DNA of 64,000 nucleotides from NCBI RefSeq assembly GCF_014649655.1, contig NZ_BMTL01000020.1:62001-126000 (forward strand), read 5' to 3'. The stretch is from Streptomyces humidus. GTDB taxonomy: Bacteria > Actinomycetota > Actinomycetes > Streptomycetales > Streptomycetaceae. The notes beneath the pieces are model-generated. The model searched no databases and was not told the origin of the DNA. It saw only the letters and a list, made by a program, of their open reading frames with translations. This document shows, one piece after another, positions 1 through 64,000 of the stretch. Both the position numbers and the translations under genes were made by a program. Position 1 is the stretch's first letter. The number at the start of each line of letters is the position of its first letter.

Positions 1-124
1 CCTCACCTGATCCCCGGCGCACCCACGCCCTCGTGATCCCCCGGCTCCCGTCGACGACATCCGCGCGGGGCCGTTCGGCGGCGCGGTCGCGTCCCCCTTC
101 GAAAACTCCCCGTAGCCCCGCTGT

Positions 125-139
125 AACACAACTGGTGTT
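125..139. promoter_or_regulatory. Small inverted repeat upstream of the 475-aa gene
   Basis: AACAC (125-129) and GTGTT (135-139) form an inverted repeat with a 5-nt spacer, about 45 nt before the start codon, in a locally AT-richer patch. It could be an operator; the arms are short enough for chance. Confidence 0.25.
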
Positions 140-182
140 CTCTACGAAGCCGGAGTGTTCCGGTCGGGGCGGGAGTCCAGCG

Positions 183-1610
183 ATGACTGTGCATCAACTC
201 CCGGGCCTGGTGCGGGAGTTCGCGAGCAACCTGAACGGGCTTCTGGCGCGCCTCGACCCGGGCGACGGCTGGTGCGCGGTGTTCTGGCAGCGTGATCCCG
301 ACGGTATGCGGGCCTGCCTCGACGGACGTGAGGTGCCTCCCTGGGACGTGGTGGAGGCGCTGCTCCAGGACCTCGCCGCCGCACACGGCTCCGGGGCCGC
401 CGCGCAGGAGACGCTCCGGCTCCGGCCCCTGCACGTCGGCGCGCTCGCCGCCCACGACACCCGGCCCGGCGGCCGCGACGCGCTCGGGGACCGGCTCGAC
501 GTGATGCTCCGCGAACAGCGCTACGCCGCCGACCGGGTCGCCGACGTCGGCCGCCGGCTCGCCTCCGCGGCCACCCGGGAGCAGGCCGACGCCCTCCGCC
601 TCGACCTGGCCTGGGCCCGTGACGACCACGAACGCGCCACCGCCCGGTGCGCCGAACTCCGCGACCGCATGGCGTACCTGGACCGCCTCCCGGCGCCCCC
701 GCAGGCCGGGGCGGAGGCAGGAGCCGTGGACGGTGCTTCCGGCGACGAGCCCGGCCCGGCCGACGCGGCCGCGGTGCGCTCCGTGCCCGGTCAGCGCGCG
801 GCGCACGCGGAGGCCGGTGCGGTCGCCGCCGGGCCGGACGCCGTGCCGCGGCAGCGCAAGCGCCGCCGCGGCGGCGCCCGGTTCGCCGGTATGGCCGAGG
901 AGGACGCGCCGCCCGTCGCCGTGCCGCCCACCGCCGAACCGCAGGCGCCCACGCCCGCCGCGCCCGCGCGCCGCACCCCGCGCGGCGCCCGCTTCGCCGG
1001 AGCCGCCGCCGAGAGCGCGGAGCGCGACGCCGAGCCGCGGCGCGAGCCGCTGGACGCGGCCGCACGGCGGGAGACCGTCGAGGCGGTGCGGCGGGAGACC
1101 GTCGAGGCGGTGCGGCGGCTGGTGCGGCTGCGCGCCGAAGGCCGCAGCGGTGAGGCGCACGCCCTGCTGGTGGAACTCGCCCGCTGGCCGGCCGTTCGCA
1201 TCCCGCTCCTCGCGGCCGAACTGCAGCGCACCGGGCTCGCCGCCGACTGGACCACCCTGCTCTGGGAGGCGGCCTCCCTGCCGGCCGACCGGCTCGTCGC
1301 GGCGGCCGACGCGCTGGTCGCGGTGGGGCGCACCGGTGACGGCGAGCAGATCCTGCGGCAGGGCGTGGCACGCCCCGCCGCCGAGATCGGGCAGGCCGTC
1401 CTCGCTCTGGTCGGGGACGGCCGACGGCGCGAGGCCCGCGCGCTGCTCGACGCCTACGTCCGGGTCCGCACCCCGCAGGAGGCCGCCCGCAGTGTCGCCC
1501 CGGACCCGCCCGCCCTCGTCCCGCTGCTGCTGCAGGCCGCCCGCGCCGTCTCCGAGGAACGCCGCTGGGACCTCGTGCACGCCCTCCGGGTCGCCGGGTT
1601 CACGGCCTGA
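183..1610 (+). CDS. Hypothetical helical protein, 475 aa
   Basis: Function not recognised. The reading frame is open further upstream, but ATG 183 follows a GGGAG ribosome site and begins the recognisable globular part. Residues 1-160 look like a compact alpha-helical domain. Residues ~180-290 are a low-complexity Ala/Pro/Arg linker with two similar basic 'GARFAG' motifs. The C-terminal ~180 residues form amphipathic helices in pairs, reminiscent of TPR or PPR solenoids. A perfect 24-bp tandem repeat at 1065-1112 duplicates RRETVEAV just before that solenoid. No signal peptide or membrane segment is visible. It stands alone, 247 nt before the beta-ureidopropionase gene. I infer a cytoplasmic scaffold or interaction protein only from its shape. 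Confidence 0.7.
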   Translation: MTVHQLPGLVREFASNLNGLLARLDPGDGWCAVFWQRDPDGMRACLDGREVPPWDVVEALLQDLAAAHGSGAAAQETLRLRPLHVGALAAHDTRPGGRDALGDRLDVMLREQRYAADRVADVGRRLASAATREQADALRLDLAWARDDHERATARCAELRDRMAYLDRLPAPPQAGAEAGAVDGASGDEPGPADAAAVRSVPGQRAAHAEAGAVAAGPDAVPRQRKRRRGGARFAGMAEEDAPPVAVPPTAEPQAPTPAAPARRTPRGARFAGAAAESAERDAEPRREPLDAAARRETVEAVRRETVEAVRRLVRLRAEGRSGEAHALLVELARWPAVRIPLLAAELQRTGLAADWTTLLWEAASLPADRLVAAADALVAVGRTGDGEQILRQGVARPAAEIGQAVLALVGDGRRREARALLDAYVRVRTPQEAARSVAPDPPALVPLLLQAARAVSEERRWDLVHALRVAGFTA

Positions 1611-1798
1611 GGGGGACGCAGCGCCCGCGGGATGCCTCCGCTGCGCCCGGCGGACAGGCGCGGCGGGCCTGCGCGGCCGCCCGGACCGGCACCGGGCCGG
1701 ACGCTGGGCGACTCACCCACAGGAGTGTGAAACGCGATCGACTCCGCGGGTTGACGACGATGGTCTTGGCAAGCCCGTCCAGGAGGCTTACGTTCGTC

Positions 1799-1829
1799 CC
1801 TCTACGACCTGCGTCTACGGGCGTAGAGG
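1799..1829. promoter_or_regulatory. Candidate operator: CCTCTACG-N15-CGTAGAGG
   Basis: A perfect 8-bp inverted repeat, CCTCTACG at 1799-1806 and CGTAGAGG at 1822-1829, ends 28 nt before the ATG of the first beta-ureidopropionase gene. Its length and position fit a dimeric regulator site; the PucR-family gene two genes downstream is the obvious candidate. No T tract follows, so it is unlikely to be a terminator. Confidence 0.45.
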
Positions 1830-1857
1830 CTCTGACGGCCTGTCGAAGGAGCAGCTC

Positions 1858-2700
1858 ATGGCCAACGTCGTACGTGCCGCACTGGTCCAGGCCACCTGGA
1901 CGGGCGACACCGAGTCCATGGTGGCGAAACACGAGGAGCACGCCCGCGAGGCGGCCCGCAGCGGCGCGAAGATCATCGGGTTCCAGGAGGTCTTCAACGC
2001 GCCCTACTTCTGCCAGGTCCAGGAGCCGGAGCACTACCGCTGGGCCGAGGCCGTCCCCGACGGGCCGACCGTGCGCCGTATGCAGGAGCTCGCGCGCGAG
2101 ACGGGCATGGTGATCGTCGTCCCGGTCTTCGAGGTCGAGCAGTCCGGTTTCTACTACAACACCGCCGCCGTGATCGACGCGGACGGCTCGTACCTCGGCA
2201 AGTACCGCAAGCACCACATCCCGCAGGTCAAGGGCTTCTGGGAGAAGTACTACTTCCGGCCCGGCAACGCCGGCTGGCCCGTCTTCGACACGGCCGTCGG
2301 CAAGGTCGGCGTCTACATCTGCTACGACCGGCACTTCCCGGAAGGCTGGCGACAACTCGGCCTCCAGGGAGCACAGTTGGTCTACAACCCGTCCGCGACC
2401 CACCGTGGCCTCTCCGCCCACCTCTGGCAGCTGGAGCAGCCCGCGGCCGCGGTCGCCAACGAGTACTTCGTCGCCGCGATCAACCGCGTCGGCGTCGAGG
2501 AGTACGGGGACAACGACTTCTACGGGACCTCGTACTTCGTCGACCCGCGGGGCAGGTTCGTCGGCGACCTCGCGAGCGACAAGGACGAGGAACTCCTCGT
2601 CCGCGACCTCGACTTCGACCTGATCGAGGAGGTCCGGCAGCAGTGGGCCTTCTACCGGGACCGCCGTCCCGACGCCTACGACGGGCTGGTGCGGCCGTGA
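1858..2700 (+). CDS. Beta-ureidopropionase (N-carbamoyl-beta-alanine amidohydrolase), copy 1
   Basis: Nitrilase-superfamily C-N hydrolase of 280 aa, the usual length of the bacterial single-domain enzymes. It should hydrolyse N-carbamoyl-beta-alanine to beta-alanine, CO2 and ammonia, the last step of reductive pyrimidine breakdown. The catalytic triad is visible: Glu44 in GFQEVF, Lys118 in KYRKHHIP and Cys155 in YICYDRHFP. ATG 1858 lies after AGGAGCAG; the longer upstream frame is non-coding. Its stop overlaps the next gene's GTG start (GTGA), implying coupling to the aminotransferase. A near-identical, gap-free paralogue lies at 5775. Specificity is inferred from neighbours (dihydropyrimidinase, aminotransferase, PucR); another N-carbamoyl amino acid amidase remains possible. 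Confidence 0.88.
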   Translation: MANVVRAALVQATWTGDTESMVAKHEEHAREAARSGAKIIGFQEVFNAPYFCQVQEPEHYRWAEAVPDGPTVRRMQELARETGMVIVVPVFEVEQSGFYYNTAAVIDADGSYLGKYRKHHIPQVKGFWEKYYFRPGNAGWPVFDTAVGKVGVYICYDRHFPEGWRQLGLQGAQLVYNPSATHRGLSAHLWQLEQPAAAVANEYFVAAINRVGVEEYGDNDFYGTSYFVDPRGRFVGDLASDKDEELLVRDLDFDLIEEVRQQWAFYRDRRPDAYDGLVRP

Positions 2701-3980
2701 GCGAACTCCACGACCGCCACCGCCGCGTCCTGCCCGACTGGCTCGCCCTCTACTACGAGAAGCCGCTGGAGATCACCCACGGGGAAGGCCGGCACGTCTG
2801 GGACGCCGAGGGCAACAGGTACCTCGACTTCTTCGGCGGCATCCTCACCACGATGACCGCGCACGCGCTGCCCGAGGTCACCAAGGCGGTGAGCGAGCAG
2901 GCCGGGCGGATCATCCACTCCTCGACGCTCTACCTCAACCGGCCCATGGTCGAGCTGGCCGAGCGGATCGCGCACGTCAGCGGCATCCCCGACGCCCGCG
3001 TCTTCTTCACCACCTCCGGCACCGAGGCCAACGACACGGCCCTGCTGCTCGCCACCGCTCACCGGCGCAGCAACACGGTCCTGGCCATGCGCAACAGCTA
3101 CCACGGGCGCTCCTTCAGCGCCGTCGGCATCACCGGCAACCGCGGCTGGTCGCCGACCTCGCTGTCCCCGCTGCAGACGCTGTACGTGCACGGCGGGGTG
3201 CGGGGCCGGGGCCCCTTCGCCGGTCTCGGCGACGCGGAGTTCATCGCCGCCTGTGTCGCGGACCTGAAGGACCTGCTCGGGCACACCCGCGCGCCCGCGG
3301 CGCTGATCGCCGAGCCCATCCAGGGCGTCGGCGGCTTCACCTCGCCGCCGGACGGACTGTACGCGGCCTTCCGCGAGGTGCTGGACGCCCACGGGATCCT
3401 GTGGATCGCCGACGAGGTGCAGACGGGCTGGGGCCGCACCGGCGAGCACTTCTGGGGCTGGCAGGCGCACGCTGACAACGGTCCGCCGGACATCGTCACC
3501 TTCGCCAAGGGCATCGGCAACGGCATGTCCGTCGGCGGGGTCGTCGCCCGCTCCGAGATCATGAACTGCCTGGACGCCAACAGCATCTCCACCTTCGGCG
3601 GCACCCAGGTCACCATGGCCGCCGGCCTCGCCAACCTCAACTACCTGCTGGAACACGACCTCCAGGGCAACGCCCGACGGGTCGGCGGTCTGCTCATCGA
3701 GCGGCTGCGGGCCGCAGCCGCCCAGGACCCGGGCGTCCACGAGGTGCGCGGTCGCGGACTGATGATCGGCGTCGAGCTGACCCGGCCCGGCACCCGACTG
3801 GCCGACCCCGGCCGAGCGGCCGCCGTGCTGGAGGCCGCCCGCGCCGGGGGGCTGCTGATCGGCAAGGGCGGCGGCCACGACACCAGCGCCCTGCGCATCG
3901 CCCCGCCGCTGTCCCTGACGGTGGCGGAGGCCGAGGAGGGCGCCGCCGTCCTCGAGAGCGCGCTGAGGAGCACGCTGTAG
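2697..3980 (+). CDS. Class III PLP-dependent aminotransferase (AGXT2 or beta-alanine transaminase type)
   Basis: 427 aa with the fold-type I aminotransferase pattern: a GTEAND cofactor-phosphate motif near residue 110, the Asp of WIADEVQTGWGR, and the PLP lysine Lys271 in TFAKGIGNG. Overall it resembles alanine-glyoxylate aminotransferase 2, a family that also transaminates beta-alanine and beta-aminoisobutyrate. Starting at GTG 2697 it overlaps the upstream stop by 4 nt, so it is probably translated together with beta-ureidopropionase. I infer that it turns the beta-alanine product into malonate semialdehyde. Family assignment is firm; the amino-donor assignment rests on context. Confidence 0.85.
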   Translation: MSELHDRHRRVLPDWLALYYEKPLEITHGEGRHVWDAEGNRYLDFFGGILTTMTAHALPEVTKAVSEQAGRIIHSSTLYLNRPMVELAERIAHVSGIPDARVFFTTSGTEANDTALLLATAHRRSNTVLAMRNSYHGRSFSAVGITGNRGWSPTSLSPLQTLYVHGGVRGRGPFAGLGDAEFIAACVADLKDLLGHTRAPAALIAEPIQGVGGFTSPPDGLYAAFREVLDAHGILWIADEVQTGWGRTGEHFWGWQAHADNGPPDIVTFAKGIGNGMSVGGVVARSEIMNCLDANSISTFGGTQVTMAAGLANLNYLLEHDLQGNARRVGGLLIERLRAAAAQDPGVHEVRGRGLMIGVELTRPGTRLADPGRAAAVLEAARAGGLLIGKGGGHDTSALRIAPPLSLTVAEAEEGAAVLESALRSTL

Positions 3981-4010
3981 CGCCGGCCCGAGCCAAGGGA
4001 ACACACCGCC

Positions 4011-5594
4011 ATGAGCATCGCCTTGCAGTCCTGGGGCCCCGTGGAGCCGCTGGAACCCGCACTGTCGGTCCGTCAGGTCCTGTCCCTGGAAAGGGTGCTG
4101 GCCGGTGAGCCCGAGGTGGTGGCCGGCGCGTCCCAGCTCGACCGGCCGGTGCGCTGGGTGCACGTCGCCGAGGCGGCCGACGTCGGCGTGATGCTCAGCG
4201 GCGGCGAGATGGTCCTCACCACCGGAGTGCTGCTCGCCGGCGACGAGAACGCGCAGACCGAGTACATCCGGTCCCTGCACCGCGCGGAGGCGGCGGCCGT
4301 GGTGCTGGGCCTCGGCCGGGCCTTTCCCACCCCGCCGGACGTGATGCGGCGCGCCGCCGAGCGCTGCGCACTGCCGATGGTGGTCCTGCACCGCCCGTTC
4401 CCCTTCGCCGAGCTGACCGAGGAGGTCCAGTCCCGGCTGGTCCGGCGCAAGTTCGCCGCCGTCAGCCTGTCGGAGGCCGTGCGGACCGCGCTGACGACAC
4501 TCATCACCGCGGGCGCCCCACTGCAACTGCTGCTGGACGAGATCGCCCAGCACGCCGCCTGTCCCGTCGTCGTCACCAACCTCGCCCACCGGGTGCTGGC
4601 CACGGCGGGGGAGCGCTCGGCGGTCGACGACGTGCTGCGGGACTGGGAGCGCATCGCCCGCCAGGCCGGAGGCAGCGAGGGCGACGGCTGGATCCGCGCC
4701 GAGCTGGGCGGACGCGGCGAGCGGTGGGGACAGATCATGCTCTGCGGCCACCGCGGCGACACCGCGGGCGGACGGCTGCTCGCCGACCGCGCCGCCGAGG
4801 CGCTCGTCCTGCACCGCATGCTCGGCGGCGCCTCCGCCCACACCTGGGAGGAGCAGTCCGCGCAGAGCCTGCTCACCGACCTGGTCTCCGGCGTCGTGCC
4901 GGCGCGGCAGCTGCTGCCCCGGGCGCGGGCGGCCGGCCTGCCCGTCAACCGGCGCACCTTCGTCCCGCTCGTCGTACGGGACGGCGATCCCGTCCGGCTC
5001 GAGCGCGTGCTGCGCCTGCTGGGGATGCCCGGGCTGGTCGCCGAGCTGGCCGACGGGGCCACCGCCGTCCTGCTCAGCCTGGCCCGCGACCAGGACGCCG
5101 AGGCGCTCGCCGCCCACTTCGCCGCCCGGCTGCGCACCGAGCCGGGAGAGCCACGCACCGTCGTCGCGGCGGCGGCGCCGCGGACCGTGTGGGACGAGGT
5201 GCCGTCCGGGCTGCGCGAGGCCCAGCACGTCGCGGACGCCGTGGCCGACTCCTCGGCCGCGCTCGGCCTCCCGGCCGTCGTCCGCCTCAAGGACGTCCAT
5301 CTGCGGGGCCTGGTGCGGCTGTTGCGGGACGACCCGCATGTGCAGTCCTTCGCCGAGCGGGAGCTGGACGGACTGCTGTGCGCGGCCGGGGACGACCTGC
5401 TCGCCGTCCTGCGGACCTATCTGGCCACCGGCCGCAACAAGTCCCGCACCGCGCAGCTCCACCATGTGTCGCGGCCCGCGCTGTACCGCCGGCTGGAGGC
5501 GATAGAGGGCCGGCTCGGCGTGGACCTCGATGACTTCGAGCAGGCCGCCTCGGTGCATATCGCGCTGCTCGCGCACGACGCGCAGCGCAGCTGA
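4011..5594 (+). CDS. PucR-family transcriptional regulator
   Basis: 527 aa. The N-terminal ~130 residues form a PucR (purine catabolism regulator) ligand domain, beginning SVRQVLSLERVLAGEPEVVAG and containing the GGEMVLTTG segment. A GGDEF-like middle region follows. The C-terminal ~55 residues (from about 470) are a PucR-type helix-turn-helix with NKSRTAQLHHVSRPALYRRLEAIEGRLG. It starts at ATG 4011 after AAGGGA, 30 nt after the aminotransferase stop, so it may share that transcript. PucR proteins usually activate purine, pyrimidine or amino-acid degradation genes. Candidate sites are the dyads at 1799-1829 and 5678-5716. The effector is unknown. Confidence 0.85.
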   Translation: MSIALQSWGPVEPLEPALSVRQVLSLERVLAGEPEVVAGASQLDRPVRWVHVAEAADVGVMLSGGEMVLTTGVLLAGDENAQTEYIRSLHRAEAAAVVLGLGRAFPTPPDVMRRAAERCALPMVVLHRPFPFAELTEEVQSRLVRRKFAAVSLSEAVRTALTTLITAGAPLQLLLDEIAQHAACPVVVTNLAHRVLATAGERSAVDDVLRDWERIARQAGGSEGDGWIRAELGGRGERWGQIMLCGHRGDTAGGRLLADRAAEALVLHRMLGGASAHTWEEQSAQSLLTDLVSGVVPARQLLPRARAAGLPVNRRTFVPLVVRDGDPVRLERVLRLLGMPGLVAELADGATAVLLSLARDQDAEALAAHFAARLRTEPGEPRTVVAAAAPRTVWDEVPSGLREAQHVADAVADSSAALGLPAVVRLKDVHLRGLVRLLRDDPHVQSFAERELDGLLCAAGDDLLAVLRTYLATGRNKSRTAQLHHVSRPALYRRLEAIEGRLGVDLDDFEQAASVHIALLAHDAQRS

Positions 5595-5677
5595 CCGCAC
5601 GCGCGGGCAACCGCCCGGAAACACGGAACGACCTGGGGAAACGGTGGTGAGACATGGGGCGACGGCGACGTGACACG

Positions 5678-5716
5678 GTGGCACGCCGGACGCCCTCAGG
5701 CGTGACAGCGTGCCAC
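5678..5716. promoter_or_regulatory. Nested co-centred dyad upstream of beta-ureidopropionase copy 2
   Basis: GTGGCACGC (5678-5686) pairs with GCGTGCCAC (5708-5716). Inside it, ACGCC (5690-5694) pairs with GGCGT (5699-5703), with almost the same centre. The whole 39-bp element ends 58 nt before the ATG at 5775. It can be read as an operator with inner and outer half-sites, or as a terminator hairpin for the pucR gene ending at 5594. There is no U-rich tail. Confidence 0.5.
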
Positions 5717-5774
5717 TCAGAGCAGGCCGGCCGGCTTCCTAGGCTCCTCGCACACCGAGCGACCGGAGGTCCCG

Positions 5775-6617
5775 ATGAGCCGAGTGATCCGCGCCGCCGT
5801 CTTCCAGACGGCCTGGACCGGCGACAAGGAATCGATGATCCAGGTCCACGAGCAGGCGGTCCGCGACGCGGCCGCGCAGGGCGCCCGGGTCCTGTGCTTC
5901 CAGGAGCTGTTCTACGGACCGTACTTCTGCCAGGTCCAGGACCCGCAGTTCTACGAGTACGCCGAGCGGATCCCCGACGGGCCGATCGTCAGGCGGTTCC
6001 AGGCGCTCGCCGAGGAGCACGGCATCGTCCTGGTGCTGCCGATGTACGAGGAGGAGCAGCCGGGCGTCCTCTACAACACCGCCGCCGTGATCGACGCGGA
6101 CGGCTCGTACCTCGGCAAGTACCGCAAGCACCACATCCCCCAGGTCAAGGGCTTCTGGGAGAAGTTCTACTTCCGGCCCGGCAACGCGGGCTGGCCGGTC
6201 TTCGAGACGGCCGTCGGCAGGATCGGCGTCTACATCTGCTACGACCGCCACTTCCCCGAGGGCTGGCGCGCGCTGGGACTGGAGGGCGCGGAACTCGTCT
6301 TCAACCCCTCGGCGACCTCCCGCGGCCTGTCCTCCTACCTGTGGCAGCTGGAGCAGCCGGCGGCCGCGGTCGCCAACGAGTACTTCGTCGCCGCGATCAA
6401 CCGCGTCGGCGTCGAGGAACTCGGCGACAACGACTTCTACGGGACCTCGTACTTCGTGGACCCGGAGGCCCAGTTCGTCGGGGAGGTGGCGAGCGACAAG
6501 GAGAGCGAACTCGTCGTCCGCGACCTGGACATGGCCAAGCTGCGCGAGGTGCGCGACCGCTGGCAGTTCTACCGGGACCGCCGCCCCGACGCCTACCCCC
6601 CGCTGACCGCGCCGTAG
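5775..6617 (+). CDS. Beta-ureidopropionase (nitrilase superfamily), copy 2
   Basis: 280 aa, collinear without gaps with the protein at 1858, keeping Glu44, Lys118 and Cys155 in the same positions. It starts at ATG 5775, 5 nt after GGAGG. The two genes share uninterrupted identical stretches (2154-2222 with 6071-6139, 69 nt; 2443-2501 with 6360-6418, 59 nt) between regions where synonymous sites differ, suggesting an internal duplication kept similar by selection or gene conversion. Copy 2 has its own leader and is followed by a strong hairpin, so it is probably a separate transcript from copy 1. The substrate may be N-carbamoyl-beta-alanine or the thymine-derived N-carbamoyl-beta-aminoisobutyrate; the sequence does not decide. 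Confidence 0.86.
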   Translation: MSRVIRAAVFQTAWTGDKESMIQVHEQAVRDAAAQGARVLCFQELFYGPYFCQVQDPQFYEYAERIPDGPIVRRFQALAEEHGIVLVLPMYEEEQPGVLYNTAAVIDADGSYLGKYRKHHIPQVKGFWEKFYFRPGNAGWPVFETAVGRIGVYICYDRHFPEGWRALGLEGAELVFNPSATSRGLSSYLWQLEQPAAAVANEYFVAAINRVGVEELGDNDFYGTSYFVDPEAQFVGEVASDKESELVVRDLDMAKLREVRDRWQFYRDRRPDAYPPLTAP

Positions 6618-6631
6618 CCGGCCGCAGCCGT

Positions 6632-6663
6632 CGCCGGTCCGGCGGACGGGTGCCGGACCGGCG
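6632..6663 (+). terminator. Strong hairpin terminator after beta-ureidopropionase copy 2
   Basis: A perfect 12-bp stem (6632-6643 with 6652-6663, core GCCGGTCCGGC) and 8-nt loop, starting 14 nt after the stop codon. The stem is GC-only apart from one A:T pair and lacks a T run, as is common in streptomycetes. Confidence 0.75.
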
Positions 6664-6711
6664 TCGTCCCCCAGGCACGACACCAGTGTTGAGCACGGCA
6701 GGAGAGGGAGC

Positions 6712-8115
6712 ATGAGCAGCCGAACCGTCATCCGGGGTGGCCTCGTCATCACCGCGTCCGACGAGATCCACGCCGACGTACTGATCGAGGACGGCCGCGT
6801 CGCCGCCCTCGCCGCCTCCGGCACCCCGGCCGCCGCGGCCTGGACCGCCGAGAGGGTCGTCGACGCCACCGGGAAGTACGTCATCCCGGGCGGCGTCGAC
6901 GTCCACACCCACATGGAACTGCCGTTCGGCGGCACCTTCGCCTCCGACACCTTCGAGACCGGCACCCGGGCGGCCGCCTGGGGCGGCACGACGACGATCG
7001 TCGACTTCGCCGTGCAGAGCGTCGGGCGCAGTCTGCGCGAGGGCCTGGACGCCTGGCACGGCAAGGCTGAGGGCAACTGCGCGATCGACTACGGCTTCCA
7101 CATGATCGTCTCCGACGTGAACCAGGACACGCTCAAGGAGATGGACCTGCTGGTGGAGGAGGGCGTCACCTCCTTCAAGCAGTTCATGGCGTACCCAGGC
7201 GTCTTCTACAGCGACGACGGCCAGATCCTGCGCGCCATGCAGCGCTCCGCCGAGAACGGCGGACTGATCATGATGCACGCGGAGAACGGCATCGCCATCG
7301 ACGTCCTCGTCGAGCAGGCGCTGGCGCGCGGCGAGACGGATCCGCGGTACCACGGCGAGGTCCGCAAGGCCCTCCTGGAGGCCGAGGCCACCCACCGTGC
7401 GATCAAGCTCGCCCAGGTCGCCGGGGCCCCGCTGTACGTGGTGCACGTGTCGGCGGCGGAAGCGGTCGCGGAACTGGCCCGGGCGCGCGACGAGGGGCGA
7501 CACGTCTTCGGCGAGACCTGCCCGCAGTACCTGTTCCTCTCGACGGACAACCTCGCGGAGCCCGGCTTCGAGGGCTCCAAGTACGTGTGCTCCACACCGC
7601 TGCGGCCCAAGGAGCACCAGGCCAAGCTGTGGCAGGGCCTGCGCACCGACGATCTCCAGGTCGTCTCCACCGACCACTGCCCCTTCTGCTTCGTGGGCCA
7701 GAAGGAGCTCGGCCGGGGCGACTTCTCGAAGATCCCCAACGGGCTGCCGGGCGTCGAGAACCGCATGGACCTGCTGCACCAGGCCGTCGTCGACGGGCAC
7801 ATCAGCCGCCGCCGCTGGATCGAGATCGCCTGCGCCGCCCCGGCCCGCATGTTCGGCATGTATCCCAAGAAGGGCACCCTCGCCCCGGGCTCCGACGCCG
7901 ACGTCGTCATCTACGACCCGCACGCCGAGCAGACCGTCTCCGCCGAGACCCACCACATGAACGTCGACTACTCGGCGTACGAGGGCAGGCGGCTCACCGG
8001 CCGCGTCGAGACGGTCCTCTCGCGGGGCGAACCCGTCATCGATCAGCGGAAGTTTGCAGGGCGTGCCGGTCACGGCCTGTACACGCCCCGCTCAACTTGC
8101 CAGTACCTCCAATGA
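6712..8115 (+). CDS. hydA: Dihydropyrimidinase (hydantoinase)
   Basis: 467-aa amidohydrolase that opens dihydrouracil or dihydrothymine to N-carbamoyl-beta-amino acids; related D-hydantoinases open hydantoins. The dinuclear zinc site is complete: His65 and His67 in DVHTHMEL, the carboxylated Lys156 in TSFKQFMAYPG, His189 in MMHAENG, His245 in VVHVSAAEA and Asp321 in STDHCPF. It starts at ATG 6712 after GGAGAGGGAGC. It supplies the substrate of the two beta-ureidopropionases. Family assignment is firm; preference for pyrimidines over hydantoins is inferred from the beta-ureidopropionase neighbours. Confidence 0.92.
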   Translation: MSSRTVIRGGLVITASDEIHADVLIEDGRVAALAASGTPAAAAWTAERVVDATGKYVIPGGVDVHTHMELPFGGTFASDTFETGTRAAAWGGTTTIVDFAVQSVGRSLREGLDAWHGKAEGNCAIDYGFHMIVSDVNQDTLKEMDLLVEEGVTSFKQFMAYPGVFYSDDGQILRAMQRSAENGGLIMMHAENGIAIDVLVEQALARGETDPRYHGEVRKALLEAEATHRAIKLAQVAGAPLYVVHVSAAEAVAELARARDEGRHVFGETCPQYLFLSTDNLAEPGFEGSKYVCSTPLRPKEHQAKLWQGLRTDDLQVVSTDHCPFCFVGQKELGRGDFSKIPNGLPGVENRMDLLHQAVVDGHISRRRWIEIACAAPARMFGMYPKKGTLAPGSDADVVIYDPHAEQTVSAETHHMNVDYSAYEGRRLTGRVETVLSRGEPVIDQRKFAGRAGHGLYTPRSTCQYLQ

Positions 8116-8249
8116 GGTGACGCCGCAGCAACCAGGAGCAGCGCACGCGACTCCGCCCCCAGGGGGCTTCCCATCCGAAGACTGCGGTCCAGCCCGAACC
8201 GGCCCCTCACGGGGCGAAAGAACGCTACGAGACCATTGCAAGGAGACCG

Positions 8250-9269
8250 ATGGACTTCGGACTTGTCCTCCAGACCGACCCCCCTGCATCCCGCGTCGTC
8301 GAGCTGATGAAGCGCGCCGAGGACAACGGCTTCACCCACGGCTGGACCTTCGACTCGGCCGTGCTCTGGCAGGAACCGTTCGTGATCTACAGCCAGATCC
8401 TGGCGAACACCAGCCGGCTGACGGTGGGCCCGATGGTCACCAACCCGGGCACCCGCACCTGGGAGGTCACCGCCTCCACCTTCGCCACCCTCAACGACAT
8501 GTTCGGCAACCGCACGGTCTGCGGCATCGGCCGCGGCGACTCCGCGATGCGCGTCGCGGGCCGCCACCCCAACACCCTCGCCCGGATCAGCGCGGCCATG
8601 AAGGTCATCCGGGCGCTCGGCTCGGGCCAGGAGGCGGACCTCGGCGGCACGGTCGTCAGGTTCCCCTGGATCAAGGAGGGCGCGCACCTCCCCGTCTGGA
8701 TGGCCGCGTACGGTCCCAAGGCGCTGAAGATGACCGGCGAGGAGGCCGACGGCTTCATCCTCCAGCTCGCCGACCTCTACCTCACCGAGTACATGGTGAA
8801 GGCCGTCAAGGACGCCGCCGTCGCCGCCGGCCGCGACCCCGCGGAGGTGAAGGTCTGCGTGGCGGCACCGGCGTACGTCACCGAGGACGACTCGCCCGAG
8901 GCGCTCGCCCACGCCCGCGAGCAGTGCCGCTGGTTCGGCGGCATGGTCGGCAACCACGTCGCCGACCTCGTCTCCAAGTACGGCGAGCACTCCGCCGCCG
9001 TCCCCGACGAACTCACCGACTACATCAAGTCCCGCGAAGGGTACGACTACTCGCACCACGGCCGGGCCGACAACCCCGACACCGCGTTCGTGCCCGACGA
9101 GATCGTCGACCGGTTCTGCCTGATCGGACCGGCCGAAAAGCACATCGAGAAGCTGACCGCGCTGCGCGCACTGGGCGTCGACCAGTTCGCCGTGTACGAC
9201 ATGCACGACGCGCGCGAGGCGACCATCGACGCCTACGGCACCACGGTGATCCCGGCCGTCAACGGCTGA
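8250..9269 (+). CDS. LLM-class F420- or flavin-dependent oxidoreductase
   Basis: 339-aa luciferase-like TIM barrel of the actinobacterial F420/FMN group (I recall the TIGR03842 subfamily). It begins MDFGLVLQTDPPASRVVELM. The cofactor-binding region VGPMVTNPGTRTWEVTAST and the loop GIGRGDSAMR are typical. It starts at ATG 8250, 6 nt after AAGGAG. It lies between dihydropyrimidinase and the permease on the same strand. No PydA or PreA-type dihydropyrimidine dehydrogenase is in the window, so this enzyme may perform the uracil/dihydrouracil redox step or another ring modification. That role is inference; the superfamily is clear. Confidence 0.85.
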   Translation: MDFGLVLQTDPPASRVVELMKRAEDNGFTHGWTFDSAVLWQEPFVIYSQILANTSRLTVGPMVTNPGTRTWEVTASTFATLNDMFGNRTVCGIGRGDSAMRVAGRHPNTLARISAAMKVIRALGSGQEADLGGTVVRFPWIKEGAHLPVWMAAYGPKALKMTGEEADGFILQLADLYLTEYMVKAVKDAAVAAGRDPAEVKVCVAAPAYVTEDDSPEALAHAREQCRWFGGMVGNHVADLVSKYGEHSAAVPDELTDYIKSREGYDYSHHGRADNPDTAFVPDEIVDRFCLIGPAEKHIEKLTALRALGVDQFAVYDMHDAREATIDAYGTTVIPAVNG

Positions 9270-9337
9270 CCCGGCCCGTCCCCAGGGGCCCGGCCACTCG
9301 CCCTCAGCAGCAACTCACCTTCCCCCCACTCCAGTTC

Positions 9338-9367
9338 TCCCCTCCTCCACCTCCCCGGAGGAGGGGA
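9338..9367 (+). terminator. Hairpin between the LLM oxidoreductase and permease genes
   Basis: TCCCCTCCTCC (9338-9348) pairs perfectly with GGAGGAGGGGA (9357-9367) around an 8-nt loop. It lies 69 nt after one stop and 54 nt before the next ATG, so it may terminate or attenuate read-through into the permease. The right arm is Shine-Dalgarno-like (GGAGG), so it could also hide a ribosome site. Confidence 0.55.
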
Positions 9368-9420
9368 CCCGGAGACCCGCACGGCCTTTCCGGATCCGCC
9401 CCTCTTTGATTGGCCTGCCC

Positions 9421-10959
<1,539 letters not shown>

Positions 10960-10973
10960 CGTGCGGCGCGAGA

Positions 10974-11007
10974 ACGGCCGCAGGAGCGATTCGGCTCCTG
11001 CGGCCGT
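10974..11007. terminator. Bidirectional terminator, 14-bp perfect stem
   Basis: ACGGCCGCAGGAGC (10974-10987) pairs perfectly with GCTCCTGCGGCCGT (10994-11007) around GATTCG. It sits between the permease stop (10959) and the convergent lipoprotein gene stop (11045), so it can serve both. Confidence 0.85.
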
Positions 11008-11044
11008 CGCGTCCCGCGGCCCGTGCGGTGCGCGGCGGGAGCGC

Positions 11045-11713
11045 TCAGCTCTTCCGGCCGTTCGACAGGGCGGCCACCGCTTCCTTGGCCGCCCTGATCG
11101 CGCCCTTGTTGATCTCGTCGGTGGCGGGCGCCTTCTTCGACTCGAAGTCGCTGCCGTTGTAGTTGACGACGACCAACGCGTTGGACACCCGGGCGATGAC
11201 GACGCCCTCACGGGTCTGCTGTTTGTCCTGCGTCGTCAGGTTGACCACCGAGTACGCCGCGTTCCCGAGCCCGGGCACCGCCCCGCCGCCGCTCTTCTCC
11301 TTGACGCGCTCCTCGTACGAACTGCGTGCCGCGTCGTCCGAGTCCGTGATCTCGAAGGAGATGTCCAGCCAGCGGTAGTCGTATCCCTTGAGCGCGTTCC
11401 ACGAGCAGGTGCGGCGCAGAGCGGTGTCCGTGGACGGGATCTCCTTGCCGGCCGTCTTGGCGCCCGGCACCAGCGTGGTGACCGTCTTCGCGGCCACACC
11501 GGCGCAGGGGGCGGGCGCGGCGCCGTACGTCTTGGAAACGGCCGTCGTGGACGGCTCGGACGTCTCCTCGGACCGGGTCTGCTGCGTGTCCTTGGCCGCG
11601 GTGTCCTGCGTCGCGGTGAGCGGTCCGGAGGTCAGCGCCCAGCCCGCGCAGGCGAGCACGGCCACGGGGGACAGGCGCGCGGTGAGGGCGAGCGGCAGCG
11701 GAAGAGAGCGCAC
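11045..11713 (-). CDS. DUF3558-like putative lipoprotein
   Basis: 222 aa. The first ~35 residues are a short export signal (VRSLPLPLALTARLSPVAVL) followed by a lipobox-like VLAC with Cys22, so it is probably a membrane-anchored lipoprotein. A Thr/Ser/Glu-rich linker follows, then a domain with two conserved cysteines (PAPCAGV, RRTCSWN) and a C-terminal RVSNALVVVNYNGSDF strand, the pattern of DUF3558 proteins. GTG 11713 places the signal at the terminus; the frame is open further upstream but that part is Arg/Pro-rich. It is convergent with the permease and has no obvious functional partner. Function unknown. Confidence 0.7.
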   Translation of the reverse strand: MRSLPLPLALTARLSPVAVLACAGWALTSGPLTATQDTAAKDTQQTRSEETSEPSTTAVSKTYGAAPAPCAGVAAKTVTTLVPGAKTAGKEIPSTDTALRRTCSWNALKGYDYRWLDISFEITDSDDAARSSYEERVKEKSGGGAVPGLGNAAYSVVNLTTQDKQQTREGVVIARVSNALVVVNYNGSDFESKKAPATDEINKGAIRAAKEAVAALSNGRKS

Positions 11714-12039
11714 GGCGCACTTTCGTGGGGGACGGTGCGGACGGGGTCCGCAGTGCGGACGGTGGACGCCAGTGTCACACGACTGTCTGCGGGGCGGAAG
11801 CGAAAACTCGCTGCGTGCACGCGCGGTGACGAAGGGCCGCGTCAATTCCACGGCATTGCAGGCCCATTGGCGCGTATGAGGAGAAAACGGGCCCGAAGGA
11901 CTCTTCGGTCCGGCCTGACGTCCCGCGGCCCCGACGACGGGCCGGAGCCGACGGGCGCCCCGGCGCGACGGTTGTGACGGTTGTGACGTCTCCCACCCGC
12001 TCTTGCCGGGGCGAGGACCGCCTGCCTACGTTCGGTCGC
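11714..12039. other. Intergenic region between divergent genes
   Basis: 326 nt with no convincing gene. It holds the leaders of the lipoprotein gene (minus) and the DUF6400-like gene (plus). Two perfect 9-bp direct repeats GACGGTTGT at 11967-11984 are followed by a third GACG, a plausible activator site about 20 nt upstream of the -35 box at 12003. Confidence 0.5.
12003..12032 (+). promoter_or_regulatory. Probable promoter for a leaderless transcript
   Basis: TTGCCG (12003-12008), an 18-nt spacer and TACGTT (12027-12032) resemble the main streptomycete sigma-factor consensus. The -10 box ends exactly 7 nt before ATG 12040, and there is no Shine-Dalgarno sequence, so transcription would start at or next to the A of the start codon. 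Confidence 0.55.
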
Positions 12040-12351
12040 ATGTCCACCCGTGACCGCGCCCTTCCGGGCGACCCCGACGAACCCGCCGCCGCGAGCCGGC
12101 CCGCGGAGCGGCCCGACGCCGTCCCCACGGTGGACCTGGCCGTCGACCTCGGCGCACACGAGATGCTCCGGCGCGCCCATGTCCTGGACGCTCTCGGCCC
12201 CGACTGGGACCCCGTCGCCGCGCTGCGGGGCGAGGAGGCCGCGTACGACCTGCTGTACTCCGGCCTCGACGCGGAGCAGCAGCGTGTGTACGACGAGCTG
12301 GTCTCGGCCGGTGTGCTCCCCTCGCGAGGAGACGGCCGTGCTGCCCCTTGA
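12040..12351 (+). CDS. DUF6400-like small protein
   Basis: 103 aa, cytoplasmic, acidic. After a Pro/Ala-rich 30 residues comes a conserved helical segment: HEMLRRAHVLDALGPDWDP, then GEEAAYDLLYSGLDAEQQRVYDEL. I recognise this as the DUF6400-type Streptomyces family; its function is unknown. The start at ATG 12040 fits a leaderless mRNA. Its end overlaps the zinc-ribbon gene at 12338 by 14 nt, so the two are probably co-translated. The pair lies just upstream of hypX and the hydrogenase operon. Confidence 0.75.
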   Translation: MSTRDRALPGDPDEPAAASRPAERPDAVPTVDLAVDLGAHEMLRRAHVLDALGPDWDPVAALRGEEAAYDLLYSGLDAEQQRVYDELVSAGVLPSRGDGRAAP

Positions 12352-12595
12352 CCCGCAGGCGGACGCGGGACGCCGCGCCTGGGTGGCCTGCCCGAACTGC
12401 GACGACCGCCGCGGATGCGCCCGTTGCGAGCAGGGCCGCACCTGCTCCGAGCACTGGCGCTACCTGCTCTCCCACGTCGGCAGCCTGCTCCACCTCCAGT
12501 GCCGGTCGTGCACCCACATCTGGGCCCACGAGACGCATTTCGGCGCCACCCGCACCCCCTGGGAGCGCATCACCAGCGGCCTGCGACGCCCCTGA
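12338..12595 (+). CDS. Small zinc-ribbon-like protein
   Basis: 85 aa from GTG 12338, 8 nt after GAGGA. It carries three cysteine pairs, CPNC, CARC and CRSC, plus a lone Cys in RTCSEHW and a terminal HIWAHETHFG, so it probably binds one or two zinc ions. Its start lies inside the end of the DUF6400-like gene, in another frame, indicating translational coupling. Function unknown; a link with hydrogenase maturation is suggested only by position (hypX begins 155 nt downstream). Confidence 0.72.
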   Translation: MLPLDPQADAGRRAWVACPNCDDRRGCARCEQGRTCSEHWRYLLSHVGSLLHLQCRSCTHIWAHETHFGATRTPWERITSGLRRP

Positions 12596-12657
12596 CCGCC
12601 GACGCGGGACGGTGGCCGTGAGGCCGGACGGCGGATCGACGCCCGCTTTCGGATGAC

Positions 12658-12688
12658 CGTGCCGCCTGCCGCCGGGGACGGCGGCACG
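12658..12688 (+). terminator. Hairpin between the zinc-ribbon gene and hypX
   Basis: CGTGCCGCC (12658-12666) pairs with GGCGGCACG (12680-12688), a 9-bp stem with a 13-nt loop. It is either a terminator of the upstream pair or a 5' leader structure of hypX. Confidence 0.45.
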
Positions 12689-12750
12689 CCGTGGCCGAGG
12701 ATCGCACCGGCGGCCCCTGCTGCCTGCCGTTCGTCCGCCCGGAGGCAGCC

Positions 12751-14493
12751 GTGCACATCCTGCTCCTTGCCAGTGCGTTCAACAGCCTGACCCAGCGCGT
12801 GCACGCCGAACTGCGCGACCACGGCCACCGGGTGGCGGTGGAACTCGCCCTGCCCGGCGGCTCGATGCCGGAGGCCGTACGGCGGCACGCACCGCAGCTC
12901 GTCGTCGCGCCGATGCTGAAGTCGGCGATTCCCGAGGAGGTCTGGGCGGCGTACCCCTGCTTCGTCGTCCATCCGGGGCCCGTGGGCGACCGTGGACCGT
13001 CCTCCCTGGACTGGGCGATCCACGAGGGCGCCGACGCATGGGGCGTCACCGTCCTGCAGGCCGACGCCGAGATGGACGCCGGCGACGTGTGGGCCACCGT
13101 GCCGTGCCGGCTTCCCGAGGTGTCCAAGAGCGAGCTGTACCGGGGCGAGATCGCCGACGCCGCACTCGAGGCCGTGCTGCTCGCGGTGGAGCGCTTCGCC
13201 GGTGGCGCCTACGTGCCGCGCGGGCAGGACGCGGACCGCGCGGCCGAGGCCCGCCTGCGCACACGTCCGTACATGGACCAGAGCGTCCGCCGGATCGACT
13301 GGTCCGAGGACTCCACGCGGACCGTCCTGCGCAAGCTGAGAGCGGCGGACTCGCAGCCCGGTGTGCTGGACACGCTGCTCGGCGGCGAGTGGTACCTGCA
13401 CGGCGGTCACCCCGAGGGCGTGCTGCGCGGCCGGCCCGGCGAGCTGCTGGCGACGCGGGCCGGGGCGATCTGCCGGGCCACCCGGGACGGCGCCGTGTGG
13501 ATTCCCGAACTGCGGCCCCGGCGCGAGACCGGTCGGCCCCCCACGTTCGGACTGCCCGCCGTACGGGCGCTGGGCGACCGGCTGCCGCCGCTGCCCGAGA
13601 AGCCCGCCCCCCGGTGGTCCGGCGCGGGGAACCGCGGCTGGGCGGACATCCGCTACCGGGAGGAGCGGAACGCGGGGTTCCTCTCGTTCTCCTTCCCCGG
13701 CGGCGCCATGAGCACCGGGCAGTGCCGGCGGCTGCTGGACGCCTACCGGGAAGCGTGCGGGCGCCCCACGTCGGTGCTGGTGCTGGGCGGCGAACGGGAC
13801 TTCTTCTGCAACGGGATCCACCTCGACGTCATCGAAGCGGCCGACGACCCCGCCGCCGAGTCCTGGGCGAACATCAACGCCATCGACGACCTGGTCGAGG
13901 CGGTCCTGACGACGACGGACCGGCTGGTGGTCTCGGCGGTCGCGGGCAACGCCGCCGCCGGCGGGGTCATGCTCGCCCTGGCGGCCGACGAGGTGTGGTG
14001 CCGCACGGGCGCCGTGCTGAACCCGCACTACCGCCTGATGGGCCTGTACGGCTCGGAGTACTGGACCCACACGCTGCCGCGCAGGGTGGGCCCCGGGACG
14101 GCCGAACGTCTCATGCGCGACGCGCTGCCGGTGAGCTCGGCGGGCGCCCTGCGCCTCGGGCTCGCCGACCGCGTGGTCGACAGCGCACCCGAAGGGTTCG
14201 CGCGCGAGGTCGCAGACCTGGCGGCGCGGCTGGCGGCACTGCCGGCGACCGCGTCCCGGATCGCCGCCAAGAAGGCGGCGCTGGACCGGCTGCAGAGCGT
14301 GACCCCGCTGGCCGGCTTCCGTGAGCGGGAGCTCACCCGGATGCGCCGCGCCTTCGACGACCCCGACGCCCCGTACCACACGCTGCGCCGTTCCTTCGTC
14401 CACAAGGAGAGGCCCCCGCGCACCCCGCCGCACCTCGGCCCGGCCGCGGTTGCGGGAACGGGTCCGGCCCCCTCTGCCGCCGGCATCACCTGA
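12751..14493 (+). CDS. hypX: Hydrogenase maturation protein HypX (HoxX)
   Basis: 580 aa. The N-terminal ~165 residues form a formyl-tetrahydrofolate-binding hydrolase/transferase domain, with HPGPVGDRGPSSLDWA and the following AWGVTVLQADAEMDAGDVWA. A linker resembling the C-terminal domain of methionyl-tRNA formyltransferase follows, then a crotonase (enoyl-CoA hydratase) domain from ~300 (GGERDFFCNGIHLDVIEAAD; AGNAAAGGVMLALAADEVW). Work on Ralstonia HypX shows it makes the active-site CO ligand from formyl groups via formyl-CoA, supporting hydrogenase assembly in air. GTG 12751, 5 nt after GGAGG, is preferred over GTG 12691. It heads the hydrogenase locus, 102 nt before the small-subunit gene. 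Confidence 0.9.
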   Translation: MHILLLASAFNSLTQRVHAELRDHGHRVAVELALPGGSMPEAVRRHAPQLVVAPMLKSAIPEEVWAAYPCFVVHPGPVGDRGPSSLDWAIHEGADAWGVTVLQADAEMDAGDVWATVPCRLPEVSKSELYRGEIADAALEAVLLAVERFAGGAYVPRGQDADRAAEARLRTRPYMDQSVRRIDWSEDSTRTVLRKLRAADSQPGVLDTLLGGEWYLHGGHPEGVLRGRPGELLATRAGAICRATRDGAVWIPELRPRRETGRPPTFGLPAVRALGDRLPPLPEKPAPRWSGAGNRGWADIRYREERNAGFLSFSFPGGAMSTGQCRRLLDAYREACGRPTSVLVLGGERDFFCNGIHLDVIEAADDPAAESWANINAIDDLVEAVLTTTDRLVVSAVAGNAAAGGVMLALAADEVWCRTGAVLNPHYRLMGLYGSEYWTHTLPRRVGPGTAERLMRDALPVSSAGALRLGLADRVVDSAPEGFAREVADLAARLAALPATASRIAAKKAALDRLQSVTPLAGFRERELTRMRRAFDDPDAPYHTLRRSFVHKERPPRTPPHLGPAAVAGTGPAPSAAGIT

Positions 14494-14595
14494 ACGGCCC
14501 CCGCTGCCGTCTCATCACGGCCGGACGGCTGCTACGAAGAAGATCGAGGGCCGAAACGCAGGCCTTCATCCCTTACCTCCCCAGGAGGCGGTCCC

Positions 14596-15669
14596 ATGAC
14601 TGAGGCGACGGCGAGGACGGTCGGCGCTGCGCCCGCCGAAGAGACACCCACGATCCACATTCTCTGGATCAACGCGGGGCTGAGCTGCGACGGCGACTCC
14701 GTCTCGTTGACGGCGGCCATGCAGCCGAGCATCGAGGAGATCGTGCTCGGCGTGCTGCCGGGGCTTCCGAAGATCGCCGTCCACTGGCCGCTCATCGACT
14801 TCGAATGCGGTCCGATCGGCGGCTCGGACACGTTCATCGAGTGGTTCTTCAAGGGGGAGCGGGGCGAGATCGACCCGTTCGTCCTGGTCGTCGAGGGTTC
14901 CATCCCCAACGAGGCGATCAAGCCCGAGGGCTACTGGTGCGGGTTCGGCGACAACCCGGAGACCGGCCAGCCGATCACCACCAGCGAGTGGATCGACCGG
15001 CTGGCGCCCAAGGCCCTGGCGGTCGTCGCGATCGGCACCTGCGCCACCTACGGCGGCATCCACGCCATGGCGGGCAACCCCACCGGCGCGATGGGCGTGC
15101 CGGACTACCTCGGCTGGGACTGGAAGTCCCACGCCGGCATCCCCATCGTGTGCGTGCCCGGCTGTCCCATCCAGCCCGACAACTTCTCCGAGACGCTCAC
15201 CTACCTGCTCTACCAGGCCACCGGCGCCGCGCCGATGATCCCGCTCGACGACAAGCTGCGGCCCACCTGGCTGTTCGGGGCCACCGTCCACGAGGGCTGC
15301 GACCGCGCGGGCTACTACGAACAGGGTGAGTTCGCCCTGTCGTACGACTCCCCGAAGTGCCTGGTCAAGCTGGGCTGCTGGGGCCCGGTCGTCAAGTGCA
15401 ACGTGCCCAAGCGCGGTTGGATGAACGGCATCGGCGGCTGCCCGAACGTCGGCGGCATCTGCATCGCCTGCACCATGCCGGGCTTCCCCGACAAGTTCAT
15501 GCCGTTCATGGACGAGCCCCCCGGCGCCAAGGTCTCCAGCACGGCCAGCGGCGCCTACGGGGCCGTCGTCCGCAAGCTGCGCTCGATCACGGCGAAGACG
15601 GTGGACAAGGAGCCCAGGTGGCGCCGTACCGGAGAGAAGATCACCACCGGCTACCGGCCGCCCTGGTGA
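14596..15669 (+). CDS. hhyS: [NiFe]-hydrogenase small subunit, group 1h-like
   Basis: 357 aa; carries the Fe-S relay of a high-affinity uptake hydrogenase. It begins after a short tail with HILWINAGLSCDGDSVS: Cys31 is followed by Asp34 where standard small subunits have a second Cys (CxxD), as in the Ralstonia actinobacterial-type enzyme. Other likely proximal ligands are Cys149 (GTCATYGG) and Cys190 (VPGCPIQP). Cysteines for the outer clusters follow in HEGCDRAG, SPKCLVKLGCWGP, CNVPKRGW, GGCPNVGG and CIACTMPG. There is no twin-Arg signal, so the enzyme should face the cytoplasm. GGAGG precedes ATG 14596 by 7 nt. The family oxidises atmospheric H2 in Streptomyces spores; group assignment is by motif recall. 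Confidence 0.92.
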   Translation: MTEATARTVGAAPAEETPTIHILWINAGLSCDGDSVSLTAAMQPSIEEIVLGVLPGLPKIAVHWPLIDFECGPIGGSDTFIEWFFKGERGEIDPFVLVVEGSIPNEAIKPEGYWCGFGDNPETGQPITTSEWIDRLAPKALAVVAIGTCATYGGIHAMAGNPTGAMGVPDYLGWDWKSHAGIPIVCVPGCPIQPDNFSETLTYLLYQATGAAPMIPLDDKLRPTWLFGATVHEGCDRAGYYEQGEFALSYDSPKCLVKLGCWGPVVKCNVPKRGWMNGIGGCPNVGGICIACTMPGFPDKFMPFMDEPPGAKVSSTASGAYGAVVRKLRSITAKTVDKEPRWRRTGEKITTGYRPPW

Positions 15670-15773
15670 CGCCCCGCCACGACTGACCCCGCACGTCCCC
15701 CACGACCGACCCGCTTCTGCTTCGCGCACCCCACAACCGAACCTCCCGCGCAACGAAGGGCACGGCAAAGACG

Positions 15774-17555
15774 ATGGCAACGACGAAGGCGGCCGGCGAC
15801 GGCAGCGGCCTGGTGGAGATGGCCTGGGACCCGATCACCCGGATCGTGGGCAGCCTGGGCATCCACACGAAGATCGACTTCAAGCAGAAGCGGGTCGCGG
15901 AGTGCTACAGCACCTCGTCGGTCTTCCGCGGCTACAGCGTCTTCATGCGCGGCAAGGACCCGCGCGACGCCCACTTCATCACCAGCCGCATCTGCGGGAT
16001 CTGCGGCGACAACCACGCCACCTGCTCGGTGTACGCGCAGAACATGGCGTACGGCGTGAAGCCCCCGAACCTCGCCGAATGGATCATCAACCTCGGCGAG
16101 TCCGCGGAGTACATGTTCGACCACAACATCTTCCAGGAGAACCTGGTCGGGGTCGACTACTGCGAGAAGATGGTCAGGGAGACCAACCCCGGCGTCCTCG
16201 CACTCGCCGAGCGCACCGAGGCCCCGCACGCGGCCGAGCACGGCTACCGCACCATCGCCGACATCATGCGCTCGCTGAACCCCCTCGAAGGGGAGTTCTA
16301 CCGCGAGGCCCTCCAGGTCAGCCGCTACACCCGCGAGATGTTCTGCCTGATGGAGGGCCGCCATGTGCACCCCTCCACCCTCTACCCGGGCGGCGTCGGC
16401 ACCATCGCCTCCGTGCAGCTCTTCACCGACTACCTCAGCCGGCTGATGCGCTACGTCGAGTTCATGAAGCGCGTTGTGCCCCTGCACGACGACCTGTTCG
16501 ACTTCTTCTACGAGGCGCTGCCCGGCTACGAGGAAGTGGGCCGCCGCCGTGTCCTGCTCGGCTGCTGGGGAGCGCTGAACGACCCGGAGTACTGCGACTT
16601 CACCTACGCCAACATGACGGACTGGGGCCGGCGGATGTTCGTCACGCCCGGCATCGTCGTCGACGGCAAGCTGGTCACCAACGACCTCACCGAGATCAAC
16701 CTCGGCATCCGCATCCTGCTGGGCAGCTCCTACTACGAGGACTGGCGGGGCCAGGAGCAGTTCGTCACCCATGACCCGCTGGGCAACCCGGTGGACCCGC
16801 GCCACCCGTGGAACCAGCACACCATCCCCGCCCCGCAGAAGCGGGACTTCGACGACAAGTACAGCTGGGTCATGTCCCCGCGCTGGTTCGACGGCAAGGA
16901 CCACCTCGCCCTGGACACCGGAGGCGGCCCCATCGCCCGCCTGTGGTCCACCGCCCTGTCCGGACTCGTCGACATCGGCTACGTCAAGGCCACCGGGCAC
17001 AGCGTGGTCATCAACCTGCCGCGCACCATGACCAAGCCGGAGACCACCTTCGAGTGGAACATCCCGAAGTGGTCCAACGCGCTGGAGCGCAACCGCGCGC
17101 GCACCTACTTCCAGGCGTACTCCGCCGCCGTCGCGCTGCACTTCGCGGAGAAGGGCCTGGAGGAGGTCCGCGCCGGACGCACCCAGACCTGGGAGAAGTT
17201 CGAGGTGCCCCAGGAGGGCATCGGCGTCGGTTTCACCGAGGCGGTCCGTGGAGTCCTCTCCCACCACATGGTGATCCGGGACGGAAAGATCGCCAACTAC
17301 CACCCCTACCCGCCCACCCCCTGGAACGCCAGCGTCCGCGACTCCTACGGCACCCCGGGCCCGTACGAGGACGCAGTGCAGAACACCCCGATCTTCGAGG
17401 AGAACACCCCGGACGACTTCAAGGGCATCGACATCATGCGCGCCGTCCGCAGCTTCGACCCCTGTCTTCCCTGCGGCGTCCACATGTACGTCGGCGGCGG
17501 CAAGACGGTGAAGTCGATGCACGTGCCCACCGGCCTGAGCGGACTGGGCGGATGA
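15774..17555 (+). CDS. hhyL: [NiFe]-hydrogenase large subunit, group 1h-like
   Basis: 593 aa; holds the NiFe(CN)2CO active site. The L1 motif RICGICGDNHATC supplies Cys74 and Cys77; the L2 motif DPCLPCGVH supplies Cys564, Cys567 and His570. A further 23 residues follow His570 (starting MYVGGGKTVK), in the position of the peptide that maturation proteases normally remove. The protein starts at ATG 15774, 104 nt after hhyS, behind a weak GAAGGG site. The stop overlaps the ATG of the NifU-like gene (ATGA), so at least eight downstream genes may be translated in series. The maturation protease is encoded at 20872. Confidence 0.93.
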   Translation: MATTKAAGDGSGLVEMAWDPITRIVGSLGIHTKIDFKQKRVAECYSTSSVFRGYSVFMRGKDPRDAHFITSRICGICGDNHATCSVYAQNMAYGVKPPNLAEWIINLGESAEYMFDHNIFQENLVGVDYCEKMVRETNPGVLALAERTEAPHAAEHGYRTIADIMRSLNPLEGEFYREALQVSRYTREMFCLMEGRHVHPSTLYPGGVGTIASVQLFTDYLSRLMRYVEFMKRVVPLHDDLFDFFYEALPGYEEVGRRRVLLGCWGALNDPEYCDFTYANMTDWGRRMFVTPGIVVDGKLVTNDLTEINLGIRILLGSSYYEDWRGQEQFVTHDPLGNPVDPRHPWNQHTIPAPQKRDFDDKYSWVMSPRWFDGKDHLALDTGGGPIARLWSTALSGLVDIGYVKATGHSVVINLPRTMTKPETTFEWNIPKWSNALERNRARTYFQAYSAAVALHFAEKGLEEVRAGRTQTWEKFEVPQEGIGVGFTEAVRGVLSHHMVIRDGKIANYHPYPPTPWNASVRDSYGTPGPYEDAVQNTPIFEENTPDDFKGIDIMRAVRSFDPCLPCGVHMYVGGGKTVKSMHVPTGLSGLGG

Positions 17556-18091
17556 GCGCGCCGACGACGGCGCGACCCGTCGACGCGGAGCAGACCGGGC
17601 GCCGGGTCGAGGAGGTGCTGGACCGGCTGGCCGGGAGCGACCCGGCCGCCGCGGCGGCGGCCGAGGAACTGGTCCGCTCCCTCATGGACTTCTACGGCTC
17701 GGGCCTGGCCCGCGTCCTGCACCTGCTGTCCGACGCTCCGGGCGACCCGCTCGCCGTCCTGCTCGGGGACGAACTCGTCGCGAGCCTCCTCGTCCTGCAC
17801 GACCTGCACCCCGAGGACCGCGACACCCGTATCGCCCGGGCCCTCGGCAGCGTCCGGGAACACGCCCTGGACGTCGTGGACTTCGACGAGGAGAGCGGCG
17901 CCCTGACCCTGCGGGCCGGGGAGTCGAGCGGCTGTGGCTGCGGCTCCGGCGCGAGCGCCCGGGAGGCCGCGCGCGCGGCCCTCGCCTGCTTCGCGCCGGA
18001 GGTCACGGCCGTCGACGTGCGGACCGGGCCGTCCGGGCCCGCGCTCCTCCAGATCGGCACCGGGCCGGCGGGCCCGACGGGGACCCGATGA
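17552..18091 (+). CDS. NifU-like (Nfu-domain) hydrogenase-associated protein
   Basis: 179 aa. The N-terminal ~100 residues are helical (EEVLDRLAGSDPAAAAAAEELVRSLMDFY). The C-terminal part resembles the Nfu Fe-S scaffold fold: a strand LTLRAG, then Cys-rich SGCGCGSG, an Ala-rich helix, then EVTAVDV. Classic Nfu domains have CxxC; here it is Cys128-Gly-Cys130 (CxC), with another Cys in ALACFAPEV. It overlaps hhyL and the DUF5947 gene by 4 nt each. A role in Fe-S delivery to HhyS or in electron transfer is inferred from location; the altered motif makes a plain Nfu function uncertain. Confidence 0.8.
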   Translation: MSAPTTARPVDAEQTGRRVEEVLDRLAGSDPAAAAAAEELVRSLMDFYGSGLARVLHLLSDAPGDPLAVLLGDELVASLLVLHDLHPEDRDTRIARALGSVREHALDVVDFDEESGALTLRAGESSGCGCGSGASAREAARAALACFAPEVTAVDVRTGPSGPALLQIGTGPAGPTGTR

Positions 18092-18744
18092 ACGCTTCCC
18101 CGGCGCCCGCCCGGCGCGCGCACCCCGCCGGACTGCGCAGGTTCCGCACCGAGCGCACGCCGCGGCCCGAGCGCTGCGAACTGTGCGCGGTGGCCGTGCC
18201 CGAGGCCGGCCACCGCCACCTGGTCGACACGGAAAAGCGCGCCCTGGTCTGCGCCTGCACCGCCTGTGCGCTGCTGATGGAACAGCCGGGCGCCGCCGCG
18301 GGCCGCTTCCGCACCGTCCCGGCCCGCTACCTCACCGACCCCGGTCACCGCCTCGACGAGAGCGCGTGGGACGCGCTGCAGATCCCGGTCGGCGTCGCCT
18401 TCCTGTTCCGCAACGCCGCGCTCGACCGGCTGGTCGCCCTCTACCCGAGCCCGGCCGGAGCCACCGAGAGCGAACTCGAACCGGCCGCCTGGACGGCGGT
18501 CCTCGGCCGCAGCCCCCTCGCCGAGCTGCTCGAACCCGACGTGGAGGCGCTGCTGCTGCGCCGCACCGACGGCCGCTTCGAGTGCCACCTCGTCCCCATC
18601 GACATCTGCTACGAACTCGTCGGCCGCATGCGCCTGTTGTGGCAGGGCTTCGACGGCGGGGCCGAGGCCCGCGCCGCTCTGGACGCGTTCTTCGCGGACG
18701 TCGCGCGACGCGCCCGGCCCGTGGACGAGGCGGTGCGCCCGTGA
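18088..18744 (+). CDS. DUF5947 protein with Cys/His cluster motif
   Basis: 218 aa. The N-terminal third has a dense metal-ligand pattern: Cys30-x2-Cys33, His42-x-His44, then Cys55-x-Cys57-x2-Cys60. The rest is an alpha/beta domain with IPVGVAFLFRNAA and HLVPIDICYELVGRMR. There is no signal peptide or membrane helix. It is coupled by 4-nt overlaps to the genes on both sides. I recall the family as DUF5947. Mixed Cys/His motifs like this occur in Rieske-like or zinc proteins; mycobacterial hydrogenase operons also carry a predicted Fe-S protein gene (HhyE/HucE) beside the structural genes. I infer a possible electron relay, not proven by the sequence. Confidence 0.78.
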   Translation: MNASPAPARRAHPAGLRRFRTERTPRPERCELCAVAVPEAGHRHLVDTEKRALVCACTACALLMEQPGAAAGRFRTVPARYLTDPGHRLDESAWDALQIPVGVAFLFRNAALDRLVALYPSPAGATESELEPAAWTAVLGRSPLAELLEPDVEALLLRRTDGRFECHLVPIDICYELVGRMRLLWQGFDGGAEARAALDAFFADVARRARPVDEAVRP

Positions 18745-19433
18745 CGGAGTTCTCCTTCGCCTGCACGGGCGTGCGCGCCGACCGCTACGCCGCCGGACCG
18801 ACCCTCGTCTTCCGGCTGCGCGTGACCGCCGCCGGCGGCGCACGCGTGCACGCCCTCGCGCTGCGCTGCCAGATCCGCATCGAACCGGCGCGCCGCGGCT
18901 ACGGGCCCGCGGAGGCCGACGGCCTCGCGGACCTCTTCGGCGAGCGCTCCCGCTGGGGCAGCACGCTCCAGCCGGTGCAGTTCGCCCAGATCGCGCTCAT
19001 GGTCCCGGGTTTCACCGGCGAGACCGAGGCCGACCTCGTGGTGCCCTGCACCTACGACATGGACATCGCGGGGACCCGCTACCTCACCGCCCTCACCGGC
19101 GGCGAGGTCCCGCTGCTGATGCTGTTCTCCGGCACGGCCTTCACCGGGGACGGCGGTTTCCAGGTGGAGCCCGTGCCGTGGGACCGCGAGGCGGCCTACC
19201 GGATGCCGGTCGCGACCTGGCGGGAGATGGTCGAGCAGCACTTCCCCGGCTGCGGCTGGATCCGCCTGCCGCGCGACACCATGGACGCCCTCCTCGCCTA
19301 CCGCTCCCGGCGCGCGCTGCCCTCCTGGGAGGCGACCCTCGAGGCCCTCCTCGACGACGGCGCCGCCGCGGACCCGCCCCGCAGCGACCCGCTGCGCGCG
19401 CTCACCGGCACCACCGGAAGGACGGATCCGTGA
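18741..19433 (+). CDS. DUF6084-like hydrogenase-associated protein
   Basis: 230 aa starting at GTG 18741, overlapping the DUF5947 stop by 4 nt. It looks like a beta-rich domain: FSFACTGVRADRYAAGPTLV, alternating strands such as LALRCQIRIEPARRGY, then LVVPCTYDMDIAGTRYL and EVPLLMLFSGTAF. The C-terminal ~50 residues are helical (WREMVEQHFPGCGWIRLP). I recall the family as DUF6084, always seen in this operon context, but no function is known. Only three cysteines are present and none is in a paired motif, so it is unlikely to hold an Fe-S cluster. Possibly a structural partner or assembly factor. Confidence 0.75.
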   Translation: MTEFSFACTGVRADRYAAGPTLVFRLRVTAAGGARVHALALRCQIRIEPARRGYGPAEADGLADLFGERSRWGSTLQPVQFAQIALMVPGFTGETEADLVVPCTYDMDIAGTRYLTALTGGEVPLLMLFSGTAFTGDGGFQVEPVPWDREAAYRMPVATWREMVEQHFPGCGWIRLPRDTMDALLAYRSRRALPSWEATLEALLDDGAAADPPRSDPLRALTGTTGRTDP

Positions 19434-20875
19434 CCGTGACCGCGTTCCCCTCCGAGACGCAGGAGCGGTTCGCCCTCGCCCGGCAGGTGGCCGACGCCGT
19501 CCTCTTCGAGGGCTATGTGCTCTACCCGTACCGCGCCTCGGCGGCCAAGAACCGGCTGCGCTGGCAGTTCGGGGTGCTGGTGCCGCCCGGCTGGGGCGCC
19601 GAGTGCGAGGAGCACGACTTCCAGCACACCGAATGCCTGATGGAACCGGGGGCGGGCGCGACCCTCTCGGTCGAGGTGCGCTTCCTGCACGCGCGACGGC
19701 GCACCGTGCAACGGGCCCGCCCGGACGGCGGCTTCGACACGGTCGCCGAACTCCGCCTCGACGACCGGGTGCTGATGCCCTGGGACGAGGGGGCCGAGGA
19801 ACGCGTCGAGGTGGTCGCCCCGGTGGACGACCTCCTCGGCGACGGCGTCACGCATCCCTTCCGCCGACCCGCCGGGGAGGACGCCGAACCGGTCCTGGAC
19901 GCGGCCGGCCGCACCGTCGGCCGACTGCTGCGGCGGCGCGAGGAGATCAGCGGGACGATCCGGCTGTCCGCCCGCGAACTCGACGGCCCCTACCGGGCCC
20001 TGCGGCTGACCGCCGTCGTCGAGAACACCAGTGCCTGGACGCCGTCCGACGCCCGTGACGCGGGCCGGGACGCGGCGCTGCGGCACTCCCTGGTGGCCAC
20101 CCACCTCCTCATGGCCCTCAGCGCCGGGTCGTTCCTGTCGATGACCGATCCCCCCGAGTGGGCCAGGGGCGCGGTCGCCGCCTGCCGCAACCTGCACACC
20201 TGGCCCGTGCTCGCCGGCGAACCCGGCAGCGCCGACCTGGTGCTGTCCTCGCCGATCATCCTGGAGGACCATCCGGCCATCGCGCCGGAGAGCCCCGGCG
20301 CGCTCTACGACGCCACCGAGATCGACGAGATCCTGGCGCTGCGCACCGCGGCCCTCACCGACGAGGAGAAACGCGAGGCCCGGGGCACCGACGAGCGGGC
20401 CGCCGCCGTGATCGAGCTGGCCGACTCGATGCCGCCCGAGGTGCTGGAGCGGCTGCACGGCGCGGTGCGCGGTCTGCGCGAGGCGACCGGCCCGGCCCCC
20501 ACCGCCCCCGCCTCCGCCGCGCCGGACGGCGGCTTCCCCGACGAGCACGGGGTGCAGCGGCCGGACACCCCCTGGTGGGATCCCGCGAGCGAGGCGGGCT
20601 TCGACCCGGCGCGGGACCACGTCGTCGTGGACGGCCGCCGCGTGGGCAAGGGCAGCCGCGTCGCACTGCGCCCGGGCCTGCGCCGCAGCGACGCGCAGGA
20701 CATCTTCCTGCACGGCCGCGCCGCGACGGTCGAGGCCGTGCTGCACGACGTCGACGGCGCGGTGCACCTGGCGGTCACGGTCGAGGGCGACCCGGGCGCC
20801 GACATCCGCCGCGAGCAGGGACGGTTCCTGTACTTCCAGCCCGACGAGGTCACACCGCTGGAGGACCCGGCATGA
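19430..20875 (+). CDS. Uncharacterised hydrogenase-operon protein, 481 aa
   Basis: Not recognised as any named family. It starts at GTG 19430 in a 4-nt overlap and ends in a 4-nt overlap, so it is an integral operon member. Residues 1-~170 are beta-rich, with the conserved-looking FEGYVLYPYRASAAKNRLRW and HDFQHTECLME. A middle helical part contains HSLVATHLLMALSAGSFLSM and NLHTWPVLAG. An Ala/Pro-rich linker follows, then a C-terminal ~90-residue small beta-barrel-like domain (VVVDGRRVGKGSRVALRPG; GRAATVEAVLHDVDG) that resembles SH3/KOW folds. There is no signal peptide or clear membrane span. It could be an assembly chaperone or a scaffold for the mature enzyme. Confidence 0.75.
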   Translation: MTVTAFPSETQERFALARQVADAVLFEGYVLYPYRASAAKNRLRWQFGVLVPPGWGAECEEHDFQHTECLMEPGAGATLSVEVRFLHARRRTVQRARPDGGFDTVAELRLDDRVLMPWDEGAEERVEVVAPVDDLLGDGVTHPFRRPAGEDAEPVLDAAGRTVGRLLRRREEISGTIRLSARELDGPYRALRLTAVVENTSAWTPSDARDAGRDAALRHSLVATHLLMALSAGSFLSMTDPPEWARGAVAACRNLHTWPVLAGEPGSADLVLSSPIILEDHPAIAPESPGALYDATEIDEILALRTAALTDEEKREARGTDERAAAVIELADSMPPEVLERLHGAVRGLREATGPAPTAPASAAPDGGFPDEHGVQRPDTPWWDPASEAGFDPARDHVVVDGRRVGKGSRVALRPGLRRSDAQDIFLHGRAATVEAVLHDVDGAVHLAVTVEGDPGADIRREQGRFLYFQPDEVTPLEDPA

Positions 20876-21423
20876 ACCCCTCCCCACCCGCACGCCACAG
20901 GACGCTCGTGGCGGGCATCGGCAACGTCTTCCTCTCGGACGACGGCTTCGGCGTGGAGACCGCCCGCCGGCTCGCCGGGCGCGAACTGCCCGCACACGTC
21001 GAGGTCGTGGACATCGGGGTGCGCGGAGTGCACCTCGCCTATCAGCTCCTGGACGGCTACGACACCGTCGTCCTGGTGGACGCCACGGCGCGCGGCGAGG
21101 CTCCCGGCACGCTGTACGTGATCGACCACGACATCGGCGCCGGGAGCCCCTCGCCCGCCGCGCCCGCGTTGGACGGCCACCGGATGACCCCGGACGCCGT
21201 CCTTGCGCTGCTGGGCACCCTGTGCGCCGGGACCGGCGGCGAGCCGCCGCGCCGCGTCCTGGTCGTCGGATGCGAACCGGCCTCGGTGGACGAGGGCATC
21301 GGCCTCAGCGCGCCGGTGGCCGACGCCGTGCCGGAGGCCGTCCGGCTGATCGAAGAACTGCTGCGCGACGGCGAGCCGGGAGAGTCCGCGCCGCGGGCCA
21401 CGGCCGGTGGGATCTCGACATGA
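20872..21423 (+). CDS. Hydrogenase maturation endopeptidase (HyaD/HupD family)
   Basis: 183 aa. It opens with the family signature VAGIGNVFLSDDGFGVE; Asp24 occupies the place of the nickel-binding Glu of HybD-type proteases. Other expected ligands appear as the Asp of VVLVDA and the His of LDGHRMTP. These proteases check nickel insertion and cut the large-subunit C-terminus after the last ligand His, here after His570 of HhyL. It starts at ATG 20872 in a 4-nt overlap with the 481-aa gene. The 23-residue HhyL tail and this protease fit each other. Confidence 0.88.
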   Translation: MNPSPPARHRTLVAGIGNVFLSDDGFGVETARRLAGRELPAHVEVVDIGVRGVHLAYQLLDGYDTVVLVDATARGEAPGTLYVIDHDIGAGSPSPAAPALDGHRMTPDAVLALLGTLCAGTGGEPPRRVLVVGCEPASVDEGIGLSAPVADAVPEAVRLIEELLRDGEPGESAPRATAGGIST

Positions 21424-21434
21424 GGAGAGTCAGG

Positions 21435-21539
21435 ATGAAGAAGTTCGTCTTCGGCGGAGCGGCCCTGGCGGCCCTGGTCGCGTTCGGCGCCGAGGTGTTT
21501 CCCGACCTGAGGCGCTATCTGCGGATGCGGCGGATGTGA
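21435..21539 (+). CDS. DUF6893-type 34-aa micropeptide
   Basis: 34 aa: a two-lysine start, a ~16-residue hydrophobic Ala/Val/Gly helix (FVFGGAALAALVAFGAEVF), then a basic tail PDLRRYLRMRRM. It looks like a single-pass membrane peptide with a positively charged cytoplasmic end. ATG 21435 lies 7 nt after GAGGAG; an in-frame ATG at 21420 would add five residues. It sits directly after the protease gene and before hypA. I recall small streptomycete proteins of this type as DUF6893. It might tether the soluble hydrogenase to the membrane; that is speculation. Confidence 0.7.
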   Translation: MKKFVFGGAALAALVAFGAEVFPDLRRYLRMRRM

Positions 21540-21692
21540 ACCGAGGGCGCCGCCGGTGTGCCCAGCCCTGTCGTGCTGTTGCGGCGAACGGCGTACCCGC
21601 CGGCCGGTGACGGCGCGCCGGACCGTGCGGCCCGGCGTCGCCCGCCTCTAATGAAGGCCGGTCCGAGGCAGGCCGCGGAAGGACGGTGACCC

Positions 21693-22091
21693 ATGCACGA
21701 GATGTCCGTCGCGCTGGCCGTCGTCGACCAGGTGGCCGAGGCCGCCGGGCGGGCCGGTGACGTCACGGCGGTGCGGTCGGTACGGCTCCAGGTCGGCGAA
21801 CTGGCCGGAGTCGTCCCCGACGCACTCGCCTTCTGCTTCGAACTGGTCTGCGCCGGAACGGTGCTGGAAGGCGCCGAACTGGTCACCGAAGCGGTGCCGG
21901 GGCGGGCCCGCTGCACGCCCTGCGCACACGAATGGGCCGTCGGCATGCCGCCCCGGCTGACCTGTCCCGTCTGCGACGGCACGGGTACCGAGCTGCTCGC
22001 GGGCAGGGAACTGCAGATCGTCGACGTGCACTGGGTGGACGGAGGCTCCCCGCCCGCACCCGCCCGCGAACCGATCCCCGAGGAGCGCTGA
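21693..22091 (+). CDS. hypA: Hydrogenase nickel incorporation protein HypA
   Basis: 132 aa (family ~115). It starts MHEMS, with His2 the invariant nickel ligand, and has the zinc finger Cys74-x2-Cys77...Cys91-x2-Cys94. HypA receives nickel with HypB and delivers it to the large-subunit precursor. It follows the micropeptide gene by 153 nt, the largest gap in this half of the locus, so an internal promoter is possible. The C-terminal ~15 residues are a Pro-rich extension. hypB begins 3 nt after the stop. Confidence 0.93.
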   Translation: MHEMSVALAVVDQVAEAAGRAGDVTAVRSVRLQVGELAGVVPDALAFCFELVCAGTVLEGAELVTEAVPGRARCTPCAHEWAVGMPPRLTCPVCDGTGTELLAGRELQIVDVHWVDGGSPPAPAREPIPEER

Positions 22092-22094
22092 ACC

Positions 22095-22850
22095 ATGTGC
22101 CGTGTCGTCGACCTGCGCCGGGCCGTACTCGCGAAGAACGACGCGAGCGCCCACGACCTGCGCGCTCACCTCGCCGGCCGCGGCACCGCGGTCGTCAACC
22201 TGCTGTCCAGTCCGGGCAGCGGCAAGACCGCGCTGCTGGAGCGCGAACTGCTGCGGGCGCGCGAGCGGTCCGTTCCCGTCGCCGCTCTGAGCGCCGATCT
22301 CGCCACCGAGAACGACGCGGCCCGCCTGGCGCGTTCGGGCGTCCCGGTCAAGCAGGTCCTCACCGACGGACTGTGTCATCTGGAGGCGGGGATGCTCGCC
22401 GGGCACCTGGACGGCTGGCTGCCCGACGGCACCCGCCTGCTGTTCGTGGAGAACGTCGGCAATCTCGTCTGCCCGGCCTCCTACGACCTCGGGGAGACCC
22501 TGCGGGTCACCCTCGCCTCCGTCACGGAGGGCGAGGACAAGCCGCTCAAGTACCCCACCGCCTTCGGCCTGGCCCACCTCGTCGTGGTCACCAAGACCGA
22601 CATCGCGCAGGCCGTCGAGTTCGACGAGGATGCGTTCCGCGCCAACGTGGAGCAGGTCAACCCGGGAGTCGAGGTGATCCTGACCTCGGCACGCCGGGGG
22701 CGGGGAGTCGGCGCGCTGCTCGACCGGGCGCTGGCGGCCGCGGACGGCGCACCCGTCCACGAGCCCGTCATGGCCCGTTCGCACCCCCACCACGGGCACA
22801 CGCACGCGCAGCCGGAAGCCGCCGACGCGATGGCCCACACTCACCCGTGA
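22095..22850 (+). CDS. hypB: Hydrogenase nickel incorporation GTPase HypB
   Basis: 251-aa SIMIBI-class GTPase that powers nickel insertion. The P-loop SSPGSGKT (38-45) is followed by the metal-site motifs GLCHLEA and NLVCPASYD and the base-recognition VVTKTD. Unusually, the His-rich stretch (SHPHHGHTHAQ...AHTHP, ~228-250) is at the C-terminus, whereas better-known HypBs carry histidines near the N-terminus. The tail probably stores or chelates nickel. The stop overlaps the GTG of hypF (GTGA). Confidence 0.93.
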   Translation: MCRVVDLRRAVLAKNDASAHDLRAHLAGRGTAVVNLLSSPGSGKTALLERELLRARERSVPVAALSADLATENDAARLARSGVPVKQVLTDGLCHLEAGMLAGHLDGWLPDGTRLLFVENVGNLVCPASYDLGETLRVTLASVTEGEDKPLKYPTAFGLAHLVVVTKTDIAQAVEFDEDAFRANVEQVNPGVEVILTSARRGRGVGALLDRALAAADGAPVHEPVMARSHPHHGHTHAQPEAADAMAHTHP

Positions 22851-25279
22851 GCGCCGCGCAGGCCGCGGCCGCCGTCACCGAGGACTCCCCGCGACGCCGA
22901 CTGGTCACCGTCCGGGGAGTGGTGCAGGGCGTGGGCTTCCGGCCCTACCTGTACGGCCTCGCCACCGAACTCGCCCTGGCCGGGCACGTGACCAACACCC
23001 CGGAGGGAGTCGTCGCCGAGGTCGAGGGCGCCGCCTCGGCCGTGGCCCTGTTCTGCGACCGGATCGCCGCCCAGGCGCCCCCGCTGGCCCGCGTCGACTC
23101 CGTCCACCACCGGGAGCTGCCTCCGGCCGGCGGCAGCGGGTTCACCATCCTCACCTCCCGGGCCGACGGACCGGCCCGCACCCTCGTCTCCCCGGACACC
23201 GCCACCTGCGCCGACTGCCTCGCCGAGCTGGCCGACCCCGCGGACCGGCGGCACCGCCACCCCTTCGTCAACTGCACCCACTGCGGGCCGCGCTTCACCA
23301 TCGTCACCGGCGTGCCGTACGACCGGGCCCACACCACCATGGCCGGCTTCGCGATGTGCCCCGACTGCGCCCGCGAGTACGCCGATCCGGCCGACCGCCG
23401 CTTCCACGCACAGCCGGTCGCCTGCCTCGCCTGCGGGCCGCGGCTGCGACTGCTCGCCGCCGGGCGGCCCGGCCCCCCGAGCGCCGTCGGGGGAGACCCG
23501 GTCACCGAGGCACGCGCCCTGCTGGCCCGGGGCGCGACCCTCGCCGTGAAGGGCCTGGGCGGCTACCACCTCGCCTGCGACGCCACGGACCAGGCGGCGG
23601 TCTCCCTCCTGCGACGCCGCAAGGCGCGCGGGGACAAGCCGTTCGCCGTCATGGCACGGACCGCGGACGACGTCCGCCACCTCGTGCGGATGGGCCCAGA
23701 GGAGCGGAGCCTGCTCGAAGACCGGGCCAGGCCGGTCGTCCTCATGAGGCGGGGTCCGCACCCGTCGTGCACGGCCGGGGCTCCGCGGCCCGCCGAGGCC
23801 GTCGCGCCCGGCAGTCCCGACCTCGGCGTACTGCTGCCGTACACCCCCCTGCACCATCTGCTGCTCGGCCTGCCCGGGGACCCGGACGGCCCCCGGCTGC
23901 TCGTCATGACCAGCGGCAACGTGTCCGGCGAACCGATCGTCACCGACGACACCGAGGCCCTGGAGCGGCTCGCGCACCTGGCCGACGCCTGGCTCACGCA
24001 CGACCGCCCGATCCATGTCCCGTGCGACGACTCCGTGGTCCGCGTCTGCGACGGAGAGCCGCTGGTCGTCCGCCGTTCCCGCGGCTACGCCCCGCTGCCG
24101 CTCACGCTGCCGCTGCCGGTGCGGCCGGCCCTCGCCGTCGGCTCGGACCTGAAGAACGCCTTCTGCCTGGGGTCGGGCCGCCGAGCCTGGCTGTCGGCGC
24201 ACATCGGCGACATGGACGACGTCGGCACGCAAGCTGCCTTCGAACGGGCCGTGGAACAGCTGGAGTTCATCACCGGGGTGCAGCCCGCGACCGTGGCGTC
24301 CGACCGGCATCCGGGCTACCGCTCCGCCCGATGGGCCGACCGGAACGCGGGGCGCCGTCCCGTCGTTCGCGTTCAGCACCACCACGCGCATGTCGCCTCC
24401 GCGATGGCCGAGCACGGACTGGACGGCGCCCGGCCGGTGATCGGCGTCGCCTTCGACGGGACGGGCCACGGCGACGACGGAGCCGTGTGGGGCGGGGAGT
24501 TCCTCCTCGCGGACTATGACGGCTTCACCCGCTTCGGGCACCTCGCGTACGTCCCGCTGCCCGGCGGCGACGCCGCGGTGCGCCGTCCCTACCGCATGGC
24601 GCTGTCCCACCTGAGGGCGGCCGGGATCCCCTGGTCCGCGGACCTCGCCTGCACGGCCGCCTGCCCGCCCGGTGAACTAAGCGTGTTGGAGAGGCAGTTG
24701 GAGCGCGACCTGCACTGCGTGCCCACCTCCAGCATGGGCCGGCTCTTCGACGCCGTGTCCTCGCTCGCCGGGGTGTGCCACCACGCCGGATACGAGGCGC
24801 AGGCCGCCGTCGAGCTGGAGGGCGCGGCCCTGCGCGCACCCGCCGGGGACTCCACCGCGTACGACTTCGCCCTGCACGCGGCGCGGGACGGCGCGGGCGG
24901 CGCCGTGCGGGCCGACCCCGCGCCCGTGCTCGCGGCGATCGTCGACGACCTGCGCGCGGGCGTCGGGCCGGCCGTGGTCGCGGCTCGCTTCCACCGCGGC
25001 GTGACCGGCCTGGTGCACCGGATCTGCACGCTGGCCCGGGAGCGGCACGGACCGGACACGGTCGCCCTGACGGGCGGCGTGTTCGCCAACACGCTGCTCT
25101 CCTCGGCCTGTGCCGCCGCCCTGCGCGAGGACGGCTTCACCGTCCTGCGCCACCGGCTGGTGCCGCCGAACGACGGCGGCCTGGCCCTGGGCCAGCTGAT
25201 GGTGGCCGCCCGCGCGACCCCCGCCGGCCGAGCGACCCCCGCCGGCCGCGCGACCCCCGCCGGCCGAGCGGCCGACTGA
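22847..25279 (+). CDS. hypF: Carbamoyltransferase HypF
   Basis: 810 aa, slightly longer than the ~750 typical. Domains in order: acylphosphatase ([16 protein letters not shown], ~19-105), two zinc-finger repeats (CADC...CTHCGPR and CPDC...CLACGPR, ~115-185), a YrdC-like nucleotide-binding domain (~200-390), and a Kae1-like carbamoyltransferase domain with [11 protein letters not shown]. It makes thiocarbamate on HypE from carbamoyl phosphate and ATP, the precursor of the cyanide ligands. It starts at GTG 22847. The C-terminus carries three ATPAGR repeats encoded by an 18-bp tandem repeat. Confidence 0.93.
25214..25267 (+). repeat. Three 18-bp tandem repeats at the 3' end of hypF
   Basis: Three copies of GCGACCCCCGCCGGCCG(A/C), differing at one position, encode ATPAGR three times just before the hypF stop. 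They probably arose by slippage and may vary in number between strains. Confidence 0.85.
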
Positions 25280-25338
25280 GCAGCCCACCCACCGAGCGAA
25301 CCGACGGACAACGCGCGACCGACAGCGAGGAGAGGCAC

Positions 25339-25644
25339 ATGTGCCTGGCGGTACCCGGCAGAGTGCTGGACATCGAGGACCGGGACGGTACCCGGATGGC
25401 CACGGTCGACTTCGGAGGCGTGGTCAAGGAGGTGTGCCTGGAGTACCTGCCCGACCTCGGGGTCGGCGAGTACGCCATCGTCCACGTCGGCTTCGCCCTG
25501 CAGCGGCTGGACGAGGAGTCGGCGCGCCAGACCCTCGAACTCTTCGCCGAACTCGGCATGCTGCAGGAGGAGTTCGGCGATCCCTGGGAGGCCGCGGCGG
25601 CCGTCGAGACCGGCGAGGACGCGGTGCGGGAGGTGCGGAAGTGA
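25339..25644 (+). CDS. hypC: Hydrogenase assembly chaperone HypC
   Basis: 101 aa. It begins [13 protein letters not shown], with the essential Cys2, and contains the conserved [18 protein letters not shown]. HypC carries the Fe(CN)2CO unit with HypD and hands it to the large-subunit precursor. AGGAGAGG precedes ATG 25339. Its stop overlaps the GTG start of hypD by 4 nt, matching the known HypC-HypD partnership. Confidence 0.93.
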
Positions 25645-26768
25645 AGTACATCGACGAGTTCCAGGACCCGGAGCTGGCCCGCCGGCTCCTCGACGACATC
25701 CACGCCACGGTGACCAGGCCGTGGGCGCTGATGGAGGTGTGCGGAGGCCAGACGCACAGCATCATCCGCCACGGCATCGACCAGCTCCTGCCGGACGAGG
25801 TCGAACTGATCCACGGCCCCGGCTGCCCGGTGTGCGTGACCCCGCTGGAGGTCATCGACAAGGCGCTGGAGATCGCCTCCCGGCCGGGGGTGATCTTCTG
25901 TTCCTTCGGCGACATGCTGCGCGTGCCGGGCACCGGACGGGACCTGTTCCAGGTCCGCGGGGAAGGCGGCGACGTGCGCGTCGTCTACTCGCCGCTCGAC
26001 GCGCTGCGCATCGCGCGCCAGAACCCCGACCGCGAGGTGGTGTTCTTCGGCATCGGCTTCGAGACGACGGCGCCCCCCAACGCCATGACGGTCCACCAGG
26101 CCCGCAAGCTGGGCATCCGCAACTTCAGCATGCTGGTGTCCCACGTCCGGGTGCCGCCCGCCATCGAGGCGATCATGTCGTCGCCGAGCTGCCGGGTGCA
26201 GGGCTTCCTCGCGGCCGGGCACGTGTGCAGCGTGATGGGCGTGGAGGAGTACCCGGACCTGGCGGAACGCTTCCGCGTCCCGATCGTCGTGACGGGCTTC
26301 GAGCCGCTGGACATCCTCGAAGGCGTACGCCGGGCCGTCCGCCAGCTGGAACGCGGTGAGCACACCGTCGACAACGCCTACGCCCGCGCCGTCCGTCCGG
26401 AGGGCAACCCGGCCGCCCGGGCCATGCTGGAGGACGTCTTCGAGGTCACCGACCGGTCCTGGCGCGGTATCGGCGTGATCCCCGACAGTGGCTGGCGGCT
26501 GTCGCCGAAGTACCGCGAGCACGACGCCGAGCACCGCTTCGCGGTCGGCGGGATCTGTACGGAGGAACCCGCCGCGTGCCGCAGCGGAGAGGTGCTGCAA
26601 GGGCTGCTCAAGCCGCACGAGTGCGAGGCCTTCGGCACCCTGTGCACCCCGCGCACCCCCCTGGGGGCCACCATGGTCTCCAGCGAGGGGGCCTGCGCCG
26701 CCTACTACCTCTACCGGCGACTGGACGTGCCCACCACCGCGGCCCGGGAGGCGAGCCCCGTTGTCTGA
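25641..26768 (+). CDS. hypD: Hydrogenase Fe-ligand assembly protein HypD
   Basis: 375 aa, full length. The active-site cysteine is in EVCGGQTHS, followed by [18 protein letters not shown] and [13 protein letters not shown]. The C-terminal [4Fe-4S] ligands lie in [17 protein letters not shown] and AFGTLCTP. It builds the Fe(CN)2CO moiety on the HypCD complex. It starts at GTG 25641 and its last codons overlap the TTG start of hypE. Confidence 0.93.
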
Positions 26769-27846
26769 CACCACTGATCTCCCCGTCCCCGTCCCCGCCC
26801 TGGACCTCGAGGCGTGGACGTGCCCGGCGCCGGTGCGCGACCGGCCCCGCGTCGTCATGGGCCACGGCGGCGGGGGAGTCCTCTCCGCCGAACTGGTCCG
26901 GCAGATCTTCGCCCCCGCCTACGGCGGGGAGGCACTGGCGCAGCTCGGCGACGCCGCCGTCCTCTCCCTCGGGGGCGCCCGGCTGGCGTTCTCCACCGAC
27001 TCATACGTGGTGCGGCCGCTGTTCTTCCCCGGCGGCAGCATCGGCGACCTGGCCGTCAACGGCACCGTCAACGACCTCGCCATGAGCGGCGCCCGCGCCG
27101 CCTACCTCTCCTGCGGATTCATCCTGGAGGAGGGCGTCGAACTGGACGTGGTCAGGCGGGTGTCCGAGGCGCTCGGAGCGGCCGCGCGCACCGCCGGTGT
27201 GGAGGTGGCCACCGGCGACACCAAGGTGGTCGAGGCCGGTCACGGCGACGGGATCTACGTCAACACCGCGGGCATCGGCGTCGTCCCCGCGGGCGTCGAC
27301 CTGCGGCCGCAGCGCGTCGTCCCGGGCGACGTCGTGATCGTCAGCGGTCCCGTCGGCGTCCACGGGGTGGCGGTCATGAGCGTGCGCGAGGGCCTGGAGT
27401 TCGGGGTGGAGATCCAGAGCGACTGCGCGGCGCTCGGCGGCCTGGTCGACGCCATGCTCGGCGTCACCCCGGATCTGCACGTGCTGCGCGATCCCACCCG
27501 GGGCGGCCTGGCGGCGGCGCTCAACGAGATCGCGGAGGCCTCCGGCACGGGGGTGGTCATCAGGGAGCGCGACGTTCCGGTGCCACCGGCCGTGGCCAAC
27601 GCCTGCGCCATTCTCGGGCTGGACCCCATGTACATCGCCAACGAGGGCAAGCTGGTGGCCTTCGTCCCGCGCGAGCACGCCGACGCCGTCCTCGAGGCGA
27701 TGCGGGCGCATCCGCTGGGGGCGGAGTCCGCGATCATCGGCGAGGCGGTCGAGGCGCACCCCGGCATGGTCGTGGCCTCCACCGGCCTGGGCGGAACACG
27801 GGTGGTCGATCTGCCGATCGGGGAGCAGCTGCCGCGGATCTGCTGA
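26761..27846 (+). CDS. hypE: Carbamoyl-dehydratase HypE
   Basis: 361 aa of the PurM/AIR-synthetase fold. It dehydrates the carbamoylated C-terminal Cys to a thiocyanate, the cyanide donor. Visible: [49 protein letters not shown], and the invariant carboxy-terminal PRIC, whose last Cys is the carrier. The start is TTG 26761, inside the end of hypD; no ATG or GTG lies nearby, so this rare start seems real. It is the last gene of the hydrogenase locus; a convergent gene ends 10 nt downstream. Confidence 0.92.
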
Positions 27847-27855
27847 GACGGGCCG

Positions 27856-28242
27856 TCAGCCCCGCCGGGGCCCGGCGGGCGGGTCCTGCGGGTCCACGCC
27901 GGTGGTGGCGGAGGCGTCCCTGGCGCCGCTGGGGCGCTGGGCGCGGCCCTTGCGTCCGGTGTCCCGCCGGCCCTTCTCGTCCGCGTCGCCGTACTCCTCC
28001 CCGCGTGCACCGTGACTTCTGACGGTGTCACCCGGAACGGACCTCGTCTCCTCGGCGGACCTGGTCCGGCCCCGGCCCCGTCCCTCGGCGTGCTCCGCCG
28101 CGCGGAAGGAGCGCTCGGCGCTCGGGTTGTCCTGCTGACGCGTCTCGTCCACATCGGGTGACCAGCCGTGCTGTCCGGCGCCCTCGTGACGGCTCGGGCC
28201 CTTGCCGTGCGGGGGTTCGGACGAACGTGGTTTCTTCGACAT
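27856..28242 (-). CDS. Disordered hydrophilic protein, 128 aa
   Basis: Not recognised. The protein is almost wholly charged or polar, rich in Arg, Gly, Glu, Ser and Pro, with almost no hydrophobic residues, so it is likely intrinsically disordered. It starts MSKKPRSSEPPHGKGP and contains RSFRAAEHAEGRGRGR. AGGTAGGA lies just before ATG 28242 and third codon positions are GC-rich, supporting a real gene. It converges with hypE. Similar short disordered proteins are common in streptomycetes and sometimes stress- or development-linked; nothing specific can be said. Confidence 0.6.
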   Translation of the reverse strand: MSKKPRSSEPPHGKGPSRHEGAGQHGWSPDVDETRQQDNPSAERSFRAAEHAEGRGRGRTRSAEETRSVPGDTVRSHGARGEEYGDADEKGRRDTGRKGRAQRPSGARDASATTGVDPQDPPAGPRRG

Positions 28243-28568
28243 GGTCCTACCTGCCTGTTCATGGTCAGTGGGGGAGCCGGGAGGACGGGACGCCGGGAGA
28301 ACGCCGCGGACGGGGTCGGGGACGGTTGCCCCTCACCGGGCTGTCTCGATTATCCCTTCACCTGCCTTTTCGTGCATATTGCGCCGTCGTCGGGTGGCGT
28401 GGCCGTCGCCGGACCCGGGAGCCTGGCCCGCGGGCATGACAGGTAGGCATGACAGGTCGGCGACGGCCTCCGTCCGCGTGCGGGAGGGGAAGGGGGCCGG
28501 GATGCCGGAGACGGGCCGGGCATACTGTGACGGGTTTCCGGCGGCGCGTCACGGGGAGGCGGTCAGAG
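28243..28568. other. Intergenic region between divergent genes
   Basis: 326 nt without a convincing gene. It includes a relatively AT-rich patch near 28350-28385, where promoter elements could lie, and the GGCATGACAGGT repeats at 28433-28457. Confidence 0.5.
28433..28457. repeat. Two GGCATGACAGGT direct repeats upstream of the gamma-glutamyltransferase-like gene
   Basis: Perfect 12-bp copies at 28433-28444 and 28446-28457, period 13, about 110 nt before ATG 28569. The spacing would allow tandem binding of a regulator at slightly over one helical turn. Confidence 0.5.
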
Positions 28569-30398
28569 ATGCGGTTCACCACCCGGCCCACGCTTCAGGG
28601 GTCCTTCGGCATGGTGTCCGCCACCCACTGGCTCGCCGCGCAGTCGGCGATGGCCGTCCTGGAGAGCGACGGCAACGCCTTCGACGCGGCCGTGGCCGGC
28701 GCCTTCGTCCTGCACGTCGTCGAACCGCACCTCAACGGGCCCGCCGGAGAGGCGCCCGTCCTCCTCGCCCCGGCCGGCGGCGAGGTGCGGGTGCTCTGCG
28801 GGCAGGGCGTGGCGCCCGCGGGCGCCACGGTCGCGCACTACCGGGGGCTGGGCCTCGACCTCGTGCCCGGGACGGGGCCGCTCGCCGCCGCGGTGCCCGG
28901 CGCCTTCGACGCCTGGATGCTCCTGCTGCGCGACCACGGCACCAAGTCCCTCGACGACGTGCTGAAGTACGCCATCGGCTACGCCGAGCACGGACACCCA
29001 CCCGTGGACAACGTCGGCGCCACCGTCGAGACCGTACGGGAACTCTTCGCGACGGAGTGGACCTCGTCCGCGGAGGTGTACCTGCCGGACGGGAGGCCGC
29101 CGCGGCCCGGACAGCCGCTGCGCAACCCCGCCCTCGCCGCCACCTGGAAGAGGCTGCTCGCCGAGACCGCCGGTGCGGGCGGCCGGGAGGCGCGCATCGA
29201 CGCCGCCCGGGAGGTGTGGCGGACCGGATTCGTCGCCGAGGCGCTCGTCCGGCAGGCCGCCCGGCCCACTCTCGACACCAGCGGCGAACGCCACACCGGA
29301 GTCCTCACGGCCGCCGACCTCGCCGCCTGGTCCGCGACGTACGAGACGCCGGCGACCTACGACTGGAACGGCTGGACGGTCTGCAAGGCGGGCCCCTGGA
29401 GCCAGGGACCGGTCCTCCTTCAGCAACTCGCTCTGCTCCCAGCCGAGTTGCCCGCCTACGGCTCCGCCGACTACGTCCATCTCCTGATCGAGGGCTGCAA
29501 GCTCGCCATGGCCGACCGCGAGGCCTGGTACGGCGACGCGGCCGAAGTCCCGCTGGCCGAGCTGCTCGACGCCGGTTACAACGCGCGGCGACGGCGGCTG
29601 ATCGGCGAGGAGGCGTCGTACGAACTGCGGCCCGGCAGCCCCGGCGGGCGCGCCCCGCGACTGAGCGGGCACGCGTGCGTGGTGGCCGACGACGACCCCG
29701 GCTTCAGCCCCATGGGCGTCGGCGAGCCGACGGTCGCCAAGGGCCCGACGTCCCCCGTGCCGGGCGAGCCGGACGTCACCGCGTGGGGAGGCACCCGCGG
29801 GGACACCTGTCACCTGGACGTCGTCGACCGCTGGGGCAACATGGTCGCCGCCACGCCCAGCGGCGGCTGGCTGCAGTCCAACCCGGTCGTGCCCGAGCTG
29901 GGCTTCCCGCTCGGCACCCGGCTGCAGATGACCTGGCTGGAGGAGGGACTGCCGAACTCGCTGACGCCCGGCCGCCGCCCGCGCACCACGCTCACGCCCT
30001 CGATCGCCCTGCGCGGCGGTGAGCCGGTGCTGGCCTTCGGCACCCCCGGCGGCGACCAGCAGGACCAGTGGCAGCTGCACTTCCTGCTCGCCGTCGCGCT
30101 CCGCGGGACCGTCCGCGGCGGTCTCGACCTCCAGGGCGCGATCGACGCCCCGAACTGGCACAACGACGGCTTCCCCGGCTCCTTCTACCCGCGCGGGATG
30201 CGTCCGGGCAGCGTCACGGTGGAGTCCCGCATGCCGGCGGAGGTGGTCCGGGAGCTGCGACGACGCGGCCATGACGTCACCCTCGGCGACCCGTGGTCCG
30301 AGGGCCGGCTGTGCGCGGTCGCCCGCAACCCGGCGACCGGCATCCTGTCGGCGGCGGCGAACCCGCGGGGGATGCAGGGGTACGCGGTCGGCCGCTGA
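28569..30398 (+). CDS. Gamma-glutamyltransferase-family (Ntn hydrolase) protein
   Basis: 609 aa. The GGT pattern is clear: GMVSATHWLAAQSAMAVLE...GNAFDAAVAGAF near the start, LNGPAGEAPVL, and the autoprocessing nucleophile Thr413 in RGDTCHLDVVDRWGNMVAATPS. Downstream are PSIALRGGEPVLAFGTPGGDQQ and the C-terminal DAPNWHND. Unlike many bacterial GGTs there is no signal peptide, so it is probably cytoplasmic. It may hydrolyse or transfer gamma-glutamyl groups, or act on acylated lactams as in related acylases. ATG 28569 was chosen as the first codon of the conserved domain. Confidence 0.85.
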   Translation: MRFTTRPTLQGSFGMVSATHWLAAQSAMAVLESDGNAFDAAVAGAFVLHVVEPHLNGPAGEAPVLLAPAGGEVRVLCGQGVAPAGATVAHYRGLGLDLVPGTGPLAAAVPGAFDAWMLLLRDHGTKSLDDVLKYAIGYAEHGHPPVDNVGATVETVRELFATEWTSSAEVYLPDGRPPRPGQPLRNPALAATWKRLLAETAGAGGREARIDAAREVWRTGFVAEALVRQAARPTLDTSGERHTGVLTAADLAAWSATYETPATYDWNGWTVCKAGPWSQGPVLLQQLALLPAELPAYGSADYVHLLIEGCKLAMADREAWYGDAAEVPLAELLDAGYNARRRRLIGEEASYELRPGSPGGRAPRLSGHACVVADDDPGFSPMGVGEPTVAKGPTSPVPGEPDVTAWGGTRGDTCHLDVVDRWGNMVAATPSGGWLQSNPVVPELGFPLGTRLQMTWLEEGLPNSLTPGRRPRTTLTPSIALRGGEPVLAFGTPGGDQQDQWQLHFLLAVALRGTVRGGLDLQGAIDAPNWHNDGFPGSFYPRGMRPGSVTVESRMPAEVVRELRRRGHDVTLGDPWSEGRLCAVARNPATGILSAAANPRGMQGYAVGR

Positions 30399-30520
30399 CC
30401 CGGGCGGGACCGGCCGCTGACCCGCGCGCCGGACCGGCCGGGTCCTGTTCTTCATCCCGATTCCACCCGGGATGCACCGAGCGGGAGGGGATTGTCAGTG
30501 GGGCGTGCTCTCATGGGGGC

Positions 30521-31384
30521 ATGATCGAAGACATGGAAACCATCGACGAGTTTCTCGCCCGCCGCTCGGCCGACGTGGAGGAGGCGGTCCGCAAGGCCGC
30601 CGCAACCGAGATCATGCCCCGCTTCCGGCAGCTCGCGGCACACGAGATCGACCAGAAGGCAGGCCCGCACGACCTCGTGACGGACGCCGACCGCAACGCC
30701 GAGCTGTTCCTCACCGAAGCCCTCGGCGCCCTGCTGCCCGGCTCGGTCGTCGTCGGCGAGGAAGCCGTTCACGCCGACCCCGCCACATACGAGGCGATAC
30801 AGGGTGACACGCCGGTCTGGATCGTCGACCCGGTCGACGGAACACGTCAGTTCGTGCACGGGGACGACGGCTTCTGCACCCTGGTCGCACTCGTCCGGCA
30901 CGGAGTCCTGCTCGCCTCCTGGACCTACGCCCCGGCCCGCGACCAGCTGGCCACGGCGGTACGCGGCGGCGGCGCCTTCCTCGACGGCGAGCGGCTGTCC
31001 GCCGGCCCGCCCGAGCCCGGCCGCGCCCTGACGGTGGCCACCTCGCACCCCTATTACACGACCGACGACCAGAAGCGCGCCCTGCTCACGCTGCGGACGG
31101 ACGGCGTCGCCCCGCGCCCCTGCGGGTCGGCCGGGCTGGAGTACCTCGCCATCGCCAGGGGCGAGTTGGACGCCACCGCGTTCTCCTGGGAGGCGGCCTG
31201 GGACCACGCGGCCGGGCTGCTGCTGGTGGAGGAGGCGGGCGGCGCCCATCTCACCCTCAGCGGCGAGCCGTTCCGCGTCACCGGCGGCAACTCCCTGCCG
31301 TTCACCGCGGCCCGGGACGCGGCGACGGCCCGACGTGTGGCGCACCTGCTCTCGGGCGGCGAGACGCTCCGCGAGGCCTCCTGA
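30521..31384 (+). CDS. Inositol monophosphatase-family phosphatase
   Basis: 287 aa. It contains the Mg-binding motifs of the family: Glu80/Glu81 in VGEEAV, the DPVDGT box at 103-108 in WIVDPVDGTRQFVHG, and WDHAAGLLLVEEAGG near the C-terminus. Substrates may be inositol phosphate, histidinol phosphate or a nucleotide such as PAP. It begins at ATG 30521 (a second ATG lies four codons on); the ribosome site GGGGGC is poor. There are no pathway neighbours to narrow the substrate. Confidence 0.85.
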   Translation: MIEDMETIDEFLARRSADVEEAVRKAAATEIMPRFRQLAAHEIDQKAGPHDLVTDADRNAELFLTEALGALLPGSVVVGEEAVHADPATYEAIQGDTPVWIVDPVDGTRQFVHGDDGFCTLVALVRHGVLLASWTYAPARDQLATAVRGGGAFLDGERLSAGPPEPGRALTVATSHPYYTTDDQKRALLTLRTDGVAPRPCGSAGLEYLAIARGELDATAFSWEAAWDHAAGLLLVEEAGGAHLTLSGEPFRVTGGNSLPFTAARDAATARRVAHLLSGGETLREAS

Positions 31385-31709
31385 GCAGGGTCACCGACAG
31401 TGCGGGGAGCATCGGCCGCGCGTCGGGCCACCGACGGTGCTCGGGGACCACTCGCCGTGCACGGAAGCCGCTCCGGACGGGACCGGCTCCGGACGGGACC
31501 GGCCCTGAGCAGGGCCGGGGCCGGCTTCGAGCGCAGGCCTTGGGGGGCAGGGCGCTCCCGGGAGTCGGGCGACGCCCGCGCCTGCGTCCCGGCCGGCTCG
31601 GCCCCTCGGCCGGTTGGTCCCCCGCGCCGCAGGTGTCGTCGTACCCCCGGCATATCCTGATCGCGGGGGTCACCGGTCTACGGGGCCGCCGGCTGACGAA
31701 GGGGTCGAA
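31385..31709. other. Intergenic region with a 16-bp direct repeat
   Basis: 325 nt without a convincing gene. Two perfect adjacent copies of CTCCGGACGGGACCGG lie at 31471-31486 and 31487-31502. The last ~60 nt, with an AT-richer CATATCCTG, probably hold the promoter of the FAD oxidoreductase gene. Confidence 0.5.
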
Positions 31710-33134
31710 GTGCCGTCGATGCTCGATGCGGTCGTGGTGGGAGCGGGGCCCAACGGGCTGACCGCAGCGGTGGAGCTGGCCAGGCGCGGCTTCTCCGTGG
31801 CGCTGTTCGAGGCGCGGGACACCGTGGGCGGAGGAGCCCGCACCGAGGAACTCACGCTGCCCGGCTTCCGGCACGACCCGTGCTCCGCCGCACACCCCCT
31901 GGCCGTCAACTCGCCCGCCTTCCGCGCCCTGCCCCTGGAACGCTACGGCCTGGAATGGCTGCACGCCGAGCTGCCCATGGCGCACCCCTTCCTCGACGGC
32001 AGCGCCGCGGTGCTGTCCCGGTCGGTCGCCGAGACGGCCGCCTCATTCGGCCCACGCGACGCGGGCGCGTACCGCCGCCTGGTCGAACCGTTCCTGCCCA
32101 AGTGGGACACCCTGGCCCGCGACTTCATGTCGCTGCCGCTGACCGCGCTCCCGCGCGACCCGGTCACTCTGGCCCGCTTCGGCCTGGTCGGCCTGCCCCC
32201 GTCCAGCCGGCTCGTCCGGCGCTTTCGCGACGAACCTGCCAGGACCCTCTTCGCCGGGCTCGTCGCCCATGTCATGGCCCCGCTGACCGGCTTCGCCACC
32301 AGCGCCGTCGGCCTCGTCTTCGCCCTCGCCGCGCACGCCCGCGGCTGGCCGGTGGCCCGCGGCGGATCCCAGTCCCTCTCCGACGCGCTGGCGGCCTACC
32401 TCGAGGACCTCGGCGGCAGCGTCCACACCGACTACGAGGTCAAGCGCCTGGACGACCTGCCCCCGGCGCGCGCCTACGTCTTCGACACCTCGCCCACCGC
32501 CCTCGCCCGCATCGCCGGCTTCGGCAACCACTACGAGGGATACAAGTACGGCCCCGGCGTCTTCAAGATCGACTATGCGCTCGACGGCCCGGTCCCGTGG
32601 ACGGCGCGGGAGGCCCGGAGCGCCGGCACCGTGCAGATCGGCGCGGACAGCGCGGAGATCGGCGCCGCCCTGCGGGCCGCCTCGCGCGAGGGCCGGGCGC
32701 CCGACCGGCCCTTCATGATCACGGTGCAGCCCAGCGTGGTCGACCCCACCCGCGCGCCCGCCGGCAAACACGTCTTCTGGGCGTACGGTCATGTGCCCAA
32801 CGGCTGGACCGGCGACCTCACCGACGCCATGGAACGCCAACTGGAGCGCTTCGCACCGGGGTTCCGCGACCGTGTCCTCGCCCGAGCCACGGCCGGCCCC
32901 GCCGAGCTCTTCGCCCGCAACGCCAACTACGTCGGCGGGGACATCGCCTCCGGAGCGGTCTCCGGGCTCCAGACCCTGTTGCGCCCCAAGCCGACCGCGT
33001 TTCCGTACGCCACGCCGCATCCGGCCGTCTTCCTCTGCTCCTCGGCCACGCCGCCCGGGCCGGGCGTGCACGGCATGTCGGGCCACAACGCGGCGAAAGC
33101 CGTGTGGCGCAGGCTGCGACGGCAAGAAAAGTGA
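31710..33134 (+). CDS. FAD-dependent oxidoreductase (phytoene-desaturase-like)
   Basis: 474 aa. The N-terminal dinucleotide fold is [21 protein letters not shown], followed by the second FAD motif [25 protein letters not shown] Rossmann-like segment [24 protein letters not shown] and the C-terminal [19 protein letters not shown] fit the crtI/pyridine-nucleotide oxidoreductase group. GTG 31710 was chosen; ATG 31719 is nearly as likely. There are no carotenoid genes next to it, so a desaturase role cannot be assumed. The macrodomain gene follows after 34 nt. Confidence 0.83.
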
Positions 33135-33155
33135 GCGGGCGGCGGTTCCTGCGGG

Positions 33156-33161
33156 TATACA
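33156..33161 (+). promoter_or_regulatory. Candidate -10 box for a leaderless macrodomain mRNA
   Basis: TATACA ends 7 nt before ATG 33169, the geometry of leaderless actinobacterial transcripts, and no ribosome site lies between. A -35 match is weak (GTGAGC, 33131-33136, 19-nt spacer). Confidence 0.4.
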
Positions 33162-33168
33162 CGCGGTC

Positions 33169-33678
33169 ATGACCACGATCACCCTCGTCCAGGGCGACAT
33201 CACCCGCCAGTCCGTGGACGCCATCGTCAACGCGGCCAACTCCTCCCTGCTCGGCGGCGGTGGCGTCGACGGCGCCATCCACCGCCGGGGCGGCCCCGAG
33301 ATCCTCGCCGCCTGCCGCCGCCTGCGCGCCTCCTCCTACGGCAAGGGGCTCGCCACCGGCCGGGCGGTCGCCACGACCGCGGGCGCGCTGGACGCGCGCT
33401 GGGTGATCCACACCGTGGGCCCCGTGTACAGCGCCTCCGAGGACCGGTCGGCACTCCTGGCCTCGTGCTATCGGGAGTCGCTGCGGGTCGCGGACGAGAA
33501 CGGCGCCCGTACCGTCGCCTTCCCGGCGGTCTCCGCGGGCGTCTACGGCTGGCCGATGGACGACGCGGCCCGGATCGCCGTGGAGACGGTCCGGGCCGTG
33601 CGGACGAACGTCGAGGAGATCAGGTTCGTCCTCTTCGACGAGCGGGCCTACGGCGCGTTCGCCCGGCAGGTCGGCTGA
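33169..33678 (+). CDS. Macrodomain protein (O-acetyl-ADP-ribose deacetylase, YmdB-like)
   Basis: 169 aa, a single macrodomain. Ligand loops are intact: QGDITRQSVDAIVNAANSSL, the GGGGVDGAIHRRGGPEI catalytic loop, and PAVSAGVYGWP for diphosphate binding. Enzymes of this type deacetylate O-acetyl-ADP-ribose or remove mono-ADP-ribose from acidic residues. The start lacks a Shine-Dalgarno sequence and follows a TATACA box by 7 nt, suggesting a leaderless mRNA. An ADP-ribosylglycohydrolase and a NUDIX gene occur at 49.7-51.3 kb in the same window. Confidence 0.9.
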   Translation: MTTITLVQGDITRQSVDAIVNAANSSLLGGGGVDGAIHRRGGPEILAACRRLRASSYGKGLATGRAVATTAGALDARWVIHTVGPVYSASEDRSALLASCYRESLRVADENGARTVAFPAVSAGVYGWPMDDAARIAVETVRAVRTNVEEIRFVLFDERAYGAFARQVG

Positions 33679-33774
33679 CGTCCTCGCCCCGTCGGCCTGT
33701 CTGTCCGTCAGCCTGCCTGTCTGCCCGGGCGGGCGAGTGGGGCGAGCGAGGCGAGTGCGGCGGACGGGGCTGGA

Positions 33775-35730
33775 TCAGCCCTCGATGCGGTGGGTGGTCC
33801 AGAACGACGTCAGGTCCGTGGTCGTGGCGGCCTGGGCGGCGGCCTTGAACTCGGCCGTGGTCGAGACGCCGTACCAGTGCGAAGTGGCGTAGTCCTTCAG
33901 CAGCTCGGCCATCGCCGTGTCGCCGATGAGCCGCCGCAGGTCGTGCAGGGCGCACTTCCCGTATCCGTAGACCACGGTCGAGTACCTGGAGGAGTGGGCG
34001 TCCCAGTAGGCCATCGAGTTGGTGATCTTCTCCGCCGAGGAGGCCCACGAGACGCTGCTCCAGCAGCCGCTGCCCGTCTTGCCCTGCGCCAGATCGGTGG
34101 CGTAGTCCGTGAAGGACTCGTCCAGCCAGGGGCTGTTGTACTCGTCGTCGCCGACGATCCCGTACCACCACTGGTGACCGATCTCGTGGGTCAGCGCCGT
34201 GGTGCTGACCAGGTCGAGGACGAAGCCGGGGTACTCCATGCCGCCGAACCAGAAGCTGTTGTCGATGACGGCGTCCAACTCGCCGTAGGGATAGGCGCCG
34301 AAGCGGGCGGCGTGGGCGTCCACGGCGGTCTTGGCGGTGGTGAGCATCGACTGGGCGCTCGCCGAGCTGATGCCGGAGACGGAGTAGACGTTGACCGGCG
34401 TCCCGGCGGCGGAGGAGCCGGAGATCTTGCTGAACGGGCCCGCCGCCCACGCGAAGTCGCGCACCTTGGAGGCGGTCGCCGTGGTCACGGTGCGTCCGCC
34501 GGAGCCGGCGACGTCGACCGAGGTCCCGGTGGCCGGCACCAGCAGGCTCGTCGGGTGGTCGAGGGTCACCCTGAAGTCGGCGGCGAGGGAGTAGAACGAC
34601 TCGCCGTTGTTCGTGTAGGGGTCCAGGTGCCAGCCCGCCCCGTCCTTCACCGCCAGCACGGGCAGCGCGTTGCCGATGAAGCTGAACGCCCCGTCGTGGC
34701 CGAACCGGTCGGCGCCGCTGGGCACGGTGATGCCCAGGTCGAAGCCGATCGTGGCGCTCTGGCCCTGGGCGAGGGGCGCGGCGAGGGTGATCTGCAGCGC
34801 CGTGCACCCGGCCGAGAGGGCGCCGGCGGCGCCGCCGGTGACGTTGCCGACCGTGATCGGCATCGCGGAGCAGGTGCCGTGGTAGTTGTCCCACAGCCGC
34901 AGGTACACCTCGCCGAGCGGGGTGGAGGAGGCGTTGGTGAAGGTCGCGCTCTCGTGACCGGTCCAGACCGTGCCGTCCGTGTTGCCGGTGAGGCCGACGG
35001 TGTACGACGGGGCGGCCGGGGTGCGGGTGGAATCGGCGGGCGGCACGGTGTCGCCGGAGGTGTCGAGCGCGATGTCGTCGAGGACGAAGCTCGACTGGAG
35101 GCTGGAGTCCTCGGTGCCGGTGAAGGCGAGGGCGACGGTCTGGCCCGCGAAGGCCGACACGTCGAACGACTTGCGCACGTAGCCGGTGTTCTTGTCGAGG
35201 TTCGAGTAGGTGGCCAGCGTCGTCGTGCCGATCTTGGCCGTCAGCCTGTCGTACGCGGTGGACGACGTCGTCTCGGCGGTGTCGACGTGCAGCCAGAAGG
35301 TGAGGGTGGCGGCCGCGCATCCGGACGGGATCGTGACGCTCTGGGAGAGCGTGTCGGTGTGCGTGCCGCCGACGCCGTCCAGCCAGGCGAAGGCGGTCCC
35401 GCCATGGGCGGTCTGGCCGGTGCGGCTGGTGATCACGCTGGTCGAGGACTGCGTCCACGGCGAGACGCCGCTCTCGAAACCTCCGTCGGCGACGACCTGG
35501 GCGGGCGTGCATCCGGCGGCGGCGGAGGCCGCGGAGGCGGCCGGGGCGGCCGGGGCCGCCTTCCGGGACACGGAGCCGTCGGCGGCGGCCTTCCCGGGTG
35601 CGGCGCCATGCGCGGGGGCGGCCTTGCCCGGGACGACGGCAGCCGCGGGGGTGGCGGGGAGCGAGACGGCGGCCATCGCGACGAGGGTGAGTGCGCTCGC
35701 TGCGAGGGCCTTGCGGGGCGTGGGTCTCAC
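33775..35730 (-). CDS. Secreted M1-family zinc metallopeptidase
   Basis: 651 aa. A classical Sec signal ([20 protein letters not shown], cut after ATPAAA) and a low-complexity Ala/Pro/Gly stretch precede a beta-sandwich of ~150 residues ([12 protein letters not shown]...[10 protein letters not shown]), a carbohydrate- or matrix-binding-like module. The M1 peptidase follows: GGMEYPGF, then His515-Glu-x2-His519 in HEIGHQWW and Glu538 in [10 protein letters not shown], giving the complete HExxH-x18-E zinc site. It is shorter than aminopeptidase N at its C-terminus. It should act outside the cell on peptides. The added N-terminal sandwich is typical of secreted streptomycete members. Confidence 0.9.
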
Positions 35731-36004
35731 ACAGGGCTCCTTTGCGGAGGCCGGGTTGCCGGCCTGCTCGGTTGCTGTCCCTCACGGTGTGGGTGTGCCG
35801 GAGGGCGGTGCGGTGTGCGACGGCTGCCGGAAGCGTGACAGATTTGATGCGGCCATGCCATCAGGAGTCGGTAAAGGGACTCTGCGCTCACATCAGGCCG
35901 CCACCCGCTGTGCGCCGGGCTTAACCCCCGGCCGCCGGTACGGGAGACACCTGTGTAATGCACGGTTCGTACGGTCGCAGAGGCTTGCAGAGGCTCTCAC
36001 CAGG

Positions 36005-36035
36005 CTGATCGTCAGCCGGAGATCAGACCCTGATC
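36005..36035. promoter_or_regulatory. Candidate operator with three CTGATC half-sites
   Basis: CTGATC (36005-36010), GATCAG (36021-36026) and CTGATC (36030-36035). The last two form a perfect 6-3-6 palindrome; the first two form an inverted pair with a 10-nt spacer. The cluster lies about 95 nt before the GTG start of the nitrate reductase fusion. Confidence 0.45.
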
Positions 36036-36053
36036 GGGCACGGGCCGGACGGA

Positions 36054-36086
36054 GGCCGGGCACAGGCCGGGCACAGGCCGGACAGA
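36054..36086. repeat. 11-bp tandem repeat GGCCGGGCACA
   Basis: Two perfect copies (36054-36064, 36065-36075) and a third degenerate one (36076-36086), 45-75 nt before the start codon of the nitrate-reductase fusion. Confidence 0.6.
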
Positions 36087-36130
36087 GGTCAGACGGAAGT
36101 CAGCGAGAAACCAGACAGAAAGGGGTGCCC

Positions 36131-39100
36131 GTGGCCGCGCCGGACCCGCGGACCGACTGCGCGACCGAGACGAAGGTGCGCACGGTCTGCTCGTACTGCG
36201 GTGTCGGCTGCGGCATGGTCCTCGACATCGGCTTCGGGCCCGACGGCCGCCGTACGGTGCTGAAGGCGTCCGGCGACAAGCGGCATCCCGCGAACTCCGG
36301 CCGGCTGTGCACGAAGGGGGCGACCACCGCCGACATGCTCGCCGCGCCCGGCCGCCTGAGTACCGCGCTCGTCCGCTCGGACCGCGGCGCGGAGCCGGAG
36401 CCCGCCCCTGTGCAGGCGGCGATCGCCGAGACGGCACGGCGGCTGCGGAAGATCGTCGACGAGCACGGCCCCGACGCGGTCGCCCTGTATGTGTCCGGCC
36501 AGATGACCTTGGAAGCGCAGTATCTGGCGAACAAGCTCGCAAAGGGTTACCTCCGCACGAACCAGATCGAGTCGAACTCCCGGCTGTGCATGGCAAGCGC
36601 GGGAACCGGTTACAAGCTGTCTCTGGGCGCCGACGGCCCGCCCGGCTCCTATGAGGACCTCGACCTGGCGGACGTCTTCCTCGTCATCGGCTCCAACATG
36701 GCCGACTGCCACCCCATCCTCTTCCTGCGGATGATGGACCGGGTGAAAGCGGGTGCGAAACTGATCGTCGTCGACCCCCGCCGCACCGCCACCGCCGCCA
36801 AGGCGGACCTGTTCCTCCAGGTCAGGCCGGGCACCGATCTCGCTCTGCTCAACGGCCTGCTGCACCTCCTGCACGAGAACGGCCACACCGACCCCGACTT
36901 CGTCGCCGCGCACACCGAGGGGTGGGAGGGGATGCCGGAGTTCCTCGCGGACTACCCGCCCGCCGTCGTCGCGGAGCTCACCGGCATCCCGGAGGCCGAC
37001 CTGCGCGAGGCCGCCCGGCTGATCGGCGAGGCGGGGGAGTGGACCAGCTGCTGGACCATGGGCCTCAACCAGTCCACGCACGGCACCTGGAACACCAACG
37101 CGCTCGTCAACCTCCACCTCGCCACGGGCGCGATCTGCCGCCCGGGCAGCGGCCCCTTCTCCCTCACCGGCCAGCCCAACGCCATGGGCGGCCGGGAAAT
37201 GGGTTACATGGGACCGGGGCTGCCCGGACAGCGCACCGTCCTGGTGGACGCCGACCGCGCCTTCGTCGAGCGTATGTGGGGGATCGAACCGGGCACGATC
37301 CGGGCGGACGGCGTCGGCAAGGGCACCGTGGAGATGTTCCGCAGACTGGCCGACGGCGACATCAAGGCCTGCTGGATCATCTGCACCAACCCGGTCGCCT
37401 CCGTCGCCAACCGCAGGACGGTCATCGAAGGGCTGGAAGCCGCCGAGTTCGTCGTCACCCAGGACGTCTTCGCCGACACCGAGACCAACGCCTACGCCGA
37501 CGTCGTCCTGCCCGGCGCCCTGTGGACCGAGACCGAGGGCGTCCTCGTCAACAGCGAGCGCAACCTCACCCTCGCCCGGCCCGCCGCCGACGCGCCGGGA
37601 GAGGCCATGGCCGACTGGCAGCTCATCGCGGCCGTCGCCTGCGCCATGGGTTACGAAAGCGGCTTCTCCTACGACAGCGCGGAGCAGATCTTCGAGGAGA
37701 TCAAGCAGGCTCACAACCCGGGAACCGGTTACGACCTGCGCGGCGTGACGTACGACCGGCTGCGCGCCGCCCCCGTACAGTGGCCGGCTGCCACCGTCGA
37801 CGGCCCCGACCGCAACCCGGTCCGGTACGTGAACGACGACGGCTCGCTCACCTTCCCCACGCCCTCCGGCCGCGCGGTCTTCCACCCGCGACCGCATGTC
37901 CCCCCGGCCGAGATGCCCGACGACGACTACCCGTTCGTCCTGAACACCGGCCGTCTGCAGCACCAGTGGCACACCCTCACCAAGACCGCCCGGGTGGCCA
38001 AGCTGAACAAGCTCGACCGCGGCCCGTTCGTCGAGGTGCACCCCGAGGACGCGGCCGCGCTCGGGCTCGCCGACGGCGACTCCGTCGAGGTCGCCTCGCG
38101 GCGCGGGCGGGCCGTGCTGCCCGCAGTCGTCACCGACCGGGTGCTGCCCGGGTCCTGTTTCGCGCCGTTCCACTGGAACGACCTGTTCGGCGAGTATCTC
38201 AGCGTGAACGCGGTCACCAGCGACGCCGTCGACCCGCTGTCCTTCCAGCCCGAACTCAAGGTGTGCGCGGTGTCCCTGACGAAGGTGTCGACACCGGTTT
38301 CCGTGCAGTTTCCGACGACCGCGCTTCCGGGAGCCGCGTTTCCGGGAGCCGAGGCGCCGAACGCCGGGACGTCGGCCGCCCCCGTCGGAGCGCGGGGCGT
38401 CGCTCCCGCTCCGGCCACGCCCTCGCCCATGCCCACGTCCACCTCCACCGCCATGGCCCACGCCCCTGCCCCAGGCGTGGAGGCCGTTCCCGGCGGCGCC
38501 TCGGTCCGGTTCGCCGACGGCGCGCTCGTCCCCACGGCGGTCCAGCCCTCGGCGGCTGCCGTCTTCGGCCTGGAACCCGCCCCGCCGCCGGTCCTGACCG
38601 AGCGGGAACGGCGGTACCTGGTGGGCTTCCTCGCGGGCATCCCGGCAGGCGCGCCGGGGGTGCCCGTCCTGCCGCCGGAGGCGCCGTTCAGCCCCGAGCA
38701 CGCCGACTGGGTCAACGGCACCCTGGCCGGCATGTACTCGCGCACCGCCGCGCCCCCGCCGCCCGCCCCGGCGCGGCAGGTCGTGATCCTGTGGGCCTCG
38801 CAGACCGGCACCGCGGAGGACTTCGCCGCCGCCACCGCCGCACGGATCACCGAGGGCGGACACCCGGCCTCCCTGATCGCCATGGACCAGGCAGACCCCG
38901 CCGCCCTGCCCTCCGACGCCGACCTGCTGCTGATCACCAGCACCTTCGGCGACGGCGACGCACCCGACAACGGCGCGGGCTTCTGGGACGGTCTCGACGC
39001 ACTGGGGACCGGCCGGCTGGAGGGCCGCCGCTACGCCGTCCTCGCCTTCGGGGACTCCTCGTACGACGACTTCTGCGGGCACGGCCGACGGCTGGACCGC

Positions 39101-40561
39101 CGTATGGACGAGCTCGGCGCGCTCAGACTGGCCCCGCGCACCGACTGCGAACCGGACTACGAGACGGAGGCGGAAGCCTGGCTGGACCAGGTGCTCACCG
39201 CGCTGAAGGAGGCCACGGAGCTACAGGCCACGGTCCCCGTCGAGCCTTCCGTCCCGCACGCGGCTTCCACGATGAAAGCGGTTCTCGACCCTGTTACCGC
39301 AACCCCGACCACGTCAACGGCGAGCCCCGCAACCCCGACCACGTCACCGTCGACCCCGGCAACCCCGACCAGCGACGTCCCGATCAGCGATGTCCTGCCC
39401 GTCACCGTCCCGCCGGCCGCGGCTCCGCCCCGCCCCAGGCGGCCGGTCCCCGTCGTCGCCCGGCTCACCGGCAACCGCCTGCTGAGCCGTCCGGGCTCCG
39501 GCAAAGAGGTCCGGCGCTTCACCTTCGACACCCGCGACAGTGAGACCCCGCTGGTCTACGAGGCCGGAGACGCCCTCGGCGTGCGGCCGCTCAACTCGGC
39601 CGGCCTGGTCGCGGAGTGGCTGACCGTCACCGGACTCGACGCGCGCACCCGGGTGCGGCTGAACGGCGTCGGCGAGGCGCCGTTCGGCGAGGCCCTGCTG
39701 CGCCATCTCGACATCACCCGGATCACCCCGGCCCTGCTCCGCTTCGCCGCCGACCGCACCCGCGACCCGCGCGCACTGCGCAAGCTGCTGCGGCCCGACA
39801 ACAAGGGCGAGCTGGCGAAGTGGTCGTGGGGCCGTCAAGCCGTCGACGTGGCGGCCGAGTTCGGCATCCGGGCCGACGCCCAGGAGTGGGCCGAGCTGCT
39901 GGGACGGCTGCAACCGCGGCTGTACTCCATATCGTCCAGTCCGCTCACCGACCCCCACCTCGTCTCGCTCACGGTTTCCGTCGTGCGGTACGAGAACCTG
40001 GCCGGCCGGCCCCGGCAGGGCGTCTGCTCGCCCTTCCTCGCCGACGCCCGACCCCGCGCCGAGGTCCCCGTCCATGTGCAGCGCTCCCCGCACTTCCGCC
40101 CGCCCGCCGGTCCGACGACCCCGATGGTGATGATCGGGCCGGGCACCGGCGTCGCGCCGTTCGTCGGGTTCCTGGAGGAGCGCCGGGCACGCGGGCACCG
40201 GGGGCCCAACTGGCTGTTCTTCGGCGAGCAGCGCCGGGCGACGGACTTCTACTACGAGGAGGAGCTGACCGCCCTGCTCGCCGACGGCTCCCTCGCCCGT
40301 CTCGACACCGCTTTCTCCCGCGATCAGCGGGCCAAGGTCTACGTCCAGGACCGGATCCGCGAGCACGGCTCCCACCTGTGGTCGTGGCTCCAGGACGGTG
40401 CCCATTTCTACGTCTGCGGCGACGCCTCCCGCATGGCGAAGGACGTGGACCGGGCCCTGCGCGACGTGGTCGTCGTCCACGGCGGCCTGAGCGAGGCGGA
40501 GGCGGCCGCCTACGTGAAGCAACTCGCCTCCGACAAGCGGTATGTGCGTGACGTGTACTGA
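36131..40561 (+). CDS. Fused molybdopterin nitrate reductase / CysJ-type flavoprotein reductase
   Basis: 1476 aa. Residues ~15-715 are a Mo-bisPGD oxidoreductase of the assimilatory nitrate reductase type. A [4Fe-4S] site begins at Cys20 (CSYCGVGC, later CTKGATT), then [29 protein letters not shown] and a molybdopterin dinucleotide C-domain. After a Pro/Ala/Thr linker (~720-870) a flavodoxin domain starts near 882 ([12 protein letters not shown]). A second linker leads to an FAD domain (RLYSISSSP near 1262) and an NADPH domain ([12 protein letters not shown] near 1336), ending DVY. One chain would carry electrons from NADPH via FAD and FMN to Fe-S and Mo, reducing nitrate to nitrite. GTG 36131 follows GGGG by 5 nt. 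No nitrite reductase gene is adjacent. Confidence 0.9.
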
Positions 40562-40687
40562 CGGGAGTCACCAAAAGGGAACCGTGACAACCGAGTGCAC
40601 CAAGTGGTGTTGCGCCGAAGAGAGTTGATATTCGGCCATCACGGCGCGTCTATGTTCGTTTATCCAACAGGAGTGGACAAGATCTGA

Positions 40688-44737
<4,050 letters not shown>

Positions 44738-44808
44738 TTCGGCAAATGGTCAGGGGTACTGGGCACGGCCACGGGCACGGTCAGCGCTCGCCGAGCGGTG
44801 ACCGTGCC

Positions 44809-44885
44809 TCACCCCTCACCCCTCACCCCTCACCCCTCACCCCTTCACCCCCTGTCCCTCGCCCCTCGCCCCTCGCCCCTCGCCC
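44809..44885. repeat. Heptanucleotide tract TCACCCC / TCGCCCC
   Basis: Five perfect tandem TCACCCC units (44809-44843), one more after a single T, then several TCGCCCC units up to ~44885. It lies in the convergent gap before the DUF6980 gene. The length is probably variable between strains. Confidence 0.75.
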
Positions 44886-44886
44886 T

Positions 44887-45204
44887 TCACTCTTGCCCCC
44901 TGATCTCGCGCAGCCACCGGTCGTCCTCGAACTCGGGCGGGATCGCTCCCTCCCACGGGTCGACTCCGCGGACCTCCAGCTCGTCGAACCACCGGTTTCG
45001 CTGCGACTCGGGCAGCCGCGAACCGCACCAGGGGCAGTACCCGATCGTGATGTCCGCGTTCCCCCCGTCGTGGACGATCAGCCCGTACTCCTGGAACCTG
45101 GGCTCGAAGCGCACCAGCGCGTCCGGACACGCGAAGGGGTCGGCATGCACGGCGCACCGCCGGTCCACCTGCTTGTTCATCGCCTCACAACAGTGTTCGC
45201 TCAC
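44887..45204 (-). CDS. DUF6980-like small zinc-binding protein
   Basis: 105 aa starting at GTG 45204. It has cysteines in EHCCEAM, RRCAVH, FACPD and a C-terminal [12 protein letters not shown] knuckle, so it likely binds zinc. The central [21 protein letters not shown] is a short beta segment. I recall the family as DUF6980; function unknown. It is divergent from the lipoamide dehydrogenase gene with an 85-nt shared upstream region. Confidence 0.78.
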
Positions 45205-45289
45205 TCGCGCATTCTCCCCGGGGACACGGAAGAATCGGACGGGAACGACGCATCACCCGTCACGTACTCCACGGAAAAGGAAATCTCCT

Positions 45290-46702
45290 ATGCCCGAGCA
45301 GGACGAACGCTTCGACGTCGTGGTCCTCGGCGCCGGACCTGGCGGCTATGTCGCCGCGGTCCGTGCCGCCCAGCTGGGCAAGCGCGTCGCCGTCGTCGAG
45401 GAGAAGTACTGGGGCGGCGTCTGCCTCAACGTGGGCTGCATCCCCACCAAGGCGCTGCTGCGCAACGCCGAACTCGCCCATATCTTCACCCGCGAGGCGA
45501 AGACCTTCGGCATCAGGGCCGAGGGCCAGGTCACCTTCGACTACGGCGAGGCCTACCGCCGCAGCCGAAAGGTCGCCGACGGCCGGGTCAAGGGCGTCCA
45601 CTACCTGATGAAGAAGAACAAGATCACCGAGTTCGACGGCCGCGGCGACTTCGTCGACGACCACACCCTGCGGGTCACCGGCGCCGACGGGGCGACCCGC
45701 ACCATCGGCTTCGACCACTGCGTCATCGCCACCGGGGCCACTCCCAAGCTGCTCCCGGGCACCAGGCGCAGCGACCGCGTGGTCACGTACGAGGAGCAGA
45801 TCCTCGCCGGCGACCTCCCGCGGTCGATCGTCATCGCGGGCGCCGGCGCCATCGGCATCGAGTTCGCCTATGTCCTGCACAACTACGGTGTGAAGGTCAC
45901 TGTCGTCGAGTTCCTGGACCGTGTCGCGCCCCTGGAGGACGCCGAGGTCTCCGCCGAACTCGCCAAGCAGTACCGGAAACTGGGCATCGACGTGCTCACC
46001 TCCACCCGTGTCGAGTCCATCGACGAGTCCGGCCCGCAGGTGCGTGTCACCGTCACCGGCAAGGACGGCGCCCAGCAGGTCCTGGAGGCCGACAAGGTCC
46101 TGCAGGCGATCGGCTTCGCCCCGAACGTGACCGGTTACGGGCTGGAGAACACCGGCGTGAAGGTCACCGAGCGCGGCGCGATCGACGTCGACGGCCGCTG
46201 CCGCACCTCCGTGCCGCACATCTACGCCATCGGCGACGTCACCGCCAAGCTCATGCTCGCGCATAACGCCGAGGCGATGGGCGTGATCGCCGCGGAGACC
46301 CTCGCGGACGCGGAGACCATGGAACTGGACTACGTCATGATCCCGCGCGCCACCTACTGCCAGCCCCAGATCGCCAGTTTCGGCTACACCGAGGCGCAGG
46401 CCCGCGAGCTCGGCCACGACGTCAAGGTCGCCAAGTTCCCGTTCACGGCGAACGGCAAGGCGCACGGCCTCGGCGACGCCACCGGCTTCGTGAAGCTGAT
46501 CAGCGACGCCAGGTACGGCGAGCTCCTCGGCGGCCACCTCATCGGCCCCGACGTCACGGAGCTCCTCCCCGAGCTGACCCTGGCCCAGCAGTGGGACCTC
46601 ACCGTCCACGAGGTGGCCCGCAACGTGCACGCCCACCCCACCCTGGGCGAGGCCGTCAAGGAGGCCGTGCACGGCCTGGCCGGCCACATGATCAACATGT
46701 AG
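45290..46702 (+). CDS. lpdA: Dihydrolipoyl dehydrogenase
   Basis: 470 aa, full length. FAD motif [13 protein letters not shown], redox-active disulfide Cys45/Cys50 in [16 protein letters not shown] motif [14 protein letters not shown], and the second FAD motif [18 protein letters not shown]. The catalytic His is in [10 protein letters not shown] near the C-terminus. It reoxidises lipoyl groups of 2-oxoacid dehydrogenase complexes or glycine cleavage. AAAGGAAAT precedes ATG 45290. It is an orphan copy: no E1/E2 genes are adjacent, so it may serve several complexes. Confidence 0.92.
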
Positions 46703-47012
46703 TCCCGAACGACCGCGCCGCGCCCGGCGGGGCCCGTCACCCGGACGGACCCGCCGCGCTGGCCGCCGGCGCGCGTCCGCGATGTGCTGGCCCCCACCGG
46801 ACCCACCACTCAAGGACCGCCACTCAAGGGATCCACCCAGGGACCCGCCACCCAGGGACCCGCCACCCAGGGACCCGCCACCCAGGAACCCGGGGCTCAG
46901 GGACTCGCCCCCGGGATCCGTCACACTGCCGGCCCGCGGCCCGCGGCCCGCCCCGCGCCCCGGGCGTCGTAGGCCTCCACGCGATCCGGCGCCGCCGAGA
47001 GGAGCACGCCGT
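46703..47012. other. Intergenic region containing short tandem repeats
   Basis: 310 nt between the lipoamide dehydrogenase and membrane protein genes. Its main content is the 15-bp repeat at 46833-46892 with related CCACTCAAGG sequences just before. No convincing gene; the promoter of the downstream gene should lie in the last ~100 nt. Confidence 0.5.
46833..46892. repeat. Four 15-bp tandem repeats CCACCCAGGGACCCG
   Basis: Four units with period 15 (starting 46833, 46848, 46863 and 46878), the last with one change (GGAACCC). Being a multiple of three it stays open in all frames, but no start signal suggests translation. Confidence 0.8.
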
Positions 47013-47516
47013 ATGAGCCCGACCTCCCCGGCCGGCGATCCGCACGGCGAGATCGGCACCGCCTGGTCCGTCCCGCGGGGCGGACCGCGCCGGCCCGATC
47101 CGCCCGACGGCCGCACCGGCGGCCAGACCGGCGGCCACATCGGCGGCCGGCCCGGCGACGGGGTGGTCTTCGCCGGCGTTCTGATGCTGTGCAGCGGCAT
47201 CCTCGCCGTCCTGCAGGGCGTCGCGGCCGTCGCCGCCGACGACGTCTACGCCCGCGTCGGCTCCTACGTCTACGCGCTCAGCCTCACCGGCTGGGGCTGG
47301 ATCCACCTCGTCCTCGGCGCCGTCGCGGCCGCCACCGGCGCCGCCCTGCTCAAGGGCGTGGTCCGGGCCCGCTACCCGGGCGTCTTCCTGGCCGCCCTGA
47401 GCCTCGTCGCCCAGTTCCTGTTCCTGCCGTACGAACCTCTCTGGTCTATCACCGTCATGGCGGTCGACGTGTTCGTGATCCGGTCCCTGACGTCGTGGCC
47501 GGAGCGGGCGGCCTGA
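47013..47516 (+). CDS. Four-helix membrane protein (DUF7144-like)
   Basis: 167 aa. A Gly/Pro/Arg-rich cytoplasmic tail of ~50 residues precedes four hydrophobic segments: VVFAGVLMLCSGILAVLQGV, YALSLTGWGWIHLVLGAVAA, YPGVFLAALSLVAQFLFL and WSITVMAVDVFVI. The PYEPLWS loop between the last two helices is characteristic of a common streptomycete family (DUF7144, by recall). GAGAGGAG lies before ATG 47013. Function unknown; no transporter motifs seen. Confidence 0.8.
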   Translation: MSPTSPAGDPHGEIGTAWSVPRGGPRRPDPPDGRTGGQTGGHIGGRPGDGVVFAGVLMLCSGILAVLQGVAAVAADDVYARVGSYVYALSLTGWGWIHLVLGAVAAATGAALLKGVVRARYPGVFLAALSLVAQFLFLPYEPLWSITVMAVDVFVIRSLTSWPERAA

Positions 47517-47658
47517 AGGGGGCGACCTGAGGCGGGCGGCCCGAAGCGGGCGGCCTGAGACGCGCGGTCGCAGGCGGACGTCCTGCCGGTGCAGGACACG
47601 GGAGGTCGATGTCGGATTCCCGCCAGCGGCGGGGCGGCCGCGGGGCGATGCTGGACGC

Positions 47659-49149
47659 ATGCGGAACGGGATGTACACCGATCGAGAGCGCTGTGTGCGC
47701 GCCGTGCAGTCCAAGGACGCGCGCTTCGACGGCTGGTTCTTCACAGCGGTCCTGACCACCGGAATCTACTGCCGGCCCAGTTGCCCGGCCGTGCCGCCCA
47801 AGCCGGGCAACATGGTCTTCCAGCCGAGCGCGGCCGCCTGCCAGCAGGCCGGCTTCCGTGCGTGCAAGCGCTGCCGGCCCGACAGCAGCCCCGGCTCACC
47901 GGAGTGGAACCAGCGCGCCGACCTGGTCGCCCGCGCCATGCGGCTGATCGCCGACGGCGTCGTCGACCGGGACGGCGTGCCCGGCCTCGCCGCCCGCCTC
48001 GGCTACAGCAGCCGTCAGGTGGAACGCCAACTCCTCGCCGAAGTCGGCGCGGGCCCGCTGGCGCTGGCCCGTGCCCAGCGTGCGCACACGGCGCGCCTCC
48101 TCGTCGAGACGACCGAACTGCCCATGGCGGACGTCGCGTTCGCCGCGGGCTTCTCCTCCGTGCGTACCTTCAACGACACCGTCCGCGAGGTCTTCGCGCT
48201 CTCCCCGAGCGCGCTGCGCGCCCGCGTCACGCAGCGGACTCCGCCGCTCCCCGCGGCCGCCCCGGGCACGCTCGCCCTGCGCCTCCCGTTCCGCGCGCCC
48301 CTCAACCCCGACAACCTGTTCGGGCACCTGGCCGCGACCGGCGTCCCGGGCGTGGAGGAGTGGCGGGACGGCGCGTTCCGTCGCACGCTCCGCCTGCCGT
48401 ACGGGCACGGCGTCGTCGCGCTCACCCCGAACCCCGACCACATCGGCTGCCGCCTCACTCTCAGCGACCTGCGCGACCTCACCGTCGCCATCAGCCGGTG
48501 CCGGCGCATGCTCGACCTGGACGCCGACCCGGTCGCCGTCGACGACCGGCTGCGCGCCGATCCGCTGCTCGCGCCCCTGGTGGACAAGGCCCCCGGCCGC
48601 CGGGTGCCGCGCACGGTCGACGAGGCCGAGTTCGCGGTCCGCGCCGTGCTGGGCCAGCAGGTCTCCACCGCCGCCGCCCGCACCCACGCGGCCCGGCTGG
48701 TCACCGCCCACGGCGATCCGGTCGACGATCCGGAAGGCGGCCTCACCCATCTCTTCCCCACCCCCGAGGCGCTCGCCGCCGTCGACCCCGGCTCCCTGGC
48801 GATGCCCCGCACCCGGCGCGCCACCTTCACCGATCTGGTCGGACAACTGGCGGACGGCACCTTGCGGTTGGGGGTGGAGAGCGACTGGTCGCAGGCACGC
48901 GAACAGCTGCTCGCGCTGCCCGGCTTCGGGCCCTGGACGGTCGACGTCATCGCGATGCGCGCTCTCGGCGACCCCGACGCGTTCCTTCCCACCGACCTCG
49001 GAATCCGGCATGCCGCAAGGGAGTTGGGGCTGCCCTCCACCCCTGCGGCGCTCACCGCCCGCGCGGCCGCCTGGCGGCCCTGGCGGGCGTACGCCGTCCA
49101 GTACCTGTGGGCGACCGGCAGTCACCCCGTCAACTTCCTTCCCGTGTGA
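47659..49149 (+). CDS. Ada-AlkA fusion: methylphosphotriester sensor with 3-methyladenine glycosylase
   Basis: 496 aa. The N-terminal Ada zinc domain has Cys38, Cys42, Cys69 and Cys72, the same numbering as the zinc cysteines of E. coli Ada, where Cys38 accepts methyl from phosphotriesters. An AraC-type helix-turn-helix pair (~85-190) follows, then an AlkA-type glycosylase with the helix-hairpin-helix LLALPGFGPWTVDVIAMRAL and the catalytic Asp in FLPTDLG. It likely senses DNA methylation damage, activates repair genes and itself removes methylated bases. The start MRNGMYTDRE at 47659 has no strong ribosome site. The methyltransferase gene follows after 9 nt. Confidence 0.9.
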   Translation: MRNGMYTDRERCVRAVQSKDARFDGWFFTAVLTTGIYCRPSCPAVPPKPGNMVFQPSAAACQQAGFRACKRCRPDSSPGSPEWNQRADLVARAMRLIADGVVDRDGVPGLAARLGYSSRQVERQLLAEVGAGPLALARAQRAHTARLLVETTELPMADVAFAAGFSSVRTFNDTVREVFALSPSALRARVTQRTPPLPAAAPGTLALRLPFRAPLNPDNLFGHLAATGVPGVEEWRDGAFRRTLRLPYGHGVVALTPNPDHIGCRLTLSDLRDLTVAISRCRRMLDLDADPVAVDDRLRADPLLAPLVDKAPGRRVPRTVDEAEFAVRAVLGQQVSTAAARTHAARLVTAHGDPVDDPEGGLTHLFPTPEALAAVDPGSLAMPRTRRATFTDLVGQLADGTLRLGVESDWSQAREQLLALPGFGPWTVDVIAMRALGDPDAFLPTDLGIRHAARELGLPSTPAALTARAAAWRPWRAYAVQYLWATGSHPVNFLPV

Positions 49150-49158
49150 GGACGTTCC

Positions 49159-49653
49159 GTGAAACAGCACACCGTGATCGACAGCCCCTACGGCGACCTC
49201 ACCCTCGTCGCGGACGACGGCGTCCTGTGCGGCCTCTATATGACCGGACAGCGCCACCGCCCGCCCGAGGAGGACTTCGGCCCCCGCGACGACAGCCCCT
49301 TCGGCCAGGCCGAGGAGCAGTTGGCCGCCTATTTCGGCGGCGAGTCGAAGGAGTTCACCCTCGAACTGCGCCTGCACGGCACCCCGTTCCAGCGCAGCGT
49401 CTGGGACCGGCTGCGGGAGATCCCGTACGGCGAGACCCGAAGCTACGGCGAACTCGCCGAGGCCCTCGGCAGCCCCGCCGCCTCCCGCGCGGTGGGCCTG
49501 GCCAACGGGAGGAACCCCATCGGCATCATCGTGCCCTGCCACCGCGTGATCGGCGCGGGCGGCGGCCTCACCGGCTACGGCGGCGGCCTGGACCGCAAGC
49601 AGCGCCTGCTGGACTTCGAGAGAGGCGCCGCGTCCGCGGGGACGCTGTTCTGA
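49159..49653 (+). CDS. ogt: Methylated-DNA-protein cysteine methyltransferase (Ogt type)
   Basis: 164 aa. The acceptor Cys127 is in the invariant IVPCHRVIG; the helix-turn-helix region includes RLREIPYGETRSYGELA and the Asn hinge GLANGRNP. It repairs O6-alkylguanine in a single-use reaction. It starts at GTG 49159, right after GAGGACGTTCC, 9 nt from the Ada-AlkA stop, so the two form an alkylation-repair operon. It converges with the NUDIX gene, 26 nt away. Confidence 0.93.
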   Translation: MKQHTVIDSPYGDLTLVADDGVLCGLYMTGQRHRPPEEDFGPRDDSPFGQAEEQLAAYFGGESKEFTLELRLHGTPFQRSVWDRLREIPYGETRSYGELAEALGSPAASRAVGLANGRNPIGIIVPCHRVIGAGGGLTGYGGGLDRKQRLLDFERGAASAGTLF

Positions 49654-49679
49654 CGCAGTGGGCGCGGGGAGCCGCGCGC

Positions 49680-50177
49680 TCAGCCCACCGGGCGGCCGTT
49701 CTCCAGCTCGGCGGTCCTGGAGCCGTCCGCCAGAGCGTCCAGCGCCGCCAGCACCCGGTGGCCCAGCGAGCCCAGCAGGAAATCGGTGAGCTCCTCGCGC
49801 GGAACCAGCCGCCACGACAGCAGTTCCGTCTCCTGCAGCCGGATCGCCCCGAGGTCGTCCTCGTCCAGGACGCCGCCGTCGTACACGTACGCCACCTGCG
49901 GCGGACGGTCCGGGCCGAGCACCCAGTCCACGGCGAGCAGCCGTCCGAGCTCGCGGTCCAGACCGATCTCCTCCAGCGTCTCGCGGCGTGCTCCCTGTCG
50001 CGGGCTCTCGCCGTCGTCGGACTCGATCGTGCCGCCGGGAAGGGCCCAGCCCGCCCGGTAACCGGGTTCGACGAGCAGGACCCGCCCCCCGGCGTCACGG
50101 AAGATCGCGGCCGCTCCGGCCAGGACACGGGGCAGGGAGGCGACGTAGGCGGCGAAGTCGCTGTGGGAAGTGCTCAT
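49680..50177 (-). CDS. NUDIX hydrolase
   Basis: 165 aa. The Nudix box is recognisable at GGTIESDDGESPRQGARRET followed by LEEIGL, but carries a two-residue insertion between the first Gly and first Glu relative to GX5EX7REUXEEXGU. The metal-binding REXXEE part is intact. It hydrolyses a nucleoside diphosphate linked to X; ADP-ribose is a reasonable guess because its ATG overlaps the stop of the ADP-ribosylglycohydrolase gene (50174-50177). The substrate is otherwise unknown. Confidence 0.87.
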   Translation of the reverse strand: MSTSHSDFAAYVASLPRVLAGAAAIFRDAGGRVLLVEPGYRAGWALPGGTIESDDGESPRQGARRETLEEIGLDRELGRLLAVDWVLGPDRPPQVAYVYDGGVLDEDDLGAIRLQETELLSWRLVPREELTDFLLGSLGHRVLAALDALADGSRTAELENGRPVG

Positions 50178-51310
50178 CCGGGAAGGGTAGAGGGCGGTGC
50201 GCCGGCCGGTTCGCCGTCCGGCCGGTTCCCGCCGGGAAGTCCGTGCGCTCCGACGAGCCGCACGGTCCGCCGCGCCAGATCGCTGATGCGGGCGCCGTCG
50301 AAGCCGAACACCGCGCTGCGCACGGTGTCCTGCAGCGGCTCCGTCCACTGCGGCGGGATCGCCGAAGCCCCGGTGAGGACTCCGGCCACCGAACCGGCCG
50401 TCGCCCCGTTGGAGTCGGTGTCCAGACCGCCGCGCACGGTGAGCGCGATCGTGCGGGTGAAGTCGCCGTCGCCGTACAGCAGTCCCGCGGTGAGGACGGC
50501 GATGTTCGGGACGGTGTGGATCCAGCCCAGGCCCGCCGTCTCCCGCGTCATCGTCGCCAGGGTGTCCTCCCAGCTCATGCGGGTGGCGTGCAGGGAGGCG
50601 ACCCGGCGCACGGTACGCGCCAGACGGCTGCCCGCCGGGACCGCGGCGAGCGCCTCGTCCAGCGCGTGGCGCACCGTCGGCGAGGTGAACGCCGCGGAGA
50701 CCAGCGCCGCCGCGAACATCGCGCCGTACACGCCGTTGCCGGTGTGCGAGAGCACCGCGTCCCGGCGGGCCAGGGAGGCGGCGCGACGGGGGAGGCCCGG
50801 GCAGGTCCAGCCGTGGACGTCGGCGCGGATCAGGGCGCCGATCCACTCCTGGTACGGGTTGTCGTAGGTCGCCGTCAGCGGCGGCTTCAGCCCGGCGGTG
50901 AGGTTGCGGTAGGCGGCCCGTTCGGCGGTGAACGTCTGCAGATACGGCAGCCGCAGCAGCCACAGGTCGCCGACCTGCTCGGTGGTGAAGCCGAAGCCGT
51001 GCGTCTCCAGCAGGTCGAGTCCGAGGATCGCGTAGTCCACGTCGTCGTCGCGGCAGCTGCCGTGGACGCGGCCGCGCACGCAGCTGCGCCATTCCGGGCG
51101 CAGCAGTCGGGCGTCCTCGTCGTCGGCGGGCTCGGGGAGGTAGTCGGTGAGGGGCAGGGCGTCGGCCCGCCTCAGATAGCGGTCGATGCGGTCGCGCGTC
51201 CAGACGTCGCCCCGCTCGACCGGTTTGCCGAGCATGTTGCCCGCGATCCGGCCCAGCCAGCCTCCGAGGACGCGGTCGGCGAGTTCCGGTCCGTCGACCA
51301 CAGCAGTCAT
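50174..51310 (-). CDS. ADP-ribosylglycohydrolase-family protein
   Basis: 378 aa, all-alpha DraG/ARH3-like fold. Metal-binding acidic clusters appear as DDDVDYAIL near residue 90 and GGLDTDSNGATAGSVAG near 315. The N-terminal LGGWLGRIAGNMLGKPVE is the family's opening helix. These enzymes release ADP-ribose from arginine or serine, or cleave related N-glycosides. The gene is translationally coupled to the NUDIX gene; together they could remove ADP-ribose and break it down to AMP. The chemistry is inferred; many streptomycete members are untested. Confidence 0.87.
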   Translation of the reverse strand: MTAVVDGPELADRVLGGWLGRIAGNMLGKPVERGDVWTRDRIDRYLRRADALPLTDYLPEPADDEDARLLRPEWRSCVRGRVHGSCRDDDVDYAILGLDLLETHGFGFTTEQVGDLWLLRLPYLQTFTAERAAYRNLTAGLKPPLTATYDNPYQEWIGALIRADVHGWTCPGLPRRAASLARRDAVLSHTGNGVYGAMFAAALVSAAFTSPTVRHALDEALAAVPAGSRLARTVRRVASLHATRMSWEDTLATMTRETAGLGWIHTVPNIAVLTAGLLYGDGDFTRTIALTVRGGLDTDSNGATAGSVAGVLTGASAIPPQWTEPLQDTVRSAVFGFDGARISDLARRTVRLVGAHGLPGGNRPDGEPAGAPPSTLPG

Positions 51311-51487
51311 TCCTCCGGTCTACCCGATTCCGGCAGGACACGCCCGGCTTCACCCGGTCCGCACACGGCCTGCGGGCCGGTCCAGGGTGCGGGCGTCGCA
51401 TGACGACGGGGGCCTGGCGAGGTTAAGGTCACAGCGGCGCGACCGGCTCTGACGTGCGCGGGGCCCGGAGAGCAAGGGGATGGCAAG

Positions 51488-52639
51488 GTGGCGGACGCTG
51501 CAGGGCAGAGCACCCGACGGGTGCTCGTGGCCGCGGACAAGTTCAAGGGCTCGCTGACGGCCGTGGAGGTCGCCGAGCGGGTGACGGCGGGGCTGCGCCG
51601 GGCCGTACCGGACATCGAGGTGACGGCTCTGCCCGTCGCCGACGGCGGCGACGGCACCGTGGCCGCGGCGGTCGCCGCCGGCTTCGAACGCCGGGAGGTC
51701 CGGGTCCAGGGGCCCCTCGGGCACGAGGTCACCGCCGCCTTCGCGGTGCGCGGCGACACCGCGGTCGTGGAGATGGCCGAGGCGAGCGGTCTGCAACGGC
51801 TCCCGGCCGGCGTCCTCGCCCCGCTCACGGCGTCGACGTACGGCTCGGGAGAGCTGCTGCGCGCCGCGCTGGACGAGGGCGCGCGGACGATCGTGTTCGG
51901 CGTCGGCGGCAGCGCGACCACCGACGGCGGCGCGGGCATGCTGTCCGCGCTCGGCGCGCGGTTCCTCGACGCGGACGGCGAGCCGGTGACGCCGGGCGGC
52001 GGCGGCCTCGCGGACCTCGGGCGGGCGGACCTCTCGGAGCTGGACCCGCGGCTGTCGACCGTGGAACTGGTCCTGGCGAGCGACGTCGACAACCCGCTGA
52101 CGGGCCCGAAGGGCGCGGCAGCGGTCTACGGCCCGCAGAAGGGCGCCTCGCCGGACGACGTCGGGACGCTGGACGCGGCGCTCGCGCACTACGCGAAGGT
52201 CCTGGAGACCGAGGTGGGGCCCAGGGCGGCGGAGTGCGCCGTCGCACCCGGCGCGGGAGCGGCGGGCGGCATCGGCTACGGGGCGTTGCTGGCCGGCGCC
52301 CGCTTCCGCGCCGGCATCGAGGTCATGCTCGACGTGCTGGGCTTCGCGGCGGCGCTGGAACCGGCCGAGCTGGTCATCACGGGGGAGGGCTCGCTGGACG
52401 AGCAGACCCTGCACGGCAAGGCGCCCGCGGGCGTCGCCGCGGCCGCCCGCGCGGCCGGCAAGGAGGTCGTCGCGGTGTGCGGGCGGCTGGCGCTCCCGCC
52501 CGAGGCGCTGGGGCGGGCCGGGATCCGGCGGGCGTATCCGCTGACCGACGCCGAGCCGGACCTCGCGAAGTGCATTTCCGACGCGGGGCCCATCCTGGAG
52601 CGGGTCGCCGAGCGGATCGGGCGGGACTTCCTGACCTGA
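51488..52639 (+). CDS. Glycerate kinase (GlxK/GarK family)
   Basis: 383 aa. It opens with RVLVAADKFKGSLTAVEVAERV, the GK-1 family signature, and has GVGGSATTDGGAGMLSALG, AAGGIGYGALLAGARF and the C-terminal ITGEGSLDEQTLHGKAPAGVA. It phosphorylates D-glycerate, linking glyoxylate or tartronate metabolism to glycolysis. GTG 51488 follows AAGGGGAT. A 10-bp hairpin terminator follows the stop. It stands alone between divergent and convergent neighbours. Confidence 0.92.
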   Translation: MADAAGQSTRRVLVAADKFKGSLTAVEVAERVTAGLRRAVPDIEVTALPVADGGDGTVAAAVAAGFERREVRVQGPLGHEVTAAFAVRGDTAVVEMAEASGLQRLPAGVLAPLTASTYGSGELLRAALDEGARTIVFGVGGSATTDGGAGMLSALGARFLDADGEPVTPGGGGLADLGRADLSELDPRLSTVELVLASDVDNPLTGPKGAAAVYGPQKGASPDDVGTLDAALAHYAKVLETEVGPRAAECAVAPGAGAAGGIGYGALLAGARFRAGIEVMLDVLGFAAALEPAELVITGEGSLDEQTLHGKAPAGVAAAARAAGKEVVAVCGRLALPPEALGRAGIRRAYPLTDAEPDLAKCISDAGPILERVAERIGRDFLT

Positions 52640-52650
52640 GCCGGGCGCGG

Positions 52651-52679
52651 CGGGCGGCGGAACCGGGGCCCGCCGCCCG
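52651..52679 (+). terminator. Glycerate kinase terminator
   Basis: CGGGCGGCGG (52651-52660) pairs perfectly with CCGCCGCCCG (52670-52679) around a 9-nt loop, starting 12 nt after the stop. Confidence 0.75.
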
Positions 52680-52762
52680 GACGACTCCGCAGGCGTGGGG
52701 CCGGCACGCACGTCTGGCAGGTACGTCTGGCACGCACGTCTGCGGTGTTGTCTTCGGTTGCC

Positions 52763-52802
52763 GGCTCCCCCCACGCTCGACCGCGCTCGCGTGGGGGGAG
52801 CC
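52763..52802. repeat. Long palindrome resembling a dispersed streptomycete repeat
   Basis: GGCTCCCCCCACGC (52763-52776) pairs perfectly with GCGTGGGGGGAGCC (52789-52802), 14 bp, around a 12-nt loop. C-tract/G-tract palindromes with a similar core recur in streptomycete intergenic regions as I remember them; it may be a REP-like element or an extra terminator. Confidence 0.6.
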
Positions 52803-52911
52803 CCATGGCGTCGACGCCGTCCTCCCGCCGTGCAGCTGCACGCACCGGCCCCCGCTCACCGGCGTCGACGGGCCCCGTGGACGCCCTGCGACCTGATCCG
52901 GACGGCAGGCA

Positions 52912-52953
52912 GGCGAAGGGGGCCCGAACCTGATGGCTCGGGCCCCCTTCGCC
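52912..52953. terminator. pssA terminator, 16-bp perfect stem
   Basis: GGCGAAGGGGGCCCGA (52912-52927) pairs without mismatch with TCGGGCCCCCTTCGCC (52938-52953) around a 10-nt loop, 21 nt past the pssA stop (minus strand). Confidence 0.85.
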
Positions 52954-52974
52954 GTCCCACGAACGTGCTCACCG

Positions 52975-53829
52975 CTACGGCAGCTGCGCCGCCCGGGCCT
53001 CGCGGCGGTTGCCGCGGAAGTTGTTCACCCGGCGGGCCGTGGCGAACAGCGGGATGACCGCGCCCATGACCAGCTGCAGCGCGCAACCCGTCTGGAGCAG
53101 GAGCTGACCGCTCGGGGCGTCGAACGCCCAGGCCGCCAGCAGGCCCATCGACAGGACGATCCAGGCGAGCATCGCGCCGGCGAGGCGGCCCCGCGGCTTC
53201 GGGTACTCGACCCGGCTCACCATCAGCCACGCGGTGCCGAGGATGGCCATCAGCGTGGCCGCGAAGGGCAGCTCCAGGAGCACGATCGAGACCACCGTGA
53301 GCGCGCCGAACGGTGACGGCATGCCCTGGAAGGTGCCGTCCTTGACGGTCACGCACGAGAATCTCGCGAGCCTCAGCACCACCGCGAGCAGCACCACGAT
53401 CGCGCCGACCGCCGCGACCCGCTGGTGCGCGTCGTCGGCGACCATGCCGTAGACGAGGACGAAGTACGCCGGGGCCAGGCCGAAGCTGATCAGGTCCGAG
53501 AGGTTGTCCAGCTCCGCGCCCATCGGCGAGGAGCGGAGCTTGCGCGCGACCAGGCCGTCGAAGAGGTCGAAGACGGCCGCGCAGAGCATCAGGATGACCG
53601 CTGTGGCGGCGCTGTGCCGGGCCATGCCCGACTCCTGGCTGCCGGTCAGGTGCGGGATCAGGATGCCCGTGGTGGTGAAGTACACCGCCATGAAGCCGCA
53701 CGTCGCGTTGCCGAGGGTGAGGGTGTCCGCTATCGACAGACGCAGAGAGAGGGGCATCTCCTCCTCGTCGTCCACCTCGTCCGCCTCGGGCACCCAGCCC
53801 GCCTGGGTCTCCGGGTCAATCACGGTCAA
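52975..53829 (-). CDS. pssA: CDP-diacylglycerol-serine O-phosphatidyltransferase
   Basis: 284-aa integral membrane enzyme making phosphatidylserine. The CDP-alcohol phosphotransferase motif DGx2ARx8Gx3Dx3D is complete in DGLVARKLRSSPMGAELDNL followed by SD. About seven hydrophobic segments follow an acidic cytoplasmic tail (EADEVDDEEEMP). The start is taken as TTG 53829, which overlaps the end of psd by 14 nt; GTG 53823 is an alternative. It forms an operon with psd, supplying its substrate. Confidence 0.92.
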   Translation of the reverse strand: MTVIDPETQAGWVPEADEVDDEEEMPLSLRLSIADTLTLGNATCGFMAVYFTTTGILIPHLTGSQESGMARHSAATAVILMLCAAVFDLFDGLVARKLRSSPMGAELDNLSDLISFGLAPAYFVLVYGMVADDAHQRVAAVGAIVVLLAVVLRLARFSCVTVKDGTFQGMPSPFGALTVVSIVLLELPFAATLMAILGTAWLMVSRVEYPKPRGRLAGAMLAWIVLSMGLLAAWAFDAPSGQLLLQTGCALQLVMGAVIPLFATARRVNNFRGNRREARAAQLP

Positions 53830-54472
53830 TGCGAGTCACCCCTGCCACGGTCTTCTGCCCCACCTCGACCGCGACCTCCACGCCCTCGGGCAGGTAGACG
53901 TCGACGCGCGAGCCGAAACGGATCAGGCCGATCCGCTCGCCCTGCTCGACCTTCGTGCCCTCGGGGACGTAGGGGACGATGCGGCGCGCGACGGCTCCGG
54001 CGATCTGGATCATCTCGATGTCACCGAGTTCGGTGTCGAAGTGCCAGACGACGCGCTCGTTGTTCTCGCTCTCCTTGTTGAACGCCGGCACGAATCCGCC
54101 GGGGATGTGCTCGACCGACGTCACGGTGCCGGCCAGCGGCGCGCGGTTGACGTGGACGTTGAGCGGGCTCATGAAGATCGCGACCCGGGTGCGTCCGTCC
54201 TTCCACGGCATGATGCTCTGCACCACACCGTCGGCGGGGGAGATGACCCGGCCCGAGGCGATCTCGCGCTCGGGGTCGCGGAAGAACCACAGCATGCCCG
54301 CCGCGAGAGCGGTGGCGGGCACGGCGACGGCCTTGGCGGCGCCCGAGCGGCGGGCGCGCAGCAGGCTGACGGCTGCGGTGGCGACGGTCGGCAGAAGCCA
54401 CGGCGATGCTCCGCGCGCGAGGCGTGCGCCTACCAGGCTGTCGCGGTGTGCAGAGGTTTGGCTGTGGGGCAT
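53816..54472 (-). CDS. psd: Phosphatidylserine decarboxylase
   Basis: 218 aa, the short actinobacterial/alphaproteobacterial type. An N-terminal membrane region (AVAVPATALAAGMLWFF) precedes FRDPEREI, SPADGVVQSI, MSPLNVHVNRAPLAG and the C-terminal IRFGSRVDVYLPEG; the Ser of FGS becomes the pyruvoyl group on self-cleavage. It makes phosphatidylethanolamine. ATG 54472 follows GAAGG; a longer frame upstream is less likely. It is first in the psd-pssA operon. Confidence 0.92.
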   Translation of the reverse strand: MPHSQTSAHRDSLVGARLARGASPWLLPTVATAAVSLLRARRSGAAKAVAVPATALAAGMLWFFRDPEREIASGRVISPADGVVQSIMPWKDGRTRVAIFMSPLNVHVNRAPLAGTVTSVEHIPGGFVPAFNKESENNERVVWHFDTELGDIEMIQIAGAVARRIVPYVPEGTKVEQGERIGLIRFGSRVDVYLPEGVEVAVEVGQKTVAGVTRIDRD

Positions 54473-54596
54473 GAATGACCTTCGTAGCGGATGATGCCGC
54501 GCTTCGACGGGGGACGGCGGCTTTCCGCGATCGTAGCGGTTCGGGGCCACAACTGGGTAAGCAAGGAAGACGAGTCGACGGCCGGAGGAAGTTGAC

Positions 54597-54629
54597 GGGG
54601 TGTGATCTTCTTCTCGAAGAAAACACCCC
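54597..54629 (-). terminator. Terminator of the ethylmalonyl-CoA operon
   Basis: GGGGTGT (54597-54603) pairs with ACACCCC (54623-54629), and inside it TTCTTC (54608-54613) with GAAGAA (54616-54621). It begins 12 nt after the acyl-CoA dehydrogenase stop on the minus strand. Confidence 0.65.
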
Positions 54630-54641
54630 CAACTCGGATAA

Positions 54642-55856
54642 TCAGCCCTGGAACCGGTACTCCTCGAGCAACCTGCGCCCGATGATCATTTTCTGGATTT
54701 CGGCGGTGCCTTCACCGATCAGCAACATCGGGGCCTCGCGGTAGAGGCGCTCGATCTCGTACTCCTTGGAGAAGCCGTACCCGCCGTGGATCCGGAAGGA
54801 GTCCTCCACCACCTCTTTGCAGTACTCGGAGGCGAGGTACTTCGCCATCCCCGCCTCGAGGTCGTTTCGTTCTCCTGAGTCCTTTTTGCGCGCGGCGTTC
54901 ACCATCATCGCATGGGCGGCCTCGACCTTGGTAGCCATCTCGGCCAGCTTGAACTGGATCGCCTGGTGCTGGGCGATCGGCTTGCCGAACGTGTGGCGCT
55001 GCTGGGCGTACCGCACGCCGAGCTCGAAGGCGCGCTGAGCGACGCCGCAGCCACGCGCTGCGACGTTGACGCGGCCGACCTCGACGCCGTCCATCATTTG
55101 GTAAAAACCCCGGCCGGTGGCCCCGCCGAGCACCTGATCGGCGGAAAGCCGCAGGCCATCCATGATCATCTCGGTGGTGTCGACGCCCTTGTAGCCCATC
55201 TTGTCGATCTTGCCCGGGATGGTCAGGCCCGGGCGGACCTCACCGAAGCCGGGCTCCTTCTCGATCAGGAAGGTCGTCATCGACCGGTGGGGGGCCGCGG
55301 CCCTCTCCGCAGGGGAGTGTCCTTCGTCACTTCGGACCAGGACGGCCACCAGGGACGAGGTCCCGCCGTTCGTCAGCCACATCTTCTGGCCGTCGAGGAC
55401 GTACTCCTCGCCGTCCCTCACCGCCTTCGACGTGATCGCGGACACGTCCGAGCCGAGAGCGGGCTCCGACATGGAGAAGGCGCCGCGGACGTCGCCGGCC
55501 GCCATCCTCGGCAGATAGCGGTCCTTCTGCTCCTGCGTGCCGTGCTGCTTGAGCATGTACGCCACGATGAAGTGGGTGTTGACGATGCCCGAGACGGACA
55601 TCCAGCCGCGGGCGATCTCCTCGACGCACAGGGCGTAGGTGAGGAGCGACTCGCCCAGACCGCCGTACTCCTCGGGGATCATCAGGCCGAACAGGCCCAA
55701 CTCCTTGAGACCGTCGACGATCGCCTGCGGGTACTCGTCGCGGTGCTCCAGCTCGGTCGCCACCGGGATGATCTCCTTGTCCACGAAGTCGCGGACGGTG
55801 GAGAGGATCTCCTGCTGGACGTCGGTCAGACCGGCGGTCTGGGCGAGGCGCGCCAT
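54642..55856 (-). CDS. Acyl-CoA dehydrogenase, probable methylsuccinyl-CoA dehydrogenase
   Basis: 404 aa. The flavin acyl-CoA dehydrogenase pattern is clear: GLMIPEEYGGLG, SMSEPALGSDVSAI, WLTNGGTSSLVAVLV, and the C-terminal MLLIGEGTAEIQKMIIGR with the catalytic Glu of the EGT motif. In the ethylmalonyl-CoA pathway this position would oxidise methylsuccinyl-CoA to mesaconyl-CoA. Rhodobacter Mcd is longer (~550 aa with an N-terminal extension as I recall), so the actinobacterial enzyme is a compact form. It is last in the operon, 3 nt after the MaoC gene. Confidence 0.88.
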   Translation of the reverse strand: MARLAQTAGLTDVQQEILSTVRDFVDKEIIPVATELEHRDEYPQAIVDGLKELGLFGLMIPEEYGGLGESLLTYALCVEEIARGWMSVSGIVNTHFIVAYMLKQHGTQEQKDRYLPRMAAGDVRGAFSMSEPALGSDVSAITSKAVRDGEEYVLDGQKMWLTNGGTSSLVAVLVRSDEGHSPAERAAAPHRSMTTFLIEKEPGFGEVRPGLTIPGKIDKMGYKGVDTTEMIMDGLRLSADQVLGGATGRGFYQMMDGVEVGRVNVAARGCGVAQRAFELGVRYAQQRHTFGKPIAQHQAIQFKLAEMATKVEAAHAMMVNAARKKDSGERNDLEAGMAKYLASEYCKEVVEDSFRIHGGYGFSKEYEIERLYREAPMLLIGEGTAEIQKMIIGRRLLEEYRFQG

Positions 55857-55859
55857 CGA

Positions 55860-56366
55860 TCAGCCTTCCTGAAGTTCCGGGCGGCCGGGCTGCTCGCCGC
55901 CGCGCTCCTTGACGTACGTCTCGGTCGGCACCATCACCTTGCGGCGGAACACGCACACCAGCGTGCCGTCCTGCTTGTAGCCCTTGGTCTCGACGTGGAC
56001 GATCCCGCGGTCGTCCTTCGACTTCGAGGGCCACTTGTCGAGCACGGTCGTCTGACCGTAGAGCGTGTCCCCGTGGAACGTCGGCGCGACATGCCTGAGC
56101 GACTCGATCTCCAGGTTGGCGATCGCCTTGCCGGAGACGTCCGGCACGGACATGCCGAGCAGGAGCGAGTAGACGTAGTTGCCCACGACGACGTTCCTGC
56201 CGAAGTCGGTCGTCCGCTCCGCATAGTTCGCGTCCATGTGGAGGGGGTGGTGGTTCATGGTGAGGAGACAGAACAGGTGGTCGTCGTACTCCGTGACCGT
56301 CTTGCCCGGCCAGTGCTTGTACGTCGCCCCGACCTCGAACTCCTCGTAGGTGCGTCCGAACTGCAT
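55860..56366 (-). CDS. MaoC-family dehydratase, probable mesaconyl-CoA hydratase
   Basis: 168 aa, a single hot-dog domain. FGRTYEEFEVGATYKHWPGKT, then DDHLFCLLTMNHHPLHMDANYA carries the hydratase Asp/His pair region, then NVVVGNYVYSLLLGMSV. In this operon it should hydrate mesaconyl-CoA to beta-methylmalyl-CoA. Proteobacterial mesaconyl-CoA hydratases are about twice as long (two hot-dog units), so this protein would need to dimerise. It lies 15 nt after the lyase gene and 3 nt before the acyl-CoA dehydrogenase gene. Confidence 0.87.
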   Translation of the reverse strand: MQFGRTYEEFEVGATYKHWPGKTVTEYDDHLFCLLTMNHHPLHMDANYAERTTDFGRNVVVGNYVYSLLLGMSVPDVSGKAIANLEIESLRHVAPTFHGDTLYGQTTVLDKWPSKSKDDRGIVHVETKGYKQDGTLVCVFRRKVMVPTETYVKERGGEQPGRPELQEG

Positions 56367-56381
56367 CGCGCCCAGCGCTCC

Positions 56382-57395
56382 TTAGTTGTCGGGGATCTCG
56401 AACTTCGACGTGCGCCGCATGCCGGCGGCGCGTCCCTTGCCGGAGATGACCAGCGCCATCTTGCGGCTGGCCTCGTCGATCATCTCGTCGCCGAGCATCG
56501 CCGAGCCCTTCCTGCCGCCCGCCTCGGACGTGTAGTAGTCGTACGCGTCCAGGATCAGCTCGGCGTGGTCGTAGTCCTCCTGCGACGGCGAGAAGATCTC
56601 GTTGGACGCCTCGACCTGGCCCGGGTGCAGCACCCACTTGCCGTCGAAGCCGAGGGCGGCGGCGCGCCCGGCGACCTCGCGGTAGCCGTCGACGTTGCGG
56701 ATCTGGAGGTAGGGGCCGTCGATCGCCTGGAGGTCGTTGGCGCGGGCCGCCATCAGGATCTTCATCAGGATGTAGTGGTAGGCGTCCGCCGGGTAGCCCG
56801 GCGGCTGCTCGCCCACGACCAGCGACTTCATGTTGATCGATGCCATGAAGTCGGCCGGGCCGAAGATGATCGTCTCGATGCGCGGGGAGGCCTGCGCGAT
56901 CTCGTTGACGTTGTTGAGGCCCTGGGCGTTCTCGATCTGAGCCTCGATGCCGATGCGGCCGACCTCGAAGCCCATCGTCTTCTCGATCTGGGTAAGGAGC
57001 AGGTCCAGCGCGACGATCTGCTGGGCGTTCTGCACCTTCGGCAGCATGATGCAGTCGAGGTTCGGGCCGGCCCCCTCGACCACCGTCACGACGTCGCGGT
57101 AGGTCCACTCGGTCGTCCAGTCGTTGACGCGCACGACCCTCGTCTTGCCGGTCCAGTCACCCTCGTTGAGGAACTTGACGATGGTGTGCCGGGCCTCGGG
57201 CTTGGCGAGCGGCGCGCACGCGTCCTCGAGGTCGAGGAAGACCTGGTCGGCCGGGAGGCCCTGCGCCTTCTCCAGGAAGCGCGGGTTGCTACCCGGGACC
57301 GCGAGGCAGGAGCGTCGCGGGCGCAGACGGTTGAGAGGGCGTGCGGCGGAGCCGCTCGCTGAAAGGGTGGTGGCGGGCGACGGGCGGGCGGTCAT
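56382..57395 (-). CDS. CoA ester lyase (HpcH/CitE family), probable malyl-/beta-methylmalyl-CoA lyase
   Basis: 337 aa. TIM-barrel lyase with RRSCLAVPGSNPRFLEKAQG, the Mg-binding DQVFLDLEDACAP, RVNDWTTEW, CIMLPKVQNAQQI, IGIEAQIENAQGLNN and GPADFMASINM. It would cleave beta-methylmalyl-CoA to glyoxylate and propionyl-CoA, the exit of the ethylmalonyl-CoA pathway. The ATG at 57395 overlaps the stop of the mutase gene by 4 nt. Confidence 0.89.
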   Translation of the reverse strand: MTARPSPATTLSASGSAARPLNRLRPRRSCLAVPGSNPRFLEKAQGLPADQVFLDLEDACAPLAKPEARHTIVKFLNEGDWTGKTRVVRVNDWTTEWTYRDVVTVVEGAGPNLDCIMLPKVQNAQQIVALDLLLTQIEKTMGFEVGRIGIEAQIENAQGLNNVNEIAQASPRIETIIFGPADFMASINMKSLVVGEQPPGYPADAYHYILMKILMAARANDLQAIDGPYLQIRNVDGYREVAGRAAALGFDGKWVLHPGQVEASNEIFSPSQEDYDHAELILDAYDYYTSEAGGRKGSAMLGDEMIDEASRKMALVISGKGRAAGMRRTSKFEIPDN

Positions 57396-59440
57396 GCGGG
57401 GACCTCCAGGGGGTCGAGCTTGTTCGCCTTGCGGATCTCGTCGACGATGCGGCCGATGATTCCGGTGATGTCGAAGTCTTTCGGGGTGAAGACCGCGGCC
57501 ACGCCGGCGGCCCTGAGCTGTTCGGCGTCTCCATTCGGGATGATGCCACCGGCGATCACCGGGATGTCTGTGGCACCGGCCACACGCAGCCGTTCGAGGA
57601 CGTCCGGCACCAGCTGGGCGTGCGAGCCGGACAGGATGGACAGGCCCACGGCGTGCACGTCCTCCTCCAGCGCGGCGTCCACGATCTGCTCGGGCGTCAG
57701 CCGGATCCCCTGGTAGACCACCTCGAACCCGGCGTCGCGGGCGCGCACGGCTATCTGCTCCGCGCCGTTGGAGTGCCCGTCCAGGCCCGGCTTGCCGACC
57801 AGGAAGCGCAGCTTGCCGACGCCCATGTCCTTCGCAGTCAGGTCGACCCTGCGGCGGACGTCGGCCATGGCCGAGCCCTCCTCCGCGGGCACGGCCACCG
57901 GCGCCGACGACACGCCCGTCGGCGCGCGGAACTCGCCGAACACCTCGCGCAGGGCCCCCGCCCACTCGCCGGTCGTGACTCCGGCGCGGGCGCACTCCAG
58001 GGTGGCCTCCATGAGGTTGGCGGTGCCCTTCGCGGCCTCCTTCAGCTTCTCCAGCGCCTTGCACGGACGCGGGTGGTTGAAGGGCGGCTGGTACCGGGTG
58101 TCGCGCCAGTTCTGCAGGGAGGCGATGACGCGGGCCTCGACCGCCGGGTCGACCGTCTGGATCGCGGTGTCGAGATCGGCGGTCAGCGGGTTGGGCTCGG
58201 TCGTCTCGAAGATGTTGACCCCGACGATCCTCTCCTGACCGGACTCGATGCGGGCCCGCCGTTCGGCGTGCGAGGAGACCAGCTGCGACTTCAGGTAGCC
58301 GGACTCGACGGCCGCCATCGCGCCGCCCATCTCCTGGATCCGCTCCATCTCGGCGAGGGACGCCTCGACCAGCTGCGCCACCTTCGCCTCGACGACGTGC
58401 GAGCCCTCGAAGATGTCCTCGTACTCCAGCAGGTCGCTCTCGTAGGCGAGGACCTGCTGCATGCGCAGCGACCACTGCTGGTCCCAGGGCCGGGGCAGCC
58501 CGAGCGCCTCGTTCCAGGCCGGCAGCTGCACGGCACGCGCGCGGGCGTCCTTCGAGAGGGTCACCGCGAGCATCTCCAGCACGATCCGCTGGACGTTGTT
58601 CTCCGGCTGCGCCTCGGTCAGCCCCAGCGAGTTGACCTGGACGCCGTAGCGGAAGCGGCGCTGCTTGGGGTCCTCGATGCCGTAGCGCTCGCGGGTGACC
58701 CGGTCCCAGATGCGGCCGAAGGCGCGCATCTTGCACATCTCCTCGACGAAGCGGACGCCCGCGTTCACGAAGAAGGAGATGCGGGCGACCACGTCGCCGA
58801 ACTTGTCGGCCGGCACCTGCCCGGAGTCGCGGACGGCGTCCAGCACGGCGATCGCGGTGGACATCGCGTACGCGATCTCCTGTACCGGTGTGGCCCCGGC
58901 CTCCTGCAGGTGGTAGCTGCAGATGTTGATCGGGTTCCACTTCGGGATGTGGGAGACCGTGTACGCGATCATGTCCGTCGTCAGCCGCAGGCTCGGACCC
59001 GGCGGGAAGACGTGCGTCCCGCGGGACAGGTACTCCTTGACGATGTCGTTCTGGGTCGTGCCCTGGAGTCTGGTGACGTCGGCGCCCTGCTCCTCGGCGA
59101 CGACCTGGTAGAGCGCCAGCAGCCACATGGCGGTGGCGTTGATCGTCATCGAGGTGTTCATCTGCTCCAGGGGGATGTCCTGCAGCAGCCTGCGCATGTC
59201 GCCGAGATGGGCCACCGGCACGCCGACCCTGCCGACCTCGCCGCGGGCGAGGACGTGGTCGGAGTCGTAGCCGGTCTGGGTGGGCAGGTCGAACGCGACC
59301 GACAGACCCGTCTGGCCCTTGGCGAGGTTGCGCCGGTACAGCTCGTTGGACGCCTCGGCCGTGGAGTGACCGGCGTACGTGCGCATGAGCCACGGCCGGT
59401 CCTTCTCCCGCTTTCCTTCGGCGGACTGACGCTCAGTCAT
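57392..59440 (-). CDS. ecm: B12-dependent ethylmalonyl-CoA mutase (MeaA-type)
   Basis: 682 aa. The methylmalonyl-CoA mutase-like barrel begins with PWLMRTYAGHSTAEASNELY and includes AFDLPTQTGYDSDH and GVNIFETTEPNPL. The C-terminal B12 domain (~545-680) has the base-off ligand motif DGHSNG in LVGKPGLDGHSNGAEQ, then SGSHAQLVPDVL and AGGIIPNGD. It interconverts ethylmalonyl-CoA and methylsuccinyl-CoA. It follows ccr by 16 nt. No cobalamin riboswitch was seen in the operon leader. Confidence 0.92.
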   Translation of the reverse strand: MTERQSAEGKREKDRPWLMRTYAGHSTAEASNELYRRNLAKGQTGLSVAFDLPTQTGYDSDHVLARGEVGRVGVPVAHLGDMRRLLQDIPLEQMNTSMTINATAMWLLALYQVVAEEQGADVTRLQGTTQNDIVKEYLSRGTHVFPPGPSLRLTTDMIAYTVSHIPKWNPINICSYHLQEAGATPVQEIAYAMSTAIAVLDAVRDSGQVPADKFGDVVARISFFVNAGVRFVEEMCKMRAFGRIWDRVTRERYGIEDPKQRRFRYGVQVNSLGLTEAQPENNVQRIVLEMLAVTLSKDARARAVQLPAWNEALGLPRPWDQQWSLRMQQVLAYESDLLEYEDIFEGSHVVEAKVAQLVEASLAEMERIQEMGGAMAAVESGYLKSQLVSSHAERRARIESGQERIVGVNIFETTEPNPLTADLDTAIQTVDPAVEARVIASLQNWRDTRYQPPFNHPRPCKALEKLKEAAKGTANLMEATLECARAGVTTGEWAGALREVFGEFRAPTGVSSAPVAVPAEEGSAMADVRRRVDLTAKDMGVGKLRFLVGKPGLDGHSNGAEQIAVRARDAGFEVVYQGIRLTPEQIVDAALEEDVHAVGLSILSGSHAQLVPDVLERLRVAGATDIPVIAGGIIPNGDAEQLRAAGVAAVFTPKDFDITGIIGRIVDEIRKANKLDPLEVPA

Positions 59441-59456
59441 CGTGACCTCGGGTGTC

Positions 59457-60800
59457 TCAGATGTTGCGGAAGCGGTTGATGGCGTCGATGTGCCGGGCGC
59501 GCTTGTCCTCGTCGCGCACGCCCAGGCCCTCCCCGGGGGCCAGCGCGAGCACGCCGACCTTGCCCTGGTGGAGGTTGCGGTGCACGTCGTAGGCGGCCTG
59601 GCCGGTCTCCTCCAGGGAGTAGACCTTCGACAGGGTCGGGTGGATCTTGCCCTTCGCGACCAGCCGGTTGGCCTCCCAGGCCTCGCGGTAGTTGGCGAAG
59701 TGCGAACCGATGATCCGCTTCAGGGACATCCACAGGTAGCGGTTGTCGTACTCGTGGTGATAGCCGGAGGTCGAGGCGCAGGTGACGATCGTGCCGCCCT
59801 TGCGGGTGACGTAGACCGAGGCGCCGAAGGTCTCACGGCCCGGGTGCTCGAAGACGATGTCGACGTCCTCACCGTCGGTGAGCTCGCGGATGCGCTTGCC
59901 GAAGCGCTTCCACTCCTTGGGGTCCTGGTGGTGCTCGTCCTTCCAGAACCGGTAGTCCTCGGCGGTGCGGTCGATGATCGCCTCGGCGCCCATGGCCCGG
60001 CAGATCTCGGCCTTCTGCGGCGAGGAGACGACGCAGATCGGGTTGGCGCCGCCGGCCAGCGCGAACTGCGTGGCGTAGCTGCCGAGGCCGCCGCTCGCGC
60101 CCCAGATCAGGACGTTGTCGCCCTGCTTCATGCCGGCGCCGTTGCGGGAGACCAGCTGCCGGTAGGCGGTGGAGTTGACGAGGCCGGGGGCCGCGGCCTC
60201 CTCCCAGCTCAGGTGGTCCGGCTTGGGCATCAGCTGGTTGGACTTGACCAGCGCGATCTCCGCCAGCCCGCCGAAGTTGGTCTCGAAGCCCCAGATGCGC
60301 TGCTCGGGGTCGAGCATCGTGTCGTTGTGGCCGTCGGAGGACTCCAGCTCGACGGAGAGGCAGTGGGCGACGACCTCGTCGCCGGGATGCCAGGCGTTGA
60401 CGCCCGGACCGGTGCGCAGGACCACGCCCGCGAGGTCGGAACCGATGATGTGGTACGGCAGGTCGTGCCGCCTGGTGAGCTCGCTGAGCCGGCCGTAGCG
60501 CTCCAGGAAGGAGAACGTCGACACCGGCTCGAAGATCGAGGTCCACACGGAGTTGTAGTTGACCGAGGAGGCCATGACGGCCACCAGGGCCTCGCCCGGC
60601 CCGAGCTCGGGCAGCGCCACCTCGTCCAGATGGATCGACTTGCGCGGGTCCTTGTCGCGGGTCTCCAGGCCCGCGAACATCTCCGTCTCGTCCTTGTGCA
60701 CGGTGATCGCACGGTAGGACTCGGGGAGGGGCAGAGCGGCGAAGTCGGCCGACGTGGAGTCCGGCGACTGGATCGCGTCCAGGATCTTCTGCATGGTCAC
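59457..60800 (-). CDS. ccr: Crotonyl-CoA carboxylase/reductase
   Basis: 447 aa, zinc-independent medium-chain dehydrogenase fold. It reductively carboxylates crotonyl-CoA with NADPH and CO2 to ethylmalonyl-CoA. The four residues known to hold CO2 in the Kitasatospora enzyme (Asn81, Phe170, Glu171, His365) are present as Asn83, Phe172, Glu173 and His367; the constant offset of two means counting from Met3 gives that numbering. The NADPH motif is LIWGASGGLGSYA. GTG 60800 lies 7 nt after GGAGG and is preferred over ATG 60794. It heads the five-gene operon and also supplies extender units for polyketides in streptomycetes. Confidence 0.94.
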   Translation of the reverse strand: MTMQKILDAIQSPDSTSADFAALPLPESYRAITVHKDETEMFAGLETRDKDPRKSIHLDEVALPELGPGEALVAVMASSVNYNSVWTSIFEPVSTFSFLERYGRLSELTRRHDLPYHIIGSDLAGVVLRTGPGVNAWHPGDEVVAHCLSVELESSDGHNDTMLDPEQRIWGFETNFGGLAEIALVKSNQLMPKPDHLSWEEAAAPGLVNSTAYRQLVSRNGAGMKQGDNVLIWGASGGLGSYATQFALAGGANPICVVSSPQKAEICRAMGAEAIIDRTAEDYRFWKDEHHQDPKEWKRFGKRIRELTDGEDVDIVFEHPGRETFGASVYVTRKGGTIVTCASTSGYHHEYDNRYLWMSLKRIIGSHFANYREAWEANRLVAKGKIHPTLSKVYSLEETGQAAYDVHRNLHQGKVGVLALAPGEGLGVRDEDKRARHIDAINRFRNI

Positions 60801-61027
60801 GGTGTTGCCTCCGGCGGTGAGCGCCCTGAGGGAGGGGCGCTGAGGGCTACGGCGGTGCTGCTGAGGGTGGGTCGGAAGGTGCCGTCGGTTCGGCGGCGTG
60901 CTGTTCGGCAGCGCTTTGTGGCGCGGGAGGTTGCCTGTGACGCAGGCGTCCGGGCGCGCAGTCCATGAGGTTGCGGGGACAGCCGGCGTACGTATGGTCG
61001 CTGCACGCCGGCCGCCCGGACTCCTTC

Positions 61028-61069
61028 AACGTATGACACCGCGTGTCACCTCGCAAGGCACTGAGTGCC
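61028..61069 (-). promoter_or_regulatory. Probable ccr promoter with dyad operator in the spacer
   Basis: On the minus strand: TTGCGA (61056-61051), exactly 17 bp, TACGTT (61033-61028). The spacer contains the perfect palindrome TGACAC-CGC-GTGTCA on the plus strand (61034-61048). Directly upstream of -35 lies a second palindrome, GGCACTGAGTGCC (61057-61069). A protein on the first dyad would block RNA polymerase, so repression is the natural reading; the adjacent TetR is the first candidate. Confidence 0.6.
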
Positions 61070-61167
61070 AGAACTTCCGCTCGGCTGAAATCTTTACGTG
61101 ACACATGAGCGATGATCGATCGAACGCGGCCTGAAATCCGCGCGAAAAGGTGCTCTGACATGACAGA

Positions 61168-61191
61168 ACGGCCACCCCGTGGGGTGGCCGT
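61168..61191 (-). terminator. Terminator downstream of the TetR gene
   Basis: ACGGCCACCCC (61168-61178) pairs with GGGGTGGCCGT (61181-61191). On the minus strand it follows the tetR stop by 40 nt and is followed by TCTGTCATG. Confidence 0.7.
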
Positions 61192-61231
61192 GATCACAAC
61201 GGGAAACGGGCCCGATCCGGACCCGAGGGTC

Positions 61232-62047
61232 TCAGCGCTCCTTGAGGGCCTGCTCGATGGTGCGCATGACCTCGTCCAGCGAGGCGTCGGTCCGGGCGAC
61301 CGTCACCAGCACCTCGCCCTGCGCGGAGACCGCGGCCGGGGCCGGCTGCGGGGCTCCGGCGCCGCTGCGCCCGGCCCCGATGCCCGTGCCGAAGGTCTTG
61401 CGGACGATCGCGAAGGCGTGGTCGAGCTGGGCCTCGACGTCGCCCTGTCCGCCCGCCCTGAGCCAGCGCCGCAGCACGTGGTTGTGGGCGGTGACCACGG
61501 CCGACGCGGCGACCTCGGCCAGCAGCGGGTCGTCGTTGGCGTCGTCGTCGTGCGCGTGCTCGTCGAAGTGGCCGAGGAGGTAGCGGGTGAAGAGGCGCTC
61601 GTAGCGGGCCACCGACGCGATCTCCGCCTCGCGCAGGGTGGGCACCTCGCGCGTCAGCTTGTAGCGGGCGACCGAGATCTCCGGCCGGGCCGCGTACATC
61701 TTCATGACCTCCTTGATGCCACGGCACACCGTGTCGAGCGGATGCTCGTGCGCGGGGGCCGCGTTCAGCACGGCCTCCGCCCGGATCAGGGTGTCGTCGT
61801 GGTCGGGGAAGATCGCCTCTTCCTTGGAGCGGAAGTGACGGAAGAAGGTGCGGCGGGCGACCCCGGCCGCGGCCGCGATCTCGTCGACCGTGGTCGCCTC
61901 GTATCCCTTGGTCGAGAACAGCTCCATGGCCGCGGCCGCCAGTTCGCGGCGCATCTTGAGCCGCTGGGCGGCCGCGCGGCTGCCCGCGGCGCTCTCGGGA
62001 GCGTCGGGCGTGGCGGGTGTGCGTGAGGACCTGGCGGACTGGGACAT
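61232..62047 (-). CDS. TetR-family regulator
   Basis: 271 aa. After ~35 Ser/Ala/Pro-rich residues comes a TetR helix-turn-helix: RRELAAAAMELFSTKGYEAT, then TVDEIAAAAGVARRTFFRHF and RSKEEAIF. The C-terminal ligand domain ends with DEVMRTIEQALKER. ATG 62047 is preferred; ATG 62065 would add six residues. It lies between the fused dehydrogenase gene and ccr on the same strand, so it may control the ethylmalonyl-CoA genes through the dyad at 61034-61048. Ligand unknown; an acyl-CoA would be sensible. Confidence 0.86.
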   Translation of the reverse strand: MSQSARSSRTPATPDAPESAAGSRAAAQRLKMRRELAAAAMELFSTKGYEATTVDEIAAAAGVARRTFFRHFRSKEEAIFPDHDDTLIRAEAVLNAAPAHEHPLDTVCRGIKEVMKMYAARPEISVARYKLTREVPTLREAEIASVARYERLFTRYLLGHFDEHAHDDDANDDPLLAEVAASAVVTAHNHVLRRWLRAGGQGDVEAQLDHAFAIVRKTFGTGIGAGRSGAGAPQPAPAAVSAQGEVLVTVARTDASLDEVMRTIEQALKER

Positions 62048-62183
62048 GACCTGAACGTACTGCATCTGCGCAGCTCGGTGTGCAGGTCCGGGTCGTCCCC
62101 CGCCCCCGGCGGACGGGGACCCGGCGGCGGGCCCGAGCAGCCCGCCCCAGTCCCCGCGCGCCGGCCGCCGGTCGCCGGGCCCC

Positions 62184-63989
62184 TCAGCGGCGGGCATATT
62201 CGCGGAAGCCGCGGCCGGTCTTGCGGCCGAGGCAGCCCGCGGCCACCAGGTGCTCCAGGAGCGGGGCCGGAGCCAGCCCCGGGTCGCGGAACTCGCGGTG
62301 CAGGACCTTCTCGATCGCGAGCGAGACGTCGAGTCCGACGACGTCCAGCAGCTCGAAGGGGCCCATCGGGTAGCCGCCGCCCAGCTTCATCGCCGCGTCG
62401 ATGTCGTCGAGGGTCGCGTAGTGCTCCTGCACCATCTTGATCGCGTTGTTGAGGTACGGGAACAGCAGGGCGTTCACGATGAAGCCGGCCCGGTCGCCGC
62501 AGTCGACGGCGTGCTTCTTGATCCGGACGCACACCTCGCGCACCGTCGCGTGGACGTCCTCGGCCGTCAGCACCGTGCGGACGACCTCGACCAGCTTCAT
62601 CGCCGGGGCAGGGTTGAAGAAGTGCATCCCGATCACGTCCTGCGGGCGCGAGGTGGCGCGGGCGCAGGCGACGACCGGCAGCGAGGAGGTCGTCGTGGCG
62701 AGGACCGCGCCGGGCTTGCACACCTTGTCCAGGGCCGCGAACAGCTGCTGCTTGACCTCGAGGTCCTCGGCGACGGCCTCCAGCGCCAGGTCGACGTCGG
62801 CGAACGCGTCCCAGGAGCCGGCCGGGGTGATGCGGTCCAGGATCCGGGCGGCGGTCTCGGCGGTCAGCCGGCCCTTGTCGACCGAGCGGGAGAGCGACTT
62901 GCCGATCCGGGCCTTGGCCGTCCGCGCCTTCTCCTCGCTGCGGGCGGCGAGGACGACGTCGTAACCGGCCTTGGCGAAGACCTCGGCGATGCCGGAGGCC
63001 ATGGTGCCCGAGCCCGCGACCCCGACCGAGGAGACCGGGCGGCCCGCGGCCCCGGCCCCGCCGGACAGGGGCGTCAGCGCGTCCGGGACGACCGTCGCGC
63101 TGCCGGGGGCGTCGTAGGTGTAGAAGCCGCGGCCCGACTTACGGCCCGTCAGTCCGGCCTCGCTGAGCTGCTTGAGGACCGGGGCGGGCGCGTGCAGCCG
63201 GTCGTGGGACTCGGCGTACATGGCCTCCAGGACCGTGCGGGCGGTGTCCACGCCGATCAGGTCGAGCAGTGCGAGCGGGCCCATCGGCAGGCCGCAGCCG
63301 AGCCGCATGGCCGCGTCGATGTCCTCGCGGGAGGCGTAACGGGCCTCGTACATCGCGGCGGCCTGGTTGAGGTAGCCGAACAGCAGGCCGTCGGCGACGA
63401 ATCCGGGCCGGTCGCCGACCGCGACGGGCTCCTTGCCCAGGTCGAGGGCGAGGTCGGTGACGGCGGTGACGGCGGACGGAGCGGTGAGCACCGAGGAGAC
63501 GACCTCGACCAGCTTCATCGCCGGCGCGGGGTTGAAGAAGTGCAGGCCCAGCACCCGCTCCGGGCGCGCCGAGTCGGCGGCGAGGCGGGTGACGGAGAGC
63601 GCGTTGGTGCCGGTGGCCAGGATGGTCTCGGGCCGCACGATCGCGTCCAGCTCGCGGAAGATCTGCTGCTTGATCTCGTACGACTCGGGGGCCACCTCGA
63701 TCACGAGGTCGGCGTCGGCGGCCGTGCCCAGGTCGGTGGAGACGCGGACGCGGGCCAGGACGGCCGTGCGCTCCTGCTCGGTGAGCCGCCCGCGCTGCAC
63801 GGCGCGGGCGGTGGAGGACTCCAGCGCGGCGAGGGACCGCGCGGCCTGGGCCTCGCTGACGTCGACGCCGATCACCTCGCGACCGGCCTTGGCGAGGACC
63901 TCGGCGATGCCGGTGCCCATGGTGCCGAGGCCGATGACGGCGATCGTCCGGAGCGGGGACAGAGGGGTGTCGGACAGGGGAGCGGCCAT
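62184..63989 (-). CDS. Duplicated/fused 3-hydroxyacyl-CoA (3-hydroxybutyryl-CoA) dehydrogenase
   Basis: 601 aa made of two full 3-hydroxybutyryl-CoA dehydrogenase units of ~290 residues. Each has a Rossmann motif (VIGLGTMGTGIAEVLAKAG; VAGSGTMASGIAEVFAKAG), the catalytic HFFNPAPAMKLVEVV, and a C-terminal GRKSGRGFYTYD or GRKTGRGFREYA. A Gly/Ala linker at ~300-320 joins them. It supplies acetoacetyl-/3-hydroxybutyryl-CoA interconversion upstream of crotonyl-CoA, fitting the neighbouring ccr. The second NAD loop reads GSG instead of GLG. The start at 63989 lies only 11 nt from the window end, so the promoter is not visible. Confidence 0.9.
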   Translation of the reverse strand: MAAPLSDTPLSPLRTIAVIGLGTMGTGIAEVLAKAGREVIGVDVSEAQAARSLAALESSTARAVQRGRLTEQERTAVLARVRVSTDLGTAADADLVIEVAPESYEIKQQIFRELDAIVRPETILATGTNALSVTRLAADSARPERVLGLHFFNPAPAMKLVEVVSSVLTAPSAVTAVTDLALDLGKEPVAVGDRPGFVADGLLFGYLNQAAAMYEARYASREDIDAAMRLGCGLPMGPLALLDLIGVDTARTVLEAMYAESHDRLHAPAPVLKQLSEAGLTGRKSGRGFYTYDAPGSATVVPDALTPLSGGAGAAGRPVSSVGVAGSGTMASGIAEVFAKAGYDVVLAARSEEKARTAKARIGKSLSRSVDKGRLTAETAARILDRITPAGSWDAFADVDLALEAVAEDLEVKQQLFAALDKVCKPGAVLATTTSSLPVVACARATSRPQDVIGMHFFNPAPAMKLVEVVRTVLTAEDVHATVREVCVRIKKHAVDCGDRAGFIVNALLFPYLNNAIKMVQEHYATLDDIDAAMKLGGGYPMGPFELLDVVGLDVSLAIEKVLHREFRDPGLAPAPLLEHLVAAGCLGRKTGRGFREYARR

Positions 63990-64000
63990 CGCGGGACTCC

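Follow-up and report, generated by a model that had tools for sequence, protein, structure and literature searches.

The question raised by this locus is which enzyme carries out the first step of reductive pyrimidine degradation in a gene cluster that encodes a dihydropyrimidinase and β-ureidopropionase-like enzymes and lacks PydA. A gene for an LLM-class oxidoreductase lies within the cluster, and its product is best read, from gene content and comparison, as an F420H2-dependent uracil/thymine reductase that would functionally replace PreTA. We think it probable that the cluster is a Pyd operon with an F420 enzyme of the family TIGR03842 in place of PydA/PreTA, the iron-sulphur flavoenzyme.

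The pyrimidine cluster

All seven genes of the cluster are encoded on one strand of the window, which is the complete analysed stretch of 64,000 nucleotides (Table 1). The preliminary description had placed the LLM gene amid genes for a dihydropyrimidinase, two β-ureidopropionases, an aminotransferase, a PucR regulator and an NCS1 permease, and this arrangement is borne out by the open reading frames and their matches to Pfam and NCBIfam families.

Table 1. Genes of the pyrimidine cluster, with their positions in the window and the matches on which the assignments are based
Gene product	Position	Strand	Evidence and remarks
Second carbon-nitrogen hydrolase, β-ureidopropionase-like	~1858-2700	+	PF00795, in the frame of ORF 619-2700
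Class III aminotransferase	2697-3980	+	PF00202; GTG start
PucR-type transcriptional regulator	4011-5594	+	PF07905 and PF13556
Carbon-nitrogen hydrolase, β-ureidopropionase-like	5775-6617	+	PF00795
Dihydropyrimidinase	6712-8115	+	TIGR02033, 568.9 bits (cut-off 393.25)
LLM-class oxidoreductase, TIGR03842	8250-9269	+	339 aa; Bac_luciferase 1.3e-56; TIGR03842 match
NCS1 nucleobase:cation symporter	9406-10959	+	TIGR00800, 481.9 bits (cut-off 353.1)

In an NCBIfam profile search, the LLM protein scored 569.7 bits against TIGR03842 ('F420_CPS_4043'; cut-off 295.45), a family of the hypoth_equivalog type to which no reaction has been assigned. Both carbon-nitrogen hydrolases, here also called amidases, are positive for PF00795, and neither reaches the cut-off of a listed NCBIfam model. 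The start of the second one was read from the sequence as the ATG at 1858, which is preceded by AAGGAG, and its stop overlaps the start of the aminotransferase gene by 4 bases. For the aminotransferase, no NCBIfam model was shown at its cut-off; β-alanine/β-aminoisobutyrate is proposed as its substrate from context only. The open reading frame of the NCS1 symporter begins with TTG, and its sixth codon is an ATG.

Proposed pathway

In the route that we propose, the NCS1 permease would import uracil (or thymine), and the LLM enzyme would reduce its ring to give dihydrouracil, the hydride passing directly from F420H2 (to C6, by analogy to dihydropyrimidine dehydrogenase). Dihydropyrimidinase would open the ring of dihydrouracil, a β-ureidopropionase, a step assigned to the amidase encoded at 5775-6617, would then release CO2 and ammonia, and the class III aminotransferase would turn β-alanine into malonate semialdehyde. 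The route would end with a CoA-acylating (methyl)malonate-semialdehyde dehydrogenase (MMSDH) where related clusters encode one. The parts of the cluster, their linkage, the lack of PreA, the link to F420 genes and, in a predicted model, the fold of an F420 enzyme are observed; which substrate is used, in which direction the reaction runs and how the hydride is transferred are inferred. An F420H2-dependent reduction of uracil to dihydrouracil had already been put forward in the preliminary description, and genome comparison lends it support through co-occurrence, the absence of PreA, an apparent exchange with PreA, and linkage to F420 genes.

The classical enzyme, PydA/PreT-PreA, holds the same place in the pathway and has the same companions (dihydropyrimidinase, carbon-nitrogen hydrolase, NCS1, PucR and aminotransferase). 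It is nevertheless unrelated to the LLM protein, which has no DHO_dh match. It consists of two subunits rather than a single protein of 339 aa, and its electron donor is NAD(P)H whereas F420H2 is proposed for the LLM enzyme.

Absence of the known first-step enzymes

PydA had been described as missing from the cluster, and a genome-wide search, as had been suggested at that stage, yielded no PreA elsewhere. The window genome (9.7 Mb, completeness 100) contains two DHO_dh matches, of which the sole one above the cut-off is a quinone-type PyrD and the second scores 22.9 bits, below the family cut-off. Searches of this genome gave no match to PreA (E 1e-60), to RutA (E 1e-60) or to the barbiturase family (E 1e-10). 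PreA (E 1e-60) was likewise found in 0 of 394 genomes of the class Actinomycetia and in 0 of 188 genomes of the phylum, two samples that overlap; the E. coli and Deinobacterium controls of this search were positive. The LLM protein of the window has no match to DHO_dh (PF01180) or NF006183 at E 0.001.

A subset of 56 genomes with the LLM gene was chosen for a closer inspection of DHO_dh proteins. A single one is present in 44, and the two found in each of the other 12 count against a reading of the LLM protein as F420-dependent uracil reductase. The second protein is strong (215-245 bits) in five of these 12 (G037, G099, G223, G232, G330) and weak (26-77 bits) in seven. As a separate observation, the five strong second proteins are not PreA according to the search at E 1e-60. 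RutA scores above its cut-off in one of the 56 genomes (G229) and below it in three more, and barbiturase-family proteins occur in two (G093, G100).

Co-occurrence and gene order

Among the 394 class genomes, TIGR03842 is present in 115 and dihydropyrimidinase in 118, with both in 112 (Fisher p ~1e-86, a value to be taken only as a guide, since related genomes were counted separately). The family occurs in 39 of 40 genomes of the same genus, that of the window included. Of the 112 genomes with both genes, 111 have them on the same contig, and in all 111 they are on one strand; the distance is at most 5 kb in 110 genomes and at most 300 bases in 84. This co-occurrence in 112 of 394 genomes and the uniform strand make chance an unconvincing explanation of the LLM neighbourhood. 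Four of the 115 matches to TIGR03842 are partial (G072, G094, G284, G340). In G094 (L079, 8489-9480), the gene is present as two overlapping pieces, perhaps due to a frameshift or a sequencing error.

Regions were read in 24 genomes with the LLM gene, chosen for spread and to cover exceptions rather than at random, and 20 of them have carbon-nitrogen hydrolase, dihydropyrimidinase and LLM genes in this order on one strand. The other four are G269, where the LLM and dihydropyrimidinase genes are 34 kb apart, and three genomes with the LLM gene and no scored dihydropyrimidinase, which count against the proposed function. In the first of these three (G074, L047), the locus lies at a contig edge and a dihydropyrimidinase fragment adjoins the LLM gene; in the second (G229), only an amidase lies beside it, with RutA elsewhere in the genome; in the third (G029), neither gene is adjacent. 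The TIGR03842 gene of G029 stands alone between genes of the nucleoside phosphorylase superfamily and the phosphomannomutase family (L046, 7516-12028).

The converse, dihydropyrimidinase without TIGR03842, is seen in six genomes (G009, G016, G031, G068, G159, G299) and also counts against the proposed function. In G016 (L044, 7855-8721), a different, Mer-like LLM gene adjoins that of dihydropyrimidinase (151 bits to TIGR03555, below the cut-off), which may be another way of carrying out this step.

In a set of 80 named relatives, 74 of them Streptomyces, dihydropyrimidinase is the match directly before the LLM gene in 78, and the complete gene order of the window recurs exactly in 39, some loci being cut by contig ends. 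Some clusters contain an additional aldehyde dehydrogenase gene. That of L076 (G336) is a CoA-acylating methylmalonate-semialdehyde dehydrogenase by its score (683 bits, cut-off 448.5), and enzymes 60-93% identical to it are encoded in L051, L052, L058, L059 and L075; in the first four of these loci (60-61% identity), the gene lies between those of dihydropyrimidinase and the LLM protein.

These dehydrogenases bear on the possibility that the LLM enzyme serves a different step of the cluster or acts on another of its metabolites, such as malonate semialdehyde, with uracil being reduced by an unrecognised enzyme. The presence of the dehydrogenase gene in some clusters only would suit such a role, as would the alcohol and sugar phosphate substrates of related F420-dependent LLM enzymes (structures of the alcohol dehydrogenase and of Fgd were among those matched). 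The LLM gene is, however, still present in all the clusters with an MMSDH-type dehydrogenase listed above, the searches for DHO_dh and PreA found no alternative uracil reductase, and a PreA cluster whose remaining parts are the same, described in the following section, has no LLM gene in the 15 kb viewed. We consider a function at another step very unlikely.

Comparison with PreA clusters

As PreA was not found in the Actinomycetota, no natural replacement between PreA and LLM could be demonstrated inside that phylum, and the comparison was directed to plasmids of other phyla. From 50 records with relatives of a hydA gene from Leisingera, ten were chosen. Six of the ten hydA regions contain PreA and, next to it, an NAD(P)- or FAD-dependent oxidoreductase (here termed PreT); the other four (Thalassospira, Sulfitobacter, Sinorhizobium meliloti and Aminobacter) have neither PreA nor LLM, so that hydA alone is no proof of uracil degradation.

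The most informative case is a plasmid of Cytobacillus spongiae (Bacillota), with genes for a carbon-nitrogen hydrolase, an FAD oxidoreductase, PreA, HydA, NCS1, PucR, MMSDH and an aminotransferase. This cluster has the parts found in the window, except that the PreA pair replaces the LLM protein and MMSDH is added; no LLM gene was found in the 15 kb viewed around it.

The companions of the LLM gene also bear on the substrate. The amidases encoded at 1858-2700 and 5775-6617 are 56% and 57% identical, respectively, to the carbon-nitrogen hydrolase of the Cytobacillus PreA cluster, compared to only 26-28% for the N-carbamoyl-D-amino-acid hydrolases encoded beside two hydA genes without PreA. The NCS1 protein shares 46% identity with its counterpart in a PreA cluster of Burkholderia and only 28% with the one of Cytobacillus. 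Identities of the dihydropyrimidinase are 47% to the HydA of Cytobacillus, 41-43% to those of Burkholderia and Klebsiella (both PreA-linked) and of Leisingera, and 39-40% to two HydA proteins without a link to PreA; such values hardly discriminate. For the aminotransferase, identities to its counterparts in these clusters are 29-33%.

The preliminary description had considered that the LLM enzyme might act on a modified pyrimidine or hydantoin; in this alternative, the cluster would degrade hydantoins or a modified pyrimidine, and the LLM enzyme would modify that substrate. TIGR02033 is indeed named D-hydantoinase, and the next models matched by the NCS1 protein, below their cut-offs, are allantoin carriers. 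A hydantoin cluster was rejected on the strength of the amidase identities, and hydantoin is accordingly disfavoured as substrate. Further points against this alternative are the MMSDH of L076, which fits β-alanine/β-aminoisobutyrate, and the lone LLM gene beside a nucleoside phosphorylase-family gene in L046. We regard this alternative as very unlikely, and the least probable of those weighed here, although the true substrate may still be a modified pyrimidine.

Fold and active site

An AlphaFold2 model of the LLM protein, computed with 25 family sequences, has a pLDDT of 90.6 and a pTM of 0.90. Its best structural matches by VIA-align are Mer structures (8qq8, Z 35.8, rmsd 2.7, 315 aligned residues; 1z69 with F420, Z 35.5), and 1z69 is also the best match in a sequence search (E 7.8e-30). 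The top 15 structure entries (Z 28.8-35.8) are all F420-type enzymes; monooxygenases appear from Z 27.8 onwards, and RutA with uracil is found at 25.0. The predicted fold is thus closest to the F420-dependent, luciferase-like TIM-barrel hydride transferases.

Mer, although nearest to the TIGR03842 protein in both sequence and structure, differs from it at the active site. According to a study of Mer (PMC11094777), its catalytic acid is Glu6, Val62 lies below F420, with Gly61-Val62 in jMer representing a cis-peptide glycine before Val/Ile, and a model places the carboxamide residue 178 and Asp96 next to the pterin. In pairwise alignments, Glu6 corresponds to Val in 25 of 25 family members (A1) and to Val in nine and Cys in two of a further 11 (A2). 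Gln172, Asp97 and Val63 of the family align with residue 178, Asp96 and Val62 of Mer and are invariant (25/25 and 11/11), while the residue before Val63 is Met, Phe, Leu or Cys instead of the Gly61 of jMer. The loss of Glu6 counts against our interpretation in that the proton donor of Mer has no counterpart. The alignments suggest that the F420 site and the residues holding a pyrimidine ring have been kept and that the acid which activates the methylene group has been lost, as would be expected if the substrate were a free pyrimidine. Mer itself was rejected as an identity for the LLM protein, which lacks Glu6 (Val6 in TIGR03842) and scores 111.5 bits against TIGR03555 (cut-off 348.7).

RutA shares with the proposed enzyme both the LLM fold and the action on uracil. 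It is an FMN monooxygenase that opens the uracil ring oxidatively. A RutA-like ring opening was rejected because dihydropyrimidinase would then be without a role; in addition, TIGR03612 (RutA; cut-off 498.3 bits) is missing among the 20 families matched by the LLM protein at E 0.001.

A similar idea has been proposed from gene neighbourhood for uric acid clusters of Chloroflexota, where a putative F420-dependent reductase of the luciferase family would take the place of YgfK or of UacX, a DHO_dh-type protein (PMC12507026). That case, known from its gene neighbourhood, concerns another pathway (yanthine reduction, with SsnA) and another phylum.

Linkage to F420 genes

Two plasmids of Rhodobacterales connect the LLM gene directly to F420. 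On a plasmid of Leisingera caerulea, a run of cofG-cofH-cofD-cofC-cofE-npdG ends in the LLM gene and faces genes for PntAB, an aminotransferase, a Zn-dependent hydrolase, HydA and NCS1. The cof genes and npdG serve the synthesis and reduction of F420, and PntAB is a transhydrogenase. No PreA is annotated within 35 kb on this plasmid, and both the LLM gene and hydA are also present in nine further Leisingera records. A Paracoccus alcaliphilus plasmid has the same run of F420 genes ending in the LLM gene; no pyrimidine gene is annotated in the ~21 kb that follow the LLM gene or in the 10 kb before it, which counts against a function in pyrimidine degradation. By their scores (506 and 503 bits, above the cut-off), the LLM proteins of Leisingera and Paracoccus also belong to TIGR03842, and they are 42-43% identical to that of the window.

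Two further plasmid matches to the family were noted. One, on a Caballeronia plasmid (NZ_CP049322.1, 93154-93537), is a fragment covering 38% of the query and 75% identical to the Leisingera protein, under a gene annotated as sulfatase-like; the other is in a Streptomyces plasmid record without annotation.

Among the 115 class genomes with the LLM gene, CofH is strong in 97, weak in seven and absent from 11, the strong and weak matches being separated by E-value. The 11 genomes without CofH (E 1e-40) are also without CofG (E 1e-5) and hence have no FO synthase, which counts against a dependence on F420, as does G074 (84% complete), where CofH is weak and CofG does not reach the cut-off. It was for these 11 genomes that we seriously weighed whether the LLM enzyme reduces uracil with FMNH2 or another flavin in place of F420H2; RutA-type members of the LLM class, which are also within the range of structural matches (Z 25), use FMN.

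A closer look at the same genomes reversed the argument. CofE was looked for in 17 of the 18 genomes without a strong CofH match (all but G074) and is present in every one, the 11 without FO synthase included; in ten of these 11 it is encoded on the LLM contig, 7.5 to 38 kb from the LLM gene. These ten linkages are not independent, since eight of the genomes belong to one family. In G336, a single run comprises genes for an LLM protein of the F420-G6P family, cofE, cofC, cofD, an ABC importer, and then carbon-nitrogen hydrolase-dihydropyrimidinase-LLM-aminotransferase-MMSDH; the binding protein of the importer (L076) is above the cut-off of TIGR03868, 'putative F420-0 ABC transporter' (409.4 bits, cut-off 392.4). 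A relative of this binding protein (at least 52% identity, G336 counted) occurs in seven of the ten genomes without FO synthase that were fetched, G204 being left out; among the seven, only the protein of L076 was scored against TIGR03868. The loci with genes for F420 completion beside the predicted importer are L075, L076 (5149-11729), L077, L083, L085, L087 and L088.

Given CofE in all of them and the predicted importer in seven of ten, the genomes without FO synthase seem to import an F420 precursor near the operon. Genes for the completion of F420 beside an importer of the TIGR03868 type probably represent salvage of F420 precursors in FbiC-less Actinomycetia, as judged from gene content; the F420-0 importer as such is already a named NCBI prediction. 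With the runs of F420 genes on the plasmids of Leisingera and Paracoccus ending directly in the LLM gene, and with F420 enzymes as the nearest relatives in sequence and structure, a flavin as donor has in our view only a very slight probability, below that of a function at another step.

Significance

Among the titles and abstract openings listed in our literature search, none reports an F420 enzyme in the reductive pyrimidine pathway, prior publication elsewhere being possible, and we found no report of an assay for any member of TIGR03842. In a 2021 F420 review (PMC8498797), the remaining LLM enzymes of Actinomycetales are described as having no known role, and the review contains no word beginning with 'uracil'.

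Many Streptomyces-related soil bacteria seem to begin uracil breakdown with an F420 enzyme and not with an iron-sulphur enzyme. We believe it likely, with somewhat less assurance than for the cluster itself, that TIGR03842 is a class of iron-sulphur-free dihydropyrimidine dehydrogenases working by direct hydride transfer from F420H2, that it provides the standard first step in Streptomyces and many Actinomycetia, and that it is important to F420 physiology. The proposed importance for F420 physiology is based on the two Rhodobacterales plasmids that carry the F420 pathway beside the LLM gene, and on the Actinomycetia without FO synthase that keep the completion genes, and often an importer, near it. 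If this is true, the enzyme that opens the reductive pyrimidine pathway, so far missing, would be named for a whole bacterial class, a hypothetical NCBI family would gain a function, and F420 would be given a central catabolic task. An iron-sulphur-free uracil reductase might also serve to break down fluorinated pyrimidines.

Genes following the cluster

A hydrogenase locus lies directly after the pyrimidine cluster (12691-19433), with genes for a HypX-like protein, the small and large subunits of a NiFe hydrogenase, DUF5947 and DUF6084. The protein encoded from 12691 has formyltransferase and enoyl-CoA hydratase domains, a combination which we take to be HypX-like; the HypX-like and hydrogenase genes are taken as unrelated to the pyrimidine cluster. 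In front of this locus, a minus-strand open reading frame of 268 aa (11045-11851) shows coding-like GC3 and has no Pfam match.
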